64,000 bases of DNA. It comes from Methanosarcina barkeri 3. GTDB taxonomy: Archaea; Halobacteriota; Methanosarcinia; Methanosarcinales; Methanosarcinaceae. Shown here piece after piece: positions 1-64,000 of this stretch (the first letter of the stretch is position 1; the number at the start of each line of letters is the position of its first letter). The position numbers were made by a program, and so were the translations under genes. The notes under the pieces were generated by a model. The model had not been told where the DNA came from. It saw only the letters and a list, made by a program, of their open reading frames with translations, and made no database searches. The stretch lies in contig NZ_CP009517.1 of NCBI RefSeq assembly GCF_000970305.1, positions 1,054,001-1,118,000 on the forward strand, given 5' to 3'.

Positions 1-907
1 TTTTTATTTTTCTGTTGCCTCGATTTTTTATTTTTAGCGTACTATAGATCACTTTTTTCGAGCACTCTGTTTTTTCCTGAATTCCGTGAGTTGATGCTAT
101 GCCAGGGAATTGACACTATGGTGAGAGCGGATTGCCATTTTCTTAGCTTAAGATGGCAGTAAAGATTTTAATATACCTTTATATTGACAATAGTCGTCAA
201 AATTTAAGTGAAATTTATTCATCGATTATTCCAATAGATTGTCTAATCTACTATTACCGCTAATATTATAACTCCTATTCTGGCATTATATTGGTTTTGG
301 GATAGGCTCATCGATTATTCCAATTATTCTGGACATATCAGGCACTATCACTATTATACAAACGCTACAAGTCCTTCTTCACCAGGAATGGCATATTTCA
401 CTGTCTACTTTTCAGGAATCATGAAAACAGTTCAACAGATAAAGATATGCAAATTAAAGTATTAGATATGCAAATTAAAGTATTAGATATGCAAATTAAA
501 GTATTAGATATGGAAAGTAATGCTGAAAAATAATTAATCAATAATGTTAAACAATGATACCAACTTCAATCAACTCAACAATGTCAACATTGAGCGAGAA
601 ATGAGTATGAGAAGAGCAAAGTCTGAGCCTGTTGGAAGATCTGAGAAAACAGAATTCCTGGTAAACCAGAACTCCTGATAAACTAAATTCATGATAAATC
701 AGCTTAACCTGTCAGAGATTTATTTATTGTTTGTTACTGTTACAAATTTTAATGCGTATGTAAATTGGGGGAACTCTGGTAAAATATTACATGAGACAAG
801 CTTATTTATAGAAGCATTCCAGAGTATTTAGAGTTGATATAACTGGAATTCCAGGCGAAACTCTTTATATTTTGAAATAAAGATACTTATTATACTGCTT
901 TTCGTTC
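1..907. other. Leading intergenic region
   Basis: AT-rich, with no convincing gene on either strand. It holds the 21-bp tandem array listed separately, a twice-used phrase atcgattattccaat (near 220 and 313), and at about 295-310 the sequence ttttgggataggctc. The last matches the right end of the dispersed element at 59754-59882, so this may be a remnant of such an element. Confidence 0.6.
444..506. repeat. 21-bp tandem repeat, 3 copies
   Basis: The unit gatatgcaaattaaagtatta occurs three times head to tail and then degenerates after gatatg. It lies in non-coding DNA. No function is visible. Confidence 0.85.
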
Positions 908-921
908 AGGAGGGGTGAACT

Positions 922-2403
922 ATGACTGATTTCAAGAAAAATTCGGGAAAAAAAGAGATTTTTGATGAAAATACCTCTATCGAAGCTAAAGACAAAAGTC
1001 CAGAGAAAGAGCTGAAAAAGGAAACAGGAAAAGAAGTAGAAATAAAAACGGAAAATCATAGAGTTCTGCTTGAAAGGTATGATCAGAGGCTGAAAGATCT
1101 TGATTCGGAGCTTATCACCCCTGAAGATGAGATTGCCTTAAAGGAAGCTTTTATACACGCAAAGGAGACCTTTGAGCCAGAGGAGCTGGTAAGCTGGTTT
1201 ACAGTTAAAGCCGAGCCCTTTTACAGGTCAGTATCCTGGAAAGTGCTCCTTCCTTTTTATGAAGAATTGCTTGGGATTGTGGAAGAAAAGCCAGGACCCG
1301 AAAGTTCGGAAACCGCATATGTGCTGAATGGGCTTGCAGGAATCTACCGCTATATGGGAAACTACGAAGAAGCTCTCGGGCTTTTTTTAAGGGCTTTAAA
1401 AATTCGGGAAAATCTTCCAGACCAGCCCAGGCCTGAGACCGGGGACACACTCAGTGAACTTGGCATTCTTTATGCTTTGATGGACCGGCGTGAAGAGGCT
1501 CTTTCATTCTATACCCGGGCACTGGAGACCCAGAAAAAGTTCCTGAGCCCGAAAAACCTTGGCGCTATCAGGACCCTGAACAGGACTGCCTTTTTTTATA
1601 AAGGGTTGGAAAAAACGGAAAAAGCTGAAGAATGTTTCAGGAGAGCTCTCGAATTTCTTGAAAAGCTTCAGGAACAGGAGCCTGACAATAGTATGATTCT
1701 GGGATACAGAGCAGGAACCCTGAATAACCTTGGTGTCCTGCTTTCGGAAACAGGTAAACTTGACGAAGCTGAGGACAGATACGGGCAGGCACTAAAGCTT
1801 CAGGAAAAAGTGTACGGTACTGAACACCCGCAGGTGGCCCAGACTCTGAATAACCTTGCTTTGCTCTATTTCCAGACTACAAGGTATGAGAAAGCCATGA
1901 TCCTTTATACCCGGTCCCTGGAAATTATGGAAAAATTCGGAAAAACCGAACACACAGGCTTTGCCACAACCCTGAACAACCTTGCAGGCGTGTATGTCCA
2001 GAAAGGCCGTCACGAAAAAGCCCTTGAACTTTACACAAGAGCGCTTGAAATCCGGGAACGTATCCTTGGTCCTGAGGATCCTGATGTTGCCAAAACCCTG
2101 AACAACATGGGTGAACTCTACAGGATCCTCGGCCAGCATAAAAAAGCCCTTCCTCTCTACACCCGTGCCCTCAAGATCTATGAAACGACCCTTGGTCCTA
2201 CCCACCCTGATGTCGGCACAACCCTGAACAACCTTGCAGGCCTCCACGAAAGCATGGGCGAATACGAAACAGCAATCAACCTCTACGAAAAAGCCCTCGA
2301 CATAATCGAAAAAGAGTATGGTCCGGACCACCCTTATTTCAAGATCACACGAAATAATCTACTTGGCCTGTATGAGAAAATGGAAAGAAGCTGGCGGAGA
2401 TGA
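922..2403 (+). CDS. Tetratricopeptide (kinesin-light-chain-like) repeat protein
   Basis: 493 aa. A strong Shine-Dalgarno (aggaggggtg, 908-917) sits just before the ATG. The first ~45 residues are a charged Lys/Glu-rich tail. From about residue 130 to the end there are roughly eight consecutive 42-residue TPR units of the kinesin-light-chain type, with recurring TLNNLA, Y.RALEI.E and GP.HPDV phrases. TPR arrays of this type are protein-protein interaction scaffolds; no catalytic domain or membrane segment is present, so it is presumably cytosolic. It stands alone, with a CoA-binding protein convergent downstream. Partner unknown. Family assignment is firm; biological role is not. Confidence 0.93.
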   Translation: MTDFKKNSGKKEIFDENTSIEAKDKSPEKELKKETGKEVEIKTENHRVLLERYDQRLKDLDSELITPEDEIALKEAFIHAKETFEPEELVSWFTVKAEPFYRSVSWKVLLPFYEELLGIVEEKPGPESSETAYVLNGLAGIYRYMGNYEEALGLFLRALKIRENLPDQPRPETGDTLSELGILYALMDRREEALSFYTRALETQKKFLSPKNLGAIRTLNRTAFFYKGLEKTEKAEECFRRALEFLEKLQEQEPDNSMILGYRAGTLNNLGVLLSETGKLDEAEDRYGQALKLQEKVYGTEHPQVAQTLNNLALLYFQTTRYEKAMILYTRSLEIMEKFGKTEHTGFATTLNNLAGVYVQKGRHEKALELYTRALEIRERILGPEDPDVAKTLNNMGELYRILGQHKKALPLYTRALKIYETTLGPTHPDVGTTLNNLAGLHESMGEYETAINLYEKALDIIEKEYGPDHPYFKITRNNLLGLYEKMERSWRR

Positions 2404-2616
2404 GGTTCATACAGAGATACACAAGGTTCTAAGGGTAGTAGAGATCATCGGCAGCCAAGAAGAAACGAGATTCAAAATATTCACAAATTTGTAAATGAGA
2501 AAAGCAATCTCCTCAAAACGGCTCGCTATACTAATTGGAAAAGCTCGGTACTTCAAAGTTGACGTTTTAGGTAGAAACTATCTGGCCAGTTTTTTAGTAC
2601 TTCTCAGATCAGTGTT

Positions 2617-3054
2617 TCAATACTTCCCGGTCATCTTTGCAATCGTCCTGTGTATCCCATGTATGCTGAATCCGCTTCCGAGGTACATCATAGGGCAGTG
2701 TTCGGTCATGCATTCGAGACTTTCTGCCTTGCAGGTGTCAACAGCTTTTTCGGTTTCTGTTCTCCAGTGGAGCCAGATTTTAGTTATGCCTTTCTCTTTC
2801 AGGGCAGGTACGAAATTTCCAGGGTCGGTTATTGTGACTCCCAGGACAGCACGGTCGAGGCCGGCTGGCAGCTCGGACACTTTTCTTAAAGAGCCTGGTT
2901 CCGGTTTATCGGAAAGGTCGATAACATAAACATTTTTGCCACGGCTTTTAAGTTCGGATATGGCCCACTTCATTGCAGGCTTTGTATTATCGGTGAGGAA
3001 TGCGTAGGTTTTTGCGTTCCAGAAGTTTTCCCTTTCGGACGTCGTTGGTTCCAT
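2617..3054 (-). CDS. CoA-binding domain protein (YccU-like)
   Basis: 145 aa, the usual length of stand-alone CoA_binding proteins. The fold is a Rossmann type: AFLTDNTKPAMKWAISELKSRG, then KNVYVIDLS, then LDRAVLGVTI, and a KIWLHWRTE strand. The C-terminal part holds a Cys cluster (CKAESLECMTEHCPMMYL); ECMTEHCPM corresponds to the conserved tail seen in this family. The normal glycine-rich nucleotide loop is weak here (DNTKPAMKW). The enzyme activity of the family is not established. It ends convergently with the TPR gene, with about 200 bp of empty DNA between. Confidence 0.8.
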   Translation of the reverse strand: MEPTTSERENFWNAKTYAFLTDNTKPAMKWAISELKSRGKNVYVIDLSDKPEPGSLRKVSELPAGLDRAVLGVTITDPGNFVPALKEKGITKIWLHWRTETEKAVDTCKAESLECMTEHCPMMYLGSGFSIHGIHRTIAKMTGKY

Positions 3055-3265
3055 CTTGAGTTCCCTCTATTAGGTTCTAAGTTAAGTATACATCTGCTTA
3101 TATAAAACTGCAACACAGTTTTCAGCCAGCTTCCGGCAGCACAGGAAGAGTTTCTGAAACATCGGGCTGAACAACATCTGAGTGATATAAAGAAGTACAA
3201 AAAGACTGAAAATACAAAAGACAGTCTATCCTAACAGGATTCTGTTTATTTTTTGCTTATCCTGC

Positions 3266-3466
3266 TTACTGCCTCTGAAGTTTTTGTCCTGTCGCCTGAA
3301 GCGCTCCACCAAGTACCTTTGCAAGTTCACAGCTCTGAGAACACTTAGATGTACAGTTGCAGTACTTAGGGGCATTTTCCGCCATCCATTGCCCAAGAAA
3401 GCCGAAGGCTTTGAGCTGATCTTCATTTGCGGCCTGTACAAAGTTGTTTATATCCTGTAATTCCAT
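3266..3466 (-). CDS. Small Cys-rich protein, function unknown
   Basis: 66 aa. The ATG is preceded by GGTGAT at a spacing of about five bases, which supports translation. The middle of the protein carries four cysteines in CNCTSKCSQSC, a spacing suitable for a metal or Fe-S site. The N-terminal half is predicted to be helical. There is no membrane segment or signal peptide. Not recognised as a named family. A 12-bp tandem array lies just upstream. Confidence 0.65.
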   Translation of the reverse strand: MELQDINNFVQAANEDQLKAFGFLGQWMAENAPKYCNCTSKCSQSCELAKVLGGALQATGQKLQRQ

Positions 3467-3588
3467 GATTTATCACCGAGATCAAAAATGTTGTATATAT
3501 TTATATACTTGAGCGTTATAATTATGTACACATTTGCGATTGTATAGAAAAATGACCTTAAGTTAACAAACTTTAATAATCCTATAAT

Positions 3589-3728
3589 TATCCCTTCAAA
3601 TATCCCTACAATTATCCCTTCAAATATCCCTTCAAATATCCCTTCAAATATCCCTTCAAATATCCCTTCAAATATCCCTTCAAATATCCCTACAATTATC
3701 CCTACAATTATCCCTTGAAATATCACCT
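3589..3728. repeat. 12-bp tandem array
   Basis: About eleven copies of atcccttcaaat and its variant atccctacaatt. Because 12 is a multiple of three the array stays open on the minus strand as a GIFE-type repeat peptide, but that reading lacks an SD and is judged non-coding. Confidence 0.85.
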
Positions 3729-3906
3729 CAATAAACACCATTGATAAGTCCTTAAGTTTCAATTTCAATGAACATGTTGAATAATGCCTTCAATTAAACA
3801 GTATTCTTAACAATGTTAATGTTGGTTCTAATTACAACAAGCTTTAACTAAAAGAATTTTTAATTTCCTACAATAGTTTTTAAAAAAATTCCGAGGCAAA
3901 TAAAAA

Positions 3907-4680
3907 ATGGAGATAAGTAACGAAAATTCCGAGATTTACTACCGAGAGGAGCTCCACTCTATCAAGGAAGAAGTAACATCCCTCCGGAATGAGTTCTCAC
4001 GGTTTTTGCAGAGAGCAAATCAGCAACATATTGAAGGGATGATTGAGGAGATGAGAAAAAGTTTCATGAAGCCCATGGTAGACTATTTATGTGAGGACGC
4101 AAGCGATAGAATGAATACGTGTATGACAGCAGACTGCGGGATGCGGGATTTTTGTGAAAAGGCTTTTCGAGAGTTTCTGCAAGAAACCGCAGGGCTTGTT
4201 GGAAGAGGCAGGATCGAAACTGAAACAATAAAACTTTACCAGGACAAGCTGGCAGAATTAAAAAAGGAAGCAAAAACCTCAAACTGCAGCAGATGTTTTT
4301 CGGAAGCTACGAACGTTTTTGAAAAGCAGGTCAAACTTATGCGTTCGCTCCAGATTTATGAAGAAGAGGACGAAGAGGACAAGAAAATAGATATTAGCGA
4401 ACTCGAGCCTGAAAAACTGGTCACTGAAGTTTGCGAGCCGATAGCAAACCGACAGCGTCTCATTATGCTCAAAGCGCTTTCAGGAGAAAGCAAAACGTTT
4501 TCCGAACTTTCTAAACTTACAGGCCTGCGTGGCGGAAACCTGCTCTTTCACCTCCAAAAACTGCTTGAAACAGGAATGGTTTTACAGCGAAACGAACGGG
4601 GAGATTATATCATTACCAGGAAAGGCTACTCCACTCTGCAGGGACTTTCCAGAATCTATTCTGAAATTGAGAAGGAATAA
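3907..4680 (+). CDS. Winged-helix (ArsR-like) transcriptional regulator with Cys-rich sensor region
   Basis: 257 aa. The C-terminal ~85 residues are a winged helix-turn-helix of the ArsR type: NRQRLIMLKAL, then TFSELSKLTGLRGGNLLFHL, then GDYIITRKGY as the wing. The N-terminal part is helical. It contains a four-Cys stretch at about residues 62-80 (C-x10-C-x4-C-x5-C) and a later CSRC pair near residue 125. These could bind a metal or an Fe-S cluster and sense redox or metal state; that is an inference. The SD GAGG lies nine bases before the ATG. Monocistronic. Targets unknown. Confidence 0.82.
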   Translation: MEISNENSEIYYREELHSIKEEVTSLRNEFSRFLQRANQQHIEGMIEEMRKSFMKPMVDYLCEDASDRMNTCMTADCGMRDFCEKAFREFLQETAGLVGRGRIETETIKLYQDKLAELKKEAKTSNCSRCFSEATNVFEKQVKLMRSLQIYEEEDEEDKKIDISELEPEKLVTEVCEPIANRQRLIMLKALSGESKTFSELSKLTGLRGGNLLFHLQKLLETGMVLQRNERGDYIITRKGYSTLQGLSRIYSEIEKE

Positions 4681-4965
4681 AGAAGCAAAGGCAGCCAAAA
4701 GCAGTATTTAGTAAAAAAGCAATTACAGGGAAAAAACAGTCAATGAAAAGCCAATGGCAAGGAAAACCCAGTCAATGAAAAGAATAACAAGGAAAAAGCA
4801 ATAAGAAAACAGTATAAAGACAGTAATAACCAGTAAAATTATAAAGCCAATAAATTGGCTTAAATCAAACAAATTATTCCAGTAGTCATTTTAGTCGTCA
4901 GACACTTTAACTGTCAACTATTTGCTGCTAGTCACTTTGGCCGTCAAGCACTTTAGCCATCGTTG

Positions 4966-5100
4966 TTTTAGCCATCGTTATTTTAGCCATCGTTATTTTA
5001 GCCATCGTTATTTTAGCCATCGTTATTTTAGCCATCGTTATTTTAGCCATCGTTATTTTAGCCATCGTTATTTTAGCCATCGTTATTTTAGCCGTCGTTT
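4966..5100. repeat. 15-bp tandem array abutting ferredoxin 3' end
   Basis: Eight exact copies of ttttagccatcgtta (4966-5085), flanked by variant copies on both sides. The last variant unit overlaps the final codons and stop of the minus-strand ferredoxin gene. The array therefore looks like an expansion of the gene's own tail sequence. Confidence 0.9.
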
Positions 5101-5318
5101 CCTATTGCGTTAACCGGACAGGTTTCTAACGCTTCTTCGCAAAGTTCTTTTTCTTCGTCATCTTCAGGCTGCTTATATACATAAGCATTGGAATCATCAT
5201 CGTTCATCTTAAAATTCTCAGGCGCAGTATCTACACAGAGATGACAGGCTATACAGCTGTAGTCACAATAATAAGGTCCTGGAATATTTTCAACAACTTT
5301 ATCTGAGCTATCGGCTAT
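5088..5318 (-). CDS. Single-cluster [4Fe-4S] ferredoxin with apparent AUA start
   Basis: About 76 aa when read from an ATA at 5318. The product has the compact one-cluster ferredoxin pattern: YYCDYSCIACHLC at about residues 15-27, then APENF, and a distal CPVNAIGND at the end, with an acidic middle. It would be a soluble electron carrier. There is no ATG, GTG or TTG in frame upstream of the cluster cysteines, and an in-frame TGA lies two codons before the ATA. The only internal ATG would delete the first three ligands. A perfect SD (GGGGGAGTGA, 5322-5331) sits at normal distance from the ATA. Alternatives are a very recently lost start codon or a sequence error. Confidence 0.75.
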   Translation of the reverse strand: MADSSDKVVENIPGPYYCDYSCIACHLCVDTAPENFKMNDDDSNAYVYKQPEDDEEKELCEEALETCPVNAIGNDG

Positions 5319-5321
5319 ACT

Positions 5322-5331
5322 TCACTCCCCC
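5322..5331 (-). promoter_or_regulatory. Shine-Dalgarno deciding the ferredoxin start
   Basis: GGGGGAGTGA read on the minus strand. The GGAG core is six bases from the ATA codon proposed as start, and no other in-frame codon at this distance is a conventional initiator. Confidence 0.65.
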
Positions 5332-5597
5332 ATTGTGTTTATTTTACAATAAGAGTAATTAAGAGAATTTTTATATATAGCTTAACATTCCAAAATAAAT
5401 TTTTTAGTGAATTGAATTTCTCGAGAAGTTACGCAATCCTGTACATCTTAATGCATATCAAAAAGGCCTGGTTTAGTAACTAGCCAGTTTAGTAATTATT
5501 CATATAGTTTTTTGAATTTTTCACTGTTGTACATTTGTCTCAAAACCTGAAAACAATCTGGTTAAAACTTGAATTACCCTTTTCATTATTTCATGTT

Positions 5598-7052
5598 TTA
5601 GTGAAGATTCTCATCCTCATTGAGAATCTTCAGGAGCTCGATAATCGAATACGAAGCTCGGGTAATTCCCATGCTGCGTTTATCAGTATCGGTACCCACT
5701 ACATAGAGGTTTCGAACAGGAGTTCGAATATCTGCAAACTTTCCATTAATTGCGACTGCAGCTTTTTCTGGGACCATTATCTGTTCGTGCTGCATATCGA
5801 TATATTTCTCAATGTTCGGATGGGCATGGAAAATTGTATCGTAGGCTTTTTTTGTCTCCTCTTCTTCACTTTTATTTTCATCGATCACGAAGGAAAAGCC
5901 TATAAGCTGCTTATTCTTTGGAGCAAGCGAAGGATCATAGTTACTTATAGGAGTTGCCCAATAGGCAAAATCCTTGAACCAGATCTCTGAGCCTGTGTAG
6001 TTGAAATTGGGAAACTCTTTTTCAAGTCCAAGCCAAATTGTCAGGCTTTTACTATGAACAATTCCCTTGAGGTCTTTAATATACTCTGTGGGAAGATCCC
6101 TTATCAGCATGGGAAGCTCGGTTGCAAAACCTGTGTAGACAACAAGTTCAGAGTTATATATCTCATCGGCTTCCACGCCTGAAACCTTTCCGTCCTGTAC
6201 AAGGACGGATTTAACCTCACATTCCGTTTTGATTTCCACAGTTTCCGGAAGTGAGTAAAGAATGGCGTTGAGCAGGGCTTTTAAGCCTTTTCTGGGATAA
6301 CCCTGAGAATCATTTACATCATTTGTTGCAAGCCTTTCCAGGGATGCAAACGGCTGAGTAACTCTGGTCATTCTTGCCTGAAGAGAAGCATGAAGATGAT
6401 ACGGAAGGATTGAGGCAAGGATAGATTCTGTAGACTGGGATTTTTTCGGTTCCATTTTACCTATCATGACATCAAACTGCTCCTGAGTAATACTATCCCT
6501 TACAAAATTACTGCCATACAGGATACGTTGAGCTGAGGTCTCCTTCATAGGTTTTCCTGAAAGTGAAATAGACATTGTGTCCACAAAATCATAGGTGTCT
6601 TTTGAAAGGCTTTTTGGCAAAAAATCGTATACTGCTCGGTCTGAAAGATCTATTCCGAATGAAGAAAGAGTAAAAGCTTTTGTAAGGGTCTGGGAAAGCA
6701 AAACTCTGTCCTTTCTAGGAAGCACATCAAAAGTAACGAAATCTTTGAGATTGGAAGGAACTTTGACAAAAGTATTTTCAGTTCGAATATAGTAGTACCC
6801 GTAGTCTTCAAATATAGGTAGATAATCAAAATAATTGTCCATCAATCTCTTCAGGGGTCCTTCAATCAGATGGGTTATCGCATGTACTCCTGTATCTACC
6901 TGATAGCCCTCTACCATGTAGCTATTGCAATTTCCTCCAATATGCTGCCTTTTCTCAAGAACAAGGACCTTTTTTCCGTGTTTGGAAAGTGTTAGAGCTA
7001 CTAAAAGCCCGCTTATGCCCGCCCCGACAACAACTACGTCATACTTTTTCAT
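5598..7052 (-). CDS. FAD-dependent oxidoreductase, phytoene desaturase (CrtI)-like
   Basis: About 484 aa, typical for the CrtI/amine-oxidase flavoprotein superfamily. The N-terminus has the dinucleotide fold VVVGAGISGLLVALTLSKHG followed by VLVLEKRQHIGGNCNS, the GG doublet of this family. The C-terminus has the second FAD motif, NLYVVGTDTDKRSMGITRAS. Substrate is unclear: the family includes carotenoid desaturases, isomerases and prenyl-lipid enzymes. No carotenoid genes sit next to it. ATG at 7052 is preferred; a TTG at 7058 is also close to the SD GAGGT. Monocistronic. Confidence 0.8.
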   Translation of the reverse strand: MKKYDVVVVGAGISGLLVALTLSKHGKKVLVLEKRQHIGGNCNSYMVEGYQVDTGVHAITHLIEGPLKRLMDNYFDYLPIFEDYGYYYIRTENTFVKVPSNLKDFVTFDVLPRKDRVLLSQTLTKAFTLSSFGIDLSDRAVYDFLPKSLSKDTYDFVDTMSISLSGKPMKETSAQRILYGSNFVRDSITQEQFDVMIGKMEPKKSQSTESILASILPYHLHASLQARMTRVTQPFASLERLATNDVNDSQGYPRKGLKALLNAILYSLPETVEIKTECEVKSVLVQDGKVSGVEADEIYNSELVVYTGFATELPMLIRDLPTEYIKDLKGIVHSKSLTIWLGLEKEFPNFNYTGSEIWFKDFAYWATPISNYDPSLAPKNKQLIGFSFVIDENKSEEEETKKAYDTIFHAHPNIEKYIDMQHEQIMVPEKAAVAINGKFADIRTPVRNLYVVGTDTDKRSMGITRASYSIIELLKILNEDENLH

Positions 7053-7120
7053 TTTCAAAACAACCTCTATTTTTACGCCCTATATTTTCCCGTGAGGCTA
7101 ATTTCTAGCCACTATAACCA

Positions 7121-7191
7121 ATGTGACTGTTTTAATGTGATTGTTTTAATGTGATTGTTTTAGTGTGACTGTTTTAATGTGACTGTTTTAG
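7121..7191. repeat. 14-bp tandem array, 5 copies
   Basis: Units of the type tgtgactgttttaa, alternating gact/gatt. It lies just upstream of the FAD oxidoreductase gene in the promoter-side spacer. Confidence 0.85.
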
Positions 7192-7765
7192 TTATTATTA
7201 CTACTCATAACTTGCTGATAATTTTAGAATTTCTCTTCGAATTTTAACTTTATGGAGACTCTTTATTAACAAAAGTTTGCCTGGTCACAGGTGAAATCAA
7301 CATAAATATCTGAGAATACTAAATATTGTTTCTATTTATTATTACTATTTGCTAAAAAAGTATTAAGCACATATTTTATCTTGAACGGAATGTTTACAGA
7401 TAGACTCGTTCCTTCTGCTAAAGCATGACCCGGTTTTTCCCGTTTTTCATTCTGTCAGAAGAATAGGTGTTAGCACATAATGATTTTCGGAAAACTGCGT
7501 TAAAACTTTATAGAAAGACACAGGAAGCAGAAATCTTTTTTGGTCAGATTTTTCGCTTTTCGAGCATTCTATCTGGTTATTATTTCCTTTTTCATTATTA
7601 GCTGAACCAAACCCATTCCTTGATTAACTCTGTGAACTCAAGTTATAACTTTTTGACGTCCTCATACGCTCCGAAAAGCAATAAAAGTACATAAATTAAA
7701 ATAGTAACAGAAAGTAAAGGTTTATGGCTCTTATGTATTCAGCTCATTAAATATCTCTCATAGTT
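7192..7765. other. Intergenic region without recognised gene
   Basis: AT-rich spacer between two divergently oriented genes. I see no SD-led reading frame, RNA gene or long repeat in it. Confidence 0.5.
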
Positions 7766-7774
7766 GGAGGTCTG

Positions 7775-8167
7775 ATTTTTCTTATATTCCTCCTACTGTT
7801 TTTGAATCTGTATAAAAACAGTCTTATTTCATATTCTCTCAGGCTTTGCAGCTGGATCTGCGGGATGGCGATCAGTTCGGATAGTCCCTGGGTCAAAATG
7901 CTTGTGCTTCATCTCGTATTTTTTATTCGACTTCTTATGTATCTTGCTATTGTTTCCCTCGAGCAGGTTGATAAGTTAACTGCCAGAAGACTTTTGAAGC
8001 ATTATATCTCAGGTACCAGAACTGTCCTTTCTGAGTATATACTCTCTTTCCTTCACTCTCCGGAAGCGATTGAGAGGCATATTCACAGCCTTGAGGCTGA
8101 ACCTGTAAACCGGAAAGATCAATATTTGAGAAAGAACTCTTTAAGAAGTAGTCTCTCTAAGAAGTAG
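7775..8167 (+). CDS. Small membrane protein, uncertain start
   Basis: 121 aa from TTG 7802, or about 130 aa if initiation is at the ATT at 7775. The sequence GGAGGT (7766-7771) lies directly before that ATT. Reading from there adds a very hydrophobic start (IFLIFLLLFL) in frame. A second hydrophobic segment (MLVLHLVFFIRLLMYLAIV) is followed by a charged, probably cytoplasmic tail. No family recognised. The 3' end runs into a 48-bp tandem repeat, so the last ~10 residues may be repeat-derived. Existence of the gene is plausible rather than proven. Confidence 0.45.
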   Translation: MFLIFLLLFLNLYKNSLISYSLRLCSWICGMAISSDSPWVKMLVLHLVFFIRLLMYLAIVSLEQVDKLTARRLLKHYISGTRTVLSEYILSFLHSPEAIERHIHSLEAEPVNRKDQYLRKNSLRSSLSKK

Positions 8168-8300
8168 TCTATTTAAGAAATATTCTCTTTAAGAAGTAGT
8201 CTATTCAGGAAGTAGTCTCTTTAAGAAATATTCTCTTTAAGAAGTAGTCTATTCAGGAAGTAGTCTCTTTAAGAAATATTTTCTTTAAAAAGTAGTTTTT
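8143..8300. repeat. Compound tandem repeat, ~48-bp unit
   Basis: Alternating blocks ctctttaagaagtagtctat, tcaggaagtagtctctttaa and gaaatatt repeat about three times and then decay. The array begins within the 3' end of the preceding ORF. The following 8301-8700 has no supported gene. Confidence 0.8.
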
Positions 8301-8721
8301 TAAGAAAACAAACTCTCTAAACCAGTTTTTTCCTTTTAAAGTTTATTTGTTTTCTATTTTTAATTTCTTCTTGTATATGTCTCACCTTAACTTTATTTTG
8401 CGGGGTCACTGCAGGCTGTTTTTTGTCTATCTGGCTTGTTTCTCGATTTCTCAAACTATTTATGAACATCATTTCTTTCTGTCCGGGTATTTTCATAATA
8501 TCTACCTAATAATAACATATACAGGAGGATTCCGGTCCATTTTTTGGAATTTCAAGTTATCAGTTAGATTTAATAATCCTTTCAAGGTAAAAGGAAAACG
8601 TTGTACGTTTTATATAGCTGGAGAGTATATTTTGTTCGAATGATTTAAGGCCCAATGACCGTTGTACCGTGAAGCTTAAGGTAGCGAGTTCCTTTATTTC
8701 CAAAATTTGGAGAGTATCACA

Positions 8722-9231
8722 TTGAACATTACATTAATCGGCATGGCAGGAGCGGGAAAAAGTACTATAGGGAGAGCACTTGCTAAGCGCCTTGGATATA
8801 CTTTTATCGATGTGGATCATCTGATAAGGGAAAAAACAGGAATGCCCCTCCAGACTCTGATCGATAAAGAGGGAGATCTGGCTTTTATCAGGTTTGAAGA
8901 AGAAGCCATTCTAAGGCTCGAGCAGGTGGATAGGAGCGTTATTTCTCCTGGTGGGAGTGTAATTTATTCCGAAAAAGCCATGACTCACTTAAAAACAATT
9001 TCAAAAATAATTTTTCTGGACACTGCATTCAGAAGCATTGCCAAAAGGCTTCCCAACGCAAGAAAAAGGGGCATAGTAGGACTCAGGGATAGGAGCCTGA
9101 AAGAACTTTTTGAAGAAAGAATGGTTCTATATCAGAAATATGCCGATTTTTCAATAAAGCTCAACGGAAAAGAAAATATTCAAGAAATCACTGAAAAGAT
9201 CATTGAACTCTGTTTTGAGGAGAATACCTGA
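8722..9231 (+). CDS. Shikimate-kinase-like P-loop kinase
   Basis: 169 aa, the length of AroK-type shikimate kinases. Walker A is GMAGAGKST at residues 7-15. DVDHLI matches the shikimate-kinase DxD substrate site, and SPGGSVIYSE corresponds to the family's GGG loop. A lid-type arginine region is RKRGIVGLRDRSLKELFEER, followed by YQKYADFSI. Archaeal aromatic biosynthesis normally uses a GHMP-type shikimate kinase, so the substrate here could differ. Start chosen at TTG 8722 because GGAG at 8709 has proper spacing; an in-frame TTG at 8707 overlaps that SD. Monocistronic. Confidence 0.78.
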   Translation: MNITLIGMAGAGKSTIGRALAKRLGYTFIDVDHLIREKTGMPLQTLIDKEGDLAFIRFEEEAILRLEQVDRSVISPGGSVIYSEKAMTHLKTISKIIFLDTAFRSIAKRLPNARKRGIVGLRDRSLKELFEERMVLYQKYADFSIKLNGKENIQEITEKIIELCFEENT

Positions 9232-9375
9232 GACTATGACTCAAATTGGTTTATTAAGGTTTTCAGTTGTGTTTTAACATAGTTGCTCTTTCTAAGTTAA
9301 GGTTTTTAGATCGATATGTTATTTAATTTTCTACAGAGATTTAATTTTGCATGAAAGTAGATGAGGATATCTTCC

Positions 9376-10150
9376 TCACGTGCTCTCTTCACCTTCTTTT
9401 TCCATTATCGCAAATATTTCACTAATTATTTTTATTCGTTCATCAACCGAGAATATCTCAGTCTCAACAATCTTCCTCTTTTGAATTTTTCCCTTTTTAT
9501 ATCCAGTTCCATCTTCGTACATCTCATCGTTTACAATAAGATGCCATATTATCGTTGCAATTTTCCTTGCCAGGGCAATTATTGCCTTGGCATATCCAAT
9601 TGATTTCTTTTTTCTGTTAAAAAATTTTTTAACTTACTGTTATTCTTTCTTGCTGCTGCTTAAGAAATCTGCATCAGAATCCATCTTGCTTCCTTTGATT
9701 CTCTCTTTGTGATTCTACCTTTGTGGTATTTATCTGCAGATTGATACACATTAGGAACCCCAGACCAAGCCAGGAAGCAAGCTTATTTCCAGAAGAAAAA
9801 TCCTTAAAATTACCTATTTCAGCAAGTAGAATTGCCGCACCAAGTTCCCCTATACCTGGAACTGACATTAAAATTTCCATTTCCCTTTTATACTTTTTAT
9901 AAGCATAATTGAAAATTTTTTTCTCTAAAGTTTCGATCTCATCATCAAGACTCTTTATGAGTCTCAGACAGATTTGAAGCCTTAATGCAGCACTTTGAGA
10001 AATTTCTTGATCAAGAATATCTCTTATCTGAGCAGCTTTTTTCCGAACCTTCGATGGTGCATGTTATTTGAAGAATTTCATGTACGTTTTCTAGATATCT
10101 CCTAGAAGGCCTCCTATGATACCAATTTCTTTGCAAATATTCAAGCATTC
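9376..10150 (-). pseudogene. Decayed IS110-type transposase
   Basis: The minus strand carries the C-terminal half of an IS110/IS116/IS902 transposase, split over several frames. Readable pieces are ALRLQICLRLIKSLDDEIE, then LMSVPGIGELGAAILLAEIG with FKDFSSGNKLASWLGL (the transposase_20 domain). After a frameshift comes YHKGRI-type sequence, and finally SIGYAKAIIALARKIATIIW to the stop at 9376. The N-terminal DEDD catalytic half is absent. No intact ends were found. It is an inactive remnant of an insertion sequence. Confidence 0.85.
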
Positions 10151-10191
10151 AAAATTGAGAATTTGAAAGAGAAGAAAGATATTAAGAAATA

Positions 10192-10908
10192 TCAGAGGTT
10201 CTTTTTATTCTCGGAGCTTATCTCAGCGTTTTCCCGAATTAGCTTGCCTTCAGAATACCGATATATTGCAAGCTCGCCTGTGGAAAACCTGACTTTCCTG
10301 ATATCCTCATCGGAAATCCCTTCTATATGTTTGACCAGAGCCCTCAAACTGCCCTGGTGGGCACAGACCAGCACATTTTTTCCTGCATTTACAGCAGGCA
10401 GGATTTTCTCCTTGAAATAAGGTACTGCACGTTCATACACGACTTTGAGACTTTCTCCTTCAGGTGGGCCTGGCTGAAAGTTCCACCTCCAGGAAGCAAG
10501 TTTTTCGGCTCCGTATTTTTCTTCCATCTTCTGCTTTTTTCTTCCCTGCAGCTTCCCGTAGTAACGTTCATTTAAAGAAGGCGTGAAATAAATCGGGATA
10601 AGTTTTTCGCCTAGTTTTTCAGGATAAGAGTACCAGTTCGTTTTCCCTGGATTTCCTTCATTCTCCATTTTCTCATGGACGACAACACCTGTTTTCTTCT
10701 GCCCGGATAATATTAAGAAAAGAGTTTCCTGCGTTCGGACAAGGTTTGAGGCAAAAGCAAGGTCCAGCTCGAATTTTTCAAGCTCTGCTGCACACTGAAG
10801 AGCCTCTTCTATCCCTTTCCTGCTGAGAGAAATGTCCACCCAACCGGCAAGCCTTTCTTCGGGCTTTAGTCCAGGTTCTCCATGCCTTACAAGTATAAGA
10901 TGACCCAT
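10192..10908 (-). CDS. gpmA: Histidine phosphatase, 2,3-BPG-dependent phosphoglycerate-mutase-like
   Basis: 238 aa from the ATG at 10908, which has GGAGG eight bases upstream; a second in-frame ATG at 10923 overlaps that SD. The catalytic LVRHGEPG is at residues 5-12. The mutase-type signature ERYYGKLQGRKKQKMEEKYG and WRWNFQPGPPEGESL is present, and the second histidine is in CAHQGSLRALV. These match cofactor-dependent phosphoglycerate mutase rather than a generic phosphatase, so interconversion of 3- and 2-phosphoglycerate is the best guess. Methanogens also have the cofactor-independent enzyme, so a different phosphatase role is possible. Confidence 0.8.
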   Translation of the reverse strand: MGHLILVRHGEPGLKPEERLAGWVDISLSRKGIEEALQCAAELEKFELDLAFASNLVRTQETLFLILSGQKKTGVVVHEKMENEGNPGKTNWYSYPEKLGEKLIPIYFTPSLNERYYGKLQGRKKQKMEEKYGAEKLASWRWNFQPGPPEGESLKVVYERAVPYFKEKILPAVNAGKNVLVCAHQGSLRALVKHIEGISDEDIRKVRFSTGELAIYRYSEGKLIRENAEISSENKKNL

Positions 10909-10947
10909 AAAACAATCCTCCATATAATCAGTTTCTATAGCCAGGAG

Positions 10948-11070
10948 CCAGTAAGTGTAGCTAGAAACCAGTAAGTGTAGCTAGAAACCAGTAAGTGTAG
11001 CTAGAAACCAGTAAGTGTAATTAGAAGCCAGTAAATATGGCCAGAAGCCAGCAAATACAGCCAGAAACCA
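10948..11070. repeat. 20-bp tandem array
   Basis: Units of ccagtaagtgtagctagaaa repeat about six times with growing divergence towards 11070. It fills the spacer between the phosphatase and HD-domain genes, so it is likely transcribed as leader of the phosphatase gene. Confidence 0.85.
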
Positions 11071-11087
11071 GTAAACCTTATGGTTTA

Positions 11088-11720
11088 TTACATCTTCGGT
11101 GAAGACCTGAACTCAAGCCGGATATTGTATAGAAGGTGCCAGAGATCACCTTTTTTTTCCATTCTTTCCGCATCAGTTACAGCTCCCTGCCCTTCGAGCT
11201 CAAATCTGATACTGCACTTCCCGAAGGTAACTTTTCCAAGCCTGCTTTCCATCCTGCTATAATCAAGGGCATCGGCAAGCCGGATAAGGGCAGCTACTTT
11301 AAGGGTAAGCTCCTGAAGATCTTCAGGCATTTTCTCAAAATTTTTTTCTTTAAGTTTCTCAATTTTCTCTTTGCCTGCACTCTTTTTATGCAGGAAAGCC
11401 GTCCAGGCAATAACAGGCCTGAGTCTTTCAGGCACCTCTAAAGGCGGGTGAAGGAGTAAAATGTTCCTTCCTGTTTTATGATGATTCTCAAAATCGGTTT
11501 TTACTCCGATATCGTGGACAAGAGCAGCTGTTTCTACCAGGTTTCTCATTTCGGGTTTCAGTCCGTGTATAGAAGCAAGAATGTCAAAGAGCTTAAGAGC
11601 GTTCCTGGCCACGTTATCGGCGTGGCTGCGTTCAATTTCATAAATACTGTAGAGATCCTCCAGAGGCAACGGCTCAGGACGAAGGTCTTTCTCAAGTCTT
11701 TTATGTTTCAATGTTTTCAC
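11088..11720 (-). CDS. HD-domain protein (Ppx/GppA C-terminal-like)
   Basis: 210 aa, starting at GTG 11720. HD-superfamily metal ligands are visible: RSHADNVARNALKLFD, then AALVHDIGVKTD (the HD doublet), ENHHKTGRNILL, and later ALIRLADALDYSR. The arrangement resembles the C-terminal HD module of exopolyphosphatase/GppA proteins, here without the N-terminal ASKHA domain. Probable metal-dependent phosphohydrolase acting on a nucleotide or phosphate ester; the substrate is unknown. It lies 180 bp before the phosphoglycerate-mutase-like gene on the same strand but is separated from it by a tandem array. Confidence 0.8.
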   Translation of the reverse strand: MKTLKHKRLEKDLRPEPLPLEDLYSIYEIERSHADNVARNALKLFDILASIHGLKPEMRNLVETAALVHDIGVKTDFENHHKTGRNILLLHPPLEVPERLRPVIAWTAFLHKKSAGKEKIEKLKEKNFEKMPEDLQELTLKVAALIRLADALDYSRMESRLGKVTFGKCSIRFELEGQGAVTDAERMEKKGDLWHLLYNIRLEFRSSPKM

Positions 11721-11970
11721 GTTTGAATCTTCATCTGGCTGATTACTTCCTAAAGGTTTATTAGCCGAACTAGGATTAAAACCCCCTTTAGATATGAGTT
11801 AGACCTCCTTTATACATGAGTTAAACCTCCTTTCTATATGAATTAAAATCTCTTTCTATTTATTTCTTATATTTATCTACATTAATCAAATTAATAATAT
11901 TTTCATCCCAAATTTAAAATAAATGCAATAGAACAAATAAATTAGCAAAGATTGCAAATTTAAAATCAGG

Positions 11971-14580
11971 TCAAAAATTATTTTTTTTACGGTCGCTTGT
12001 TAAGGATGCCTTCTTTTTCTCAACCCGCTCAAGAAGAGCTTTTCCAAGGTTTGAATACTCTTTTTTCACAATCTTTTCTTTTTTCACGGTTTTTTGGGCA
12101 AAAATGGCCTCTTCTTCTTTGTTATCAAAGAAGCTTGAAAATCGGTCAAAAAGTAGAATTGAAGCTTTAAGTATCTTTTTCTGACCTGAAAGATCTCCAG
12201 AGGATAATTCTCCTGCACGTGTGAGAAGCCCTGCGAATTGTTCAAAGATCTCGAGGAATTTCTGACTTTCAGCCTGCTCCTTGACTTCATCTGTCATTTT
12301 TGAAAGGTATTGCTCACTTTCAAGCTTTGCTATGCCAGGCCTGTCACTGAAAAGAATGAATAATAGGGCCTGATAAAAAGGATAATAGAATTCCGGAATA
12401 TGGGGGCCAATAGAGGCTTCGGATGCTTCTTTAAAGTAATTGACGGCTTCTTTCAGCCCGAAAATATAAGTAGCTTCATTTTCCGCCCTTAGTGCTCTCC
12501 AGAAAGAAGCTCTTCCAAGCGAACGGAAAGCATACCTTCGGACATAAACGTACGGATTGTCAGTAAGCGCCTGCAGATCTCTCCAGGCCTGGGTTTTATC
12601 AGTCATATAAAAAAAAGAAGGTCCAAGGGCCCGTGTTGCAGCCCTTTGAACAAAACTATCGCTATGATCGGAAAAACTCAATAGGTCCTTCCAGGCTTTT
12701 TCTTTATCCGGCACTTCTTTATAGCCTGAAGAGAGGGCAAGAATCGCTCCTTTCCTAACTTCCCGATCTTCAACTGATACAAGCTTTACAAGCTCGTTCC
12801 AGGCTGCCTGCTTATTTTCACAATAGGCAAAAGCAGCAGCAAGAAGTTCTGCAGCTTTCCTCCTGAGCTGAGTATCCTGGCTTTCAGTAAGCCTCACAAG
12901 GTCGAAAAAAATTGTGGATTTTCCCTCAACCTCTGGAAAGACTTCCGAAAGCCAGTCTGCAGCATTCCTTCCGGTGCCTGTCTCCTCCTTTCCGGCCAGG
13001 TTAAGGAGTTCGTTCCAGCTATCCTGTGTTTTGCCTGTATATAGGGAATAATCAGCAAACAAGTCCTTCGTATTTTTTCTTTGTATGTGCTCTTTGCTCT
13101 CTACTTCAGGCCTGGAATAATCAGAGACAGGATTTTTAAATAGGCCAGAAGCAGGCTTTTTGTTTCTTTTTTCTTCAATCCGGACACTGCTACTTTTTTC
13201 TCCTGATTTTCCTTTTTCTCTGAATTTACCTTCTTTCCGGAGTTTGTTATCTCCTCCTGACTCATGCTTTTCCCACGTTTCATCCTGCTTTCCAGAGTTA
13301 CTTTTCTCCATTTTATCCTGCTCTCCGGAATTACTTGTTCTTATCTCTTCCAACCCCTTGCCTGCCTCAGGTATACTGCATAACTCTGGATAAACAGAAG
13401 CAAGTGTATCCGCAACCTTTCGGAGCAAAGGACTATCCTTGGTTTCAGCCAGGAGTACAAGCTCGGAATATGTCTCTCTCCTGGAGAAAACGTGTGGAAA
13501 TACCTTAATGGAAATGTTAACCGCTGTACTCTGCACGGCTTCGTCCTTGTCTTCAGAAAGTTCGAGGAGTTCCTCCCATCGTGAGTCTTTGTTATCCAGC
13601 CCTGGAAATAAGGATACAAGAGCGTCAGCGGCCATGTTCCTGACATAATCATCTCTGGATTTTGCCAGGTTCAGGAAATCAGCCCATATTTTTATTTTGT
13701 CCGGCATCTCAGGAAAGATAAAAACCAGGGCATTGATAGCCTGCCTTCGAATATACTCATTCTCGTCTTCTGTAAGCCTGAGGATGTCGTCCCAAGCCGT
13801 TTTTTTATCAGGGAGATGAGAAAAAACCGAGGGTAAAGCCAGAAGGGATTCTTTCTGGACCTCAGGGTTTCCTGATACTGCAAGTTCCATTAGAGTCTCA
13901 AGGGTTTCATCCTTCATCTCATCTGGCATTTGCGTGTAAATAATTCCGAGAGTCCGGGCGGCTTGCTCCCTTACCTTTTCATCCGCAGATTCGCTAGCCA
14001 GTTCAAGTACTTCGTTCCAGGCTTTTTCTTTTTCTTCATCCACCAGTTCAGGAAAAACAAGGCTCAAAAGCAAAGTCGATTTCTCCCGTACATAAGAATG
14101 TTCTGATGTTCCCATTTTAAGCAGATCCTTCCACACCTGCACCTTATCAGGGACTTCTTTTATTAAATACTGAAACGAGCTGACGATTTCCCTGTTAACA
14201 TCTTCCATGCTTGATCTGGAGTTTATCAGCCCGACAATGTCTTCCCACGCTTTATTTTTGTCCGGCATAAGGGAAAATATGCTTACCAGAGCACTGGCTG
14301 CAGTTATCATTACGGATTCTACTGGATAGGCTGTCAGATTCACAAACTTGTCCCACACAAGCTTCTTATCCGGCACATTAAGAAAAATCATTATAAGAGA
14401 ATTAACGGCTTCTTCCCTGACTGCATCGTCTTCGTCAGAACAAAGCCTTAACAGATCTTCAAAAGCCTGTCTTCTGTCAGGCAAAACCTCAAAAAAAGTC
14501 CCCAGTTGCTTTACAGCTTTTATTCTATCATCCGAAACCTGACTGAAGGTCTTGTTATGTATCTCTGGCTGCTCACTCAA
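11971..14580 (-). CDS. HEAT-repeat protein
   Basis: 869 aa, starting at TTG 14580 with GGTGGGA just upstream. The protein is a long array of ~40-residue alpha-solenoid units. Each has a phrase such as MPDKNKAWEDIVGL followed by a helix like VREEAVNSLIMIF. I count about ten units before and five after a low-complexity Ser/Lys/Glu/Gly-rich linker (roughly residues 415-510). The C-terminus is a different helical domain ending in a Lys-rich tail. HEAT solenoids are scaffolds; no enzyme domain is present. The linker could be flexible or a recombination product. Monocistronic; role unknown. Confidence 0.88.
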   Translation of the reverse strand: MSEQPEIHNKTFSQVSDDRIKAVKQLGTFFEVLPDRRQAFEDLLRLCSDEDDAVREEAVNSLIMIFLNVPDKKLVWDKFVNLTAYPVESVMITAASALVSIFSLMPDKNKAWEDIVGLINSRSSMEDVNREIVSSFQYLIKEVPDKVQVWKDLLKMGTSEHSYVREKSTLLLSLVFPELVDEEKEKAWNEVLELASESADEKVREQAARTLGIIYTQMPDEMKDETLETLMELAVSGNPEVQKESLLALPSVFSHLPDKKTAWDDILRLTEDENEYIRRQAINALVFIFPEMPDKIKIWADFLNLAKSRDDYVRNMAADALVSLFPGLDNKDSRWEELLELSEDKDEAVQSTAVNISIKVFPHVFSRRETYSELVLLAETKDSPLLRKVADTLASVYPELCSIPEAGKGLEEIRTSNSGEQDKMEKSNSGKQDETWEKHESGGDNKLRKEGKFREKGKSGEKSSSVRIEEKRNKKPASGLFKNPVSDYSRPEVESKEHIQRKNTKDLFADYSLYTGKTQDSWNELLNLAGKEETGTGRNAADWLSEVFPEVEGKSTIFFDLVRLTESQDTQLRRKAAELLAAAFAYCENKQAAWNELVKLVSVEDREVRKGAILALSSGYKEVPDKEKAWKDLLSFSDHSDSFVQRAATRALGPSFFYMTDKTQAWRDLQALTDNPYVYVRRYAFRSLGRASFWRALRAENEATYIFGLKEAVNYFKEASEASIGPHIPEFYYPFYQALLFILFSDRPGIAKLESEQYLSKMTDEVKEQAESQKFLEIFEQFAGLLTRAGELSSGDLSGQKKILKASILLFDRFSSFFDNKEEEAIFAQKTVKKEKIVKKEYSNLGKALLERVEKKKASLTSDRKKNNF

Positions 14581-16081
14581 GAATTCCCACCAACTTTGCT
14601 CTAGTGTCGTCCTATATAAATATTCTTTATTTACAATATCACAATCTGGCAGGTTTACTCATATAAGTATTGATTCTGGATTTTAGCTGGAAGTAAAAAT
14701 TATTAAAGTGAAACCTGCAGTTAACCGCAGCTTATCATAGAATTAATTGCAATCACGATTGGAATATTTTACTCAAAATAATTTCACGTTTTCATTTTCT
14801 GCTATTGCAGTTATGTAACGTGCACAGATGTATGTGCACAGATGACTTACTATTCTAGTTCAACTTTGAATTTGCTTCATTTTACATGGTCACTTTCATT
14901 GCTAAAACTGAATCGGACTATAGCGAGGCTAGAAATAGACTAAACAAAACAACGTAAAATCATACACAGGCAGCAAGAAAAATTGATAAAAGCAAAAAAT
15001 AAAATTAGAAACTTCTTATTATGCATGACAGTTCTTCAATCTACAGCTTTCTATTTTCTAAGTTTTTCAAAAGTAAATATAAAATGATAATGATAAAAAT
15101 CATTGTGTATATTTCAGGGATTCCCAATTCAGTAAAACTTTTTAAAAGTAAATTTGGAGACATATTCCTCCTTTTATTAATTGCTTTTATGAGTTGTTTT
15201 TATGAGCTGTTTTTATGAGCTGTTTTTATGAGCTGTTTTTATGAAATATTTTTATGTGTTGTATCCTGAAATGGTTTTGCATATTCAAAAATAGTAGAAG
15301 GTTGGTACACGATACAACATCAGGCGACGCAAAAAGTAAGTAGCGAGTAATATGGACGAAACTGGATTTTTCAAATAGTTTTATGTCATTATTTGAATTT
15401 TATTTATCTATTCCTGCTCTGTTTCTACTCTATTTTTTACAATTTATGTTAATTCAAACAATACTGACCAGATGAAAAAGAAGGACACCAAACGAAAATA
15501 AAAATCAGAGAATTAAGATATTATATAAATCTATTTTATATCCTTTTTCAGATTTACTTGAAATAGACAATAGCAACTTTAAAAAACATATTTATAGGGC
15601 ATAAGTACCTCGCTGAGCCCGGGTTAAGTCCCTTTTTTAAGAATGTCTGTAAAGTAGTAATACAAGGAAAAATTATAAAATTAGCACATAAGGCCCTGGA
15701 ATTTTTGCAAGAAAAATTGAATGAAAGAAAAAAATACCGTTTTAGAAATACCGTTTTTAGAAATTATTTACCAACCCTTTACAAACATATGTAGAAGAAT
15801 TCAAAAAATCTAAATGATTATATATCAGCACTAACAAGGTCATCTAAACATTTACCATGTACCAGGATAAAAAACGATTTAATATATGCTCTGCAACTTT
15901 AATTGTCTTTAGTATTAAGATCTTCCGCTTTACATTGTCTTAGATACTGAGTTAAATGTTCCCCTTCTCCAAGTATAAATAAAAACGACTCAATAGATAA
16001 TTAAAGTATGTGTAATTATAGTACTTATATAATTGTGAATTATAGTATCTGATGAGGATATTAAAATAGAAGGCTGAAATA
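14581..16081. other. 1.5-kb gene-poor region
   Basis: No SD-supported reading frame or RNA gene recognised. It holds a 13-bp tandem array (listed) and, near 15600-15650, a GC-richer phrase tacctcgctgagcccgggtt that partly resembles one at 36790 (tacctcactgagaccaaata). Confidence 0.5.
15187..15245. repeat. 13-bp tandem array, ~4 copies
   Basis: Copies of gagctgtttttat, the first variant gagttgtttttat and the last gaaatatttttat. Non-coding. Confidence 0.8.
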
Positions 16082-17452
16082 ATGCGGCAACAGAACTTAA
16101 TAATTAAACAGCTGGCACAAAAAATAGTAAATTTTATCGAACCTGTCATCCCTTATCTGGTAATCGGGTCTAAAAAAGCGGCTGAAGAAGCATGCAAAAA
16201 AGTGGGGTCTGAAGTTTGGGAAACTGAAAAAAAACTCTGGGAAAAACTGTGTTCGATAGGATATATTGAACTGAAAGAAACCGCTGGGGATATGGTTGTT
16301 GCACCTTCTGATACAGACGTAAGGCAAGTTTTTACTCAGGAGATTTTAAAATTGCTTGAAGGAAACCCTGACTTAGTTAAAGAAGTTTCGTCTTTTATGG
16401 ATTATAAAGCAGTACAGAAGCTAATGACCGAAGATAGTTCGGCCAGGATTACAAAACAAACCTTAGAACAGGGTTCAAAACAAACTCTGCTTGATAGAAC
16501 CAGAGTACTTGACGAATTTAACGGTCTGCTTGAAGCCTTTATATCAAGAGAGAATATTTCTAAAAGTCCGGAGCGATATGAAATGCCCGCTACCGAGAAA
16601 CCTGTTACTGGTCTGGGAGTCGTAGGCGAAAAGAGTCACAGTGACTTACGAATTGAGCAAATTGCAGAAATTAAACATATCAAAAAACCCAATTTTGAAA
16701 AAGCCAGTGCTGAAAGTACCGATAATGAGATTCAAGATAGAGTTCAAAAGGCAAAGGCTCTTTTACTGCTAATCTCACGTCTGGAAAAGCCGGAAAAAGA
16801 CGAGATCATGGAAGAAATCCTTGATTTTGCTTCCCGGATTCAGTATGGTGACTTAAGGTCACAGGCCCTTTCCCTGGCTGTCCTGTACCTGAATGGGCCA
16901 AAAAAAGCCGAATCTATTGAGAAAGCCCTTGAATCTGCCTCCCACATTCAAGATGAGAACGAAAGAGCCCTTGTCCTTTCCTCACTTCTCCCTCACTTGA
17001 AAGGGCCAGGCAAAGAAGAACTTATTGAAAATATCTTTTGCTCCTCACACCATCTTCAATATGGAGATACAAAATTCCAGATACTTTCCTCGCTTGTCCC
17101 GCATCTTTACGGATTAAAAAACGAAGCCATTATTGAAAGAGCTCTTGAACTGATAGAGGTGATTTTCTCCGACTATCAAAAAGTACAGGCTCTCTCATTT
17201 CTTATCCCGTATCTAAATGAGCAAAGAAAAGAAGAAATTCTTGAGCAAGCTCTTCAATTAGCTTTCGGCCTTAAAGATAAGGACATGAGGCCAGAAGCTC
17301 TCTCGTATGTTCTCCCGCACCTGGAAGAACCTAGAAAAGAAGAGATTTTTAAAAAAGCCCTAAATATGGCATCTATGGTTAAATCCGAACTCCAAAAAGC
17401 TGAAGCTTTATCCTCACTTGCTCCATATATTGATGAGCTGGAAAAAGAATAA
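16082..17452 (+). CDS. Alpha-helical repeat protein with N-terminal adaptor-like region
   Basis: 456 aa. Residues 1-105 are a compact helical/winged region (SKKAAEEACKKVGSEVWETE) of a kind I associate with N-terminal adaptor regions of modular prokaryotic proteins, though I cannot name it. From about residue 220 to the end there are six to seven ~35-residue helical-hairpin repeats, each with phrases like IEKALESASHI and ALVLSSLLPHL. The stop falls right after a repeat unit with no capping helix, so the gene may have been shortened. No catalytic motif. Function unknown; protein binding is the natural inference. Confidence 0.75.
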   Translation: MRQQNLIIKQLAQKIVNFIEPVIPYLVIGSKKAAEEACKKVGSEVWETEKKLWEKLCSIGYIELKETAGDMVVAPSDTDVRQVFTQEILKLLEGNPDLVKEVSSFMDYKAVQKLMTEDSSARITKQTLEQGSKQTLLDRTRVLDEFNGLLEAFISRENISKSPERYEMPATEKPVTGLGVVGEKSHSDLRIEQIAEIKHIKKPNFEKASAESTDNEIQDRVQKAKALLLLISRLEKPEKDEIMEEILDFASRIQYGDLRSQALSLAVLYLNGPKKAESIEKALESASHIQDENERALVLSSLLPHLKGPGKEELIENIFCSSHHLQYGDTKFQILSSLVPHLYGLKNEAIIERALELIEVIFSDYQKVQALSFLIPYLNEQRKEEILEQALQLAFGLKDKDMRPEALSYVLPHLEEPRKEEIFKKALNMASMVKSELQKAEALSSLAPYIDELEKE

Positions 17453-17520
17453 GTTATGGTTTGTAAAAAACTTCCATAAGTAAGCTGCAAGAGGCTGATA
17501 TTAGTAGTATAATTTTTAGC

Positions 17521-17720
17521 CTACTCAGCTTTATGAATCTTTAGCCTACTCAGCTTTATGAATCTTTAGCCTACTCAGCTTTATGAATCTTTAGCCTACT
17601 CAGCTTTATGAATCTTTAGCCTACTCAGCTTTATGAATCTTTAGCCTACTCAGCTTTATGAATCTTTAGCCTACTCAGCTTTATGAATCTTTAGCCTACT
17701 CAGCTTTATGAATCTTTAAC
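17521..17720. repeat. 25-bp tandem array, 8 exact copies
   Basis: ctactcagctttatgaatct plus ttagc repeats eight times without a single change, with partial copies at both edges. Lack of divergence suggests recent expansion or ongoing slippage. It lies 70 bp downstream of the helical-repeat gene. Confidence 0.95.
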
Positions 17721-17871
17721 CCACTCAGCTCAATTAATTCACTTTTTTTCCAAGAGTTTCTATATTCAGAAAAGTTATATAATAGTACTTATCGACGTTA
17801 TATTAACGTTCATTCTTAATTGTGAACTCTGTTTTCCACCGTCTGCATGTATCAATCACGGTCTGTTGAAG

Positions 17872-18036
17872 TTACATGAACTTTCTTACTAACAAATAAA
17901 ACAAAACAATAAAGCAAAGGATCAGGAACAAGTGCATCAATGCTCCAAGCACCACTTCAGAACTTATATCGTGATCTTTAAAATAAGGAATATTTTGTTT
18001 CAAAGTGACGAGGAGATTGCCAATAGATTCTGCCAT
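17872..18036 (-). CDS. 54-aa single-span membrane protein
   Basis: MAESIGNLLVTLKQ starts the protein, and a strongly hydrophobic segment (ALMHLFLILCFIVLFYLL) near the C-terminus is followed by VRKFM. No SD is visible. A TATA-like ctatatatag lies about 25 bases upstream of the ATG, consistent with a leaderless transcript. No family recognised. Confidence 0.5.
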   Translation of the reverse strand: MAESIGNLLVTLKQNIPYFKDHDISSEVVLGALMHLFLILCFIVLFYLLVRKFM

Positions 18037-18279
18037 GGTTATACAATAATTTTTTTCCTATATATAGAATTATAGTTTTAAATTTCTCACAACTTTTCTT
18101 ATAATACCCGATTCTGCGCCGTTTCATTGAGAAATTGACCAAGACTCAAGTCTGATTTTTTGATATCCTGAACATTACAGTTCAATATAGAAAATTTAAA
18201 AAACTACAATACAATAATTATTGATAGTATATTTGTCGAACATCTTCTAGGCAAATAAAAATTTAGTAAAGGGAGAAAG

Positions 18280-18609
18280 ATGGCCAGTTATAAACATCCA
18301 TGCAAATATTGCGGTAAATTAATCGCGCCCGATTCTAATTTCTGTCCTTTCTGTACGCAGGAAAATCCCCTTGGGCCTATAAGATGCCCTGTATGTAGAT
18401 ATCCTCTTGAGGATGGGGCAAAAGTCTGCGGACACTGCGGTATTTCGCTGTGGATCACATGTGAAAGTTGCGGAAAAGAAACATTCCTCGGGGATAAGTG
18501 CAGTAACTGCAGTGCTCCGATTGTTATTATCTGCCCCAATCAGAGATGTCGGACCCTGCAGTCCCCTGCGAATAAGAATTGTATCAGATGCGGTGAACCA
18601 TTGAGGTGA
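18280..18609 (+). CDS. Zinc-ribbon repeat protein
   Basis: 109 aa with eight cysteine pairs arranged as four consecutive zinc ribbons: CKYC/CPFC, CPVC/CGHC, CESC/CSNC and CPNQRC/CIRC. The SD GGGAGAAAG directly precedes the ATG. Almost the whole protein is zinc-binding knuckles, as in double-zinc-ribbon proteins that act as assembly or nucleic-acid-binding modules. It is four bases from the next zinc-ribbon gene, so the two are co-transcribed and probably act together. Exact function unknown. Confidence 0.82.
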   Translation: MASYKHPCKYCGKLIAPDSNFCPFCTQENPLGPIRCPVCRYPLEDGAKVCGHCGISLWITCESCGKETFLGDKCSNCSAPIVIICPNQRCRTLQSPANKNCIRCGEPLR

Positions 18610-18613
18610 TAAT

Positions 18614-19294
18614 ATGGGATTCAAGACGTCACAACTTCAGCCTTTTACACGGAACTATGAAGATAACAGTTCAGAATCAGGTTTCCAGTTTACTTTCTAC
18701 TGTGACATCTGTCAGGACGGCTACAAAACAAGATTTATCGAATCTAAAACATATAAGAAGACAGGTCTGTTTGGCATGGTTGGAAGAGCTCTCTCTGCAG
18801 GTTCTGACCTTGTAGGCCAATACGGTGTTGGAAATGCACTGGAAAGAGGCGTGGATATACTAAATGACCGAAAGCAGGGAATGTCTCCCGAATGGCGCAA
18901 GGAATGGGAAAATGCCTTTGAAATAGCTCAGAATGAGGCAAAAGAACACTTCTTCAGGTGTCCAAGATGCAAACACTATGTCTGTGAAGCCGACTGGAAT
19001 GAGCAGGATAATCTCTGTGTAGAATGTGCGCCAAGAGAAAATGTTGAGCTGACTGCAATAAGAGCAGAACGCATGGTAGATGAAATGAGGGAGAAAGCTG
19101 AAAATGCAAGTGTATTTAAAGGCAATATAGAGAGAAGGCAAACTTTATGTCCGGAATGCGGCAAACCCTCAGGTGAAGGAAAATTCTGTAATAACTGCGG
19201 AGCATCCCTTAATCTCACAAAATGTCCAAACTGTGGTAACAAAGTATCCATTGGTACCAGTTTCTGCGGAGAATGTGGTACAAAGTTAAATTAA
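18614..19294 (+). CDS. Zinc-ribbon protein, partner of preceding gene
   Basis: 226 aa. The N-terminal half has CDIC, a Gly-rich stretch (GLFGMVGRALSAGSDLVGQ), then CPRC...CVEC. The C-terminal part has two further zinc ribbons, CPEC/CNNC and CPNC/CGEC, the last ending the protein. The SD GAGGTGAT overlaps the end of the previous gene. The layout (substrate-like N-terminus plus C-terminal ribbons) resembles zinc-ribbon proteins found with von Willebrand or toxic-metal-stress clusters, but no such neighbour is here. Function unknown; translational coupling to the upstream ribbon protein is likely. Confidence 0.82.
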   Translation: MGFKTSQLQPFTRNYEDNSSESGFQFTFYCDICQDGYKTRFIESKTYKKTGLFGMVGRALSAGSDLVGQYGVGNALERGVDILNDRKQGMSPEWRKEWENAFEIAQNEAKEHFFRCPRCKHYVCEADWNEQDNLCVECAPRENVELTAIRAERMVDEMREKAENASVFKGNIERRQTLCPECGKPSGEGKFCNNCGASLNLTKCPNCGNKVSIGTSFCGECGTKLN

Positions 19295-19934
19295 TTCTCC
19301 GGTTAAACAATCATAGATCGTACACTTTTATCTGGTTGATATTTCCTCTTCGGGCATTTTGGTTAACTGTACCTATCTAAACTTACGTACGAGCAGAGAA
19401 TTAAAGTTACACAACGTGATAATTATACATAATAGCCCATATTTGCAGATTTCTGGAGAAATATCAGCCTATTATTTCAGTCAAATGCCCTGCTAGCTTG
19501 CTGCGGAGATGGAAAACCTCCCAAGTAATTGCTAGTGATAACTCTATTTTTCAATTATATTTTTGTTTGTTAACTCTGCTGAAACAAAATCATATTACGT
19601 TTATCTTCTTTTAAGGTATTTTCAGCGGTGGCACGAACATACATGTTGCTTGCTGCGGGATATGTGCCAGCGCAACTTTGAGTTTGCTTGTTATTTAAGG
19701 AATTTCACGCTCATTTTGTATAATCTGTACAATGGTTGGTACTGGTTTTTCCTGTATGTGTGATGGTTCTAGTGATGCGGAAAAATCAAAAAATAAAAAT
19801 GAAGGCAGCTGGCTCATGATCTCAACAATACGCCAAGCATAGCAAGATGTATATGCACCTGATAGTATAACACTAAACCAGTAAAATGAAATAAGAAAAA
19901 CTTAATAGAAAATTAAAATAATAGAGGTGTACAT
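19295..19934. other. Intergenic region without recognised gene
   Basis: No supported reading frame on either strand. A 66-codon frame near 19563 lacks SD and sequence character of a protein. Confidence 0.5.
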
Positions 19935-20096
19935 ATGGGTGAAGTTAAAAGAGTGTGCAAAACAACTGCAAAAATAGCTTTTGGTGTTGTTATAGGCATT
20001 GGTTTAATTGGTTTTGTTAAAGGCTTATGTGCAGGCTATTTAATTGGTCATTACAAAGGTAAGCGTAGTTTGCATAACATAAAATGTACTGATTAG
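19935..20096 (+). CDS. 53-aa small membrane protein
   Basis: ATG 19935 is preceded by AGAGGTG. The peptide has a basic start (MGEVKRVCKTTAKIA), one Gly-rich hydrophobic span (FGVVIGIGLIGFVKGLCAG) with GxxxG-like spacing, and a basic tail. It would be a single-span membrane protein. No family recognised. It stops at TAG; reading through would add only six residues. Confidence 0.55.
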   Translation: MGEVKRVCKTTAKIAFGVVIGIGLIGFVKGLCAGYLIGHYKGKRSLHNIKCTD

Positions 20097-20311
20097 ATAG
20101 GAGAGGAGCAAAAGTAATAGAGATCTAATAATTCAACGATAAACTCGACAATTAATAACAGGCTCTTTTGCATTAGTTGGGGTTTGCATTGCCATGTATT
20201 TCTTGCCGAAAATCTCATAATTTTTAATATTCTTCCATCACTATATCTTTGCTGAGATATCAAAAATTTCGATAAGGAATTTCCTGGCCTCACTCCCCAA
20301 ATCCCAATGCT

Positions 20312-20515
20312 GTTATATTTCTCGCAAGTGAACAAATAAATGGGGAATTTTGCATAGAGAACGCTACTTTTAAGAGAATAATGATTGCAACTAACGGTTC
20401 GGTCTGCTCAAGGTTTGCTGCCAATAAAGGAATAGAACTTGCCAGGAAGCGGAGGGACAGTTTATGCAGTTTATGTGATATCCACGGAGTATTTTTCTTC
20501 GATGGCTGTAGATTT
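20312..20515 (+). pseudogene. Truncated copy of universal stress protein gene
   Basis: About 200 bp closely match the upstream and first ~50 codons of the intact gene at 22651 (for instance cggttcggtctgctcaaggt). The start codon is changed (ATG to ACA), a two-base deletion near 20448 shifts the frame, and similarity stops at gctgtagattt. It is a dead partial duplication. Confidence 0.88.
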
Positions 20516-21231
20516 CGTTTTACACGTCGAGCTAAAAACAATTCAAAATTAGTTCACGGTTTAAGTAAACAATTACCAACGTATGTGATTCAGAAAAAGT
20601 TAGCTTAGGCTTCTTCATAATATTTGACTTTGATATTAAAGACATATCGTAAGAAGAATTCAATTGCCAATCAAAATTAACATTCGATCTTAAAAGACTT
20701 TAATCAAGAAATAAAATCACATATGCTGAACTAATTACAAAATTTAGTGATTTTTAATTTTACACTCATCACTGGATTTTTGATACTGAATCTTCTGAAT
20801 TTTAGTAATATTTATGCAGTACTTTTATCGTGCTATTTATAAAGTTCAATACACACTGATATAAAACCTACCGATGTAATGCTTAAAAATACAAAAATAG
20901 TGGTCAAAGAAGAGAATAAGGTGAAGTCACTGATATGAAATCTTCACTAGAAATGCAGTAAAAAAGATGATTTAGTGTGGGAATAAAGGTTATAGAAGAC
21001 TCTCATCAATGAGTTTAGATCTTGATAATGAGATTTATACGAATACCTATAACACAAGCCAGTTCAATGGCATGGACAACCGTTTTTTTGAAAGGTTGTT
21101 CTATCCAAAAATAGTTCAATTTTATATACGCACAATAAAAAGTTATATTTTGGTATTAATTGTATTCAACAATTCCTCAAGAATAGTAGTTTTATAGGTA
21201 TTGTATATTTTCCATCGTCTCTTAAAAATAT
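20516..21231. other. Intergenic region without recognised gene
   Basis: AT-rich spacer. A 62-codon frame at 21009 has no SD and no protein character. Nothing else seen. Confidence 0.5.
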
Positions 21232-21807
21232 TTAATATTGAATATAATCAGGCATTACAGTTAAAATTTTCCCATTGGTTTCAAGCTCATTTTTTATTCT
21301 AATTGCATCTTTCTCCCTAATACAGTTCTTTCCCAGAATATCATACCTAGTTGAATTATCTCTGTAGCTAACTAGACACCAGACAAAAGTTTTCACCTGA
21401 ATATTATGTCTTTCCAGTATTTCATGAAAATCTTTATCATGGACGGCTTGTTCTGTTACCGGATATATAATATAATCTCCTTTTGTAAAAGAAGGCAAAC
21501 CAGAATCAGTCCAGTTTTCATCTTTCTTCAATCCATCCCTTACTACATTAGGTAAATCATCTTTGTACACTTTTATATAGTATTTGTAACCGCCATTATT
21601 CCAATTGCAGTCCAGACTATAGTTCAATGTCATATTGTAGTTTTCAAGAATGGCTTTAGCTTCAGGCTCAGCTGTTCCATTTTCGAATTGGATGAGAAAA
21701 CCATCTATTTTCGTCTCTCTATCCGTGGGAATTTGCATAAACCCATAAAATACTACAAGAATTAAAAGAACGATAAAAAAAGCCATTTTCTTTTTAATTT
21801 TATTCAT
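21232..21807 (-). CDS. UPF0228 family protein
   Basis: 191 aa. The basic start MNKIKKK is followed by a single hydrophobic segment (MAFFIVLLILVVFYGFM), a signal anchor or uncleaved signal. The rest is extracytoplasmic. The family phrase FLIQFENGTAEPEAKAILEN and the following paired cysteines identify UPF0228, which I know only from Methanosarcina species, where it often occurs in several paralogues. The biochemical function is unknown. The spacer upstream contains a terminator hairpin and a gene fragment on the same strand. Confidence 0.88.
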   Translation of the reverse strand: MNKIKKKMAFFIVLLILVVFYGFMQIPTDRETKIDGFLIQFENGTAEPEAKAILENYNMTLNYSLDCNWNNGGYKYYIKVYKDDLPNVVRDGLKKDENWTDSGLPSFTKGDYIIYPVTEQAVHDKDFHEILERHNIQVKTFVWCLVSYRDNSTRYDILGKNCIREKDAIRIKNELETNGKILTVMPDYIQY

Positions 21808-21820
21808 ATACTTTACCCCT

Positions 21821-21847
21821 AAAAAAATGAGGAGTTTTAACTCCTCA
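21821..21847 (-). terminator. Hairpin with T-run
   Basis: On the minus strand TGAGGAGTT pairs perfectly with AACTCCTCA and is followed by seven T residues. This is a classical intrinsic-type terminator shape. It closes the gene fragment at 21837-21974 and insulates the UPF0228 gene downstream. Confidence 0.7.
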
Positions 21848-21974
21848 CATATATGCGATTATCCTCCTCACCAAATGCTTCCCAATAAGCGTGACCAATA
21901 GGCCAAGGATCATTGATGCGCAAATTTATGGAGTTCGGGTGATCTGGAAAGTACTTTTGAACTTCATAAATTCC
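21837..21974 (-). pseudogene. C-terminal gene fragment
   Basis: A 45-codon open stretch encodes protein-like sequence (VQKYFPDHPNSINLRINDPW, then PIGHAYWEAFGEEDNRIYV) ending at TAA inside the terminator loop. It has no start codon and is preceded at once by a stop, so it looks like the surviving end of a deleted gene. Parent family not recognised. Confidence 0.5.
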
Positions 21975-22650
21975 TCATACCTGACTCTTTATAAGTTTTC
22001 TGTCCATTCTATCTAATAGTTCGATTTTCGAATTAATTTTGATATAAGCTTATTACTTGATATTGACAGTTAGATAATTTGGCCGGAAGTATTTTATATA
22101 AGCACCTGTCATAATCGGTACTCAATGATAAATATATAAAAATTTTATAATTTTAAAATTATTTAAGTTTAAACTAAATTAATTAATGTCGAATTTAGAC
22201 TTACATATTCTCTGATTGTAATATATGGGTGAATAAGTGCGCCTGTTAAATGTGTTCTCCTTTGATTTACAGGCTTCAGGTTGAGAAATCATCTCATTCA
22301 GTTAAGTTCACCTTTCTTTATAAATCTATAAACTATTTTATAGACTATAAATTTAGATTAAAAATAAACGGCTCTTCGTCATTTCCTATGGAATATGATT
22401 TTCAATTCAAGACAGGATTGGGTTTTATGAGGACATTGTGAGATATCCACACAAAACAATGAAGAGCCAAATAAACATCGTATTTTTCTCATTACCAGCA
22501 AAAGTGTCAGAACTTCATCATTAAAAGCAGTTGAGACTTATCAACTTCAAAAACTTTCTCATTGGGACTGTCATATTAAAAAGTACCTGGCATTCTCACT
22601 TTCTGAAGTCTGATGGCGTTATTCGATGGCGTTATATTTCTTGCAGGTGA
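21975..22650. other. Intergenic region upstream of universal stress gene
   Basis: No convincing gene. An imperfect inverted pair, aataaacggctcttc (near 22362) and gaagagccaaataa (near 22462), may be a small element remnant. Confidence 0.4.
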
Positions 22651-23121
22651 ATGAATAAGTGGGGAGTCAACATAGAGAACGTTACTTTTAACAAAATAAT
22701 GATTGCAACTGACGGTTCGGTCTGCTCAAGGCTTGCTGCCAATAGAGGAATAGAACTTGCCAGGCTGAGTGGAGGGACGGTTTATGCAGTTTATGTAGTA
22801 TCTACGGAGTATTTTTCTTCTATGGCTGTAGATTTTGAATGGGAAAGAATGAGCGAAGAATTGAAGAGAGAAGGATGCAAAGCCCTGGATTATGTAAAAG
22901 GAATAGGAGAGCTGGAAAATGTCAATGTAAAGTCTATCTTGCTTGAAGGGCATCCTGCATCTGAGCTGATCCGTTACGCCGAAGAAGAAAAAATGGATGT
23001 CATTGTTATGGGCACTCTTGGCAGAACAGGAATTGATCGGCTGCTTTTAGGCAGCGTTGCCGTAAATGTTGTACGGCACTCAAAAGTCCCTGTTATGGTT
23101 GTAAGAAAAAATAAGCCTTGA
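22651..23121 (+). CDS. Universal stress protein (UspA family)
   Basis: 156 aa, full length for the family. The N-terminus has IMIATDGSVCSRLAANRGIE. The ATP-binding signature is at the C-terminus: VMGTLGRTGIDRLLLGSVA, then VNVVRHSKVPVMVV, i.e. the G-x2-G-x9-G-[S/T] pattern of nucleotide-binding Usp proteins. It is a cytosolic stress-related protein. AGGTGA lies directly before ATG 22651; an internal ATG at 22699 is an alternative start. A broken duplicate of the 5' half lies 2.3 kb upstream. Confidence 0.92.
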   Translation: MNKWGVNIENVTFNKIMIATDGSVCSRLAANRGIELARLSGGTVYAVYVVSTEYFSSMAVDFEWERMSEELKREGCKALDYVKGIGELENVNVKSILLEGHPASELIRYAEEEKMDVIVMGTLGRTGIDRLLLGSVAVNVVRHSKVPVMVVRKNKP

Positions 23122-23207
23122 AGGAAAAGCAAGCTCCTAGAAGTATAAATGGAAAAATGGAAAATCATTTATGCAAAACAAAGTATATATCCAAAATTCA
23201 ACAAGGG

Positions 23208-23441
23208 TTATTTCAATCGAACATACCAGCGATTAGATTTTTTATCAAGGCTTATCTTATCTTCTCTAGCAAGCCAGCCAATAGACATTAAAGCCATTTG
23301 AGAATCAAAGCCATTGGCACTCAAGTGAGTCTTTACCTGGTTCAAACTGCATTCACCTTCTTCTAGCCTATGATACAACACTCCTGCAGCTTCTCCGATT
23401 TTTAAATTCATATTCTCTGGCATATTCATGTTCTCTGGCAT
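23208..23441 (-). CDS. Small winged-helix protein (DUF2582-like)
   Basis: 77 aa from ATG 23441, chosen because GGTGAT lies at correct spacing; an in-frame ATG six codons earlier lacks an SD. The phrase MNLKIGEAAGVLYHRLEEG, then LNQVKTHLSANGFDSQMALMSIGWLAREDKI and the terminal NRWYVRL match the ~70-residue winged helix proteins of DUF2582 type. Probable DNA-binding or regulatory role. The N-terminus contains a duplicated MPENMN. It lies downstream of hdrA-polyferredoxin in the same orientation, but over 400 bp away with a mobile element between. Confidence 0.75.
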   Translation of the reverse strand: MPENMNMPENMNLKIGEAAGVLYHRLEEGECSLNQVKTHLSANGFDSQMALMSIGWLAREDKISLDKKSNRWYVRLK

Positions 23442-23682
23442 ATTTATCACCAATTTCATTATCAGAATAGTTTTACTTTAAAAAGTAGGTACTGTTTTCA
23501 GGATAATAAGTTTATGAATTCTAATATACATACCTTAAACAATATGTTGGATCAATATATTAGGTTTTTCTGCTAAGGTTTTTTCCAATAAATCAAAATA
23601 GTTTAGTAGTACTTCGGTTTCAAAATCAATTCCTTGTTTTCCTTGGAAAGTCCGTGATCTTCGGATCTATTAAAAAGTTGAT

Positions 23683-23798
23683 AGGACTTACGCACTTGAA
23701 GTACAAAATCAAGCACATTCGACACTGCGAATATGTTACGTATTTCGACAGTTAAAGGTTTGATACTATTGATTTCTCAGTTCAACAGCGTAAGTCCT
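23683..23798. mobile_element. Putative 116-bp non-autonomous element (aggacttacgc ends)
   Basis: Ends are aggacttacgcacttgaa and ttcaacagcgtaagtcct, inverted with two mismatches in the middle. There is no coding capacity. The right end recurs at 59586-59603. Such ends are typical of miniature elements mobilised by a related insertion sequence elsewhere; the parent was not seen here. Confidence 0.65.
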
Positions 23799-23877
23799 GG
23801 TTAAGTTTTATGAACCTGCTCGAGAACCGCAGTACTAGTAAAATGAGAACTCATTTCCATTCTCACTTTAACTTTCT

Positions 23878-25368
23878 TTAACTTTCTTTAACTTTTACTC
23901 CGGAAACTTCGAATTTCTTTTTCACAGCTTCAGCTGCATTTTTCGGAGAGTCAGTCTCCCAGAGTTTTCTGACTTTAGCACTCCTGAGGGCTGGCATTAA
24001 AGCCTCAAGTTTTGCCTGCACGGCTGCAAGCATTTTCTCGTCAACTCCTGGAGGCGTTATACCCATGAATTTCTGAGCTTTGAGAGTCTCGGTTTCCCTA
24101 TGTACTGCACGGTCAACTCCTTTCCTTACTCCTGTCTTCAGGGATTCAATTGCATCCCTCCACTGGGCAGCCCAGGGGGTATCAGGAATTTCAGTGTGGT
24201 GGACATCGATCCTTTCTACTTTAATAGCATCTAAATGACAGGCTTTCACACAGGCTCCGCAATAGGTACAGAAGTCTTCCTCAAAAGCAATTTTTCGCGG
24301 GTCTTCAGGATCTGTAGGCACATACCAGAGTTCGGAGGGACAGACATTAAAACAGCCACGGCACCCCTGAGGATCACATTCCTTAAGGTTAGTTTCAATA
24401 AGGCTCAGCTCTCCTTCCATAGGTTTTTGCAGGTCCACGGCTTCATATGGACAGACAGTCTTGCAGCGTGCACACTGCGTACACTTTAACTCGTCTATCT
24501 TAATTTTCCCCTCGATTTTCGGAGCCTCACAGGGACGTTCTCCTTTAACCTTTATTGCTTCTTCAGGGCAGAGATCCTGGCATAGCACACAATAATCACA
24601 TTTGTCCTCGTCCACAAGGATTTGCTCGAAAGGTACGGGATTATCAGGTGTAGGTTCACGCTCGAGAAGGATGAAGGCGTCACAGAACCGGGCGCAGACT
24701 CCGCAAAAATTGCACTTATCAGTGTCGATCTCGATCTCTCCTTCTGCCCCTTCCTTTAAAGGCGCTATCTCTTCTTTTTTCGGGAAAGTGAACTCAACTT
24801 CAATTGCATCCTGAGGGCAGGCTCCCTCACATAGAGCACAGGGGAGGCATTTATCATTAATCTTAACAAACGTATCGTACTTCGGATACTGTTTCTCATC
24901 AGGAACTTCTCCCACAGCTTCAAAGGTGATGGCATGAACAGGACAGAGGTTTGAGCACATCCTGCAGAAAGTGCATTTTTCAAGGTCCATCATCACAGCA
25001 GGCGCATCAAGCCCGGTTGCAATTTCATGAAGTGGTCCCATTTCAAGAGCTTTTGTCGGACAGATCTCTGCACAGATTCCACAGCCATTGCAGCGTTTAT
25101 AATCATAATCCAGAGTCTTGAGGGATTTCTCGGTGGCCTGGGTATAGAGAAAGTGGGAGCCCTGAAGGTCCATGCTGGTTGTAACCGTGATCTTTTCCTG
25201 GGATTCCTCAGGATTCTCAGGAGCTTCTGCTTCAAGATCCACAGCTTCTAACTCATCGGCTTCAAACTTATTGGTTTCGAATCCATCTTCAAGTTCTATA
25301 ACTTCATTTTCTTCTGTCTCACAGCAACCTCTGCAGACGTGAGCTTCCTGTTCAGTGTGCTCTCTCAT
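23878..25368 (-). CDS. Polyferredoxin with eight [4Fe-4S] motifs (FwdF-like)
   Basis: 496 aa. Eight cluster motifs follow one another from about residue 93: CNGCGICAEICP, CTFCRMCSNLCP, CLPCALCEGACP, CNFCGVCARFCD, CDYCVLCQDLCP, CTQCARCKTVCP, then the irregular CDPQGCRGCFNVCP and CTYCGACVKACH. An acidic N-terminal tail and a Lys-rich C-terminal domain without cysteines flank them. It resembles FwdF/FmdF polyferredoxins of formylmethanofuran dehydrogenase. Its ATG overlaps the hdrA stop by one base (TAATG), so the two are translationally coupled. Inferred role: electron wire between HdrA and ferredoxin or Fwd. Confidence 0.9.
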   Translation of the reverse strand: MREHTEQEAHVCRGCCETEENEVIELEDGFETNKFEADELEAVDLEAEAPENPEESQEKITVTTSMDLQGSHFLYTQATEKSLKTLDYDYKRCNGCGICAEICPTKALEMGPLHEIATGLDAPAVMMDLEKCTFCRMCSNLCPVHAITFEAVGEVPDEKQYPKYDTFVKINDKCLPCALCEGACPQDAIEVEFTFPKKEEIAPLKEGAEGEIEIDTDKCNFCGVCARFCDAFILLEREPTPDNPVPFEQILVDEDKCDYCVLCQDLCPEEAIKVKGERPCEAPKIEGKIKIDELKCTQCARCKTVCPYEAVDLQKPMEGELSLIETNLKECDPQGCRGCFNVCPSELWYVPTDPEDPRKIAFEEDFCTYCGACVKACHLDAIKVERIDVHHTEIPDTPWAAQWRDAIESLKTGVRKGVDRAVHRETETLKAQKFMGITPPGVDEKMLAAVQAKLEALMPALRSAKVRKLWETDSPKNAAEAVKKKFEVSGVKVKES

Positions 25369-27746
25369 TATGCCATCTCCTCAAGTTCGGTTTCGGGTTT
25401 TTCAAGCTTGAGTTCGGTTCCTATGGGCCCGATTTCTTCAAGCTCCTTTACAAACTCGGTAATCGTGTTTGAGAAACGTTCTCCTTCGGCAGCCGAGATC
25501 CATAGAGTTCTCAGCCGTCTGGAGTCGAGCCCGATTTCCGTTATAACTTCCTTTAAGACATCCATCCTCTGTTTTGCATCGAAATTTCCGTGGATGTAAT
25601 GGCATTCGTCCATTCTGCAGCCTGCAACAAGCACTCCGTCGGCTCCTCCTTTTAAGGCTTCAAGCACGAATTCCGGGTTCACCCTTGCCGAGCACATTGT
25701 ACGGATAACCCTGATATTTGTCGGGTAATGCAGTCTTGACATCCCGGTCAGGTCTGCACAGGCGTAACTGCACCAGTTGCAGAGGAAAGCCACAATAAAA
25801 GGACTCTGAGACCTGTGTGCAGTTGCAGCCCGAACCTGGGAAAGAATCTGTTCATTTTCGAAGTTTCGCATCTGGATTGCCCCAGCAGGGCATGCAGCAC
25901 TACAGTCTCCGCAACCGTAACATGAAACCTCGTCTACAACAGCTTTTTTATTCTCTATTTTGATTTTCCCGAATTTGCAGACCTCAAGACAGGTCCTGCA
26001 GCCTATACATTTTTCAGGGTCAACATGGGCTCCCATAGGATCGGCTTCAAGCTCACCTGTTCCGAGGAGTTGCATAACCTTGGATGCACATGCACTTCCC
26101 TGAGCAATCGAAACCTGGATCTCTTTGGGCCCTGAGGCACAGCCTGCAAGGAAAACTCCACTGACAGGGGCATCTACAGGACGCATTTTCGGGTGAGCGC
26201 TTGCAAAGAACCTGTCAGGCCGCCGAGCAAGGTTTAACATCCGGCCTATGCCTTCTGCTGCTTTGCTGGGCTCATAGCCTGTTGAGAGCACAACAAGGTC
26301 ACAGGCTTCTTCTTCAACCCGGGATTCAAGGGTATTTTCATACCTGAGTACAGGCCTGCCGTCTTCACCTGCGTAAATTTCGGCAACTTTTCCCCTTATG
26401 AAATCAACGCCCATAGCCTGCGTCCTTGAATAATATTCCTCATACATCTCTCCTGCAGCCCGGATGTCAATGTAATGAATTGTGATCTCAGTGTCAGGGT
26501 AGCGTTCCTTAACCATCTGGGAATTTTTAAGTGCGGCCATGCAGCAAACCCTTGAGCAGTATTCATTGCCAACGGTTTTATCCCTTGAACCGACACACTG
26601 AATGAACGCAACGCTTTTTGGCGGTTTGCCTGTAGAAGGCACAATGACTCTTCCGCCTGTAGGTCCTGCAGAGTTAAGCATGCGCTCTAGCTGCATATTT
26701 GTTATAACATCAGGATACTTCCCAAACCCGTACTCCTTTTTCCTGGAAGCATCAAAGAGCTGGTAACCTGTTGAAACAATAACTGCTCCAGCTTCAAACT
26801 CAATTTCTTCAGGTTTTTGTTCGTAATCAACAGCATCGGCAGGGCATGCCTGCAAACACAGTCCACAGCCAACACAGTGGTCAGGGTCTATTAGCACTAC
26901 CTGCGGAACGGACTGAGGAATTGGCATATATACAGCTCTGGTCTTTCCGACCCCGTAATTCATAGGGTTCTCGATTTCTACGGGACAGACTGCAGAGCAG
27001 AGGTCGACACAGCCTTTACATTTGTCTTCAAGTATGAACCTGGGTTTGCGTTTGACTTTTACATGGAATTTGCCGACAGATCCGGAAATATCGGTAACTT
27101 CGGAATAAGTGTAAAGGGTAATATTCGGATGGTTCTGAACTTCAGTCATTTTAGGGGCAAGCACACAGATGGAGCAGTCATTTGTGGGAAAAACCTCGTT
27201 CATCAATGCCATCTTGCCTCCGATAGTGGATTCTTTTTCAACCAATGTGACTGGAAAACCGGCTTCTGCAAGGTTCAGTGCTGCTTCGATTCCGGCAACC
27301 CCTCCTCCTATGATCAGGACATTTCTGCTGGCTTTTGAACTTGTTGCACTTAGCTCCTTGAGGAATTTTGCCTTTGCAACTCCCATCCTTATAAGGTCAA
27401 AAGCCTTCTGGGTAGCCATCTGGGGGTCATCGGCGTGCACCCAGGAGCACTGCTCCCTTATGTTTACCATTTCCATAAGGTAAGGGTTCAACCCGGCTTT
27501 TTCCATTACATGCCTGAAAGTCTTCTCATGTAGCCTTGGAGAGCAGGCAGCTATTACAACCCTGTCGATTTTATTTTCTTTTATATCTTTAATGATGCCT
27601 TCCTGTCCGGAATCGGAACATAGAAACTGTACTTCCCGGGCGAGCACCACATCTTCCAGTTCGGCCGCCATTTCCTGTAGAGCTAATACATCTATTACTC
27701 CAGCAATATTTAGCCCGCAGTGGCAAATGTAGACTCCGATTCGCAT
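25368..27746 (-). CDS. hdrA: Heterodisulfide reductase subunit A fused to MvhD
   Basis: 792 aa. HdrA features: IGVYICHCG start, FAD-binding VLIIGGGVAGIEAALNLAEA at ~143-162, the conserved cysteines in NDCSICVLAPKM, and four ferredoxin-type sites (CKGCVDLCSAVCP, CVGCGLCLQACP, CIGCRTCLEVCK, CYGCGDCSAACP). From about residue 655 there is an MvhD/FlpD [2Fe-2S] domain (FLCNWCSYACADLTG, CRMDECHYIHGN). MvhD normally links hydrogenase or formate dehydrogenase to HdrA, so the fusion lets HdrA take electrons from another donor, probably via the polyferredoxin. HdrB and HdrC are not adjacent, consistent with a split arrangement as I recall for M. acetivorans. Role: flavin-based electron bifurcation or confurcation. 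Confidence 0.93.
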   Translation of the reverse strand: MRIGVYICHCGLNIAGVIDVLALQEMAAELEDVVLAREVQFLCSDSGQEGIIKDIKENKIDRVVIAACSPRLHEKTFRHVMEKAGLNPYLMEMVNIREQCSWVHADDPQMATQKAFDLIRMGVAKAKFLKELSATSSKASRNVLIIGGGVAGIEAALNLAEAGFPVTLVEKESTIGGKMALMNEVFPTNDCSICVLAPKMTEVQNHPNITLYTYSEVTDISGSVGKFHVKVKRKPRFILEDKCKGCVDLCSAVCPVEIENPMNYGVGKTRAVYMPIPQSVPQVVLIDPDHCVGCGLCLQACPADAVDYEQKPEEIEFEAGAVIVSTGYQLFDASRKKEYGFGKYPDVITNMQLERMLNSAGPTGGRVIVPSTGKPPKSVAFIQCVGSRDKTVGNEYCSRVCCMAALKNSQMVKERYPDTEITIHYIDIRAAGEMYEEYYSRTQAMGVDFIRGKVAEIYAGEDGRPVLRYENTLESRVEEEACDLVVLSTGYEPSKAAEGIGRMLNLARRPDRFFASAHPKMRPVDAPVSGVFLAGCASGPKEIQVSIAQGSACASKVMQLLGTGELEADPMGAHVDPEKCIGCRTCLEVCKFGKIKIENKKAVVDEVSCYGCGDCSAACPAGAIQMRNFENEQILSQVRAATAHRSQSPFIVAFLCNWCSYACADLTGMSRLHYPTNIRVIRTMCSARVNPEFVLEALKGGADGVLVAGCRMDECHYIHGNFDAKQRMDVLKEVITEIGLDSRRLRTLWISAAEGERFSNTITEFVKELEEIGPIGTELKLEKPETELEEMA

Positions 27747-29720
27747 AATTGGTGACTCCGTATACCTGTGTTTTGTGTTGAATGTTAATGATTACTTCGT
27801 GATCAGTTTTTAACATGTTTTACATATAACTTTCAAGCTATAGTTGAAATTATAGTTGAAAGTTATAATTGAAAGTCATAATTTCTGAGAATTTCTGAAC
27901 CATAATTCAGAACCGTATATCCAGGGCGTTTTACCATACAGAAAAGTCAGGTTGGTACAGCTGATCAACAAAGACTTTTTCAAACTAGAGTGTTTTGTCA
28001 GTTCAAATTCATGAGTTTGCTAATACCGGTTAAGTTATTACTTATCAATTAATTTGTTACTCAGTTGTGAATCAGGCACTCAGACACAAATCAGTTATTT
28101 TTACATATCCCTATACTTTATCTTTTGAACTGAATAAAAATATAGGTGTTTTGTACAAAATCAAAACCTTTATTTCATCACGGTGACTCAACTCAGTATC
28201 CTTATGATCCATTCTGGATGATTCTTATACAAAGTTAGAAGATAAATGAGCAAAGCTGCGAAAGTTATAAGAATTTGGAATCAATGTGCATCGACGATTG
28301 AGCAAAAAAGGCAGCTTAAACTTACTATTTTATAACATAACATAAATAATATTTGTTTTTGTGACAATATAAGGGTTTCTATAATATGTCCTTAAACAGA
28401 TATATTCAAAAGATAAAATAAATTACAAGTTAACTTACTTCTTGTCTTCTGATATGCAAAATTTGGGAAGTGGTGTTTAAACTTCACCTGACTTTATACA
28501 ATTAATTAAATTTTTTTATCCATTATTCTTTAAATACTTTATGAGTATCCCATAACTTGAAATTTGCTTCCTGAGTCCTGTATCTCGAATAATTAATCAA
28601 GCTCAAGATCGTGAAAACAACTTTGAAATTCCCAATGAATAAGAGAAAGTAGCTATTTGGATAGGCTCAACATACTATGCCAAAAATATCTAATAACTAT
28701 ATTATGTGTTTTTATAGATCCATTCATGTGCCTAAAAAGAGTTAATAGAATCAGTAAAAAACTTTCTATAAATTTGTATATAAAGCGAGCCATGTCAGTT
28801 GTCCTGTCTTACGTCACTTTGTTTGGTTTATATAAGTTGGCTTGGTTTTTACGTCAGTTGGCTTATTTGTGGATTTTCGTCAAGCTGATTTTATTAACTG
28901 ATTTTCATTAGTTTATTACTATAAAGAAAAGATTTAAATCAATTATATTAAGTCCGTAAACCTGTGTTCATAATCAGATTAGTCTACAGTATTTATTTCT
29001 ATACCATAATATGACAGTCTATTTATATAATAGAATTTAACAGCTTATATAAGACAACGATTAACAGTCTATTTATATATAAAAATTTATATTCATTTGC
29101 AAAACTTTCGTATTCATATCAAGCCAAATAATTAACCAGAATTTAACTTTATAGCCTAAATTAGTATACCGACTCTGCATTGGCTTTTCAGCAATTTGAC
29201 TGAAACCTGTTGGGTAAGAACAAAAGCCTTAACATCGTTAATTAGGCCTTATTGCTGGAGTTTTACCAATTAATTTATAGTTTGAGAACTTAATTCGTAA
29301 TCTAGAAACCAGTTTCAAACGGACAATTCAAGAAAAGATCATAACGGAAAACCGGTCATATGGATGCTAGTGAGACGACATTGGTTACATGGGCATGAGC
29401 GAGATAAAATTAGTTATACTGCGATGAACTAGTTAATTCCTGCAGGACAAGGTATTTCTATAAATAGCCTTAAACGAAACTAGAGGTTAATAACTTTACA
29501 GATGGAAGTGACACTAAACACTCAGGTTATTCCTATAAATATCTCATGCAACTTAAAAGTCTTCAGTATACTTAATTCTAGTATACTTCATAATATTCCC
29601 GTTCTATAAACAACTCACATAGATTCACATTTGATTAACATATTCTTCTCACCAAGGTTCAGGAATTCTTCTCACCAAGGTTCAGGATTGCTTCAAATTA
29701 AAGCTCAAGGAGTTTTTTAT
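27747..29720. other. 2-kb gene-poor region
   Basis: No supported gene apart from the miniature element at 28543-28668. An 84-codon frame at 28657 starts inside that element and looks fortuitous. The stretch 29020-29090 repeats cagtctatttatata twice. The last 80 bases carry a short direct duplication, ttctcaccaaggttcaggaa. Confidence 0.5.
28543..28668. mobile_element. Dispersed ~126-bp element, copy A
   Basis: Closely similar along its length to 59754-59882. Ends are gagtatcccataa on the left and tttggataggctc on the right, imperfect inverted repeats (GAG-N3-ATCCC / GGGAT-N3-CTC in the better copy). No coding capacity. Confidence 0.65.
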
Positions 29721-30002
29721 ATGACTGATCATAATGAATTAAAACAGAAAATGTATGAATGGACTCAGAAATATGCAGACAAAGCAGGTTACAAGCTTAA
29801 CCCTGATAAAGAAGCTCTTGACTATGTGCTTGATGGACTTGCAGTTAAGCTTGAGAAATTCGGAAGGCGTTACTGCCCCTGCAGAATAGTTACCGGAGAT
29901 GAAAAAGAAGATAGAAAGATTGTATGTCCCTGCATCTATCATAAAGAAGAAGTCGAAAGGGACGGAAACTGTCACTGCGAACTTTTCTTTAAATTAAATT
30001 AA
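29721..30002 (+). CDS. ftrB: Ferredoxin:thioredoxin reductase catalytic subunit
   Basis: 93 aa, matching the catalytic chain. All signature cysteines are present: RYCPCRIV, VCPCIYHKEE and CHCELF, i.e. the CPC-x16-CPC-x8-CHC pattern that holds a [4Fe-4S] cluster next to the redox-active disulfide. It reduces thioredoxin-like proteins with electrons from ferredoxin. The start is ATG 29721 (AAGGAG about eight bases upstream), although the frame is open further upstream. Methanogens lack the plant-type variable chain, and none is here. No thioredoxin gene adjacent. Confidence 0.92.
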   Translation: MTDHNELKQKMYEWTQKYADKAGYKLNPDKEALDYVLDGLAVKLEKFGRRYCPCRIVTGDEKEDRKIVCPCIYHKEEVERDGNCHCELFFKLN

Positions 30003-30157
30003 ATTAAATTAAATTCCAGATCGGTTTACCTATAAAGAGGATTTACTGGTCTATTTCCGAAGGTCAGAGAAATTAATTTGTAAGCTCTACTGGCCTGAAA
30101 AACCTGGAAGCAAAAGACTGCATACCTAAGGATATCAAAATCTTAAGACTTGCCCGT

Positions 30158-30271
30158 AAGCCTTTTCAAAAAAGGCTTGAGCGAAAATCACTGCTAAATC
30201 TAAAACGTTATGACTACGTGATCACAAGCCTTTTCAAAAAGCTTAATCGCAAACCTTTTTAAAAAAGGTTT
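30158..30271. repeat. Cluster of three related hairpins
   Basis: aagccttttcaaaaaaggctt (split as aagcctttt/aaaaggctt) at 30158-30178, a shorter relative at 30226-30244, and aaaccttttt/aaaaaaggttt at 30251-30271. The first and third are followed by a gcgaaaa/tcgaaaa tail. They are repeated intergenic stem-loops, possibly terminators for the upstream ftrB gene or a dispersed repeat family. Confidence 0.6.
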
Positions 30272-30327
30272 GATCGAAAACCCCTGATAAAGTTTGAGTT
30301 TGAGAAATCTTATCCCCAAACCCTATA

Positions 30328-30425
30328 GGCGTGATCAACCGGCGCAACGGTTGCGGCCCAACGGTTGCGGCCCAACGGTTGGGGTTAACAGTTGAGGATC
30401 AACAGTTGAGTATCAACAATTGAAG
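30328..30425. repeat. GC-rich tandem array of caacggttgcggcc units
   Basis: Three near-exact 14-15-bp units, followed by three degenerate ones (ggttaacagttgag type). Unusually GC-rich for this intergenic landscape; each unit (caacggttg) is itself palindromic. Confidence 0.75.
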
Positions 30426-30679
30426 CCAACACTTTTAAAAAGGGCTTACATGATGACATTCTTATAAACGCTTATCAGGAATTTTTACTGAAATTTGAAA
30501 GTAACACTGAAAACAAAAAAGCGAGAGTTTAAGGAAGATTACTTAGATATGTTTAATTAAAGGTTATTTAACATACGTTTTCAGTGACACGCTCAATCTT
30601 TGCTTTTTAATTATATTCCTAACCTTCTTACTCTTTAATGAAAAACTGAGATTAAAATTTGACTCAAGGGTGACCTGTA

Positions 30680-31144
30680 ATGACAAATGCAATGGAACTC
30701 TATCAGATGCTTCCAAAGACTAACTGCAAAAAGTGCGGAAAAACCTCCTGTATGGCGTTTGCAGTAGCTCTTATGGCCCACGAGCTCACACCTGAGGATT
30801 GCCCGCCTCTTAAAGATGAACCAAAATATAAAGAAAATTATGAAAAGATAAGTGAAACCTTCAAACCTTCGGAAGGCGCAACTGAAACCGGGCTTATAGT
30901 ACATGAAGATTTATGTTTTGGCTGCGGAAACTGTGTGGTTGCCTGTCCTCCCAATGTAGCAAATGACCCATATGGAGTAGGCTCTGGAAATGCCCCAAGG
31001 AATGTCAATAAGCTGGTTCTGACCATAGAAAACGGCGTTGTAAAAGCCCAGAACTTAGGAGAATGCCGTCGTTTCGGAAAGAACAAGATTCTATGCAATG
31101 GCTGTATAGTAACCTGCCCTGTAGAGGCAATCGAGTTTGTGTGA
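30680..31144 (+). CDS. fwdG: Formylmethanofuran dehydrogenase-associated Fe-S protein, subunit G
   Basis: 154 aa. The N-terminus is a 4Fe-4S domain of the type in corrinoid Fe-S proteins: LPKTNCKKCGKTSCMAFAVA with the fourth ligand in EDCPPL. The second half is ferredoxin-like, with CFGCGNCVVACPP and a later CNGCIVTCPVEAIEF. It delivers electrons to the FwdB active site. It overlaps or abuts fwdB and is clearly first in a three-gene operon. The name fwdG follows usage in Methanosarcina operons and is assigned from context and domain content. Confidence 0.82.
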   Translation: MTNAMELYQMLPKTNCKKCGKTSCMAFAVALMAHELTPEDCPPLKDEPKYKENYEKISETFKPSEGATETGLIVHEDLCFGCGNCVVACPPNVANDPYGVGSGNAPRNVNKLVLTIENGVVKAQNLGECRRFGKNKILCNGCIVTCPVEAIEFV

Positions 31145-31154
31145 GGAAGCGGAT

Positions 31155-32402
31155 ATGGAGAAAAACTATCATGTATGCACAGGTTGCGGACTCCTTTGTG
31201 ACGATATTGAGGTTGAGTCCGAAAAGAACATTGTAAATAAAGTGTATACAGCCTGCAGAGTAGGGGTAGCCCACATGAAGGAAGCAGGAAGAGGCGAAGC
31301 AGATTTTCTGGTTGATAACAAGCCTGTAGATGAGGCTACTGCAATCCGTGAAGCTGCATCTATCCTTAAAAATGCCAGAAATCCTCTAATCTTCGGGCTT
31401 GGGACTTCTACCAACGAAACCCAAAAAATAGCAATTGAGCTTGCAAAGAAGATCAACGCTACCCTTGATGATACCTCGTCTTTCTGCCTGGGTCCTCTAG
31501 TTGAGGCTCTTATTCAGGATAAACTTAAGACCTGTACTCTTGACGACATAAGGAATAAAGCTGATGTTATTATATACTGGGGAACAGATCCATCAGACTC
31601 CCATCCTCGCCAGCTTTCGAAGCATACCTACTTCCCAAGAGGAAGCGAAAAGCAGAGGGGCTGGGAAGAAGAAAGGACAGCCATCGCAATAGATGTCAGG
31701 AAGTCCCATACTGCAAAAATATGCGGGAATTATTTCTTCCAGATTCCTCCAAAAGGAGATGCAGAATTTATCGATGCCCTAATTGCAGGACTTTCCGGAA
31801 AGCTTCCCAAAACCTCCTACAATCACCCGCCTAAAAAACTCCTTGAGCTGGCAAACATCCTTAAAGGGGCAAAATTCGGAGTGATTTTTGTAGGGCGTGG
31901 GCTCATTTACTCGCTTGAAAACCTTGAACCCCTTTTCAAGCTTATGGAAATCCTGAATGAAAAGTCAAATTTCCACCTCATACCGATGGTAGGAAATTGT
32001 AATACAATGGGCTTTAACAAAAACCTCTTTGCAGAAACAGGATATGTGAACAGTGTAAAATTCGAGAACGGGACCGTAAAACATGGGCCTGAACACTCAG
32101 TTGTTGAGTCTCTTAAAGCAAAAACTGTGGATGCAGCCCTTGTAATAGGTTCAGACCCGCTTTTAATCCTTCCCGGATCTATTGCAAAGAATATGCTGGA
32201 GATTCCTGTTATCTCGGTGGACCATTGTGAAACCCTGACTTCAAAACACTCAAAAGTTTACATTAATACCGCAACAAGTGGAGTAGAGGCAGGAGGAAGT
32301 GCCATACGCATGGATGGGGTTAAAGTGAGCTTTGAGCCTGTCATTGAGACAAATCACCCATCTGAGGAAGTAATTCTCAAGAAAATAATGGAGGCACTCT
32401 GA
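31155..32402 (+). CDS. fwdB: Formylmethanofuran dehydrogenase subunit B
   Basis: 415 aa. It is the catalytic molybdopterin subunit. The N-terminal cluster is CTGCGLLCDD with a fourth Cys in YTACRVG. The catalytic cysteine that ligates W or Mo lies in DTSSFCLGP, so this is the Cys rather than the Sec form. The Rossmann part has VIIYWGTDPSDSHPR. It catalyses reversible CO2 reduction to formyl-methanofuran with FwdA. The start is ATG 31155, with GAGG eight bases upstream; an in-frame TTG at 31137 overlaps fwdG. It is joined to fwdD by a TGATG overlap. Confidence 0.93.
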   Translation: MEKNYHVCTGCGLLCDDIEVESEKNIVNKVYTACRVGVAHMKEAGRGEADFLVDNKPVDEATAIREAASILKNARNPLIFGLGTSTNETQKIAIELAKKINATLDDTSSFCLGPLVEALIQDKLKTCTLDDIRNKADVIIYWGTDPSDSHPRQLSKHTYFPRGSEKQRGWEEERTAIAIDVRKSHTAKICGNYFFQIPPKGDAEFIDALIAGLSGKLPKTSYNHPPKKLLELANILKGAKFGVIFVGRGLIYSLENLEPLFKLMEILNEKSNFHLIPMVGNCNTMGFNKNLFAETGYVNSVKFENGTVKHGPEHSVVESLKAKTVDAALVIGSDPLLILPGSIAKNMLEIPVISVDHCETLTSKHSKVYINTATSGVEAGGSAIRMDGVKVSFEPVIETNHPSEEVILKKIMEAL

Positions 32403-32800
32403 TGGATTTCGGATCTTTTCTTTCAGCTCCCGAAATACAAGTCAAAGTCATAACTTACAGGGATATCTTTCAGGATAAGGCTATGTTCGAAGACCGTTTC
32501 GGGGAAGAATACAGGGACTTATCTGCTGTCATAAAACTGGACCCAGCAGATCTCAAACAGTTGAACGTGAAAAAAGGCGAGACGGTCATTTTAAAAAATT
32601 CCTTTGGAAGAGTTGTGGTAAAGGCTGAGGAGTCAGGATACGAGACTCCTCACAGAGGTTTCGCATATATGCCCAAAAGTCCCTGGTCCAATATACTGGT
32701 TTCTGACGAAACCGGAGGTACAGGGGTGCCTAAATTCAAGGATATATCCGTAACCGTTACCAGTGCAAAAGGGGAAAAAGTGACTGAACTCATGCGTTAA
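32402..32800 (+). CDS. fwdD: Formylmethanofuran dehydrogenase subunit D
   Basis: 132 aa. This is the molybdopterin-dinucleotide-binding small subunit: VITYRDIFQDKAMFEDRFGE near the start, then LDPADLKQLNVKKGETVILK (the barrel domain), and FAYMPKSPWSNILV. It packs on FwdB to bind the second pterin. It overlaps fwdB by one base and is last in the operon. The subunits FwdA, FwdC and FwdF normally completing the enzyme are not in this window, so this G-B-D set must combine with subunits encoded elsewhere or substitute for a paralogous set. Confidence 0.92.
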   Translation: MDFGSFLSAPEIQVKVITYRDIFQDKAMFEDRFGEEYRDLSAVIKLDPADLKQLNVKKGETVILKNSFGRVVVKAEESGYETPHRGFAYMPKSPWSNILVSDETGGTGVPKFKDISVTVTSAKGEKVTELMR

Positions 32801-33002
32801 TTGCTTTCTATGGTAAGAAACTAACTAATTTCCGTAGGAAATCCTTAAAAACTCAATTAAAACTCATAAGATCCTTTAAAATATAGTAAGATGTCCTTAA
32901 AATCCATTAATCCCCTTAAAATTGTATTATAATTTTTAAAAATAGCAAAATTATTTTGTTTTTCTTTTTTATTGTTTGTTTGACTGTAAATTGGATGAGA
33001 AT

Positions 33003-33299
33003 ATGGCCAGTAAACTCCTGAAATTTACAAAAGTCTTAAAAAATGGAACTACTTTTTATCGCTTTGAAGGCTTTGAAAATGTGGACTCAAGGTGGGAGCT
33101 ACCCTGTGAGTATCTTTCCGGTTCTCACTTTGCAGCCTGGAATGGAGTTATTCTATATTCCAATGGAAATAGCATAAAAACTCTCTGTCCAGGAAATTTG
33201 GTCTCTTTGAGTGAGTATCAGGAATTGATGAGAATTATTCAAGTCGGAAAACAAAGACTAAAAGAAATAAAACGTAAAATGGATAATACTAAGATTTAA
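33003..33299 (+). CDS. Hypothetical protein, 98 aa
   Basis: ATG 33003 follows GGATGAG. The sequence begins MASKLLKFTKVLKNGTTFYR and has a beta-rich middle (WELPCEYLSGSHFAAWNGVILY), then CPGNLVSLSEYQELMRIIQV and a Lys-rich helical end. No signal peptide or membrane span. The pattern is protein-like with good SD, but I do not recognise the family. It sits 200 bp after fwdD and may be an independent transcription unit. Confidence 0.6.
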   Translation: MASKLLKFTKVLKNGTTFYRFEGFENVDSRWELPCEYLSGSHFAAWNGVILYSNGNSIKTLCPGNLVSLSEYQELMRIIQVGKQRLKEIKRKMDNTKI

Positions 33300-33396
33300 A
33301 AAATAAAATATGCCTGGGTTTTAATTAAAAACAGATATTGTAAACCCTATTGCCTGATTAGAGTTATTCTGGAATGGAAATTGGAATTGATCTGGA

Positions 33397-33852
33397 ATGG
33401 AAATTGCAAAAGAAGAAAGAATAATTATGGCTATTCAATGGGGGTTATGGTGTTTATTTCCCCTTAGTGCTTTTGTAGAACAGGTCAGGTATACTTTTTT
33501 AAAACCATTAGGGTATTTATTATTAATTTTCTCCTTTGTTTTATTTATTGTGGCTAATAAAGCGCACGGTTCTACCAATAAGTTAAAACTGAATGCTTCT
33601 CCCATGCCTAATAGCTCTGCCAAACTAGTAACGAGTGGAGTTTATGCATATATTCGTCATCCTATATACAGTAGTTTCATTCAGATGTCCTTTGGAATTG
33701 CATTCCTTATAGGAACTTCAGGAAGTATAGCACTAGCGATCATATCCTTAATTTTCTACTATTTCAAGTCCATATATGAAGAAAAACTGCTCATTCAAAA
33801 TTATCCGGATTATAATCAATATAAGGAAAGAACAGGAAGGTTTATACCTTAG
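33397..33852 (+). CDS. Isoprenylcysteine methyltransferase (ICMT/PEMT)-like membrane protein
   Basis: 151 aa, four hydrophobic segments. The family core is near the end: SGVYAYIRHPIYSSF (the GxYxxxRHPxY motif), then EEKLLIQNYPDYNQYKERTG, matching the E-x2-L...Y.YK pattern that binds S-adenosylmethionine. It probably methylates a small or lipid-linked substrate in the membrane. An alternative start is ATG 33427. The bases before the ATG contain a direct duplication of ctggaatggaaattg, so the start region is duplicated. Monocistronic. Confidence 0.8.
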   Translation: MEIAKEERIIMAIQWGLWCLFPLSAFVEQVRYTFLKPLGYLLLIFSFVLFIVANKAHGSTNKLKLNASPMPNSSAKLVTSGVYAYIRHPIYSSFIQMSFGIAFLIGTSGSIALAIISLIFYYFKSIYEEKLLIQNYPDYNQYKERTGRFIP

Positions 33853-33884
33853 ACATTTAAGTCCAACTTGGACAATTAACATAA

Positions 33885-34110
33885 ATGTGGTATAATATGG
33901 CGTGTTATAGCGTAATATGGCATAATATGATATGAAATGGTATAATATGGTTTAATATTGTGTAATATGATATAATATGGCATAATATAAAGTAATATGA
34001 GATATTAAAGCATAATAGGAAATATTATGGCATAATGTGGAATATTATGTCATAACAGGCATAATATAATATAATAGGTACAATGGAGTACAAATAAAAT
34101 ATAATATAAG
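33885..34110. repeat. Degenerate ataatatgg array
   Basis: About twenty imperfect copies of a 9-10-bp word (ggtataatat, ggcataatat and similar). It lies between convergent genes. Low-complexity; no function visible. Confidence 0.8.
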
Positions 34111-34127
34111 TATACAAAAATCAGTTC

Positions 34128-34787
34128 TCAATTTCCATGTTCTTGGAGAGGTTTTCTGGCAGAAAATACTACAAAATTTCCTTTCCCATGTCCCTCTTCC
34201 GGAAGTTCAACGTTTTCGGTTTTCTCAGGTTGCCTGAAAAGGGTCTGGCAAACCTCAAGATTCTCAAATCCAATCTCAAGCAAGTACGTTGAGAACTCTA
34301 CTGCCGAAAGAAAGTTAGCTTCTGAAGAGAATTTGCCTTTTTTATTTTCGGATTTGAGACAGCAGCCTTGAGGGCTATTCCTGTCAAGGATTCCGGTTAG
34401 AATTTGTCCGCCCGGTTTCAAGATCCTTAGGGCTTCCCTTAGTGCCTGTCTCGGGTTTTCAAAAAAAGCAAGCGCAGTAACTATCAAGACAAGATCAAAG
34501 TATTCTCTTTTAAAGGGAAGAAACTCCGCAACCCCAAGCACGACTTCCAGCCTGCGTTGCTTTGCAAGCATTGCCATAGCCCGTGACGGTTCAAGTCCTA
34601 GACTGACTCCGAGAGCCGAAGCGAACCTGCCTGTACCGGTTCCGATCTCAAGAGCTTTTAACTTCCCCGGATTTTCAGGAAGAAAGGTTCTCAGAGCAAG
34701 AAGCTCGGATTCATATGCAGGTGTATATTTCTCGTACCAGGCGTCATATTCCTCTGCATATCTGTCAAAGCTTTCCCATGTCCCCAT
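34128..34787 (-). CDS. Class I SAM-dependent methyltransferase
   Basis: 219 aa. Motif I is ALEIGTGTGRFASALG at about residues 44-59. The acidic and post motifs are LDLVLIVTALAFFENPRQAL-like with ALRILKPGGQILTGIL, as in Methyltransf_11 proteins. The N-terminus has AEEYDAWYEKY, common in small-molecule methyltransferases. Substrate unknown. The start is ATG 34787, just after GGGGAG. It lies 80 bp downstream of the surface-protein gene on the same strand, but without sign of coupling. Confidence 0.85.
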   Translation of the reverse strand: MGTWESFDRYAEEYDAWYEKYTPAYESELLALRTFLPENPGKLKALEIGTGTGRFASALGVSLGLEPSRAMAMLAKQRRLEVVLGVAEFLPFKREYFDLVLIVTALAFFENPRQALREALRILKPGGQILTGILDRNSPQGCCLKSENKKGKFSSEANFLSAVEFSTYLLEIGFENLEVCQTLFRQPEKTENVELPEEGHGKGNFVVFSARKPLQEHGN

Positions 34788-34864
34788 AACTCCCCATTCC
34801 CATTACTAACTCATGTTTATTTAATTCTTTATGTTTCTTTGCCTTTGTTACTTTTCAGATTTTT

Positions 34865-36259
34865 TCACCTTTTTCGTTGCAGGAAAACCGCAACCAAACC
34901 GAAAATTCCATAAATTAATTCAAAACCAGGTAAGCTCGCAATTTCATTCTGTCCGGCGTCCTGGGTCTCATTTTCTTCAAGAACGGCTATTATGTAATTT
35001 TTTGAAGCGGTTCCGTTTTCATTGCTTGCGGTAAGATTTACGGTATAGGTTCCAGGCTCTGTAAAGGTATGAACTGGCTTTTCGTCAGTCGAATCAATGG
35101 TCCCGTCACTTTCAAAATCCCAGTTTCTTTCGGTTTCGTTTCCCGAAAGATCAGTGAACTTGACTGAAAGAGGAGAATGGCCACCAGTCGCATTGGTACT
35201 GAAATTTGCAACAGGAAGGATCGGATCCTTAACCTTAGCGGCTACGAGAGGCATACGATCAACGTAATCACTGTTTTCAAGCTTGTAGACCTTATCAGCA
35301 ATGCCGTCCCCATCTGCATCAGGCGTTATTTCGGAAGGACCCAGTCCGTCGGGTTTTGCCCAGTAGTTTCCTGCGAGGTAAGGTCCACCGACAATGTTCG
35401 TGCCTGAGGTTTTTTCTATATAGTATATATTATCGGTTCCGTTATTAGGTATGGCATTGACAGTATTATTGAAGTAGTTATTAAGAACGTTGTTCTTGTC
35501 ACTTTTAGGACAGATAAAAAGCCCATAAACCTCATTTGAAGTGATAGTATTATCTGAGATTTTATTATTGTCAGAATTGCCCAGATAGACTCCTCTGCCG
35601 TTATTGGAAGCGTTATTTTCGGAAAGGGTATTACTAACTCCAGTTGAGAGCGAGATTCCATAATCTTTGTTTTCTGAAAGCGTATTATTTGAAATTAAAT
35701 TCCCCTCAGAATTCGGAACATAAAACCCGTACCTGTTTTTTGAAGCTCTGTTCTCGGAGATCGTGTTATAATTTGACTGCTGAATAGTTATTCCTTTTTC
35801 ACCTTTTCCAATCAGGTTATCAAGGATTGTGTTATAGTCCGAGTTCTTCAAATATATTCCGACAGTATTATTCAGCAATCTATTATTCTCAACAGTGCAG
35901 TTTTTGCACTGATACATATAGACCCCTGCATGGTCTTTTTTTGCCTCCGTTATTTTAAATCCGCTAATCGTAACTTTATTTGCCTCTATACCGAACACAT
36001 CTAAAGCCGGATCTTTAGCCATTATTATTGTATTTACAGGGTTTCCGGATTCTGATTTTATTACCAGATTATGTACGGTTACGTTGATATTCTCGGTATA
36101 GGTTCCAGGCTGTACGATTATCACATCGCCTGAAACCGCACTGTTTACAGCAGCCTGTATGGATTCTCCTGAATGGACCAGGATCTCATTCGCAGCTCCG
36201 ATACCAGAGCTTAATATAAGAATTAAAAAAACTGACAATAAAGTAAGTAATCTACTAAT
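34865..36259 (-). CDS. NosD-like beta-helix surface protein with PKD domain and PGF-type tail; apparent AUU start
   Basis: About 464 aa. Signal peptide (LLTLLSVFLILILSSGIGAA), then the NosD-type beta-helix opening (SIQAAVNSAVSGDVIIVQPG), about ten N.S-rich helix turns, one PKD domain (PLSVKFTDLSGNETERNWDF) and a C-terminal SLPGFELIYGIFGLVAVFLQ followed by KR: a PGF-CTERM-type sorting tail. It is therefore secreted and membrane- or lipid-anchored. GGAGGG lies six bases before ATT 36259. The conventional alternative GTG 36277 has no SD and would place the SD inside the reading frame. Confidence 0.85.
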   Translation of the reverse strand: MSRLLTLLSVFLILILSSGIGAANEILVHSGESIQAAVNSAVSGDVIIVQPGTYTENINVTVHNLVIKSESGNPVNTIIMAKDPALDVFGIEANKVTISGFKITEAKKDHAGVYMYQCKNCTVENNRLLNNTVGIYLKNSDYNTILDNLIGKGEKGITIQQSNYNTISENRASKNRYGFYVPNSEGNLISNNTLSENKDYGISLSTGVSNTLSENNASNNGRGVYLGNSDNNKISDNTITSNEVYGLFICPKSDKNNVLNNYFNNTVNAIPNNGTDNIYYIEKTSGTNIVGGPYLAGNYWAKPDGLGPSEITPDADGDGIADKVYKLENSDYVDRMPLVAAKVKDPILPVANFSTNATGGHSPLSVKFTDLSGNETERNWDFESDGTIDSTDEKPVHTFTEPGTYTVNLTASNENGTASKNYIIAVLEENETQDAGQNEIASLPGFELIYGIFGLVAVFLQRKR

Positions 36260-36277
36260 TCCAATCCCTCCGTTCAC

Positions 36278-36988
36278 TCAAAAAAAGCAATGGGACATTT
36301 CCATCAAACATGCTTTAAATGATTGTTTAAATTATGAAGAAGTTATCGTGTAAATTTTCTTATAATCGAGAGTAAATCCTTTTACAATACTATACAAAAA
36401 TTACTTTATCCAACATTAAACTAAACAATATGTAAGAAGCCGCATGTGTTACATGTTAATTCGTTTTATCTTCATAGAATATTCAATCTTAATTATCAGG
36501 TATTGGAAGTAATGTGTAAAGCAATATAAATATGCCGGCTTTAGTCGGCAAATTAAAAGATAAAATACAGAGAATTTCGATAAACCTCTAATATCAAGAA
36601 GGTACTTAGATACCATTTATAAGCAACCAGCCATAAACTAGGGTTTATCGAAATTCTCTACAATGTTAGTGTATATCTAAACCCACTGACATTATGTTAA
36701 AATAACAAAAATTGAAGAAAAGTAATAAGATACAAGCACAAATATTCATAGACTATTAAACACTGAATGAAAATTAATGACTTTTAAATAAAACTTACCT
36801 CACTGAGACCAAATAAGCCCCTGAAATCGTAATCATGGTACTAAAAATCATGGTACTATTTGAAAGGGGTTATCACATTTATTTAAGCGTGTTTAAGCTA
36901 TACACCCAAAACAAAAAGGATGAAGACATAAAATCCACATCCTTTTCCAAAATAAATTCTATGAGTTTTTCTATTTTCAGTCGCACGT
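36278..36988. other. Intergenic region with miniature element
   Basis: Holds the inverted-repeat element at 36569-36659. A small hairpin, gccggctttagtcggc, is at about 36534-36549. The phrase tacctcactgagaccaaata (about 36790) partly resembles one at 15610. No gene supported. Confidence 0.5.
36569..36659. mobile_element. 91-bp element with perfect 18-bp inverted ends
   Basis: agagaatttcgataaacc at 36569-36586 is exactly complementary to ggtttatcgaaattctct at 36642-36659. The 55-bp centre is non-coding. The structure fits a miniature inverted-repeat element. An RNA hairpin is the alternative. Confidence 0.7.
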
Positions 36989-39562
36989 TTATTTTCTGTT
37001 ATTGGAGAATGCAATAAGAAGAGAAACTACTACATAAAGCGCTTCAAATCCGGGTATGCTTGAGATTTTACTCTTTCCTGCTTCCTGTTCGGTTTTTTGT
37101 TCGGTTTTCTGTTCGGTTTTGTTTTCTGCTGCTGTATTGTTCTTCTCAAGTTTCGAAGTGTTGGTTGAAGGCTTTGTTTCAGCTACTTTTTCTTTCTCTA
37201 CAGCTTTTCCTGTTATTGCAAAGAACGAGAATCCCGGTGTTTCTGCCGTGAAGTACAGATATTTATTGTCTTCTTTTAAGCATTTCGCAGGTAGCTGTGA
37301 CCATTTTTTATCGCTGTACCTGTTTAGAGTAATTGAACTCTGGTCTATCTTCTTATCCTGCAGCCAGGACTTTTCAACCTTGAAGCACACTACAGGGTTT
37401 CCAATATTCTTTTCGCTTGCAAATCCGCTGTTTCCGACCCAGAGGTTGAAGTACTTATAGACCTCGCCCGAGTCCAGTACTGAAGTCAGAGTGGATTTTG
37501 CTTTAAGCTGCTCGGCAATGGTTGTGATCTTGCCTGCGGTCTTCTTTGCATCAAAGCTAACATACACAACACAGGTTGCATTGTTTATAAAATCAAACAC
37601 TACAGGCTTTCCGTTTGTAACCTGTGCCTTTGAAAGTTCCTTGACCTGGACATTAGTTTGAGGTTCAGGGGAGCCACCACCTCCACCGCCACCACTGCCA
37701 CTGCCACTGCTGTGGCCGCCTCCACCATCATCGTCATCGTCGTCTGAACTGCTTTCTTGCGTGACAGTTATCGTAACAGTTTTTGCCACGGAAGTGCCGT
37801 TTTCATTTATCGCAGTTAAGCTAACAGGATAGGTTCCAGGGTTAGTGAACACATAAACAAAGCTTGCATTTGTAGATTCAACAGTTCCATCGTTGCCTAT
37901 ATCCCAGTTCCTTGAGGTTGCATTTTGAGATTTGTCAGTGAACAGGACTGAAAGGGGAGCACAGCCGCTTGTTATATTGGCACTGAAGTCTGCAACAGGA
38001 AGAATTGTAAACCTGGTGACATTTATATTCTGAGTTTTTGAAGAATTTCCGTCCTCATTGCTTACTGTCAGTTTAGCGGTGTAGTTTCCTGGAGTATTAT
38101 ATGTGTGAACCGGATTTTCCTCAGTGGAATCTATCTGTCCGTCACTTTCAAAATCCCAACTCCAAAAAGCTGCATTTTGCGACTGATTAGTGAACAGGAC
38201 TGAAAGGGGAGCATAGCCACTTGTTACATTGGCGCTGAAGTCTGCAACAGGAAGAATTGTAACCTTATTGACAAATATTTCCTGAGTTCTTGAGGCAGTG
38301 CCGTTCTCGTTACTTACTGTAAGCTTAGCAGTGTAATTTCCTGGATTCCGGTATACATAGACAAAGCTTTCACTGGTATTATCTACGGTTCCATCGTTGT
38401 TAATATCCCAGCTTCTTGAAACCGCGTTTTGTGACCAGTCAGTAAATTCAACCTCAAGAGGGGCATAACCGCTGGTTACAGTGGCATTGAAATTTGCAAT
38501 AGGCAGGATTGGTAGTTGCGGATTCGAAATAAGTACAAGAGGCAGATTATCTATAATATTATTTGAACTGTCAATATACGCAGAATCAATAATCCCATCC
38601 TTATCTTCGTCTTTATCGGCTGTTGTTTGGGAAAATCCGGTGCCATCAGGTGTTCCCCAGAAATTGCCTCCTATATATTGTCCACCGACAATGTTTCTTC
38701 CACTTGTTTTTTCTATATTCCAGGTAGTATCTCCTGTGTTAATATTAGCATTGCGAACATTATTAATGTAATTATTATACACACGGTTATTGTGGCAAGC
38801 AGGGCATTCAAAAAGTCCATAGCCTTTATTAAAAGCAACAATATTTCCGGAGATTAAGTTTCTGCTGGAAGAATCTTGATGGATACCTCCACTACCGGTT
38901 TGGCCATTACCGCACTCTTCAACTGTGTTCCCGGAAATATTGTTATCGTTAGATTGAGAAATCCACATTCCATACTGACTATTATTCAAAACAATATTGT
39001 CTAAAATTTTGTTATTGTTTGAAACTATAGAGTCAATACCTCTCATATTCGAATTTACAGTATTGCTTAACAGAGTATTTCCTTCAGAACTGTCGAGGTG
39101 AATTCCAAACATTTTGTTCGAGTTTACTCTATTTCCCAAGATTTTGTTATTACTTGAGCTAATCAGAGATATTCCATATCTATTGTCCGAAAACTCATTA
39201 TCAGTAATTGTGCAGCCACTGCAACTAGCCAGATAGATTCCTGTTTCTCCGGATTCAATCCTGAATCCGCTAATTGTCGTACTACTTGCTGCAACATTGA
39301 AAACACTTGTATTTGGGATAGCTTTAATTATTGTATCTTCAGGATTTCCGGATTCTGATTTTATTATAAGATTTGGCACAGTAACTTTGATATTCTCGTT
39401 ATATATTCCGGGTTTCACGATTATCGTGTCGCCCGAGGCTGCACTATTCACTGCGTTATGTATCGAACTCGTTGAATTAACGGAAATCTCCTTAGCCGCC
39501 GCAATTCCCGAGACTAATGAAAAAATTAGCATGGACATTAGCAGAATGGTTGATTTTTTCAT
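36989..39562 (-). CDS. Large beta-helix/PKD surface protein with PGF-pre-PGF domain and PGF-CTERM tail
   Basis: About 857 aa from ATG 39562, six bases after GGGGA. Order: signal peptide (MKKSTILLMSMLIFSLVSGI), NosD-like beta-helix (to ~370), three PKD domains (each with YAPL/CAPL and W.IN.DGTV/W.F.SDG motifs), a hinge of Asp and Gly-Ser runs (SSDDDDDDGGGGHSSGSGSG), a ~160-residue PGF-pre-PGF domain ending in TPGFSFFAITG, a Lys/Glu/Thr-rich stretch and a terminal SSIPGFEALYVVVSLLIAF. It is a cell-surface protein processed by an archaeosortase-type system. The last ~300 residues are almost identical to the protein at 45388, implying duplication or gene conversion. Confidence 0.9.
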   Translation of the reverse strand: MKKSTILLMSMLIFSLVSGIAAAKEISVNSTSSIHNAVNSAASGDTIIVKPGIYNENIKVTVPNLIIKSESGNPEDTIIKAIPNTSVFNVAASSTTISGFRIESGETGIYLASCSGCTITDNEFSDNRYGISLISSSNNKILGNRVNSNKMFGIHLDSSEGNTLLSNTVNSNMRGIDSIVSNNNKILDNIVLNNSQYGMWISQSNDNNISGNTVEECGNGQTGSGGIHQDSSSRNLISGNIVAFNKGYGLFECPACHNNRVYNNYINNVRNANINTGDTTWNIEKTSGRNIVGGQYIGGNFWGTPDGTGFSQTTADKDEDKDGIIDSAYIDSSNNIIDNLPLVLISNPQLPILPIANFNATVTSGYAPLEVEFTDWSQNAVSRSWDINNDGTVDNTSESFVYVYRNPGNYTAKLTVSNENGTASRTQEIFVNKVTILPVADFSANVTSGYAPLSVLFTNQSQNAAFWSWDFESDGQIDSTEENPVHTYNTPGNYTAKLTVSNEDGNSSKTQNINVTRFTILPVADFSANITSGCAPLSVLFTDKSQNATSRNWDIGNDGTVESTNASFVYVFTNPGTYPVSLTAINENGTSVAKTVTITVTQESSSDDDDDDGGGGHSSGSGSGGGGGGGSPEPQTNVQVKELSKAQVTNGKPVVFDFINNATCVVYVSFDAKKTAGKITTIAEQLKAKSTLTSVLDSGEVYKYFNLWVGNSGFASEKNIGNPVVCFKVEKSWLQDKKIDQSSITLNRYSDKKWSQLPAKCLKEDNKYLYFTAETPGFSFFAITGKAVEKEKVAETKPSTNTSKLEKNNTAAENKTEQKTEQKTEQEAGKSKISSIPGFEALYVVVSLLIAFSNNRK

Positions 39563-39794
39563 TTTCATTCCCCATATAAAAGTAGAACTATGCTGAGACT
39601 TTTTCAATAAATTAGGAGAGATGCCCAAACAATATAAATATATTGATCCAGTAGATATCTTATTAAGTAAAACCATCTTATAAAGTAAAGTAAAATGGGG
39701 AAAATATAGAGTAATATAAAAACTAATACCAATTTCCAAAGTCATTAAGTATCCGGCCAGTGTGCGGCTTTCTGTAGTCATAAAACTCTAGAAA

Positions 39795-39918
39795 GTTTAT
39801 CTGTCCGAGTTTATCTATTCGAGTTTATCTGTCCGAGTTTATCTATCCGAGTTTATCTGTCCGAGTTTATCTATTCGAGTTTATCTGTTCGAGTTTATCT
39901 ATTCGAGTTTACCCATCC
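39795..39918. repeat. 14-bp tandem array (gagtttatctattc)
   Basis: About eight copies alternating gagtttatctgtcc and gagtttatctattc. It lies in the spacer upstream of the large surface-protein gene. Confidence 0.88.
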
Positions 39919-40130
39919 GAAAAGATAACTACAAAACTTAACATTAAGAATTCGGGAAATACCAGAATCTATATAAATTTTTTCTTTATGTGGGGAGTTG
40001 TCCTTCGTTACTTAGTGGATGTATGTTCCTTAAATATTATTTTTAACTTTTACTGCAGTAGTTGTACAATCCACATTCAATAACCGAATACAAATGAATA
40101 TGTGTATTAAGAGTTAGTTTTTGATGCTTC

Positions 40131-42179
40131 TCAAGAGTTGACAGGCAAGGTAAAATAAAAAGTTGAACCTTTGTCTAATTCTGATTCTACCCATATGCAC
40201 CCTCCATGCCTCTCTACAATTTTCTTACAAATTGCAAGCCCTATTCCTGTTCCAGGATATTCCTCTTTTTTATTTAATCGTTTAAATACTTCAAAGATTC
40301 TATTATAGTATTGAGGATCAACTCCGATTCCATTATCCTGCACCGAAAACAACCACTCACTTGCTTTATTTTCTGCAGAAATTCTCTTTGCAGAAATATG
40401 GATTTTTGGTGCCTTTTCACTGTGGAATTTTATTCCGTTAACGATCAGATTTTGAAGCACCTGAGCTAACTGAGTATTATCCACAATTACCTCAGGTAAA
40501 GGGTCATACGAGACGGTAGCTTTATTTTCTTTAATGAACAGCTCCAAATCAGAAAGTACCCGATTCAAAATGACTTCACTATCCGTAGGTTCGGGTTCTC
40601 TTGCTCTTGTAGTCACTCGAGAGAACTCTAAAAGGTCGTTTATCAAATCCTGCATACGGGTAGCTCCGTCAACTGCAAAATAGATGTATTTATCAGCTTT
40701 TTCGTCAAGATTTCCCTGATATTTCCTCTGTAAAAGCTGTAAATAACTTGCTACCATTCTCAGGGGTTCCTGTAAGTCGTGAGATGCTATATAAGCAAAT
40801 TGTTCCAATTCCTCATTTGAGTGGGTAAGTTCTTCCAATTTCAGTCTTAACATCTCTTCTGCTTTCTTTTGCTCAGTAATATCACGAACAATAGCCTGTA
40901 TTTTCTCTGAGCCTCTGGATTCTGCCGGAAGTTTCTGGAGAATTTCCCAAATCCATACTATTTCTCCATTCTTATTTTTTATCCGGTACTCCAGTTCAAT
41001 AGAAGTATCCGGGTTAGACATTGTTTCTTTCATTTTTTCGGAAAGCAAAGGCTGATCTTCAGGCACTAATATTTCTGTCCACTTTACTTTGCGGGAAAGA
41101 AAGTCTTCTTTAGTGTAACCTGTAATCTCCTCTACAGTTCCATCTATAGACATTGGTTCAAAATTTTCGTTTAAGTTAAACCCTATAAGCCCATATATAT
41201 TCTGCACAGGTACCTGATGATCTTTTTCTTTTTCAGATCCAGAAGGTCTACTTCTGGATTCAGGTTTACTTACACCAAGCATATTGTAAATTCGGTCCTG
41301 ATCAACCCTGAGAAAGGTTGTTTCTTGTCTTAACGCTTCTTCGCTCTGTTTAAGCTCCCTGAAGAGAAGAGTATAGGGATGATCAAATCCTGTCTCAATT
41401 ATTGCTTTATAAATCAGGTAAAAAGACAGAATCTTGAAAAAATGCCCCATAAGATTGAAAAACCCGTACACATCTACATAAAGGGTGAAGGCCAGCTCTT
41501 CGAAAATTGTTATCACTATTGATGCTGCAATCAACCTGAAAATACGTTCCTCGAACCTGTCTTTTCTTTTGTAAAGGATAACGAGTGAAAAGAGAAGAAT
41601 AGTACAGATAAAATATTCACTCATTATCTTAAATGGAGTAAGCCCTGAACCTTCTATATAACTATCAGGAAAATTTCTGAAAACAAAGGTTGACAGCAGA
41701 CAGGCAGCTGTGATTCCTGCATACAGGAAAAAAACTTGCCAGAAGAATATTTCCTTTTCTATGGGTTCAACATATTTTTTTTCGATTCCTGGACGAGAGT
41801 CAATTAGAAGCAATGGAGCTACAAGAAGGGAAATACTTTCCATATACCTTGCTGCTATCCATAACTGGGTTGGAAGGTTTGCATCAAACTTAGGAAATAT
41901 TCCCATTCCCTTAAAAGCAAATGTATGCATGAGATCAATACTTGCAACAAAAAAGTAAGCGATCCCCAGAAATAAAAGAGACCGATTCTCAAGTCGTATT
42001 CTTGATTTAAATACTATGAGGAAAACTACATATGCTACAAAAATGCTGAATATTTCTGCCAGGGAATGGAAAAGGAGGTAATTACTGCGGCTAACTACGT
42101 ACAGTACACCAATAATTACTATCCAGAGAATTATTTCATACAATTCTATTATTCCCTTTTTTTCCTTATTCTCTGACAT
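40131..42179 (-). CDS. MASE3-PAS sensor histidine kinase
   Basis: 682 aa. The N-terminal ~260 residues hold seven or eight membrane spans of the MASE3 type (conserved DLMHTFAFKGMGIFP). A PAS domain covers ~330-450 (TVEEITGYTKEDFLSR). HisKA has the phospho-acceptor in IASHDLQEPLRMVASYL at ~470. The HATPase_c has N (VLQNLIVNGIKFHSE), G1 (VQDNGIGVDP) and G2 (PGTGIGLAICKKI) boxes. No receiver domain is attached and no response regulator is adjacent, so it is an orphan kinase. It sits inside the surface-protein cluster, which hints at, but does not show, a role in envelope sensing. Confidence 0.93.
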   Translation of the reverse strand: MSENKEKKGIIELYEIILWIVIIGVLYVVSRSNYLLFHSLAEIFSIFVAYVVFLIVFKSRIRLENRSLLFLGIAYFFVASIDLMHTFAFKGMGIFPKFDANLPTQLWIAARYMESISLLVAPLLLIDSRPGIEKKYVEPIEKEIFFWQVFFLYAGITAACLLSTFVFRNFPDSYIEGSGLTPFKIMSEYFICTILLFSLVILYKRKDRFEERIFRLIAASIVITIFEELAFTLYVDVYGFFNLMGHFFKILSFYLIYKAIIETGFDHPYTLLFRELKQSEEALRQETTFLRVDQDRIYNMLGVSKPESRSRPSGSEKEKDHQVPVQNIYGLIGFNLNENFEPMSIDGTVEEITGYTKEDFLSRKVKWTEILVPEDQPLLSEKMKETMSNPDTSIELEYRIKNKNGEIVWIWEILQKLPAESRGSEKIQAIVRDITEQKKAEEMLRLKLEELTHSNEELEQFAYIASHDLQEPLRMVASYLQLLQRKYQGNLDEKADKYIYFAVDGATRMQDLINDLLEFSRVTTRAREPEPTDSEVILNRVLSDLELFIKENKATVSYDPLPEVIVDNTQLAQVLQNLIVNGIKFHSEKAPKIHISAKRISAENKASEWLFSVQDNGIGVDPQYYNRIFEVFKRLNKKEEYPGTGIGLAICKKIVERHGGCIWVESELDKGSTFYFTLPVNS

Positions 42180-42592
42180 TATTTCCCCTGCTTTTTGTTT
42201 TTTCTGATTTTTCCTGGAAGCTCCAATTTTTTCACAGGGCTTCTTCTGGTCTTTACCTGCTTCCTAGTTGAACTTTTATACTCCAATAAGAAGTCTTAAA
42301 ATTAGTATGAGGGAATAATTGTATAAAAGTTATATATAATTTCTAGATAAAATTCTCGCGAGTCTAACTGAGATTCAAAGTTATTTTTCTGAACTATATA
42401 AATGGTCAATCAGGTCTGATCATAAAATATTCGTGAAACTCTTAAAGAAAAGGATATGTCAAAGCCAGCCCAATAGCAGTTAGTTGAATAAAGCAAAAAT
42501 AGTAAAAATAGGATGAAGGATCAAACCCTCATCCAGAAGGTTTAGCCTGCTGCTTTTATCCTTTGGACTCTACTCAGGCTCATTCAATCAAG

Positions 42593-44671
42593 TTACTCGG
42601 CATCTTTCGTTTCATCGGTGCCAGTGTTTGTTTTACTGTCATCGGACAGATTTGTTGTATTTGTTTCCGACATGTTTACTTCAGTCTCATTTTCGCTCTT
42701 ACTTACCTCAGTCTGATTTTCCATTTTATTAGCTTCTGCCTTATCTGTTTCGTTGGCAGTGGTCTCGGTACCAGTTATTTCAGTACTGGTAGTATTCAAG
42801 TTTACTTGAGGCTTTACAGACTGTTTGGGTTCAGAGCCATTTACAAGAGGCAGGAAGTCCGAGTAATTATTGCCTGGAAGTTTGTACGCAGCATCAGCAA
42901 TTCCATCTCCGTCCGCATCGGTTGCAGTCTGAGAAAATCCGGAGCCATCGGGTTTTGCCCAGAAGTTACCTCCTATAAATGGCCCGCCAACAATATTGGT
43001 GCCAGCAGTTTTTGTCACGTTCAAAACATTTCCTTCACTTCCTCCTTTAATGTCTGAATTAACAACGTTATTAAGGTAATTATCAAAGACGGTATTGCCA
43101 TTACTTGTAGAGCTCATGAAAATGCCTGAGACGCTGTTCATAGCAATGATATTTCTTGAGATAACATTATTCTGGGAAGTACTCAGGTGAATTCCACGGC
43201 CGCTATTGGAAGCTTCATTTCCGGAAACATTATTATCCGTGCAGTACGATAGCAGGACTGCATATTCCCTGTTGTCCAGAACTTTATTGTTCAGGATTTT
43301 ATTACCACTGGACGATATCAGATAAATGCCTCTGCTATTACCTGAAGCTATATTATTTTCAAAGGTATTGACACTGGAATTGGTCAAATAAGCCCCGTGA
43401 CCTCCGTTTGAATTAAAAGTATTGTTTGTAAAGGTATTATCAGTGGAATTTGCCAGCACAATGCCGTGGTTAACGCTTGTACTTACAGTATTATTAAACA
43501 ATGTATTCCACTGCGAACGCATGATATACATTCCATACCTGTTGTTTAAAGCTGTATTGTTTGACACCAGGTTGTAACTCGAATCCCTCAGGCTGATCCC
43601 CCTGCCGCCTTCCTTGAGGCTGTTGTTAACAACAACGGTATTGTTGGATAACTCCAGATCAACTCCTATGGTATTATTTGACAGTACATTTTCACTGACT
43701 GTACAGTTAACAGAGTTTAGTAAAGAAATACCTGAGTTATTATTATTTGAGACCTCATTTCCTGAGATATTGCTGTTCATTCCTGACGAAATCCGGATAC
43801 CGAACGCACTGTTTGAAGCGAGATTATTCAGAACCGTACTTTCACCCGATCTTAAAAGTAAGATAGCCCGAGTGCTGTTGACCGCTGTATTATTTTCAAT
43901 ACTGCTGTTACCTGAATCAGTAAGAGAAATACCATAACCTACGTTTGAATCTGCTGCATTACCTATCAGGGTATTACCGTTTGAATATACTATATGGACA
44001 CCGGAACCGCCATTTGCATTTACGGTATTGTTTTCCAGCCTGGTATTGTTGCAGTTTTCCAGGACAATACCGTGGTTAGAGTTCATATTTGCCTTATTTT
44101 CCGAAATTTTGTTTCCTTCAGAGGCAGTGACATAAATTCCAAACCTCTGGTTTGAGACCTCATTATTTGTGATTACGTTATAGTGTGACCTCTCAATATT
44201 AACAGCTCTCTTACCCTGTTCCACTGTATTGTTAAGGATACTATTGTACATTGAATACTGTACATATATTCCCAGGGCATTATTAACGAGTCTATTATTG
44301 TCTATGGTACAGTTATTGGACCCCGATAGATAGATTCCTGACCTATCCAGTCCAGCTCCCTTGATAGTCAGTCCTGTAATTGTTACTTTATCCGCATCTA
44401 TAGAGAACACATTTGTTGCGTTATCATTGGCCGTAATTACGGTGTCTTCAAAATTTCCAGAACCTGACCTTATTACTATATCGTCTTTCGTTATTACGAC
44501 ATTCTCATTGTAATTTCCTGGACTTACAACTATTTCATCTCCGGCAGTTGCATTATTTACTGCGGATTGTATTGATTCCCCTGGCTGAACCGTGAGCTCA
44601 GCCGCCGTACCTATACTTGAACCAAATGTAAAAATAAGGATAGCTACTGTTAAACTGACAAATCGGTTTAT
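42593..44671 (-). CDS. Beta-helix (NosD-like) surface protein with apparent AUA start
   Basis: About 692 aa when read from ATA 44671. Reading from there yields a proper signal peptide (NRFVSLTVAILIFTFGSSIG, then TAAEL) and the conserved family opening QPGESIQSAVNNATAGDEIV. GGGGGA lies five bases before the ATA, and an in-frame TAA precedes it. No ATG, GTG or TTG occurs in this frame until GTG 44410, which would remove the signal peptide and first helix turns. About twenty beta-helix turns follow. Unlike its neighbours there is no PKD or PGF tail; it ends in a Thr/Asn/Glu-rich tail (SETNTTNLSDDSKTNTGTDE). Probably secreted. Confidence 0.82.
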   Translation of the reverse strand: MNRFVSLTVAILIFTFGSSIGTAAELTVQPGESIQSAVNNATAGDEIVVSPGNYNENVVITKDDIVIRSGSGNFEDTVITANDNATNVFSIDADKVTITGLTIKGAGLDRSGIYLSGSNNCTIDNNRLVNNALGIYVQYSMYNSILNNTVEQGKRAVNIERSHYNVITNNEVSNQRFGIYVTASEGNKISENKANMNSNHGIVLENCNNTRLENNTVNANGGSGVHIVYSNGNTLIGNAADSNVGYGISLTDSGNSSIENNTAVNSTRAILLLRSGESTVLNNLASNSAFGIRISSGMNSNISGNEVSNNNNSGISLLNSVNCTVSENVLSNNTIGVDLELSNNTVVVNNSLKEGGRGISLRDSSYNLVSNNTALNNRYGMYIMRSQWNTLFNNTVSTSVNHGIVLANSTDNTFTNNTFNSNGGHGAYLTNSSVNTFENNIASGNSRGIYLISSSGNKILNNKVLDNREYAVLLSYCTDNNVSGNEASNSGRGIHLSTSQNNVISRNIIAMNSVSGIFMSSTSNGNTVFDNYLNNVVNSDIKGGSEGNVLNVTKTAGTNIVGGPFIGGNFWAKPDGSGFSQTATDADGDGIADAAYKLPGNNYSDFLPLVNGSEPKQSVKPQVNLNTTSTEITGTETTANETDKAEANKMENQTEVSKSENETEVNMSETNTTNLSDDSKTNTGTDETKDAE

Positions 44672-44676
44672 TTAAA

Positions 44677-44682
44677 TCCCCC
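44677..44682 (-). promoter_or_regulatory. Shine-Dalgarno pointing to AUA 44671
   Basis: GGGGGA on the minus strand, five bases before the ATA codon. No other in-frame codon nearby is a usual initiator. Confidence 0.65.
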
Positions 44683-44949
44683 ACTTTTTATGTAGATTAT
44701 TATTTAATTTTTTATTAATACCTGAGATTTTAAACATTAATCCATATAAATATATTGGATCATGATAATATCAAAATAAAGAAATAAAATTATATGGTAA
44801 AATTCGATTAATATTAGACTTAAGATACAAATCAGAAGCTTTTTCTTTTCTTACTTTCCTGATCGATTTTCTATGCAATCTGGTAGATTATCTGCTTCTA
44901 CGTAAAAAATAAACTGATGAGTGAAGGAGAACGGCCAAACTCAATGAAC

Positions 44950-45215
44950 CAAAAAAGAAAATAAAGAAATAAGGAAAAAAAGAAAAAAAGAGAAAATAAA
45001 GAGGGGAAAAGAAAAGAGAAAATAAAGAGGAGAAAAGAAAAATGGAGAAATAAAGAGAGGAAAAGAAAAAAGAGAAAATAAAGAGGGGAAAAGAAAAGAG
45101 AAAATAAAGAGGAGAAAAGAAAAATGGAGAAATAAAGAGGAGAAAAGAAAAATGGAGAAATAAAGAGGAGAAAAGAAAAATGGAGAAATAAGGAAAGGAA
45201 AAAAGAAGAATGAAG
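44950..45215. repeat. Purine-only tract
   Basis: About 260 bases with almost no pyrimidine except isolated T, made of repeats such as gaggagaaaagaaaaatgga and gaaataaa. Such a strand-asymmetric tract can form triplex or other non-B DNA. It lies downstream of the large surface-protein gene 45388-48528. The rest of 44672-45387 has no supported gene. Confidence 0.85.
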
Positions 45216-45387
45216 GTTTAATACCTTCATCCTGTTTTTTTCCTCTATTTAATTTTTATATTCTAGTTTTTGCTCTATTTATCTTTTTTGTATTTACCCT
45301 TGTTTTAATTTTCGTTTTTAGTGTTTATTTCATCTCTTGGTCTTTACGTCATCTTTTGACCTTTGTTTCTCTTTTTTAACTGCCCTT

Positions 45388-48300
45388 TTATTTTCTTTTA
45401 TGCAGGAGTACCATGAAAAGGCAAACTACTACATAAAGCGCTTCAAATCCGGGTATGCTTGAGATTTTACTCTTTCCTGCTTCCTGTTCGGTTTTTTGTT
45501 CGGCTTTTTGTTCGGTTTTGTTTTCTGCTGCTGTATTGTTCTTCTCAAGTTTTGAAGTGTTGGTTGAAGGCTTTGTTTCAGCTACTTTTTCTTTCTCTAC
45601 AGCTTTTCCTGTTATTGCAAAGAACGAGAATCCCGGTGTTTCTGCCGTGAAGTACAGATACCCATTGTCTTCTTTTAAGCATTTCACAGGCAGCTGTGAC
45701 CATTTTTTGTCGCTGTACCTGTTGAGTGTAATTGAATTCTGGTTGATCTTCTTATCCTGCAGCCAGGTTTTTTCAACCTTGAAGCACACTACAGGGTTTC
45801 CAATGTTCTTTTCGCTTGCAAATCCGCTGTTTCCGACCCAGAGGTTGAAGTATTTATAGACCTCACCCGAGTCCAGTACTGAAGTCAGAGTGGATTTTGC
45901 TTTGAGCTGCTCGGCAATGGTTGTGATCTTACCTGCGGTCTTCTTTGCATCAAAGCTAACATACACAACACAGGTTGCATTGTTTGTAAAATCAAATACT
46001 ACAGGCTTTCCGTTTGTAACCTGTGCCTTTGAAAGTTCCTTGACCTGGACATTAGTTTGAGGTTCAGGGGAGCCACCACCTCCGCCGCCTCCGCCGCTAC
46101 CACTGCCACTGCTGTGGCCGCCTCCGTCATCATCATCGTCGTCGTCTGAACTGCTTTCTTGCGTGACAGTTATTGTAATAGGTTTTGCCACGGAAGTGCC
46201 GTTTTCATTTATTGCAGTTAAGCTAACAGGATAGGTTCCAGGGTTAGTGAACACATAAACAATGCTTGGATCCGTAGACTCTATAGTTCCGTCATTGCCG
46301 ATATCCCATTTTCTTGAGGTTGCGTTTTGTGACAGGTCGGTAAGCAGGACCGAAAGAGGAGCATAGCCGCTTGTTACATTGGCATTGAAGTTTGCAACAG
46401 GAAGAATTTTATATTCCTCTGCAATAATTTGCACATTTGCTGAGGAAGTATCATTTCTATTGCTTGCTGTCAAAGTGACATTATAGGTACCCGGCTTCTC
46501 GTACACATGGACAAAACTCTTATTGGTATTGTCCGGATTTCCATCACCATCAATGTCCCAGCTTATTGAGGTTGCATCCTGTGAACGATCCGTAAATTGA
46601 ACTGAAAGTGGGACAAAACCCTTTGTAGTACTGACATCGAATTTAGCTACAGGCAGCACTACACGTATAAGCGGGTAGTTATCCGTAACATTACCGTTGG
46701 CTGAAACGTAAGGAATATCAATAATACCATCGCTGTCGTTATCAAGATTTATGTCGGAGAAACCCATGAGTGACGGGCTACCCCAGAAATTGCCTCCAAT
46801 ATTCGGACCGCCCATTACATTTTTACCTGAAGTTTTATCAGTGTACCAGATGCTTCTGTTATTCCTAATGTTTGCATTATTAAGGTTATTGAAACAGTTA
46901 TTATAAACGTAGTTGTAGTAGCTTCTGGGACACATGTAGATGCCGTTACCGTTTGAGCTTACATTGTTGCCTGAAATATCGTTGCTTTCAGAGGAACCGA
47001 GGGAGATAGCATCGTTAATATTGTCATGAATTATATTCCGTGAAAGGGTGTTATTGTTGGCAAGTGACAGCATAACTCCAGATTCACCCTCAGAGACTGC
47101 ATTCTGAGAAAGCACGTTTTCAGTTGAGGTTGTCAGGTAAATGCCTATTTTATTGCCCTGCTCTGTATTATTCTGTAGTTTATTTTTGTTACACGAGCCC
47201 ACCAGGCAGATCCCATATGTACTGCTCGAACTTATAATATTGTTGATGATGTTATTCTCACTTGAGTTATCAAGGCGAATACCATCACCGTTGTAACTCA
47301 AAGTATTGTTTGAAAATGTATTTTGCGTGGATACAGAGCCCTGCAAGACAATACCTTTCGAATTTTGGGACGCGACATTGTTAGATATATTATTACCGTT
47401 TGCATTCTCAAGATAAATACCATAATAAGTATTCAAATTCGCTTCATTGTCATTTACAATGTTATTTTTTGTATCATTATGCAGTTGAATACCATTGCCG
47501 CTGTTCGAATTTGCCTTATTACCTGAGAGTGTATTTCCGCTGGATGTATAGGCTACGTAAAAACCTCTTCCATTTTCATTTGCGTTATTGTTTATCACAT
47601 GGTTATTATTGGAATATCTCATAGCTATTCCGTATTCACAGCTTGAAACTGTGTTGCTTTGTACGTAACTATTCGTACAATTATCCAGGAATATACCATG
47701 GTTATTATCTGTTGTAGTGTTACCTGAAACTGTGTTATCTAAAACTGTATTTTCGGAAGAGTACCCCATTTCAATTCCGTTTCCTCCGTTGGAAGAAACA
47801 TTATTATTTTTCAAGTTGTTCTTACTTGATCTTGCTAAATAGATACCCCTAACCCCATTCGAGCTTACAATGTTGCTTTCTAAAGTGTTATTATTGTTTG
47901 TATCTTCCAGCTGTATACCGCTGCCAGAATTATGGCTTACAGTATTTCCTGAGATAGTATTACTACCCTGGGAGTTAAAAATATAAATTCCAGACGTATA
48001 ACCTGAAATATTATTGCCCGAAATAGTGGTTGAATAAGACTGTGTGTTATAAATTCCTGAACCTGTACCAGTAGTAACTAGGTTGTTGCGTATTACAATG
48101 TTTGCGGAAGACCTCAGGTATATTCCCACGCTATTGTTTAAAAATTTATTATTCTCAACGGCGCAGTCCCTGCACATATTCAGATTGATGCCTGAAGAGC
48201 CTCCTCCAGCTCCACTGATCGTAAATCCTATAATTTTTAAATTCGTTCTGGCTCCAATAGAGATAACATCTTTGCCTGTGCTATTGGAAGCAATTGTCGT

Positions 48301-48528
48301 CTTATCAGGACCCTGTGATGACCTGATTTCCAGGTTATCTTTATTATTTATAGTGATATTTTCAGTATATGTTCCCGGGTCTACGATAATTGTATCACCT
48401 GAACTTGCGCTATTCACTGCGGCTTGTATGGACCCACCTGACTGAACGGTAATATCCTTAGCCGCCCCCACACAAGAACTTAGCGTGAGTATTAAAAAAG
48501 TTAGTAACAAAAGTTTTATTTTGTTTAT
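45388..48528 (-). CDS. Very large beta-helix/PKD surface protein with PGF-pre-PGF domain and PGF-CTERM tail; probable AUA start
   Basis: About 1046 aa. Signal peptide (KLLLLTFLILTLSSCVGAA), a long NosD-type beta-helix of roughly 25 turns to ~residue 600, two PKD domains, the hinge SSDDDDDDDGGGHSSGSGSG, a PGF-pre-PGF domain and terminal SSIPGFEALYVVVCLFMVLL with HKRK. Extracellular, anchored by the archaeosortase-type tail. GAGGA lies seven bases before ATA 48528. The conventional ATG at 48549 has no SD, would put the SD inside the frame and would add an acidic CREEFE segment before the signal peptide. C-terminal third is near-identical to 36989-39562. Confidence 0.88.
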   Translation of the reverse strand: MNKIKLLLLTFLILTLSSCVGAAKDITVQSGGSIQAAVNSASSGDTIIVDPGTYTENITINNKDNLEIRSSQGPDKTTIASNSTGKDVISIGARTNLKIIGFTISGAGGGSSGINLNMCRDCAVENNKFLNNSVGIYLRSSANIVIRNNLVTTGTGSGIYNTQSYSTTISGNNISGYTSGIYIFNSQGSNTISGNTVSHNSGSGIQLEDTNNNNTLESNIVSSNGVRGIYLARSSKNNLKNNNVSSNGGNGIEMGYSSENTVLDNTVSGNTTTDNNHGIFLDNCTNSYVQSNTVSSCEYGIAMRYSNNNHVINNNANENGRGFYVAYTSSGNTLSGNKANSNSGNGIQLHNDTKNNIVNDNEANLNTYYGIYLENANGNNISNNVASQNSKGIVLQGSVSTQNTFSNNTLSYNGDGIRLDNSSENNIINNIISSSSTYGICLVGSCNKNKLQNNTEQGNKIGIYLTTSTENVLSQNAVSEGESGVMLSLANNNTLSRNIIHDNINDAISLGSSESNDISGNNVSSNGNGIYMCPRSYYNYVYNNCFNNLNNANIRNNRSIWYTDKTSGKNVMGGPNIGGNFWGSPSLMGFSDINLDNDSDGIIDIPYVSANGNVTDNYPLIRVVLPVAKFDVSTTKGFVPLSVQFTDRSQDATSISWDIDGDGNPDNTNKSFVHVYEKPGTYNVTLTASNRNDTSSANVQIIAEEYKILPVANFNANVTSGYAPLSVLLTDLSQNATSRKWDIGNDGTIESTDPSIVYVFTNPGTYPVSLTAINENGTSVAKPITITVTQESSSDDDDDDDGGGHSSGSGSGGGGGGGGSPEPQTNVQVKELSKAQVTNGKPVVFDFTNNATCVVYVSFDAKKTAGKITTIAEQLKAKSTLTSVLDSGEVYKYFNLWVGNSGFASEKNIGNPVVCFKVEKTWLQDKKINQNSITLNRYSDKKWSQLPVKCLKEDNGYLYFTAETPGFSFFAITGKAVEKEKVAETKPSTNTSKLEKNNTAAENKTEQKAEQKTEQEAGKSKISSIPGFEALYVVVCLFMVLLHKRK

Positions 48529-49094
48529 TTCAAATTCCTCCCTACACATAAAAGAAGTTAAGAGTATAACTTTATTAAATTAATTAGAAACTAATTGCAA
48601 ATAGGATATAAACATGTCGGTTTTGATTAATATATTTGTAAAAATATGCTATAATCGAAAATCACAAAATAAGGTCATAGCTTAACGGAATACTCTTGAT
48701 TTCTACCCATTGTCCTTTTATTCTCAATATACACTTCCGATTATATTAAGCAGAAAATAAGTTAACACTGACTATATCTTACTTTTTCTCACCCTCACTT
48801 GACGGTTTGAATTAACTGTAAAACATACGTTTTCATCTACAATCCTGCCAGGCAATTCAGATTTTTTCTATATTATACAAGCCTGCTAAGTGCCTGATTA
48901 TTCTGGTAACTAAGAGTAAAATTAATATATTTAGTAAGTACCTTTAAAAAATAGTGTTATCTCCAAAAAATATTTCATGAAATGTAGGGAATGTATTTCT
49001 CAATTATCTTATCTAAAAAATAGCATAGGCAAGATACAAGTACAGAAGTAGGCATAAGCAGAAATAACAATAAAAAGAGAAAAAGAATAAAGAA
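48529..49094. other. Intergenic region without recognised gene
   Basis: AT-rich leader region upstream of the large surface-protein gene. No supported ORF or RNA gene. Confidence 0.5.
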
Positions 49095-49280
49095 AAAACT
49101 TCAGGTAAAAAGAAAAGGGAAAAAGAAAAAAAGGGAAAAAGAAAAAAGAGAAAAAGAAAAAAAGAGAAAAAGAAAAAAAGAGAAAAAGAAAAAAAGAAAC
49201 AAAAAGGAAAAAGAAAAAAAAGGGAAAAAGAAAAAAAAGGGAAAAAGAAAAAAAGAAACAAAAAGGAAAAAGCCTTTGGA
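49095..49280. repeat. Second purine-only tract (gaaaaagaaaaaaaggg)
   Basis: Nearly pyrimidine-free for about 180 bases, with irregular repetition of gaaaaagaaaaaaag and gggaaaaagaaa. It lies directly downstream of the deacylase gene. Similar in kind to the tract at 44950 but with a different unit. Confidence 0.88.
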
Positions 49281-49335
49281 AAAAGCCTTTATAACTTTTA
49301 GTACCCCTTTTTCCATTAAAGAACCTTTTTCTGTC

Positions 49336-50922
49336 TCAGTAAACCGTTTCCTTTTTTATCCTCGTATTATACGCTCTGTACTCATCCTGTTTTTTATCTT
49401 GAAGGTAAACGTACTCATATCCCGGATGAATTAGCCTTTTCCTGTACTCTTCCCTGGCTTCAGCCTGGCATTTCTCACAGGCGTAGATTGGAACCGAAAC
49501 CCCGAAGATCCTGATATCGTCTACGCCCCTATGAGCATGGGAGTCAATGGTTTTGTAGCCCTGGCAGTCAGGGCACATCCGGATGGTCTCTTCCTGGAAC
49601 TCTTGAATCATATCCGTATCGTAAAAGATCTGCTTTTTTCGGCGGTAGAAGTCCCCATGTTTTGTCACTTCAGCCTCTACAAGCCTATCCCTATTTTTCC
49701 AGTTTTCAAGCTGAGCTGCAACTACTTCTTCCAGGGTCTTTCTGTCCCTGGCAGCCTGGACAAACATTCCTGGCTTGAAGTCAGGTTCCTTTACGCAGGA
49801 ATAATCAAGCCCTGCCATTGCAAGGATTATACCTGTATTTACATAAGGAAGTGCACTCTGGATTGCATAACCTCCTTCAAGCACGGCCATGTCAGGGGCA
49901 AGTTTTTCATTCAATTTTGCATAGCCCTGTGCGGAAAAGCGCATATTTGCGAGAGGATCGGTATAGTGGTTATCCTGTCCTGCAGAATTCAGGACAAGCT
50001 CTGGTTTAAAATCCTTAAGAATAGGAAGCACAAGGGAATCAAGCACGTAAAGTATGCCCTCATCTGGAGTTCCTGGCGGCAAGGGAATATTGATAGTTCT
50101 GCCAAGGGCTTTTGGGCCTCCCAGTTCGTTTATAAAGCCTGAGCCAGGGTAAAGGGTCCTTCCGTCCTGATGGAAAGAGATAAAAAGTACATCAGGATCA
50201 TTATAGAAAATTTCCTGAGTTCCGTCCCCATGGTGTACATCAGTATCAACAATTGCAATCCTGCGTATCCCGTACTTTTTTCTCAGGTACTCGACAAGGA
50301 TGGCTTCATTATTGATATTACAAAACCCCCGGTTTCCATGTGTTACTGTCATTGCATGATGACCAGGTGGGCGGACAAGCGCAAAAGCGTTTTTGACCTC
50401 TGCCTTCATAAGGGCGTCTCCAAGCACCAGACAACTACCTGCTGCGATCAGGTGAGGAGTTGTAGCCTGGGCTTTTATATCAGGCACACAGAAGTGAACT
50501 CTGGCAATATCCCTGTACTCTGCAAGACGAGGTTTATATTCGGCTATTTCCGGCAAGTCCATCAGGCCTTCTTCAAAGATCTGGTCTCTGGTATAAAGAA
50601 GACGTTCTTCTCTTTCAGGATGGGTCGGTGAAATAGCCCAGTCAAAGGCAGGGAAGAAAATAAGGCCTGTCTTCTCGGCTCCAGTGCGGTCTGCCGGGAG
50701 TAACGGTTCTTTTTTCGGTTCCAACCCGGTCTTTTTTAGTTCCATTGTAATTTCCTCATTTCCTTTGGGTGTTTCAGGCTTCGTTTCCTCAATTCTCGTC
50801 TTCCGCGCTTCTTCAGTCTCGATCTTACTCTTCCCTTCTGCCTGCTCTTTTTCCTCTTCTGATGAAGTTGTCCCTGAGCCAGTTTTCAGTACATCCCTGA
50901 GTCTTCCAAACCCCAGTTTCAT
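49336..50922 (-). CDS. HDAC-superfamily deacylase with zinc-ribbon tail
   Basis: 528 aa from ATG 50922, which overlaps the upstream gene's stop as ATGA. Residues 1-75 are a charged linker. The deacetylase core has LVRPPGHHAMT, IVDTDVHHGDGTQE (zinc ligands), FISFHQDGRTLYPGSGF, LVLNSAGQDNHYTDPLANM (third ligand) and LEGGYAIQSAL. Around residue 455 there is a CPDC...CEKC zinc ribbon not usual in the family. The enzyme should hydrolyse acetyl-lysine or acetyl-polyamine amides. Co-translation with a HyuA-type ATPase suggests joint action on an amide or lactam substrate, which is an inference. Confidence 0.9.
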   Translation of the reverse strand: MKLGFGRLRDVLKTGSGTTSSEEEKEQAEGKSKIETEEARKTRIEETKPETPKGNEEITMELKKTGLEPKKEPLLPADRTGAEKTGLIFFPAFDWAISPTHPEREERLLYTRDQIFEEGLMDLPEIAEYKPRLAEYRDIARVHFCVPDIKAQATTPHLIAAGSCLVLGDALMKAEVKNAFALVRPPGHHAMTVTHGNRGFCNINNEAILVEYLRKKYGIRRIAIVDTDVHHGDGTQEIFYNDPDVLFISFHQDGRTLYPGSGFINELGGPKALGRTINIPLPPGTPDEGILYVLDSLVLPILKDFKPELVLNSAGQDNHYTDPLANMRFSAQGYAKLNEKLAPDMAVLEGGYAIQSALPYVNTGIILAMAGLDYSCVKEPDFKPGMFVQAARDRKTLEEVVAAQLENWKNRDRLVEAEVTKHGDFYRRKKQIFYDTDMIQEFQEETIRMCPDCQGYKTIDSHAHRGVDDIRIFGVSVPIYACEKCQAEAREEYRKRLIHPGYEYVYLQDKKQDEYRAYNTRIKKETVY

Positions 50923-52631
50923 GCCTTTTCCCCCCTTTTCCACTCCGGGATCAGGCCTGCAGGAATCTGCATACTTACATCAAAAAGTTTCCCTGAAGTA
51001 TACCAGCCGTTGACGACATTGAAAACCTCACTATTAACAATCTCAGCTTCATCCGCATACTCGGAAATTCCAAAGTCTTCAGCCCGTTTTCTCAAGAGTT
51101 CTGAGGCCAGGGTTTCAGCCTCGTCGAGCCGGACTTTGTTCAAGTTACCGAACTTTGTTGTACTTAGACTGACAATCTCTCCTTCTTCGGCGACTGAGTA
51201 CATTTTCTGCTCAGTATCAATGTGCAGGTTGAGAGTAAGTGTGGGCCTTGCAACGGCTGCCCCTATGGCATTTCCGACCTCAGCATACTCAGGAATAACA
51301 GGATTTGCATTAAGTTTTTTCGCAATCTCTGCAATAAGTCCCTTAGCACCCCCTCCGATTCCAACCACGTTTTCAGGCCTTGCTTTTTTCTCCTGCAGTA
51401 CTTCCCATACCCTGTAAGCAGGTTCCTGTTCCCATTCAAAAAACATTTCATTGACTGCATCAGTGATCATCCGTGCAACTCTATCCACAATCAGGAATGC
51501 AGTTTCGGTTTCGGATTTTCCAAGTTCGGAAGCTGTAACTTTGATCGCCTCACTTGCACGTTCGGGATTTCCTACCTCAATAAGTCCGAGAAACTTAAGG
51601 GCATCCGTAGGGGTAGTTTCTTTCCCTCCCATGCAATAAGCCGGGCCTGCCCTATCAGGACCAACTGTTATTTGTTTTGTGCCGGGACTGAGGTCCTTAA
51701 CCCTTATAACACTGTCTCCCCCCACAGCTATCGAGCGGACTGCAAAAGCCCGGACATGTGTCAGGAAACCTCCAAGTTTTGCACCTTTAGAAGCAAGAAG
51801 GGGTTTACCTGACAGAATTAATGCAAGGTCTGTTGTCGTCCCTCCTATATCCACAACAACTGAGGTCTGTCCCTCAGGAGTAAGGGCAAGAGCTCCAACC
51901 GTACTTGCGGCAGGGCCCGAAAAAATAGTTTCCACAGGAAATTCTATCGATTTTTCAACCGGGAGAGTTCCGCCATCGGCTTTCAGGATGTACACAGGAG
52001 CCCGGATATTTCTCTCATCAAGAGCTTTCCTGATTTTCTCAACAAATTCCTGATAGCGCTCTCTTGTGGCAGAGGCAAGCATAGCAGTTGCTATCCTTCT
52101 TGGGAAATTCAGTTTTCCCGAAACCTTGTGCCCGAGTTCCAGTTTACAGCCAGGAAAGTCCTCTCTGAAAATCTCCTCTACCCTGAGTTCGTGAGAGGAG
52201 TTCCTCTGCCCGAACTTACTTATAATGGCTGCTCTCGAAAACCCTGATTCCCGGATCAAACCCACAGTTCTTCGGATCTCGACCTCATCAAGGGGGTCGA
52301 TTTCCCTTCCCCTGTAATCCATAGCTCCTTTTAGATAAAAACTGTCAGGAAAAGTATAACTTGCCGGGTTAACTCCGGGTCCCGGAATTAATACCAGGGC
52401 TACACGGTCGGTTTTGCCTTCGGCAATAAGATTTGTTATCACGGTTGTACTGAATACTACTCTTTCCAGCTGTTCAGGAGGAACATCTCTGCTGACTGCA
52501 TCAAGGGCCTCAAGCAGGGAACTCAGAAGATTTCCGGGCTCAGTGGAAACCTTGGCAGTACTGCATACTTCTCCATTCCGGATAAGCACTGCATCCGTGG
52601 TAGTGCCTCCGACATCAATTCCTATTAGCAT
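50919..52631 (-). CDS. hyuA: Hydantoinase/oxoprolinase (HyuA)-family ATPase
   Basis: 570 aa. Actin-like ATPase motifs: MLIGIDVGGTTTDAVLI at the start and VVDIGGTTTDLALIL near residue 265, both typical of hydantoinase_A. A late GIGGGAKGLIAEIAKKL completes the nucleotide pocket. Family members open cyclic amides such as 5-oxoproline or hydantoin, or activate ketones, using ATP. The usual partner HyuB is absent, and its place is taken by the HDAC-like gene overlapping the 3' end by four bases. The substrate is unknown. The symbol reflects family only. Confidence 0.88.
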   Translation of the reverse strand: MLIGIDVGGTTTDAVLIRNGEVCSTAKVSTEPGNLLSSLLEALDAVSRDVPPEQLERVVFSTTVITNLIAEGKTDRVALVLIPGPGVNPASYTFPDSFYLKGAMDYRGREIDPLDEVEIRRTVGLIRESGFSRAAIISKFGQRNSSHELRVEEIFREDFPGCKLELGHKVSGKLNFPRRIATAMLASATRERYQEFVEKIRKALDERNIRAPVYILKADGGTLPVEKSIEFPVETIFSGPAASTVGALALTPEGQTSVVVDIGGTTTDLALILSGKPLLASKGAKLGGFLTHVRAFAVRSIAVGGDSVIRVKDLSPGTKQITVGPDRAGPAYCMGGKETTPTDALKFLGLIEVGNPERASEAIKVTASELGKSETETAFLIVDRVARMITDAVNEMFFEWEQEPAYRVWEVLQEKKARPENVVGIGGGAKGLIAEIAKKLNANPVIPEYAEVGNAIGAAVARPTLTLNLHIDTEQKMYSVAEEGEIVSLSTTKFGNLNKVRLDEAETLASELLRKRAEDFGISEYADEAEIVNSEVFNVVNGWYTSGKLFDVSMQIPAGLIPEWKRGEKA

Positions 52632-53016
52632 TCACAATTCGCCTATCCTCGCTGTATGTGTTTTTATTCTTTTATTACCACATTCATGTCAAATTTAATC
52701 ATGCCAAATTTCAAACTTTTTTCAAAAAAAGTTTGTTTTAGCTTATAAAGTGTCATATCTCTGATAGACAAGAATACTATTTCTAAGCTTATATGACAAA
52801 AACATTCTGAATTGAAAAAGAATTGTAATCTACAAAAAAGATTACTTTAAGAGATATTAAAAGAAAATTCAGTTAAGAAAACCAGGTTAAGAAAATAAAG
52901 TTAAGAAAAAAGTAAGAAAGCTCAAGTATAAAGAGTAAAATACTCAATTGAATCTCAGTTTTGACAGTGAAATTAATGGAATTGTAAATGAAATAAGCAA
53001 TTTTTACTTTTTAAGA
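52632..53016. other. Intergenic region
   Basis: AT-rich, with degenerate repeats of ggttaagaaaat near 52880. No gene supported. Confidence 0.5.
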
Positions 53017-55770
53017 TTACCTTTTATCTTCGAACCTGATAGTGTACTTTGTTTCATTTCCTCTTTCAAGCTCGATTGTTCCGTTAATCTGTTCAACGAG
53101 AGCGTTTACAAGTTGCAAGCCCAGGGTTTTCGAATTTCTGAAATCCACTTCTTCCGGAAAACAGCCTCCATTATCCGTGTAGACAAGAGTAAAACCGGAA
53201 GGCAATTCTGGAAAATTCGTTTCGGCTACTTCGCCTGTTCTTAGTTCTCCTGTTCTCAGTTCGCCTGTTTTTTGACACTCAACCTCATTTCGGAAGAGGG
53301 AAATCCTGATATCTCCTTCTACACCTTTTGGAAATGCATATTTAAGGGAGTTTGAGAAAAGTTCATTAATTATAATTCCCAGTGGGACTGCAGTATCAAT
53401 TCCAAGAAGTGTACTATCCACTTCAAGGACAAACTTGATCTTCTCGTTTCCTATTCTGTAAGAGTGCAGAATTTCCGCAGTCAGTTTCCGGAGGTATGCT
53501 GCAAAATCGATACTTGCCGAATCTTCGGACTTATAGAGCTCTTCATGAATAAGGGACATGGAGACTACACGGTTTTCGCTTTCCCTGAAAGCTTCAGTAA
53601 TCTCTTTATCTTTGAACTTGTCAGCTTGAAGGCTAAGCAGGGAAGAAACTATCTGAAGGTTATTTTTTATTCGATGATGGATCTCTCTCATGCCGATCTT
53701 CTCGGCTTTCTCAAGGGTTTCCTCAACTTTTTTCCTCTGAGTAATGTCATAGGCATACCCCTGGACAAATGCGGTTTCTCCTGAAGTGCTACATACGTTA
53801 TGGATTAACTCATGAACCCATTTTACACTTCCGTCCTTCCGCCTTATTCTGTAATCGTACTCCATAATGGAATTCGGGGAGATTTGAGAAGATATCATTT
53901 TATCCCGAATCTGATATAGCAATATCATATCTTCCGGGACAATAAGATCAAAGAACTTTACTCTACCGGAAATAAACTCCTCTTCTGTGTATCCGGTTAT
54001 TTCATCAAGGGCTCCTTCAAGCAAGAGAAGATCAAAATTCCTGTTAAGTTTAAACGAAATTCCTTTGAAATTCTCTAAAAATGATCTGTAGAGCTCTTCA
54101 CTTTCCCTCAATTTGTGGGAAGATTGTTTAATTTCAGTAACGTCTACCATTACCCCTAGAGCCCTGCATATACAGTCTTCCTCATCTCTCAGGAATACTC
54201 CTTTGTTTTTTACGTAAAAATAACTTCCATCCTTTCGCTTGAATCTGAATTCCTCATTGAACCTATCTCCTGTGTTCCAGCAGTTTTTCAATGATTGCTG
54301 CACCCTTCTATAATCTTCGGGATGGATATGTTCAAGCCAGTCATAAAAATCAAGATTCGCAATTTCTTTATTGCTGTAACCTGTAAGCTCAGTAACTGCT
54401 CCTTCCCACTCTACACTACCATTTCTCAGGTCAATATCATATATTAGCTGCCCTGTCTGTTCCGCGATAAGACGGAACCTTTCCTCACTTTTTTGCAGCC
54501 TCTCTTCCGTTTTTTTGCGTCCTGTAATGTCAAGCATTACTCCTATAAGCCCTTCTATATTCCCGCAAAAACTTTTGTACACGGCCTTATTAAAAATGAA
54601 GTCCCTTTTGATTTTATCAGAGCACACCACTTTAGTCTCGTAAACCTGGCTTCCTCCTTTCTGGAAGAGTTGCCTATCCATAATTTTGTAAACCTCACTA
54701 AGTTCTAAGGGAATTGCTTCGGAAAGCTCATCTATAGTATGCCCTTTTACTTTTTCTTTTGAACTTCCGAGGATCACCTTTGCAAAGAGATCGTTACAGC
54801 CCTGATAAACGCCTTTTCGATCCTTGTAAAATACAGGAGCCGGAATTGTATCCAGCAGAGTTTCCAGAAAGTTCACCTTTTCTTTTAGTGCGTCTTCCAC
54901 TTCTTTTCTTTGAACTGTAAATGAAAGGACTATTGCAACGGTATTCAGGAAGCGAGTATCCTCTACAGTAAATTTCTTCTTTCTCGTGCTGTGAGCTGTC
55001 AGCACTCCATACGGTTTTACAGTACTTCCTATGAGCAAACTTATTCCACTGATTATACTCAAGGAGTCTTCAAGGCCCATTGTTCTGAAGAAATTCTCCC
55101 TATCAAGTTTCTCTAACAGGATAGGCTGGCTTGAAAGTACAGTATAGCCAGCTCTTGAAGCTGAATCTTTTTTGATGATCCTGCATAAGTTCTCTGGCTT
55201 CCAGCCAATCCCTGTCTCAAACATAAAGTTTCCATCAGGCAAGAGTTTCAGGACGCAGCAGTACTCGACGTCAAGAGCTGCTGCAACCAGAGGCAAGACT
55301 TGATCAAGCAGAACCCGAAAATCCTGGACTTTGAGAGAGAGACTGGAAATTTGGGAAAGCACTTCATGCTCTCTTTTTCTTAAGAGTAGCTTTTCTTCGG
55401 CCTGTTTGAAGGAAGTGATCTCAAACCCAGAGATAATTGCACTTTTGCAGGCAGGTAAAGGAGTAAAAATAAGTGAGTAAGTTTTCTCGCCTGCTTTCAG
55501 CTCAGCTCGTGAGGGTTTCTTTTGGATTGCCACTCGTCGTGCAGTCTTCAGGATTTCATCAGGCGCTTTTTCTCCAGTCCTGCTATTAAGAGCCTCAAGC
55601 AAGGATTTTCCTGCTTTATTTGCGTAAAAAACCGTCCCTTCTGCCCCTATTCGCAGAACAGGGCCAGGGCTATTTAGAAGATATTCAGTCATCCAGTTTT
55701 CTTCATTTTCCATGCCCATAATGTCTTTCCGATTTATGCCAGAACCATCAATTCCTGAATCTCTGATCAT
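53017..55770 (-). CDS. Multi-PAS/GAF sensor histidine kinase (HisKA_2 type)
   Basis: 917 aa, soluble. Order: PAS (~20-130, VLRIGAEGTVFYANKAGKSL), GAF (~140-290, ending ...DTRFLNTVAIVLSF), then three PAS domains (each followed by a T.RK or TEIKQ linker), then the kinase core. The phospho-acceptor is in MREIHHRIKNNLQIVSSLL, a HisKA_2 motif, with FSNSLKYAFPKG and VYTDNGGCFPEEV as N and G boxes. It probably senses ligand or redox state in the cytoplasm. There is no receiver domain or neighbouring regulator. A small tandem word encodes repeated RTGEL near the C-terminus. Confidence 0.93.
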   Translation of the reverse strand: MIRDSGIDGSGINRKDIMGMENEENWMTEYLLNSPGPVLRIGAEGTVFYANKAGKSLLEALNSRTGEKAPDEILKTARRVAIQKKPSRAELKAGEKTYSLIFTPLPACKSAIISGFEITSFKQAEEKLLLRKREHEVLSQISSLSLKVQDFRVLLDQVLPLVAAALDVEYCCVLKLLPDGNFMFETGIGWKPENLCRIIKKDSASRAGYTVLSSQPILLEKLDRENFFRTMGLEDSLSIISGISLLIGSTVKPYGVLTAHSTRKKKFTVEDTRFLNTVAIVLSFTVQRKEVEDALKEKVNFLETLLDTIPAPVFYKDRKGVYQGCNDLFAKVILGSSKEKVKGHTIDELSEAIPLELSEVYKIMDRQLFQKGGSQVYETKVVCSDKIKRDFIFNKAVYKSFCGNIEGLIGVMLDITGRKKTEERLQKSEERFRLIAEQTGQLIYDIDLRNGSVEWEGAVTELTGYSNKEIANLDFYDWLEHIHPEDYRRVQQSLKNCWNTGDRFNEEFRFKRKDGSYFYVKNKGVFLRDEEDCICRALGVMVDVTEIKQSSHKLRESEELYRSFLENFKGISFKLNRNFDLLLLEGALDEITGYTEEEFISGRVKFFDLIVPEDMILLYQIRDKMISSQISPNSIMEYDYRIRRKDGSVKWVHELIHNVCSTSGETAFVQGYAYDITQRKKVEETLEKAEKIGMREIHHRIKNNLQIVSSLLSLQADKFKDKEITEAFRESENRVVSMSLIHEELYKSEDSASIDFAAYLRKLTAEILHSYRIGNEKIKFVLEVDSTLLGIDTAVPLGIIINELFSNSLKYAFPKGVEGDIRISLFRNEVECQKTGELRTGELRTGEVAETNFPELPSGFTLVYTDNGGCFPEEVDFRNSKTLGLQLVNALVEQINGTIELERGNETKYTIRFEDKR

Positions 55771-55830
55771 TGGCTAATAAATTTCCTAGTAGTTTTATTG
55801 CTGATTTATGTAAAGTTCAAACCTCAGATC

Positions 55831-55948
55831 TATCTTTTAAGCACTATCTTTTAAGCACTATCTTTTAAGCACTATCTTTTAAGCACTATCTTTTAAGCAC
55901 TATCTTTTAAGTACTATCTTTTAAGTACTATCTTTTAAGCACTATCTT
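55831..55948. repeat. 14-bp tandem array (tatcttttaagcac)
   Basis: Eight copies with single-base variants (gtac for gcac). It lies just upstream of the multi-PAS kinase, in its leader. Confidence 0.9.
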
Positions 55949-56355
55949 GAAATTATCTTAAATTTTATAACATATTAATATTTTGCTAATTTATACTAAA
56001 TTAATTGTATATGTTTGGATGAAGATTTATGATGCTTATACAAACAACTTACACAACTATGGGTATTTATAAAATACCTAACATTTACTAATTTGTAAGT
56101 CTCCAAAGGTTTACAAAGATGTCTGAGAGGACTTTGTCTCTGATAGAATATTAAAGAATAAATATTTAATATATTTACTGTAATAAAATTATTAGATAAA
56201 AAATATTCAGGTAAGTATTTAGGTAAAAGTATTTAGGTAAGAACTTGAGTAAAAATTAGAACAAATAGCTCGGTTAAAATATTTTGAAAAATTTTGAATA
56301 ATATGTCAATAATGAAATCCAGACTGAAGCGCAAACTTATAAGGAAGGTGTTTTT

Positions 56356-56532
56356 ATAGAGGATCTCAATCTACTCAAAAGAAAACTTGACAATATGGAC
56401 ATAATTGAGCTTTCTGAGTATGTAAAGGAAAATTACCCTGAAAATGAGGAGCTCTGGGTCGGGTCAAAGAAAATAATTATTAGAAAAATTCTTAACTTTG
56501 AAAGAAACAGGATGAATAAAGAGGATTTATAA
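56356..56532 (+). CDS. 58-aa protein with apparent AUA start
   Basis: Read from ATA 56356 the protein is highly charged and helical (EDLNLLKRKLDNMDIIELSE, then NYPENEELWVGSKKI, ending MNKEDL). GGAAGGTG (56343-56350) is five bases upstream. No ATG/GTG/TTG precedes the first internal ATG (codon 14), and that ATG has no SD. Sequence character is clearly protein-like. Family not recognised. The gene is isolated between divergent spacers. Confidence 0.6.
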   Translation: MEDLNLLKRKLDNMDIIELSEYVKENYPENEELWVGSKKIIIRKILNFERNRMNKEDL

Positions 56533-56631
56533 CATACATCAACCATTTTCAAGGATTAATTTCAAACCTGTCTCTTTCATCTGGAACCAGTAAAAATAAA
56601 AAAGCCTTGATTTTAAGGGGCTACAAGCATG

Positions 56632-57882
56632 TTAAAAGAGTGTCTTTAAGAATGTTCCAAAAGCTTTCATGAGTCTGAAGGAATTTCCTGAAAACATTAG
56701 CTTTCTTAGAAGGATAGAAGGGTGATCCATGTCTCCGTATTCGGTAATCGTATCGAGAATCGAGGGGGTATTTAGCGAACCTATAAGGTCATTCAATTGC
56801 CTGTCTTCCAGCTTGCCGATGTAGTCATGAATTTTCATGCCTATTTCAAGCTCTCTTCCAAGACCCTTCCGCCAGAGCTGGTCATATTCGGAAAGCCTTT
56901 TTGCCGAGGTATCTCCCTCAAGGGCAGCCTGTGCAGCAACTTTGCCAGCGATTTTTGCCGCGAAGGCCCCGGTATAGATCCCTCCTCCTGATGTAGGTTT
57001 TGTCTGCCCTGCAGCATCGCCAACCAGGAGAATCCCATCCGACACCGTTTTCTCCTGAGGGCCAATAGGGATTCCCCCTACTACAAAATCAAGCATTCCT
57101 CCTGAGTATCTCGCTTTTACGTGAGAATTGGAGCGAAGGAATTTCTCAAGATAGGAAAGAGGAGAACAGTTTTCCTGGCCATTTTTCCAGGCAAGCCCAG
57201 GTTCAAGAGCAAGCGCAATTCTCGAAACCTTTTCATTAACAGGTACAGTCCAGGCAAAAAAGCCAGGAGCAACAGAACCTGGAAAGAGTTCAACAAAGTC
57301 ACTGTCGTACGAGGCATAAGGAGCTTCGATCTGGATGCCAGGAAGTACGCGGGAAGGTTTTTCAAGCCCTGCGTAGCTGGCTATCCGACTTTTTACTCCA
57401 TCTGCTCCTATCACGGCGGATGTATGGATTGTTTCAGGCTTGCCGTTTTTCAGTACCCTGAGTTTTACAGTAGAATCTTGCTTTCCCTCCTTCTCGGTTT
57501 CCGGGTTCGGTTTTTCGAGCCCAACAGCTCTTGTCCTTAGAGAAAGTTCCACACCTTCTTCCACAGCCATTACTGCAAGAGTGCGGTCGAAATTTTTCCG
57601 TGAGACCACATACGCTTTGGTCTGCTTTCCATCAATTGGCAAGCACTGCCCGTCCGGAGCATATACGAAAGCTCCACGCACAGAATTGAACACAAATTCG
57701 TCAGAAGGCTTGAGTTCGCATTCTGCAACCGCTCTGGTGCTCAAAAGTCCGGTACAGCTTACAGGCGACCCTATGAAAGCATGCTCTTCAAGCAGGAGAA
57801 CCTTTGCCCCATTGAGGGCTGCATAGCGAGCTGCAGTGGATCCAACAGGACCGGCTCCAACTACAACGACATCGTATTTCAT
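56632..57882 (-). CDS. Geranylgeranyl reductase family flavoprotein
   Basis: 416 aa, the family's length. FAD motifs: VVVGAGPVGSTAARYAALNG at the N-terminus, GADGVKSRIASYAGL in the middle, and ILLVGDAAGQTKPTSGGGIY (the GD motif). The family phrase GSPVSCTGLLS lies at ~38-48. In archaea such enzymes saturate the geranylgeranyl chains of ether lipids; several paralogues exist, so this could act on another prenyl substrate. Start ATG 57882. Monocistronic; no lipid gene adjacent. Confidence 0.87.
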   Translation of the reverse strand: MKYDVVVVGAGPVGSTAARYAALNGAKVLLLEEHAFIGSPVSCTGLLSTRAVAECELKPSDEFVFNSVRGAFVYAPDGQCLPIDGKQTKAYVVSRKNFDRTLAVMAVEEGVELSLRTRAVGLEKPNPETEKEGKQDSTVKLRVLKNGKPETIHTSAVIGADGVKSRIASYAGLEKPSRVLPGIQIEAPYASYDSDFVELFPGSVAPGFFAWTVPVNEKVSRIALALEPGLAWKNGQENCSPLSYLEKFLRSNSHVKARYSGGMLDFVVGGIPIGPQEKTVSDGILLVGDAAGQTKPTSGGGIYTGAFAAKIAGKVAAQAALEGDTSAKRLSEYDQLWRKGLGRELEIGMKIHDYIGKLEDRQLNDLIGSLNTPSILDTITEYGDMDHPSILLRKLMFSGNSFRLMKAFGTFLKTLF

Positions 57883-59066
57883 ACAGTGTTAACCTCGAGA
57901 ATAAGCCCTTAGAATAGCAGAAAGCTTAATATACTCATAATTCATAGTTATAGTTAAAATTGCAATATTTATATATAAGTAAAGTGATTGTGAATACAAT
58001 GATACCGGATGCAGTGATATCCATTTTATATGTAAGCTTTATTAATGATAATAATTTTTATATTTTATAGTAATCTCTTTCTTGATAAAAAGAGTTCTTT
58101 GTCGGTCAGGGTTCCCTTCTTTAATAGAGTTACCTCCTTGAGCTGCTGAGTTTTTAATTGATCTCCAAACTAATTAGAATTTGAATAAAACAATTTTTTG
58201 GACTGCTGAAGCTTTTTAAACCTCACAATCTTGATATATTGATAAATAATTTGTGGTATTCCTTTAATCATCCTTGGTTTAATAGTATAAATTAAATTTA
58301 GTTAAAAATTCCAATTTTTTGTCAAAGATTAATTGACAGTATTCATAAATTTCGTCAAATTGCCTTTGATTTTTCATCTTTACAATCACTATAAGGTAAA
58401 TTAGTAGGATATTTGTTCCTTTTAGCATTTTTGGCACATGACCTTTTGGATAGCGTCTAAAAGTAAAAACCGATGGATCCATTACGCTTACGAAGATTAT
58501 GTGCTGACAACTGGAATAAAGGCTATAAATTTAATAATAGTGTATGTAGCACTACTAGCTATTATAAAATAACAGACCCTTCAAAGTCTGCAGTAAGCTT
58601 GGCAACTTATACTAATCAATATTCGAAGTATATATTTAATAAAATCTACTATAACCTAACGAAATTCAAATCCGATTCTAATTTTGTTAGGTATACACGG
58701 GGAATTGTCTGATTGCTGGTAAAAAATACAACAATGGGCCTGTGAATTATATGAAAAGTTAATCTTCTCACTATTTTTATCATTAAGTGGAAGCTTCAGA
58801 AAATGTAAGAAGTAACATAAATTTAAATTAGTATTTTTACAAATTTTAATATACTTTTAATAACAGTTATCAATGTTAGTCCTGTTATAACGATTTTAGA
58901 TAGATACAAACTCTGCTGATCTAAAAACATACAGTATCACAAATTATAATAATATACAAAAATTCATGATTATTTTAAGAAGTCAAATGGAAAATCTATG
59001 TATCCATTGGATATTCTAAGTTCATCAGCAAACTAAAAATAAATATTTATTTTGGAGATTGGGAGA
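57883..59066. other. 1.2-kb gene-poor region
   Basis: Two short frames (minus 58279-58482 and plus 58473-58712) are present but without SD or family resemblance, and are not called. A strong hairpin at 58655-58691 is listed separately. Confidence 0.45.
58655..58691. repeat. Inverted repeat, 12-bp stem
   Basis: cctaacgaaatt pairs with aattttgttagg (one G-U position), with a 13-base loop. It could be a stem-loop in a transcript or a small element end. No T-run follows. Confidence 0.5.
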
Positions 59067-59495
59067 ATGAAAGGTAAGCAAAAGTTAAAAACTAGCATGT
59101 TACTCATAGCATTATTAGTTCTAAGCTTAATTTTTGTGTCAGTCTCGAGTTTTGAAAGAATAAAGGACATGAATGGATCAAAAGCTGAGGACATAGATGG
59201 GTCAGAAGTTGAATTGGTTGCAGAACAAGAACCATCGGTTCCTGCAGCTCCAATCACAGAAAATGATGGGCCTTACTGGTATTTGCTTACTGTAGATAAA
59301 GAAGAGCAGAAAACCTTATTTCAGTATATTGATAATTGCAACGCTTCTGATCAAGAAAAGAAAGCTATGAAACAGTCTATGGCAGATATATGGAGTCGAT
59401 ATCCTGATAATATTACAGAAGAAGACAATCAAACACTTGAATTGGTGGATACAAAAGTAGGAGAGTATCTTAATGATACATATGGTAAAACTTAG
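59067..59495 (+). CDS. Secreted protein, function unknown
   Basis: 142 aa. The signal peptide is MKGKQKLKTSMLLIALLVLS with LIFVSVSSF. The mature part is acidic (KAEDIDGSEVELVAEQE) with a helical C-terminal domain (WYLLTVDKEEQKTLFQYIDN and MKQSMADIWSRYPDNI). GGAGATTGGGAG precedes ATG 59067; an in-frame TTG at 59052 overlaps that SD. No family recognised. Probably extracytoplasmic or membrane-tethered. Confidence 0.68.
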   Translation: MKGKQKLKTSMLLIALLVLSLIFVSVSSFERIKDMNGSKAEDIDGSEVELVAEQEPSVPAAPITENDGPYWYLLTVDKEEQKTLFQYIDNCNASDQEKKAMKQSMADIWSRYPDNITEEDNQTLELVDTKVGEYLNDTYGKT

Positions 59496-59585
59496 GCAAG
59501 TGAGGAATAAAATCAATTGTGACAAAGACTAAGGATTAAAGTCCAATTTTAGATAGTTAATAGTCTAATGATGCTGATTTTTCAG

Positions 59586-59603
59586 TTCAACTACGTAAGT
59601 CCT
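59586..59603. mobile_element. Solo end matching the 23683-23798 element
   Basis: ttcaactacgtaagtcct matches the right end of the 116-bp element at 23.7 kb (ttcaacagcgtaagtcct), together with the preceding ttcag. A left end was not found, so this is a remnant. Confidence 0.5.
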
Positions 59604-59753
59604 ATATGGATTAATCACTGAAGAAGGAGTAAGTAGACTTACATTATCTGTATTCAATGAAGGGTCGAAAAATCATAATATATTATAAAAATATATGATA
59701 AAAATAAAATAAGTTCGAAGTTGGAGTAAGATAGTGGATCAATTATATACGAT

Positions 59754-59882
59754 GAGTTCATCCCAAAACTTGGAATTTGCTTCTTGGACATTGTATTTTG
59801 AATATCATTCAAGCTCATGATTATGAAAACAACTCTAAGAATTCCTAACGATTAAGAGTAAAGTGTCTTTTGGGATAGGCTC
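59754..59882. mobile_element. Dispersed ~129-bp element, copy B
   Basis: Ends GAGTTCATCCCAAAA and TTTTGGGATAGGCTC are inverted with a three-base mismatch block. A gat triplet flanks both sides, as a possible target duplication. The interior matches copy A at 28543-28668 (for example tcaagctca.gat..tgaaaacaac). Non-coding. Confidence 0.7.
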
Positions 59883-60062
59883 GATATATAAATGGAATAA
59901 AAAAATTGGAAAGCAAAATAATTTTGTGATAAAACATATTTAATCTCTTTAATGATTTTGCCCAACAATTTAAAATCAAATCTTAAGAATTAGCGTATGA
60001 TTCCATCATATCACCCCTCATGTATCAAGGAATAACGCTAAATATCGATAAATACATTCAAC

Positions 60063-62525
60063 GTGCGACTGAACCATACAACTGAAAGATCAAATTTTAA
60101 CGATTTCTTCAAACTACTAACCAGGGTTTTCATGCAACAGAAAAAAGAAAAACTCCAGGCTTCGGGCCCACAGAAAACAGATAGAGGTAACCAGGGCACA
60201 AAAAAAGTCCGGACTCAGGACAAAAGAAGTTTTCAAATTACTGATAAAAAGGCTTTCCGAACTTCAGATAATAAAACTTCCAGAATCTCGGATAACAAAG
60301 CTTCCCAAACTTCGGATAATAAAACTTCCAGAATTTCAGATAATAAAACCTCCAGAATTTCAGATAATAAAACCTCCAGAACTTCGGATAAAAGAAATTC
60401 TCAGACTCAGCAAAACAGGATAAGGAACAAATCTACAGGTTTTAAAGAAAAGTCTTCCAAAGGAAAACATGCTTTTAACAAGAGCGTTGGCTCTGAAAAA
60501 AATCTTGACTCCGTTTCTTACAGGAAAAATAACTCCCAGCGTTTCGAGTATGAAGACGATCAAATATTCTGGTGTGAAAAATGTAATCTGCCCCTGATAG
60601 GAGAAGAATGCGGAAGATGCGGCAGCAGAGGAAAAGTCCTTAAGCTTTCACAACCTGCAGACGTCCGTTTTTGTTCTCCTTACGAGCGGGAAGTCCTGGA
60701 CAGGCAGCTTTATTCGGCTTTTGGCTGTAATCCCCTTGGGAAGAGGCTTATTCTTCTAAACAAAATCCCTGGTGAGGACAAAACCGATGAAGTACTTGTA
60801 GACGGCTTTATTTTCGGAATTCTCCGATTTGAGCTCTCGAAAATGGATTACAGTTTTGAACCTTCCCTCAAGGGCGCAAAAATTCTCCTGAAACATACTC
60901 AAGGCAGAACAGCCAGACTCAAAAAAACAAACCGGCACCTTAACGGAAAAAGTATTTCAGCAGAATCTATTGAAACTTTTGACAGCAATATAAAAGCAGG
61001 AGACTTTGTACTTGTTACTGCAGGCAGCCTGACAGGCTATGGGGTTTCTTTATTTGACGGCGCAGAATTTTCAGGATTGAAAGACCAGCCTGGGTCCGAA
61101 ACTCGATCCGAACCTGAGTTTTCCAAAGAATCTGAGAAAGTTCTCAGGATCAGAAAGGTAGACAGCAGTGAAGCATCACTTCATCCTGAGACTCCTGATC
61201 TTACGGCATGCATAGAAGCAAACAAAAAACACCTCCAGGTGCTTGGAAAAAACGCAATAAATACAATCCGCGGGATTATTTCCAGGAAAGAATACAAAAA
61301 CCTGCCTGTCTATGTCTCCTTCAGCGGTGGAAAAGACAGCCTTGTGGCGCTTGACCTGGCACAGGCTTCCCTTAAGCAAAGAGAACTTAAAGCTTTTTTC
61401 CTGAATACAGGAATTGAGTTTCCTGAAACTGTAGAGTTTGTACGGAACTTTTGCCGGGAAAAGGAAATTTCACTTACCGAAGCAAACGCAGGTTCTGCTT
61501 TCCGGGAGCAGGTAGGAAAATTCGGGCCTCCTGCAAAGGATTTTCGCTGGTGCTGCAAGGTCTGCAAGCTGGCATCGGCAGGGGATTTCGAGACCGAGAA
61601 AAGAGCTTCTTCTCAAAAAGGGGTAGCTGGCGTGGCTTATCTGACAATTGACGGTAAGCGTAAGCACGAATCTTTCTCAAGGGCAAGGATTGCAGCAAGT
61701 GAGACAAATCCTTTTGTCCCTGCCCAGCTCAATATCTTTCCTATAAGAGATTGGAAGGCAATTGAGGTCTGGCTTTACATACACTGGAGACAGCTTTCCT
61801 ACAGTCCTCTTTATGACCTTGGCTTCGAAAGGGTAGGCTGCTGGCTTTGTCCCTCTGCCCTCGCTGCTGAATATGAAAGAGTAAAAGACCTGCACCCTGA
61901 AATGTACGCAAAGTGGAACGCTTTTCTGCTGGAATGGGCAAAGTCAAGAGGGCTTTCTGAAAAATTCATAGAGCATGGGTTCTGGCGCTGGAAAGAACTG
62001 CCTCCAAAGATGCTGAAACTGGCTGAAGAGTTAGGAATTTCCGTGCTTGCCAGAGAAAAAACCGAAGACTTCGAGATTGAAGTCGTGTCAGGAATTTCTC
62101 CATGCAGGGCAGGTGGCTATTCAATAGAAGCAGCCGTAAAAGGCATCAGGGAACAAGAAGCCGCAGGTTTCGTCAATGTTCTCGGAAACACGGTTTATGC
62201 AGAAGACCTGGGAATGTTGCTGGTCAAAACCGCAACAGGGACTGTAAAGTTTTTTTCGAATGGGAATCTGCTTGCAAGTTCGGAAACAAAGGAAAAAGCA
62301 ATTTTGTTATTTAAGGAAGCTGCAAAGCAGTTTACAAGACTTTCCCGCTGTACCGGTTGCGGAATCTGTGTAAAAGCCTGTCCTGTTGGGGCAGCTTCTC
62401 TTGAAGGAAAAACACCGCATGTAAGCGAAACCTGTATCAGGTGCGGAAAATGTACAGAATCATGTGTAGTAACCAGATACTTTGATAAGCTCGTACCGGA
62501 TCTGAATCAAAAGTTAAAGTTGTGA
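60063..62525 (+). CDS. PAPS-reductase-like protein fused to zinc ribbon, PUA-like and ferredoxin domains
   Basis: 820 aa from GTG 60063; ATG 60132 (MQQKKEKLQ) is an equally likely start. Residues ~30-165 are low-complexity with an SDNKTSRI-type repeat. A zinc ribbon (CEKCNLPLIGEECGRC) is at ~172-187 and a PUA-like segment (KAGDFVLVTAGSLTGYG) at ~305-325. The PAPS-reductase/ATP-pyrophosphatase core follows: YVSFSGGKDSLVALDL (P-loop), LNTGIEFPET, FRWCCKVCK, and VGCWLCPS. The C-terminus carries two [4Fe-4S] motifs (CTGCGICVKACP, CIRCGKCTESC). Likely a sulfur-transfer or sulfonucleotide-type enzyme taking electrons from ferredoxin; true substrate unknown. Confidence 0.87.
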   Translation: MRLNHTTERSNFNDFFKLLTRVFMQQKKEKLQASGPQKTDRGNQGTKKVRTQDKRSFQITDKKAFRTSDNKTSRISDNKASQTSDNKTSRISDNKTSRISDNKTSRTSDKRNSQTQQNRIRNKSTGFKEKSSKGKHAFNKSVGSEKNLDSVSYRKNNSQRFEYEDDQIFWCEKCNLPLIGEECGRCGSRGKVLKLSQPADVRFCSPYEREVLDRQLYSAFGCNPLGKRLILLNKIPGEDKTDEVLVDGFIFGILRFELSKMDYSFEPSLKGAKILLKHTQGRTARLKKTNRHLNGKSISAESIETFDSNIKAGDFVLVTAGSLTGYGVSLFDGAEFSGLKDQPGSETRSEPEFSKESEKVLRIRKVDSSEASLHPETPDLTACIEANKKHLQVLGKNAINTIRGIISRKEYKNLPVYVSFSGGKDSLVALDLAQASLKQRELKAFFLNTGIEFPETVEFVRNFCREKEISLTEANAGSAFREQVGKFGPPAKDFRWCCKVCKLASAGDFETEKRASSQKGVAGVAYLTIDGKRKHESFSRARIAASETNPFVPAQLNIFPIRDWKAIEVWLYIHWRQLSYSPLYDLGFERVGCWLCPSALAAEYERVKDLHPEMYAKWNAFLLEWAKSRGLSEKFIEHGFWRWKELPPKMLKLAEELGISVLAREKTEDFEIEVVSGISPCRAGGYSIEAAVKGIREQEAAGFVNVLGNTVYAEDLGMLLVKTATGTVKFFSNGNLLASSETKEKAILLFKEAAKQFTRLSRCTGCGICVKACPVGAASLEGKTPHVSETCIRCGKCTESCVVTRYFDKLVPDLNQKLKL
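60255..60400 (+). repeat. In-frame 24-bp coding tandem repeat
   Basis: Six imperfect units coding SDNKTSRI/SDNKASQT, within the disordered N-terminal region of the PAPS-reductase-like gene. The period keeps the reading frame, so copy number can vary without inactivation. Confidence 0.85.
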
Positions 62526-62644
62526 TTCACGAGAAGACTGAACTTCCAATCTCTGTGATATTTTTAAATAGTTCCTAAATATATTTAGATATTGCATTTC
62601 CTAATTAGGTTTGGATCTCACACTTTTATTATATTTCCATAAAC

Positions 62645-62775
62645 TTGACTTAAACCTGTATATCTAATTTAAATCCGTATAGTTGATTTAAACCTGCATA
62701 TTTGATTCTAAAACCCGTATAATTGATTTAAATCCGTACATTTGACTTCAAATCGTATGTTTGACTTAACCCTGT
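62645..62775. repeat. Degenerate 16-18-bp array
   Basis: About seven copies of a word like ccgtatagttgatttaaa, with drifting sequence and length. Located between the PAPS-reductase-like gene and the permease gene. Confidence 0.75.
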
Positions 62776-62807
62776 ATTAATTCATCCATTTAAACGGAAA
62801 CTAAAAA

Positions 62808-63914
62808 ATGAGATTGAGCCAAAATCCTGATGGAGTAAGCCAAATCATAGCCAACCGCTGGAAAATTGGGGCGGCCCTGGCGGTAGCGCTGCTTCTGTAC
62901 TTTTCGTTTCTTATTCTGCTGCCCTTTGCAGATGGAATCGTACTGGGCATAGTCTTTGCTTACATTGCCAGGCCTATCCGGGTAAAATTCAAAAAACACA
63001 GAAAAATAGGAGCTCTTGTTGCCAGTATGTGCATATTCATCCCTATAGTATTCATTGTAGGAGCAGGCATTGTTGAAATCCTTAACCAGATCTCCTGGGT
63101 TATCGAACATCAAACAGCAGTTGCGGCAGCAATTCTAAATTTCATAAACTCCCTCAACATTCCGGAAAAAATAATAGAAGGCATTAATTCCGCCATCTGG
63201 GACCTCTTTACCTCGCTGCTCCCTGCAGTAGGCAGCATAGGGCTCCTTTCATATGCTCAGAGTATCGGTCTATTTTTCATCAATTTTGTTATCTCGATCA
63301 TTTTCTGCTACTTTATACTCGCTGACGGAGATCGGCTTTACTGCGCATTTCTTGGTGTGGTCCCAAAGGAATACAAAGGAGTTATAAACCGTTACGCACA
63401 TCATCTTGATATCATCCTTAAAGGCGTTTTCATAGGCAATGCCTACGCTGCTTTAATAGTAAGCGTAACCTCGGTTTTTGTTTTCTATGCTTTTGGGTTT
63501 CCCCATGTGCTTGCCCTGGCAACTCTTATCTTCATAGCTTCGATAATTCCTCTTTTTGCCGGGTACATGGTGCTGTTGCCTTTAGCTTTAATGCGGTACC
63601 TTGAGTTCGGGTTTAAAAGCGCAGCAACTTTCTTTATAGTATCCTCACTCATTATCTACGGCCCCCCTGAACTGATTCTCAGGCCCTACCTGACCAGCTT
63701 GCAATCCAAAATTCACCCTATGCTGCTTATGCTTGCCTTTCTGGGAGGAGCTTTTGTCGGAGGGATTGCAGGATTTTTTGCAGCCCCTATTCTTCTTGGG
63801 GCATTGGTTGCGGCTTACAGGGTTTATCAGGAGCACAGCCATCCCGAATTTGTTGATACCTGCGCAGACCTCAAGAATCAGGGACATCCCCATAAGGCTG
63901 GTTCGGAAAAGTAG
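62808..63914 (+). CDS. AI-2E family transporter (UPF0118)
   Basis: 368 aa with seven to eight membrane spans. Family hallmarks: the N-terminal ALAVALLLYFSFLILLPFAD and IVLGIVFAYIARPI, the amphipathic middle, and the C-terminal block containing GAFVGGIAGFFAAPILLGAL. Members export small molecules or sodium; the autoinducer role is confined to few bacteria. Only a weak SD lies before ATG 62808. The gene ends with TAG, and the frame stays open beyond it to the window edge (see findings). Confidence 0.9.
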   Translation: MRLSQNPDGVSQIIANRWKIGAALAVALLLYFSFLILLPFADGIVLGIVFAYIARPIRVKFKKHRKIGALVASMCIFIPIVFIVGAGIVEILNQISWVIEHQTAVAAAILNFINSLNIPEKIIEGINSAIWDLFTSLLPAVGSIGLLSYAQSIGLFFINFVISIIFCYFILADGDRLYCAFLGVVPKEYKGVINRYAHHLDIILKGVFIGNAYAALIVSVTSVFVFYAFGFPHVLALATLIFIASIIPLFAGYMVLLPLALMRYLEFGFKSAATFFIVSSLIIYGPPELILRPYLTSLQSKIHPMLLMLAFLGGAFVGGIAGFFAAPILLGALVAAYRVYQEHSHPEFVDTCADLKNQGHPHKAGSEK

Positions 63915-63951
63915 TTACCGGAGTTCTCAGAAAATGTACGGAAAAACATCA

Positions 63952-63977
63952 CATATCCTGGAAAACTCCAGGATATG
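63952..63977 (+). terminator. 11-bp perfect hairpin after the permease gene
   Basis: catatcctgga pairs with tccaggatatg across a four-base loop, 37 bases past the TAG. No T-run follows within the window, so it may be a processing signal or a conserved stem rather than an intrinsic terminator. Confidence 0.4.
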
Positions 63978-64000
63978 CCCAAAAGTATCAATCGAAAGGG

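Follow-up and report, generated by a model that had tools for sequence, protein, structure and literature searches.

The DNA analysed here, called the window, is a stretch of 64,000 nucleotides from the 4.56 Mb single-contig genome of Methanosarcina barkeri 3. Reading on the minus strand from position 5318 to position 5088, a frame of 76 codons followed by TAA is open without interruption, and its first codon is ATA. In a Pfam search the 76-residue product matched Fer4_13 (PF13370) with an E value of 1.3e-20 and a domain score of 74.2 bits, above the gathering score of 24.5. Its relatives of solved structure include the ferredoxins 1dax (Desulfovibrio ferredoxin I), 2z8q and 1siz. The first-pass annotation had proposed a complete ferredoxin gene in this interval with all four cysteine ligands, and both proposals are borne out: Cys 22, 25, 28 and 67 give the CxxCxxC...CP pattern, and the product is a predicted carrier of one [4Fe-4S] cluster. 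It shares the domain and the cluster motif with the single-cluster ferredoxins of PF13370 and the three structures above, but many Methanosarcina copies have an extra Cys at positions 18 and 60, and the start codon here is ATA. The gene is present in a single copy in the genome, and the closest named relative at the locus is Methanosarcina spelaei (99%). The first-pass annotation named no strand for the interval; a plus-strand reading was dropped, as its frame is interrupted. The features of the locus are as follows.

5088..5318, minus strand: coding sequence of a single-cluster [4Fe-4S] ferredoxin with predicted ATA start, 76 amino acids plus TAA
5118..5120, minus strand: fourth ligand, Cys67, in a TCP motif (translation and alignment)
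5235..5255, minus strand: cluster ligands Cys22, Cys25 and Cys28, CxxCxxC (translation and alignment)
5316..5318, minus strand: predicted ATA initiation codon (homologous position in orthologues)
5322..5324, minus strand: in-frame TGA two codons 5' of the ATA (sequence)
5325..5331, minus strand: Shine-Dalgarno (SD) sequence GGGGGAG, 6 nt before the ATA (sequence, duplex energy and alignment)
5331..5333, minus strand: ATG of a three-codon upstream ORF (ATG GGG GAG TGA), in frame and overlapping the SD
5371..5379, minus strand: TATA box TATATATAA (alignment; kept in nearly all Methanosarcina orthologues)

Among the neighbours, only a convergent HTH gene is linked to the ferredoxin in orthologous loci, and this linkage is found within Methanosarcina. 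An FAD oxidoreductase (5601-7058) was considered as an operon partner and dropped, as it is not linked to the ferredoxin in orthologous loci. A 15-nt unit (TTTAGCCATCGTTAT, plus strand) is repeated ten times in tandem at positions 4952-5099, starting at the ferredoxin stop codon, and this unit is a copy of the last codons of the gene (AACGACGGCTAAAAT). An array resembling it is present in M. spelaei and absent from the other species checked. A separate 12-nt tandem repeat (TATCCCTTCAAA) occurs eleven times at 3589-3724, where the minus strand gives an (IFEG)n frame.

The sequence leading into the ferredoxin on the minus strand is ATG GGG GAG TGA AGT ATA GCC. Because the in-frame TGA lies two codons before the ATA, an N-terminal extension of the protein is excluded. 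Codons 2 to 21 were searched for ATG, GTG and TTG and contain none; codon 22 is the first ligand Cys, and the next in-frame ATG is codon 38, where initiation would cost three of the four Cys ligands. The earlier claim that initiation must be at ATA is thus supported by the arrangement of stop and start codons, and the ferredoxin almost certainly begins at AUA. A similar arrangement is common in the orthologues. Of the 17 Methanosarcina with ATA, 16 have a stop (TGA, TAA or TAG) at the site equivalent to 5322..5324, an in-frame stop lies one or two codons 5' of the start in 23 of the 31 rows of the orthologue alignment with ATA or ATC, and in the window gene and 22 of these 31 rows there is no ATG, GTG or TTG anywhere from the upstream stop to codon 21. 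The description of the gene as invisible to gene callers holds for a listing of ATG, GTG and TTG ORFs of at least 50 amino acids; NCBI table 11 formally includes ATA among possible starts. The SD had been called perfect. It is strong, but it matches AGGAGGTGATC exactly over no more than 4 nt; the median SD duplex of the ATA rows is about -10.6 kcal/mol. From the position of the TATA box (5379-5371), a leader of about 30 nt is predicted. The GTG within the SD (GAGTGA), used together with a frameshift, was also considered as a start and rejected, as this element is not conserved among the ATA orthologues.

Of 31 Methanosarcina genomes, 28 yielded an orthologue of the ferredoxin, and in the family as a whole there are matches in 73 of 112 genomes. 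At the homologous start position, the 81 orthologue rows have 30 ATA, 1 ATC, 47 ATG and 3 GTG. The 27 Methanosarcina copies with a readable start divide into 17 ATA and 10 ATG, and the other genera of the family show 13 ATA, 1 ATC, 37 ATG and 3 GTG. Cys 22, 25, 28 and 67 are invariant among the ATA and ATC rows with data. On a tree made from the codon alignment with the start codon left out, there are at least nine switches between ATA or ATC and the standard starts, and well-supported branches force at least seven changes of the ATA label. Near-identical neighbours can differ in this single base (L065 has ATG and L066 ATA; L067 has ATA and L076 ATG). A sequencing error that would be corrected to ATG is ruled out, since the ATA is present in 30 separate genomes (17 from Methanosarcina and 13 from other genera). 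The comparison with other Methanosarcina that had been proposed supports the ATA start, but the original view of it was too narrow, as the trait recurs across the family and in other genes.

The ferredoxin is not the only such gene. In 1.80 Mb of the genome, the window included, coding frames were sought that follow an SD but lack a standard start. A search like this yields mostly chance hits; many of its SD-codon hits were accidental or antisense, and ATT and AAA came up as often as ATA. Four candidates were therefore checked against their genus orthologues, and our claims are limited to candidates checked in this way. A MinD/CooC-like P-loop ATPase (IKIAITGKGGVGKTT; L195, orthologues L196-L224; G000:C1:1382421+) has ATA in all 30 Methanosarcina genomes where it was found, and there is no room for a later start because the P-loop begins at residue 7. 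Its relatives in the genus of G071 have an ATG one codon upstream, lack an SD and are apparently leaderless. Genus orthologues of a DUF1269 protein have 12 ATA and 14 ATG at the same position, and an AGCS-type symporter (L283-L302; G000:C1:622332+) has ATG at the start position in 13 species and ACG in 7. For methanogenesis marker protein 11 (TIGR03280; L255-L282; G000:C1:1400792+) the apparent start is ATT in 28 of 28 copies, preceded by AAAAAGGAGGT, but this putative start is unproven, since several homologues in another genus align across a stop codon. We tentatively suggest that near-cognate starts (AUA, ACG, AUU and perhaps CUG) could form a conserved, genome-wide kind of translational control in Methanosarcinaceae, affecting perhaps 1% of genes or fewer, with an initiation stringency that is relaxed or tunable and with annotations that truncate or miss the genes concerned; as a whole, this proposal is possible but somewhat doubtful.

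Several other loci have the appearance of near-cognate starts. Within the window, a NosD-like parallel beta-helix secreted protein of 692 aa (44671-42592, minus strand) has a candidate ATA directly after an in-frame TAA and behind a GGGGGA SD; its apparent signal peptide begins exactly at the ATA, and its top genus orthologues align from residue 1. A gene of HD/Ppx-GppA type (11088-11798, minus strand) has a possible ATA start behind AGGAGGT, with a GTG further in as an alternative, and immediately upstream lies a tandem duplicate of its SD-start segment that carries an out-of-frame ATG. Further candidates on G000:C1 beyond the window, named by eye, are an MgtC-like gene with ACG (575548-), a glyoxalase-like gene with ACG (497695-), a metallo-beta-lactamase-fold-like gene with CTG (1283060-) and a CBS-domain-like gene with ATA (15941-).

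An ATA at the head of a reading frame could be the mark of a decaying gene that has lost its start codon. Five Methanosarcina genomes have absent, remnant or frameshifted copies: G001, G017 and G019 give no match, G024 keeps a remnant and the copy in the G016 MAG is frameshifted. Loss or decay in several species implies that the ferredoxin is dispensable in those lineages. Elsewhere the frame is kept intact by selection, as the first-pass annotation had argued. Whole-gene pN/pS is 0.125 in ATA-bearing Methanosarcina and 0.163 in ATG-bearing ones, so that purifying selection is equally strong in both, and codons 2-12 are also constrained (0.35 and 0.26, respectively, from few sites). Sister strains show no accumulation of frameshifts apart from the fragmented MAG of rows L033/L047, the G024 remnant and the three genomes without the gene. 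The SD, the TATA box and all ligands are retained, and whole clades keep the ATA, all of which makes a dead gene highly improbable. Initiation could instead occur at the upstream in-frame ATG (5333-5331), by readthrough of the TGA or by reinitiation after the three-codon ORF. One Methanosarcina clade conserves the in-frame order ATG GGG GAG TGA AGT ATA, and in row L022 the stop is missing and the frame is open from the upstream ATG. This ATG is missing from many ATA-bearing orthologues, however (L021, L026, L028, L033, L051, L053 and others), and the stop that would be read through varies among TGA, TAA and TAG. As the element is not conserved among the ATA orthologues, this route is refuted as a general explanation, and we give it very little credence for the window gene.

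The remaining alternatives accept the ATA as the start site and differ in what it means. AUA would be a full-strength start if these archaea devoted to it an initiator tRNA with a UAU-type anticodon, or edited the RNA. The recurrence of the ATA preference in several genes fits this idea, but it would not explain ATC, ACG and perhaps ATT at the start position, and it appears very unlikely. No CAU tRNA was found in 1.8 Mb of the 4.56 Mb genome. Tolerated drift, in which ATG to ATA transitions persist by virtue of a strong SD and bring no regulatory benefit, is the more substantial alternative. ATA and ACG are each one transition from ATG, close relatives alternate between ATA and ATG (the L065/L066 and L067/L076 pairs), and the pattern is seen in several unrelated genes. 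Mere tolerance of a weak start should let in GTG and TTG as well, each of which begins about 10% of the genes in 604 kb scanned from the same genome; the 17 non-ATG starts of the Methanosarcina ferredoxin are all ATA, with no GTG and no TTG. The P-loop ATPase, moreover, holds ATA in 30 of 30 species, although there codon 3, too, is ATA without exception and the region varies little. On this balance we regard drift as unlikely, while allowing it some real weight.

We consider it very likely that this is a functional ferredoxin gene with an SD-anchored AUA start read by the ordinary initiator tRNA, and that the AUA is probably a selected low-efficiency start. In the proposed mechanism, the GGGGGAG of a leadered mRNA would pair with the 3' end of 16S rRNA and so bring the start codon into the P site. 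There AUA would be accepted by the ordinary CAU initiator Met-tRNA despite the third-position mismatch, and residue 1 would be Met. The probable result is a low output, partly offset by the strong SD. Alternatively, the output may be sensitive to initiation stringency, with aIF1 taking the part in archaea that IF3 has in bacteria. Archaeal aIF1 destabilises complexes on non-AUG mRNAs (PMC6237735), and output from an AUA start would thus depend on aIF1 stringency. A GGGGG SD is found in 29 of 30 ATA rows and 18 of 47 ATG rows; phylogenetically independent pairs point in the same direction at about 4:0 but do not reach significance at this number, and in Methanosarcina taken by itself no difference in SD energy is seen between ATA and ATG copies (p 0.84). 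On these grounds, attenuation is a benefit that we infer.

A weak AUA start behind a strong SD is already known in bacteria. In Staphylococcus aureus, infC (AUA), ccpN (AUA) and cvfC1 (AUU) have extended SDs, with evidence from ribosome profiling and from reporters with lowered translation (PMC13009471). Both systems have a conserved AUA or AUU start behind a strong SD, but the S. aureus genes are bacterial and governed by IF3, whereas the predicted AUA start described here belongs to the archaeal aIF1/aIF2 system and concerns a ferredoxin in which AUG and AUA have been switched many times across species. The classic AUU starts of Escherichia coli infC and pcnB, the two known chromosomal ones as cited in PMC13009471, may be likened to it in that a weak start would limit translation; infC is autoregulated through IF3, whereas no autoregulatory link is evident for the ferredoxin. 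Within the same genus, the Ribo-seq study of the M. mazei small proteome documents translated small ORFs with ATG, TTG, GTG and 5% CTG starts (PMC11456600). ATA is not among the starts that it reports, and neither ATA nor ATT was found in its main text. Only AUG, GUG and UUG are given as starts in a recent review of archaeal initiation (PMC7531240), and a limited search of the open-licence literature found no archaeal precedent for an AUA start.

In dozens of related genomes the same start position is now AUG, now AUA, which amounts to a natural experiment on start-codon stringency. The archaeal aIF1/aIF2 initiation system is homologous to the eukaryotic one, and the start-codon question can be tested in the genetically tractable Methanosarcina, where the P-loop ATPase offers an ATA in 30 of 30 genomes. 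The findings also reveal a class of real genes that gene callers overlook or cut short, and some of these may act in central metabolism. These archaea seem to use starts that lie outside the expectation of gene-finding software.
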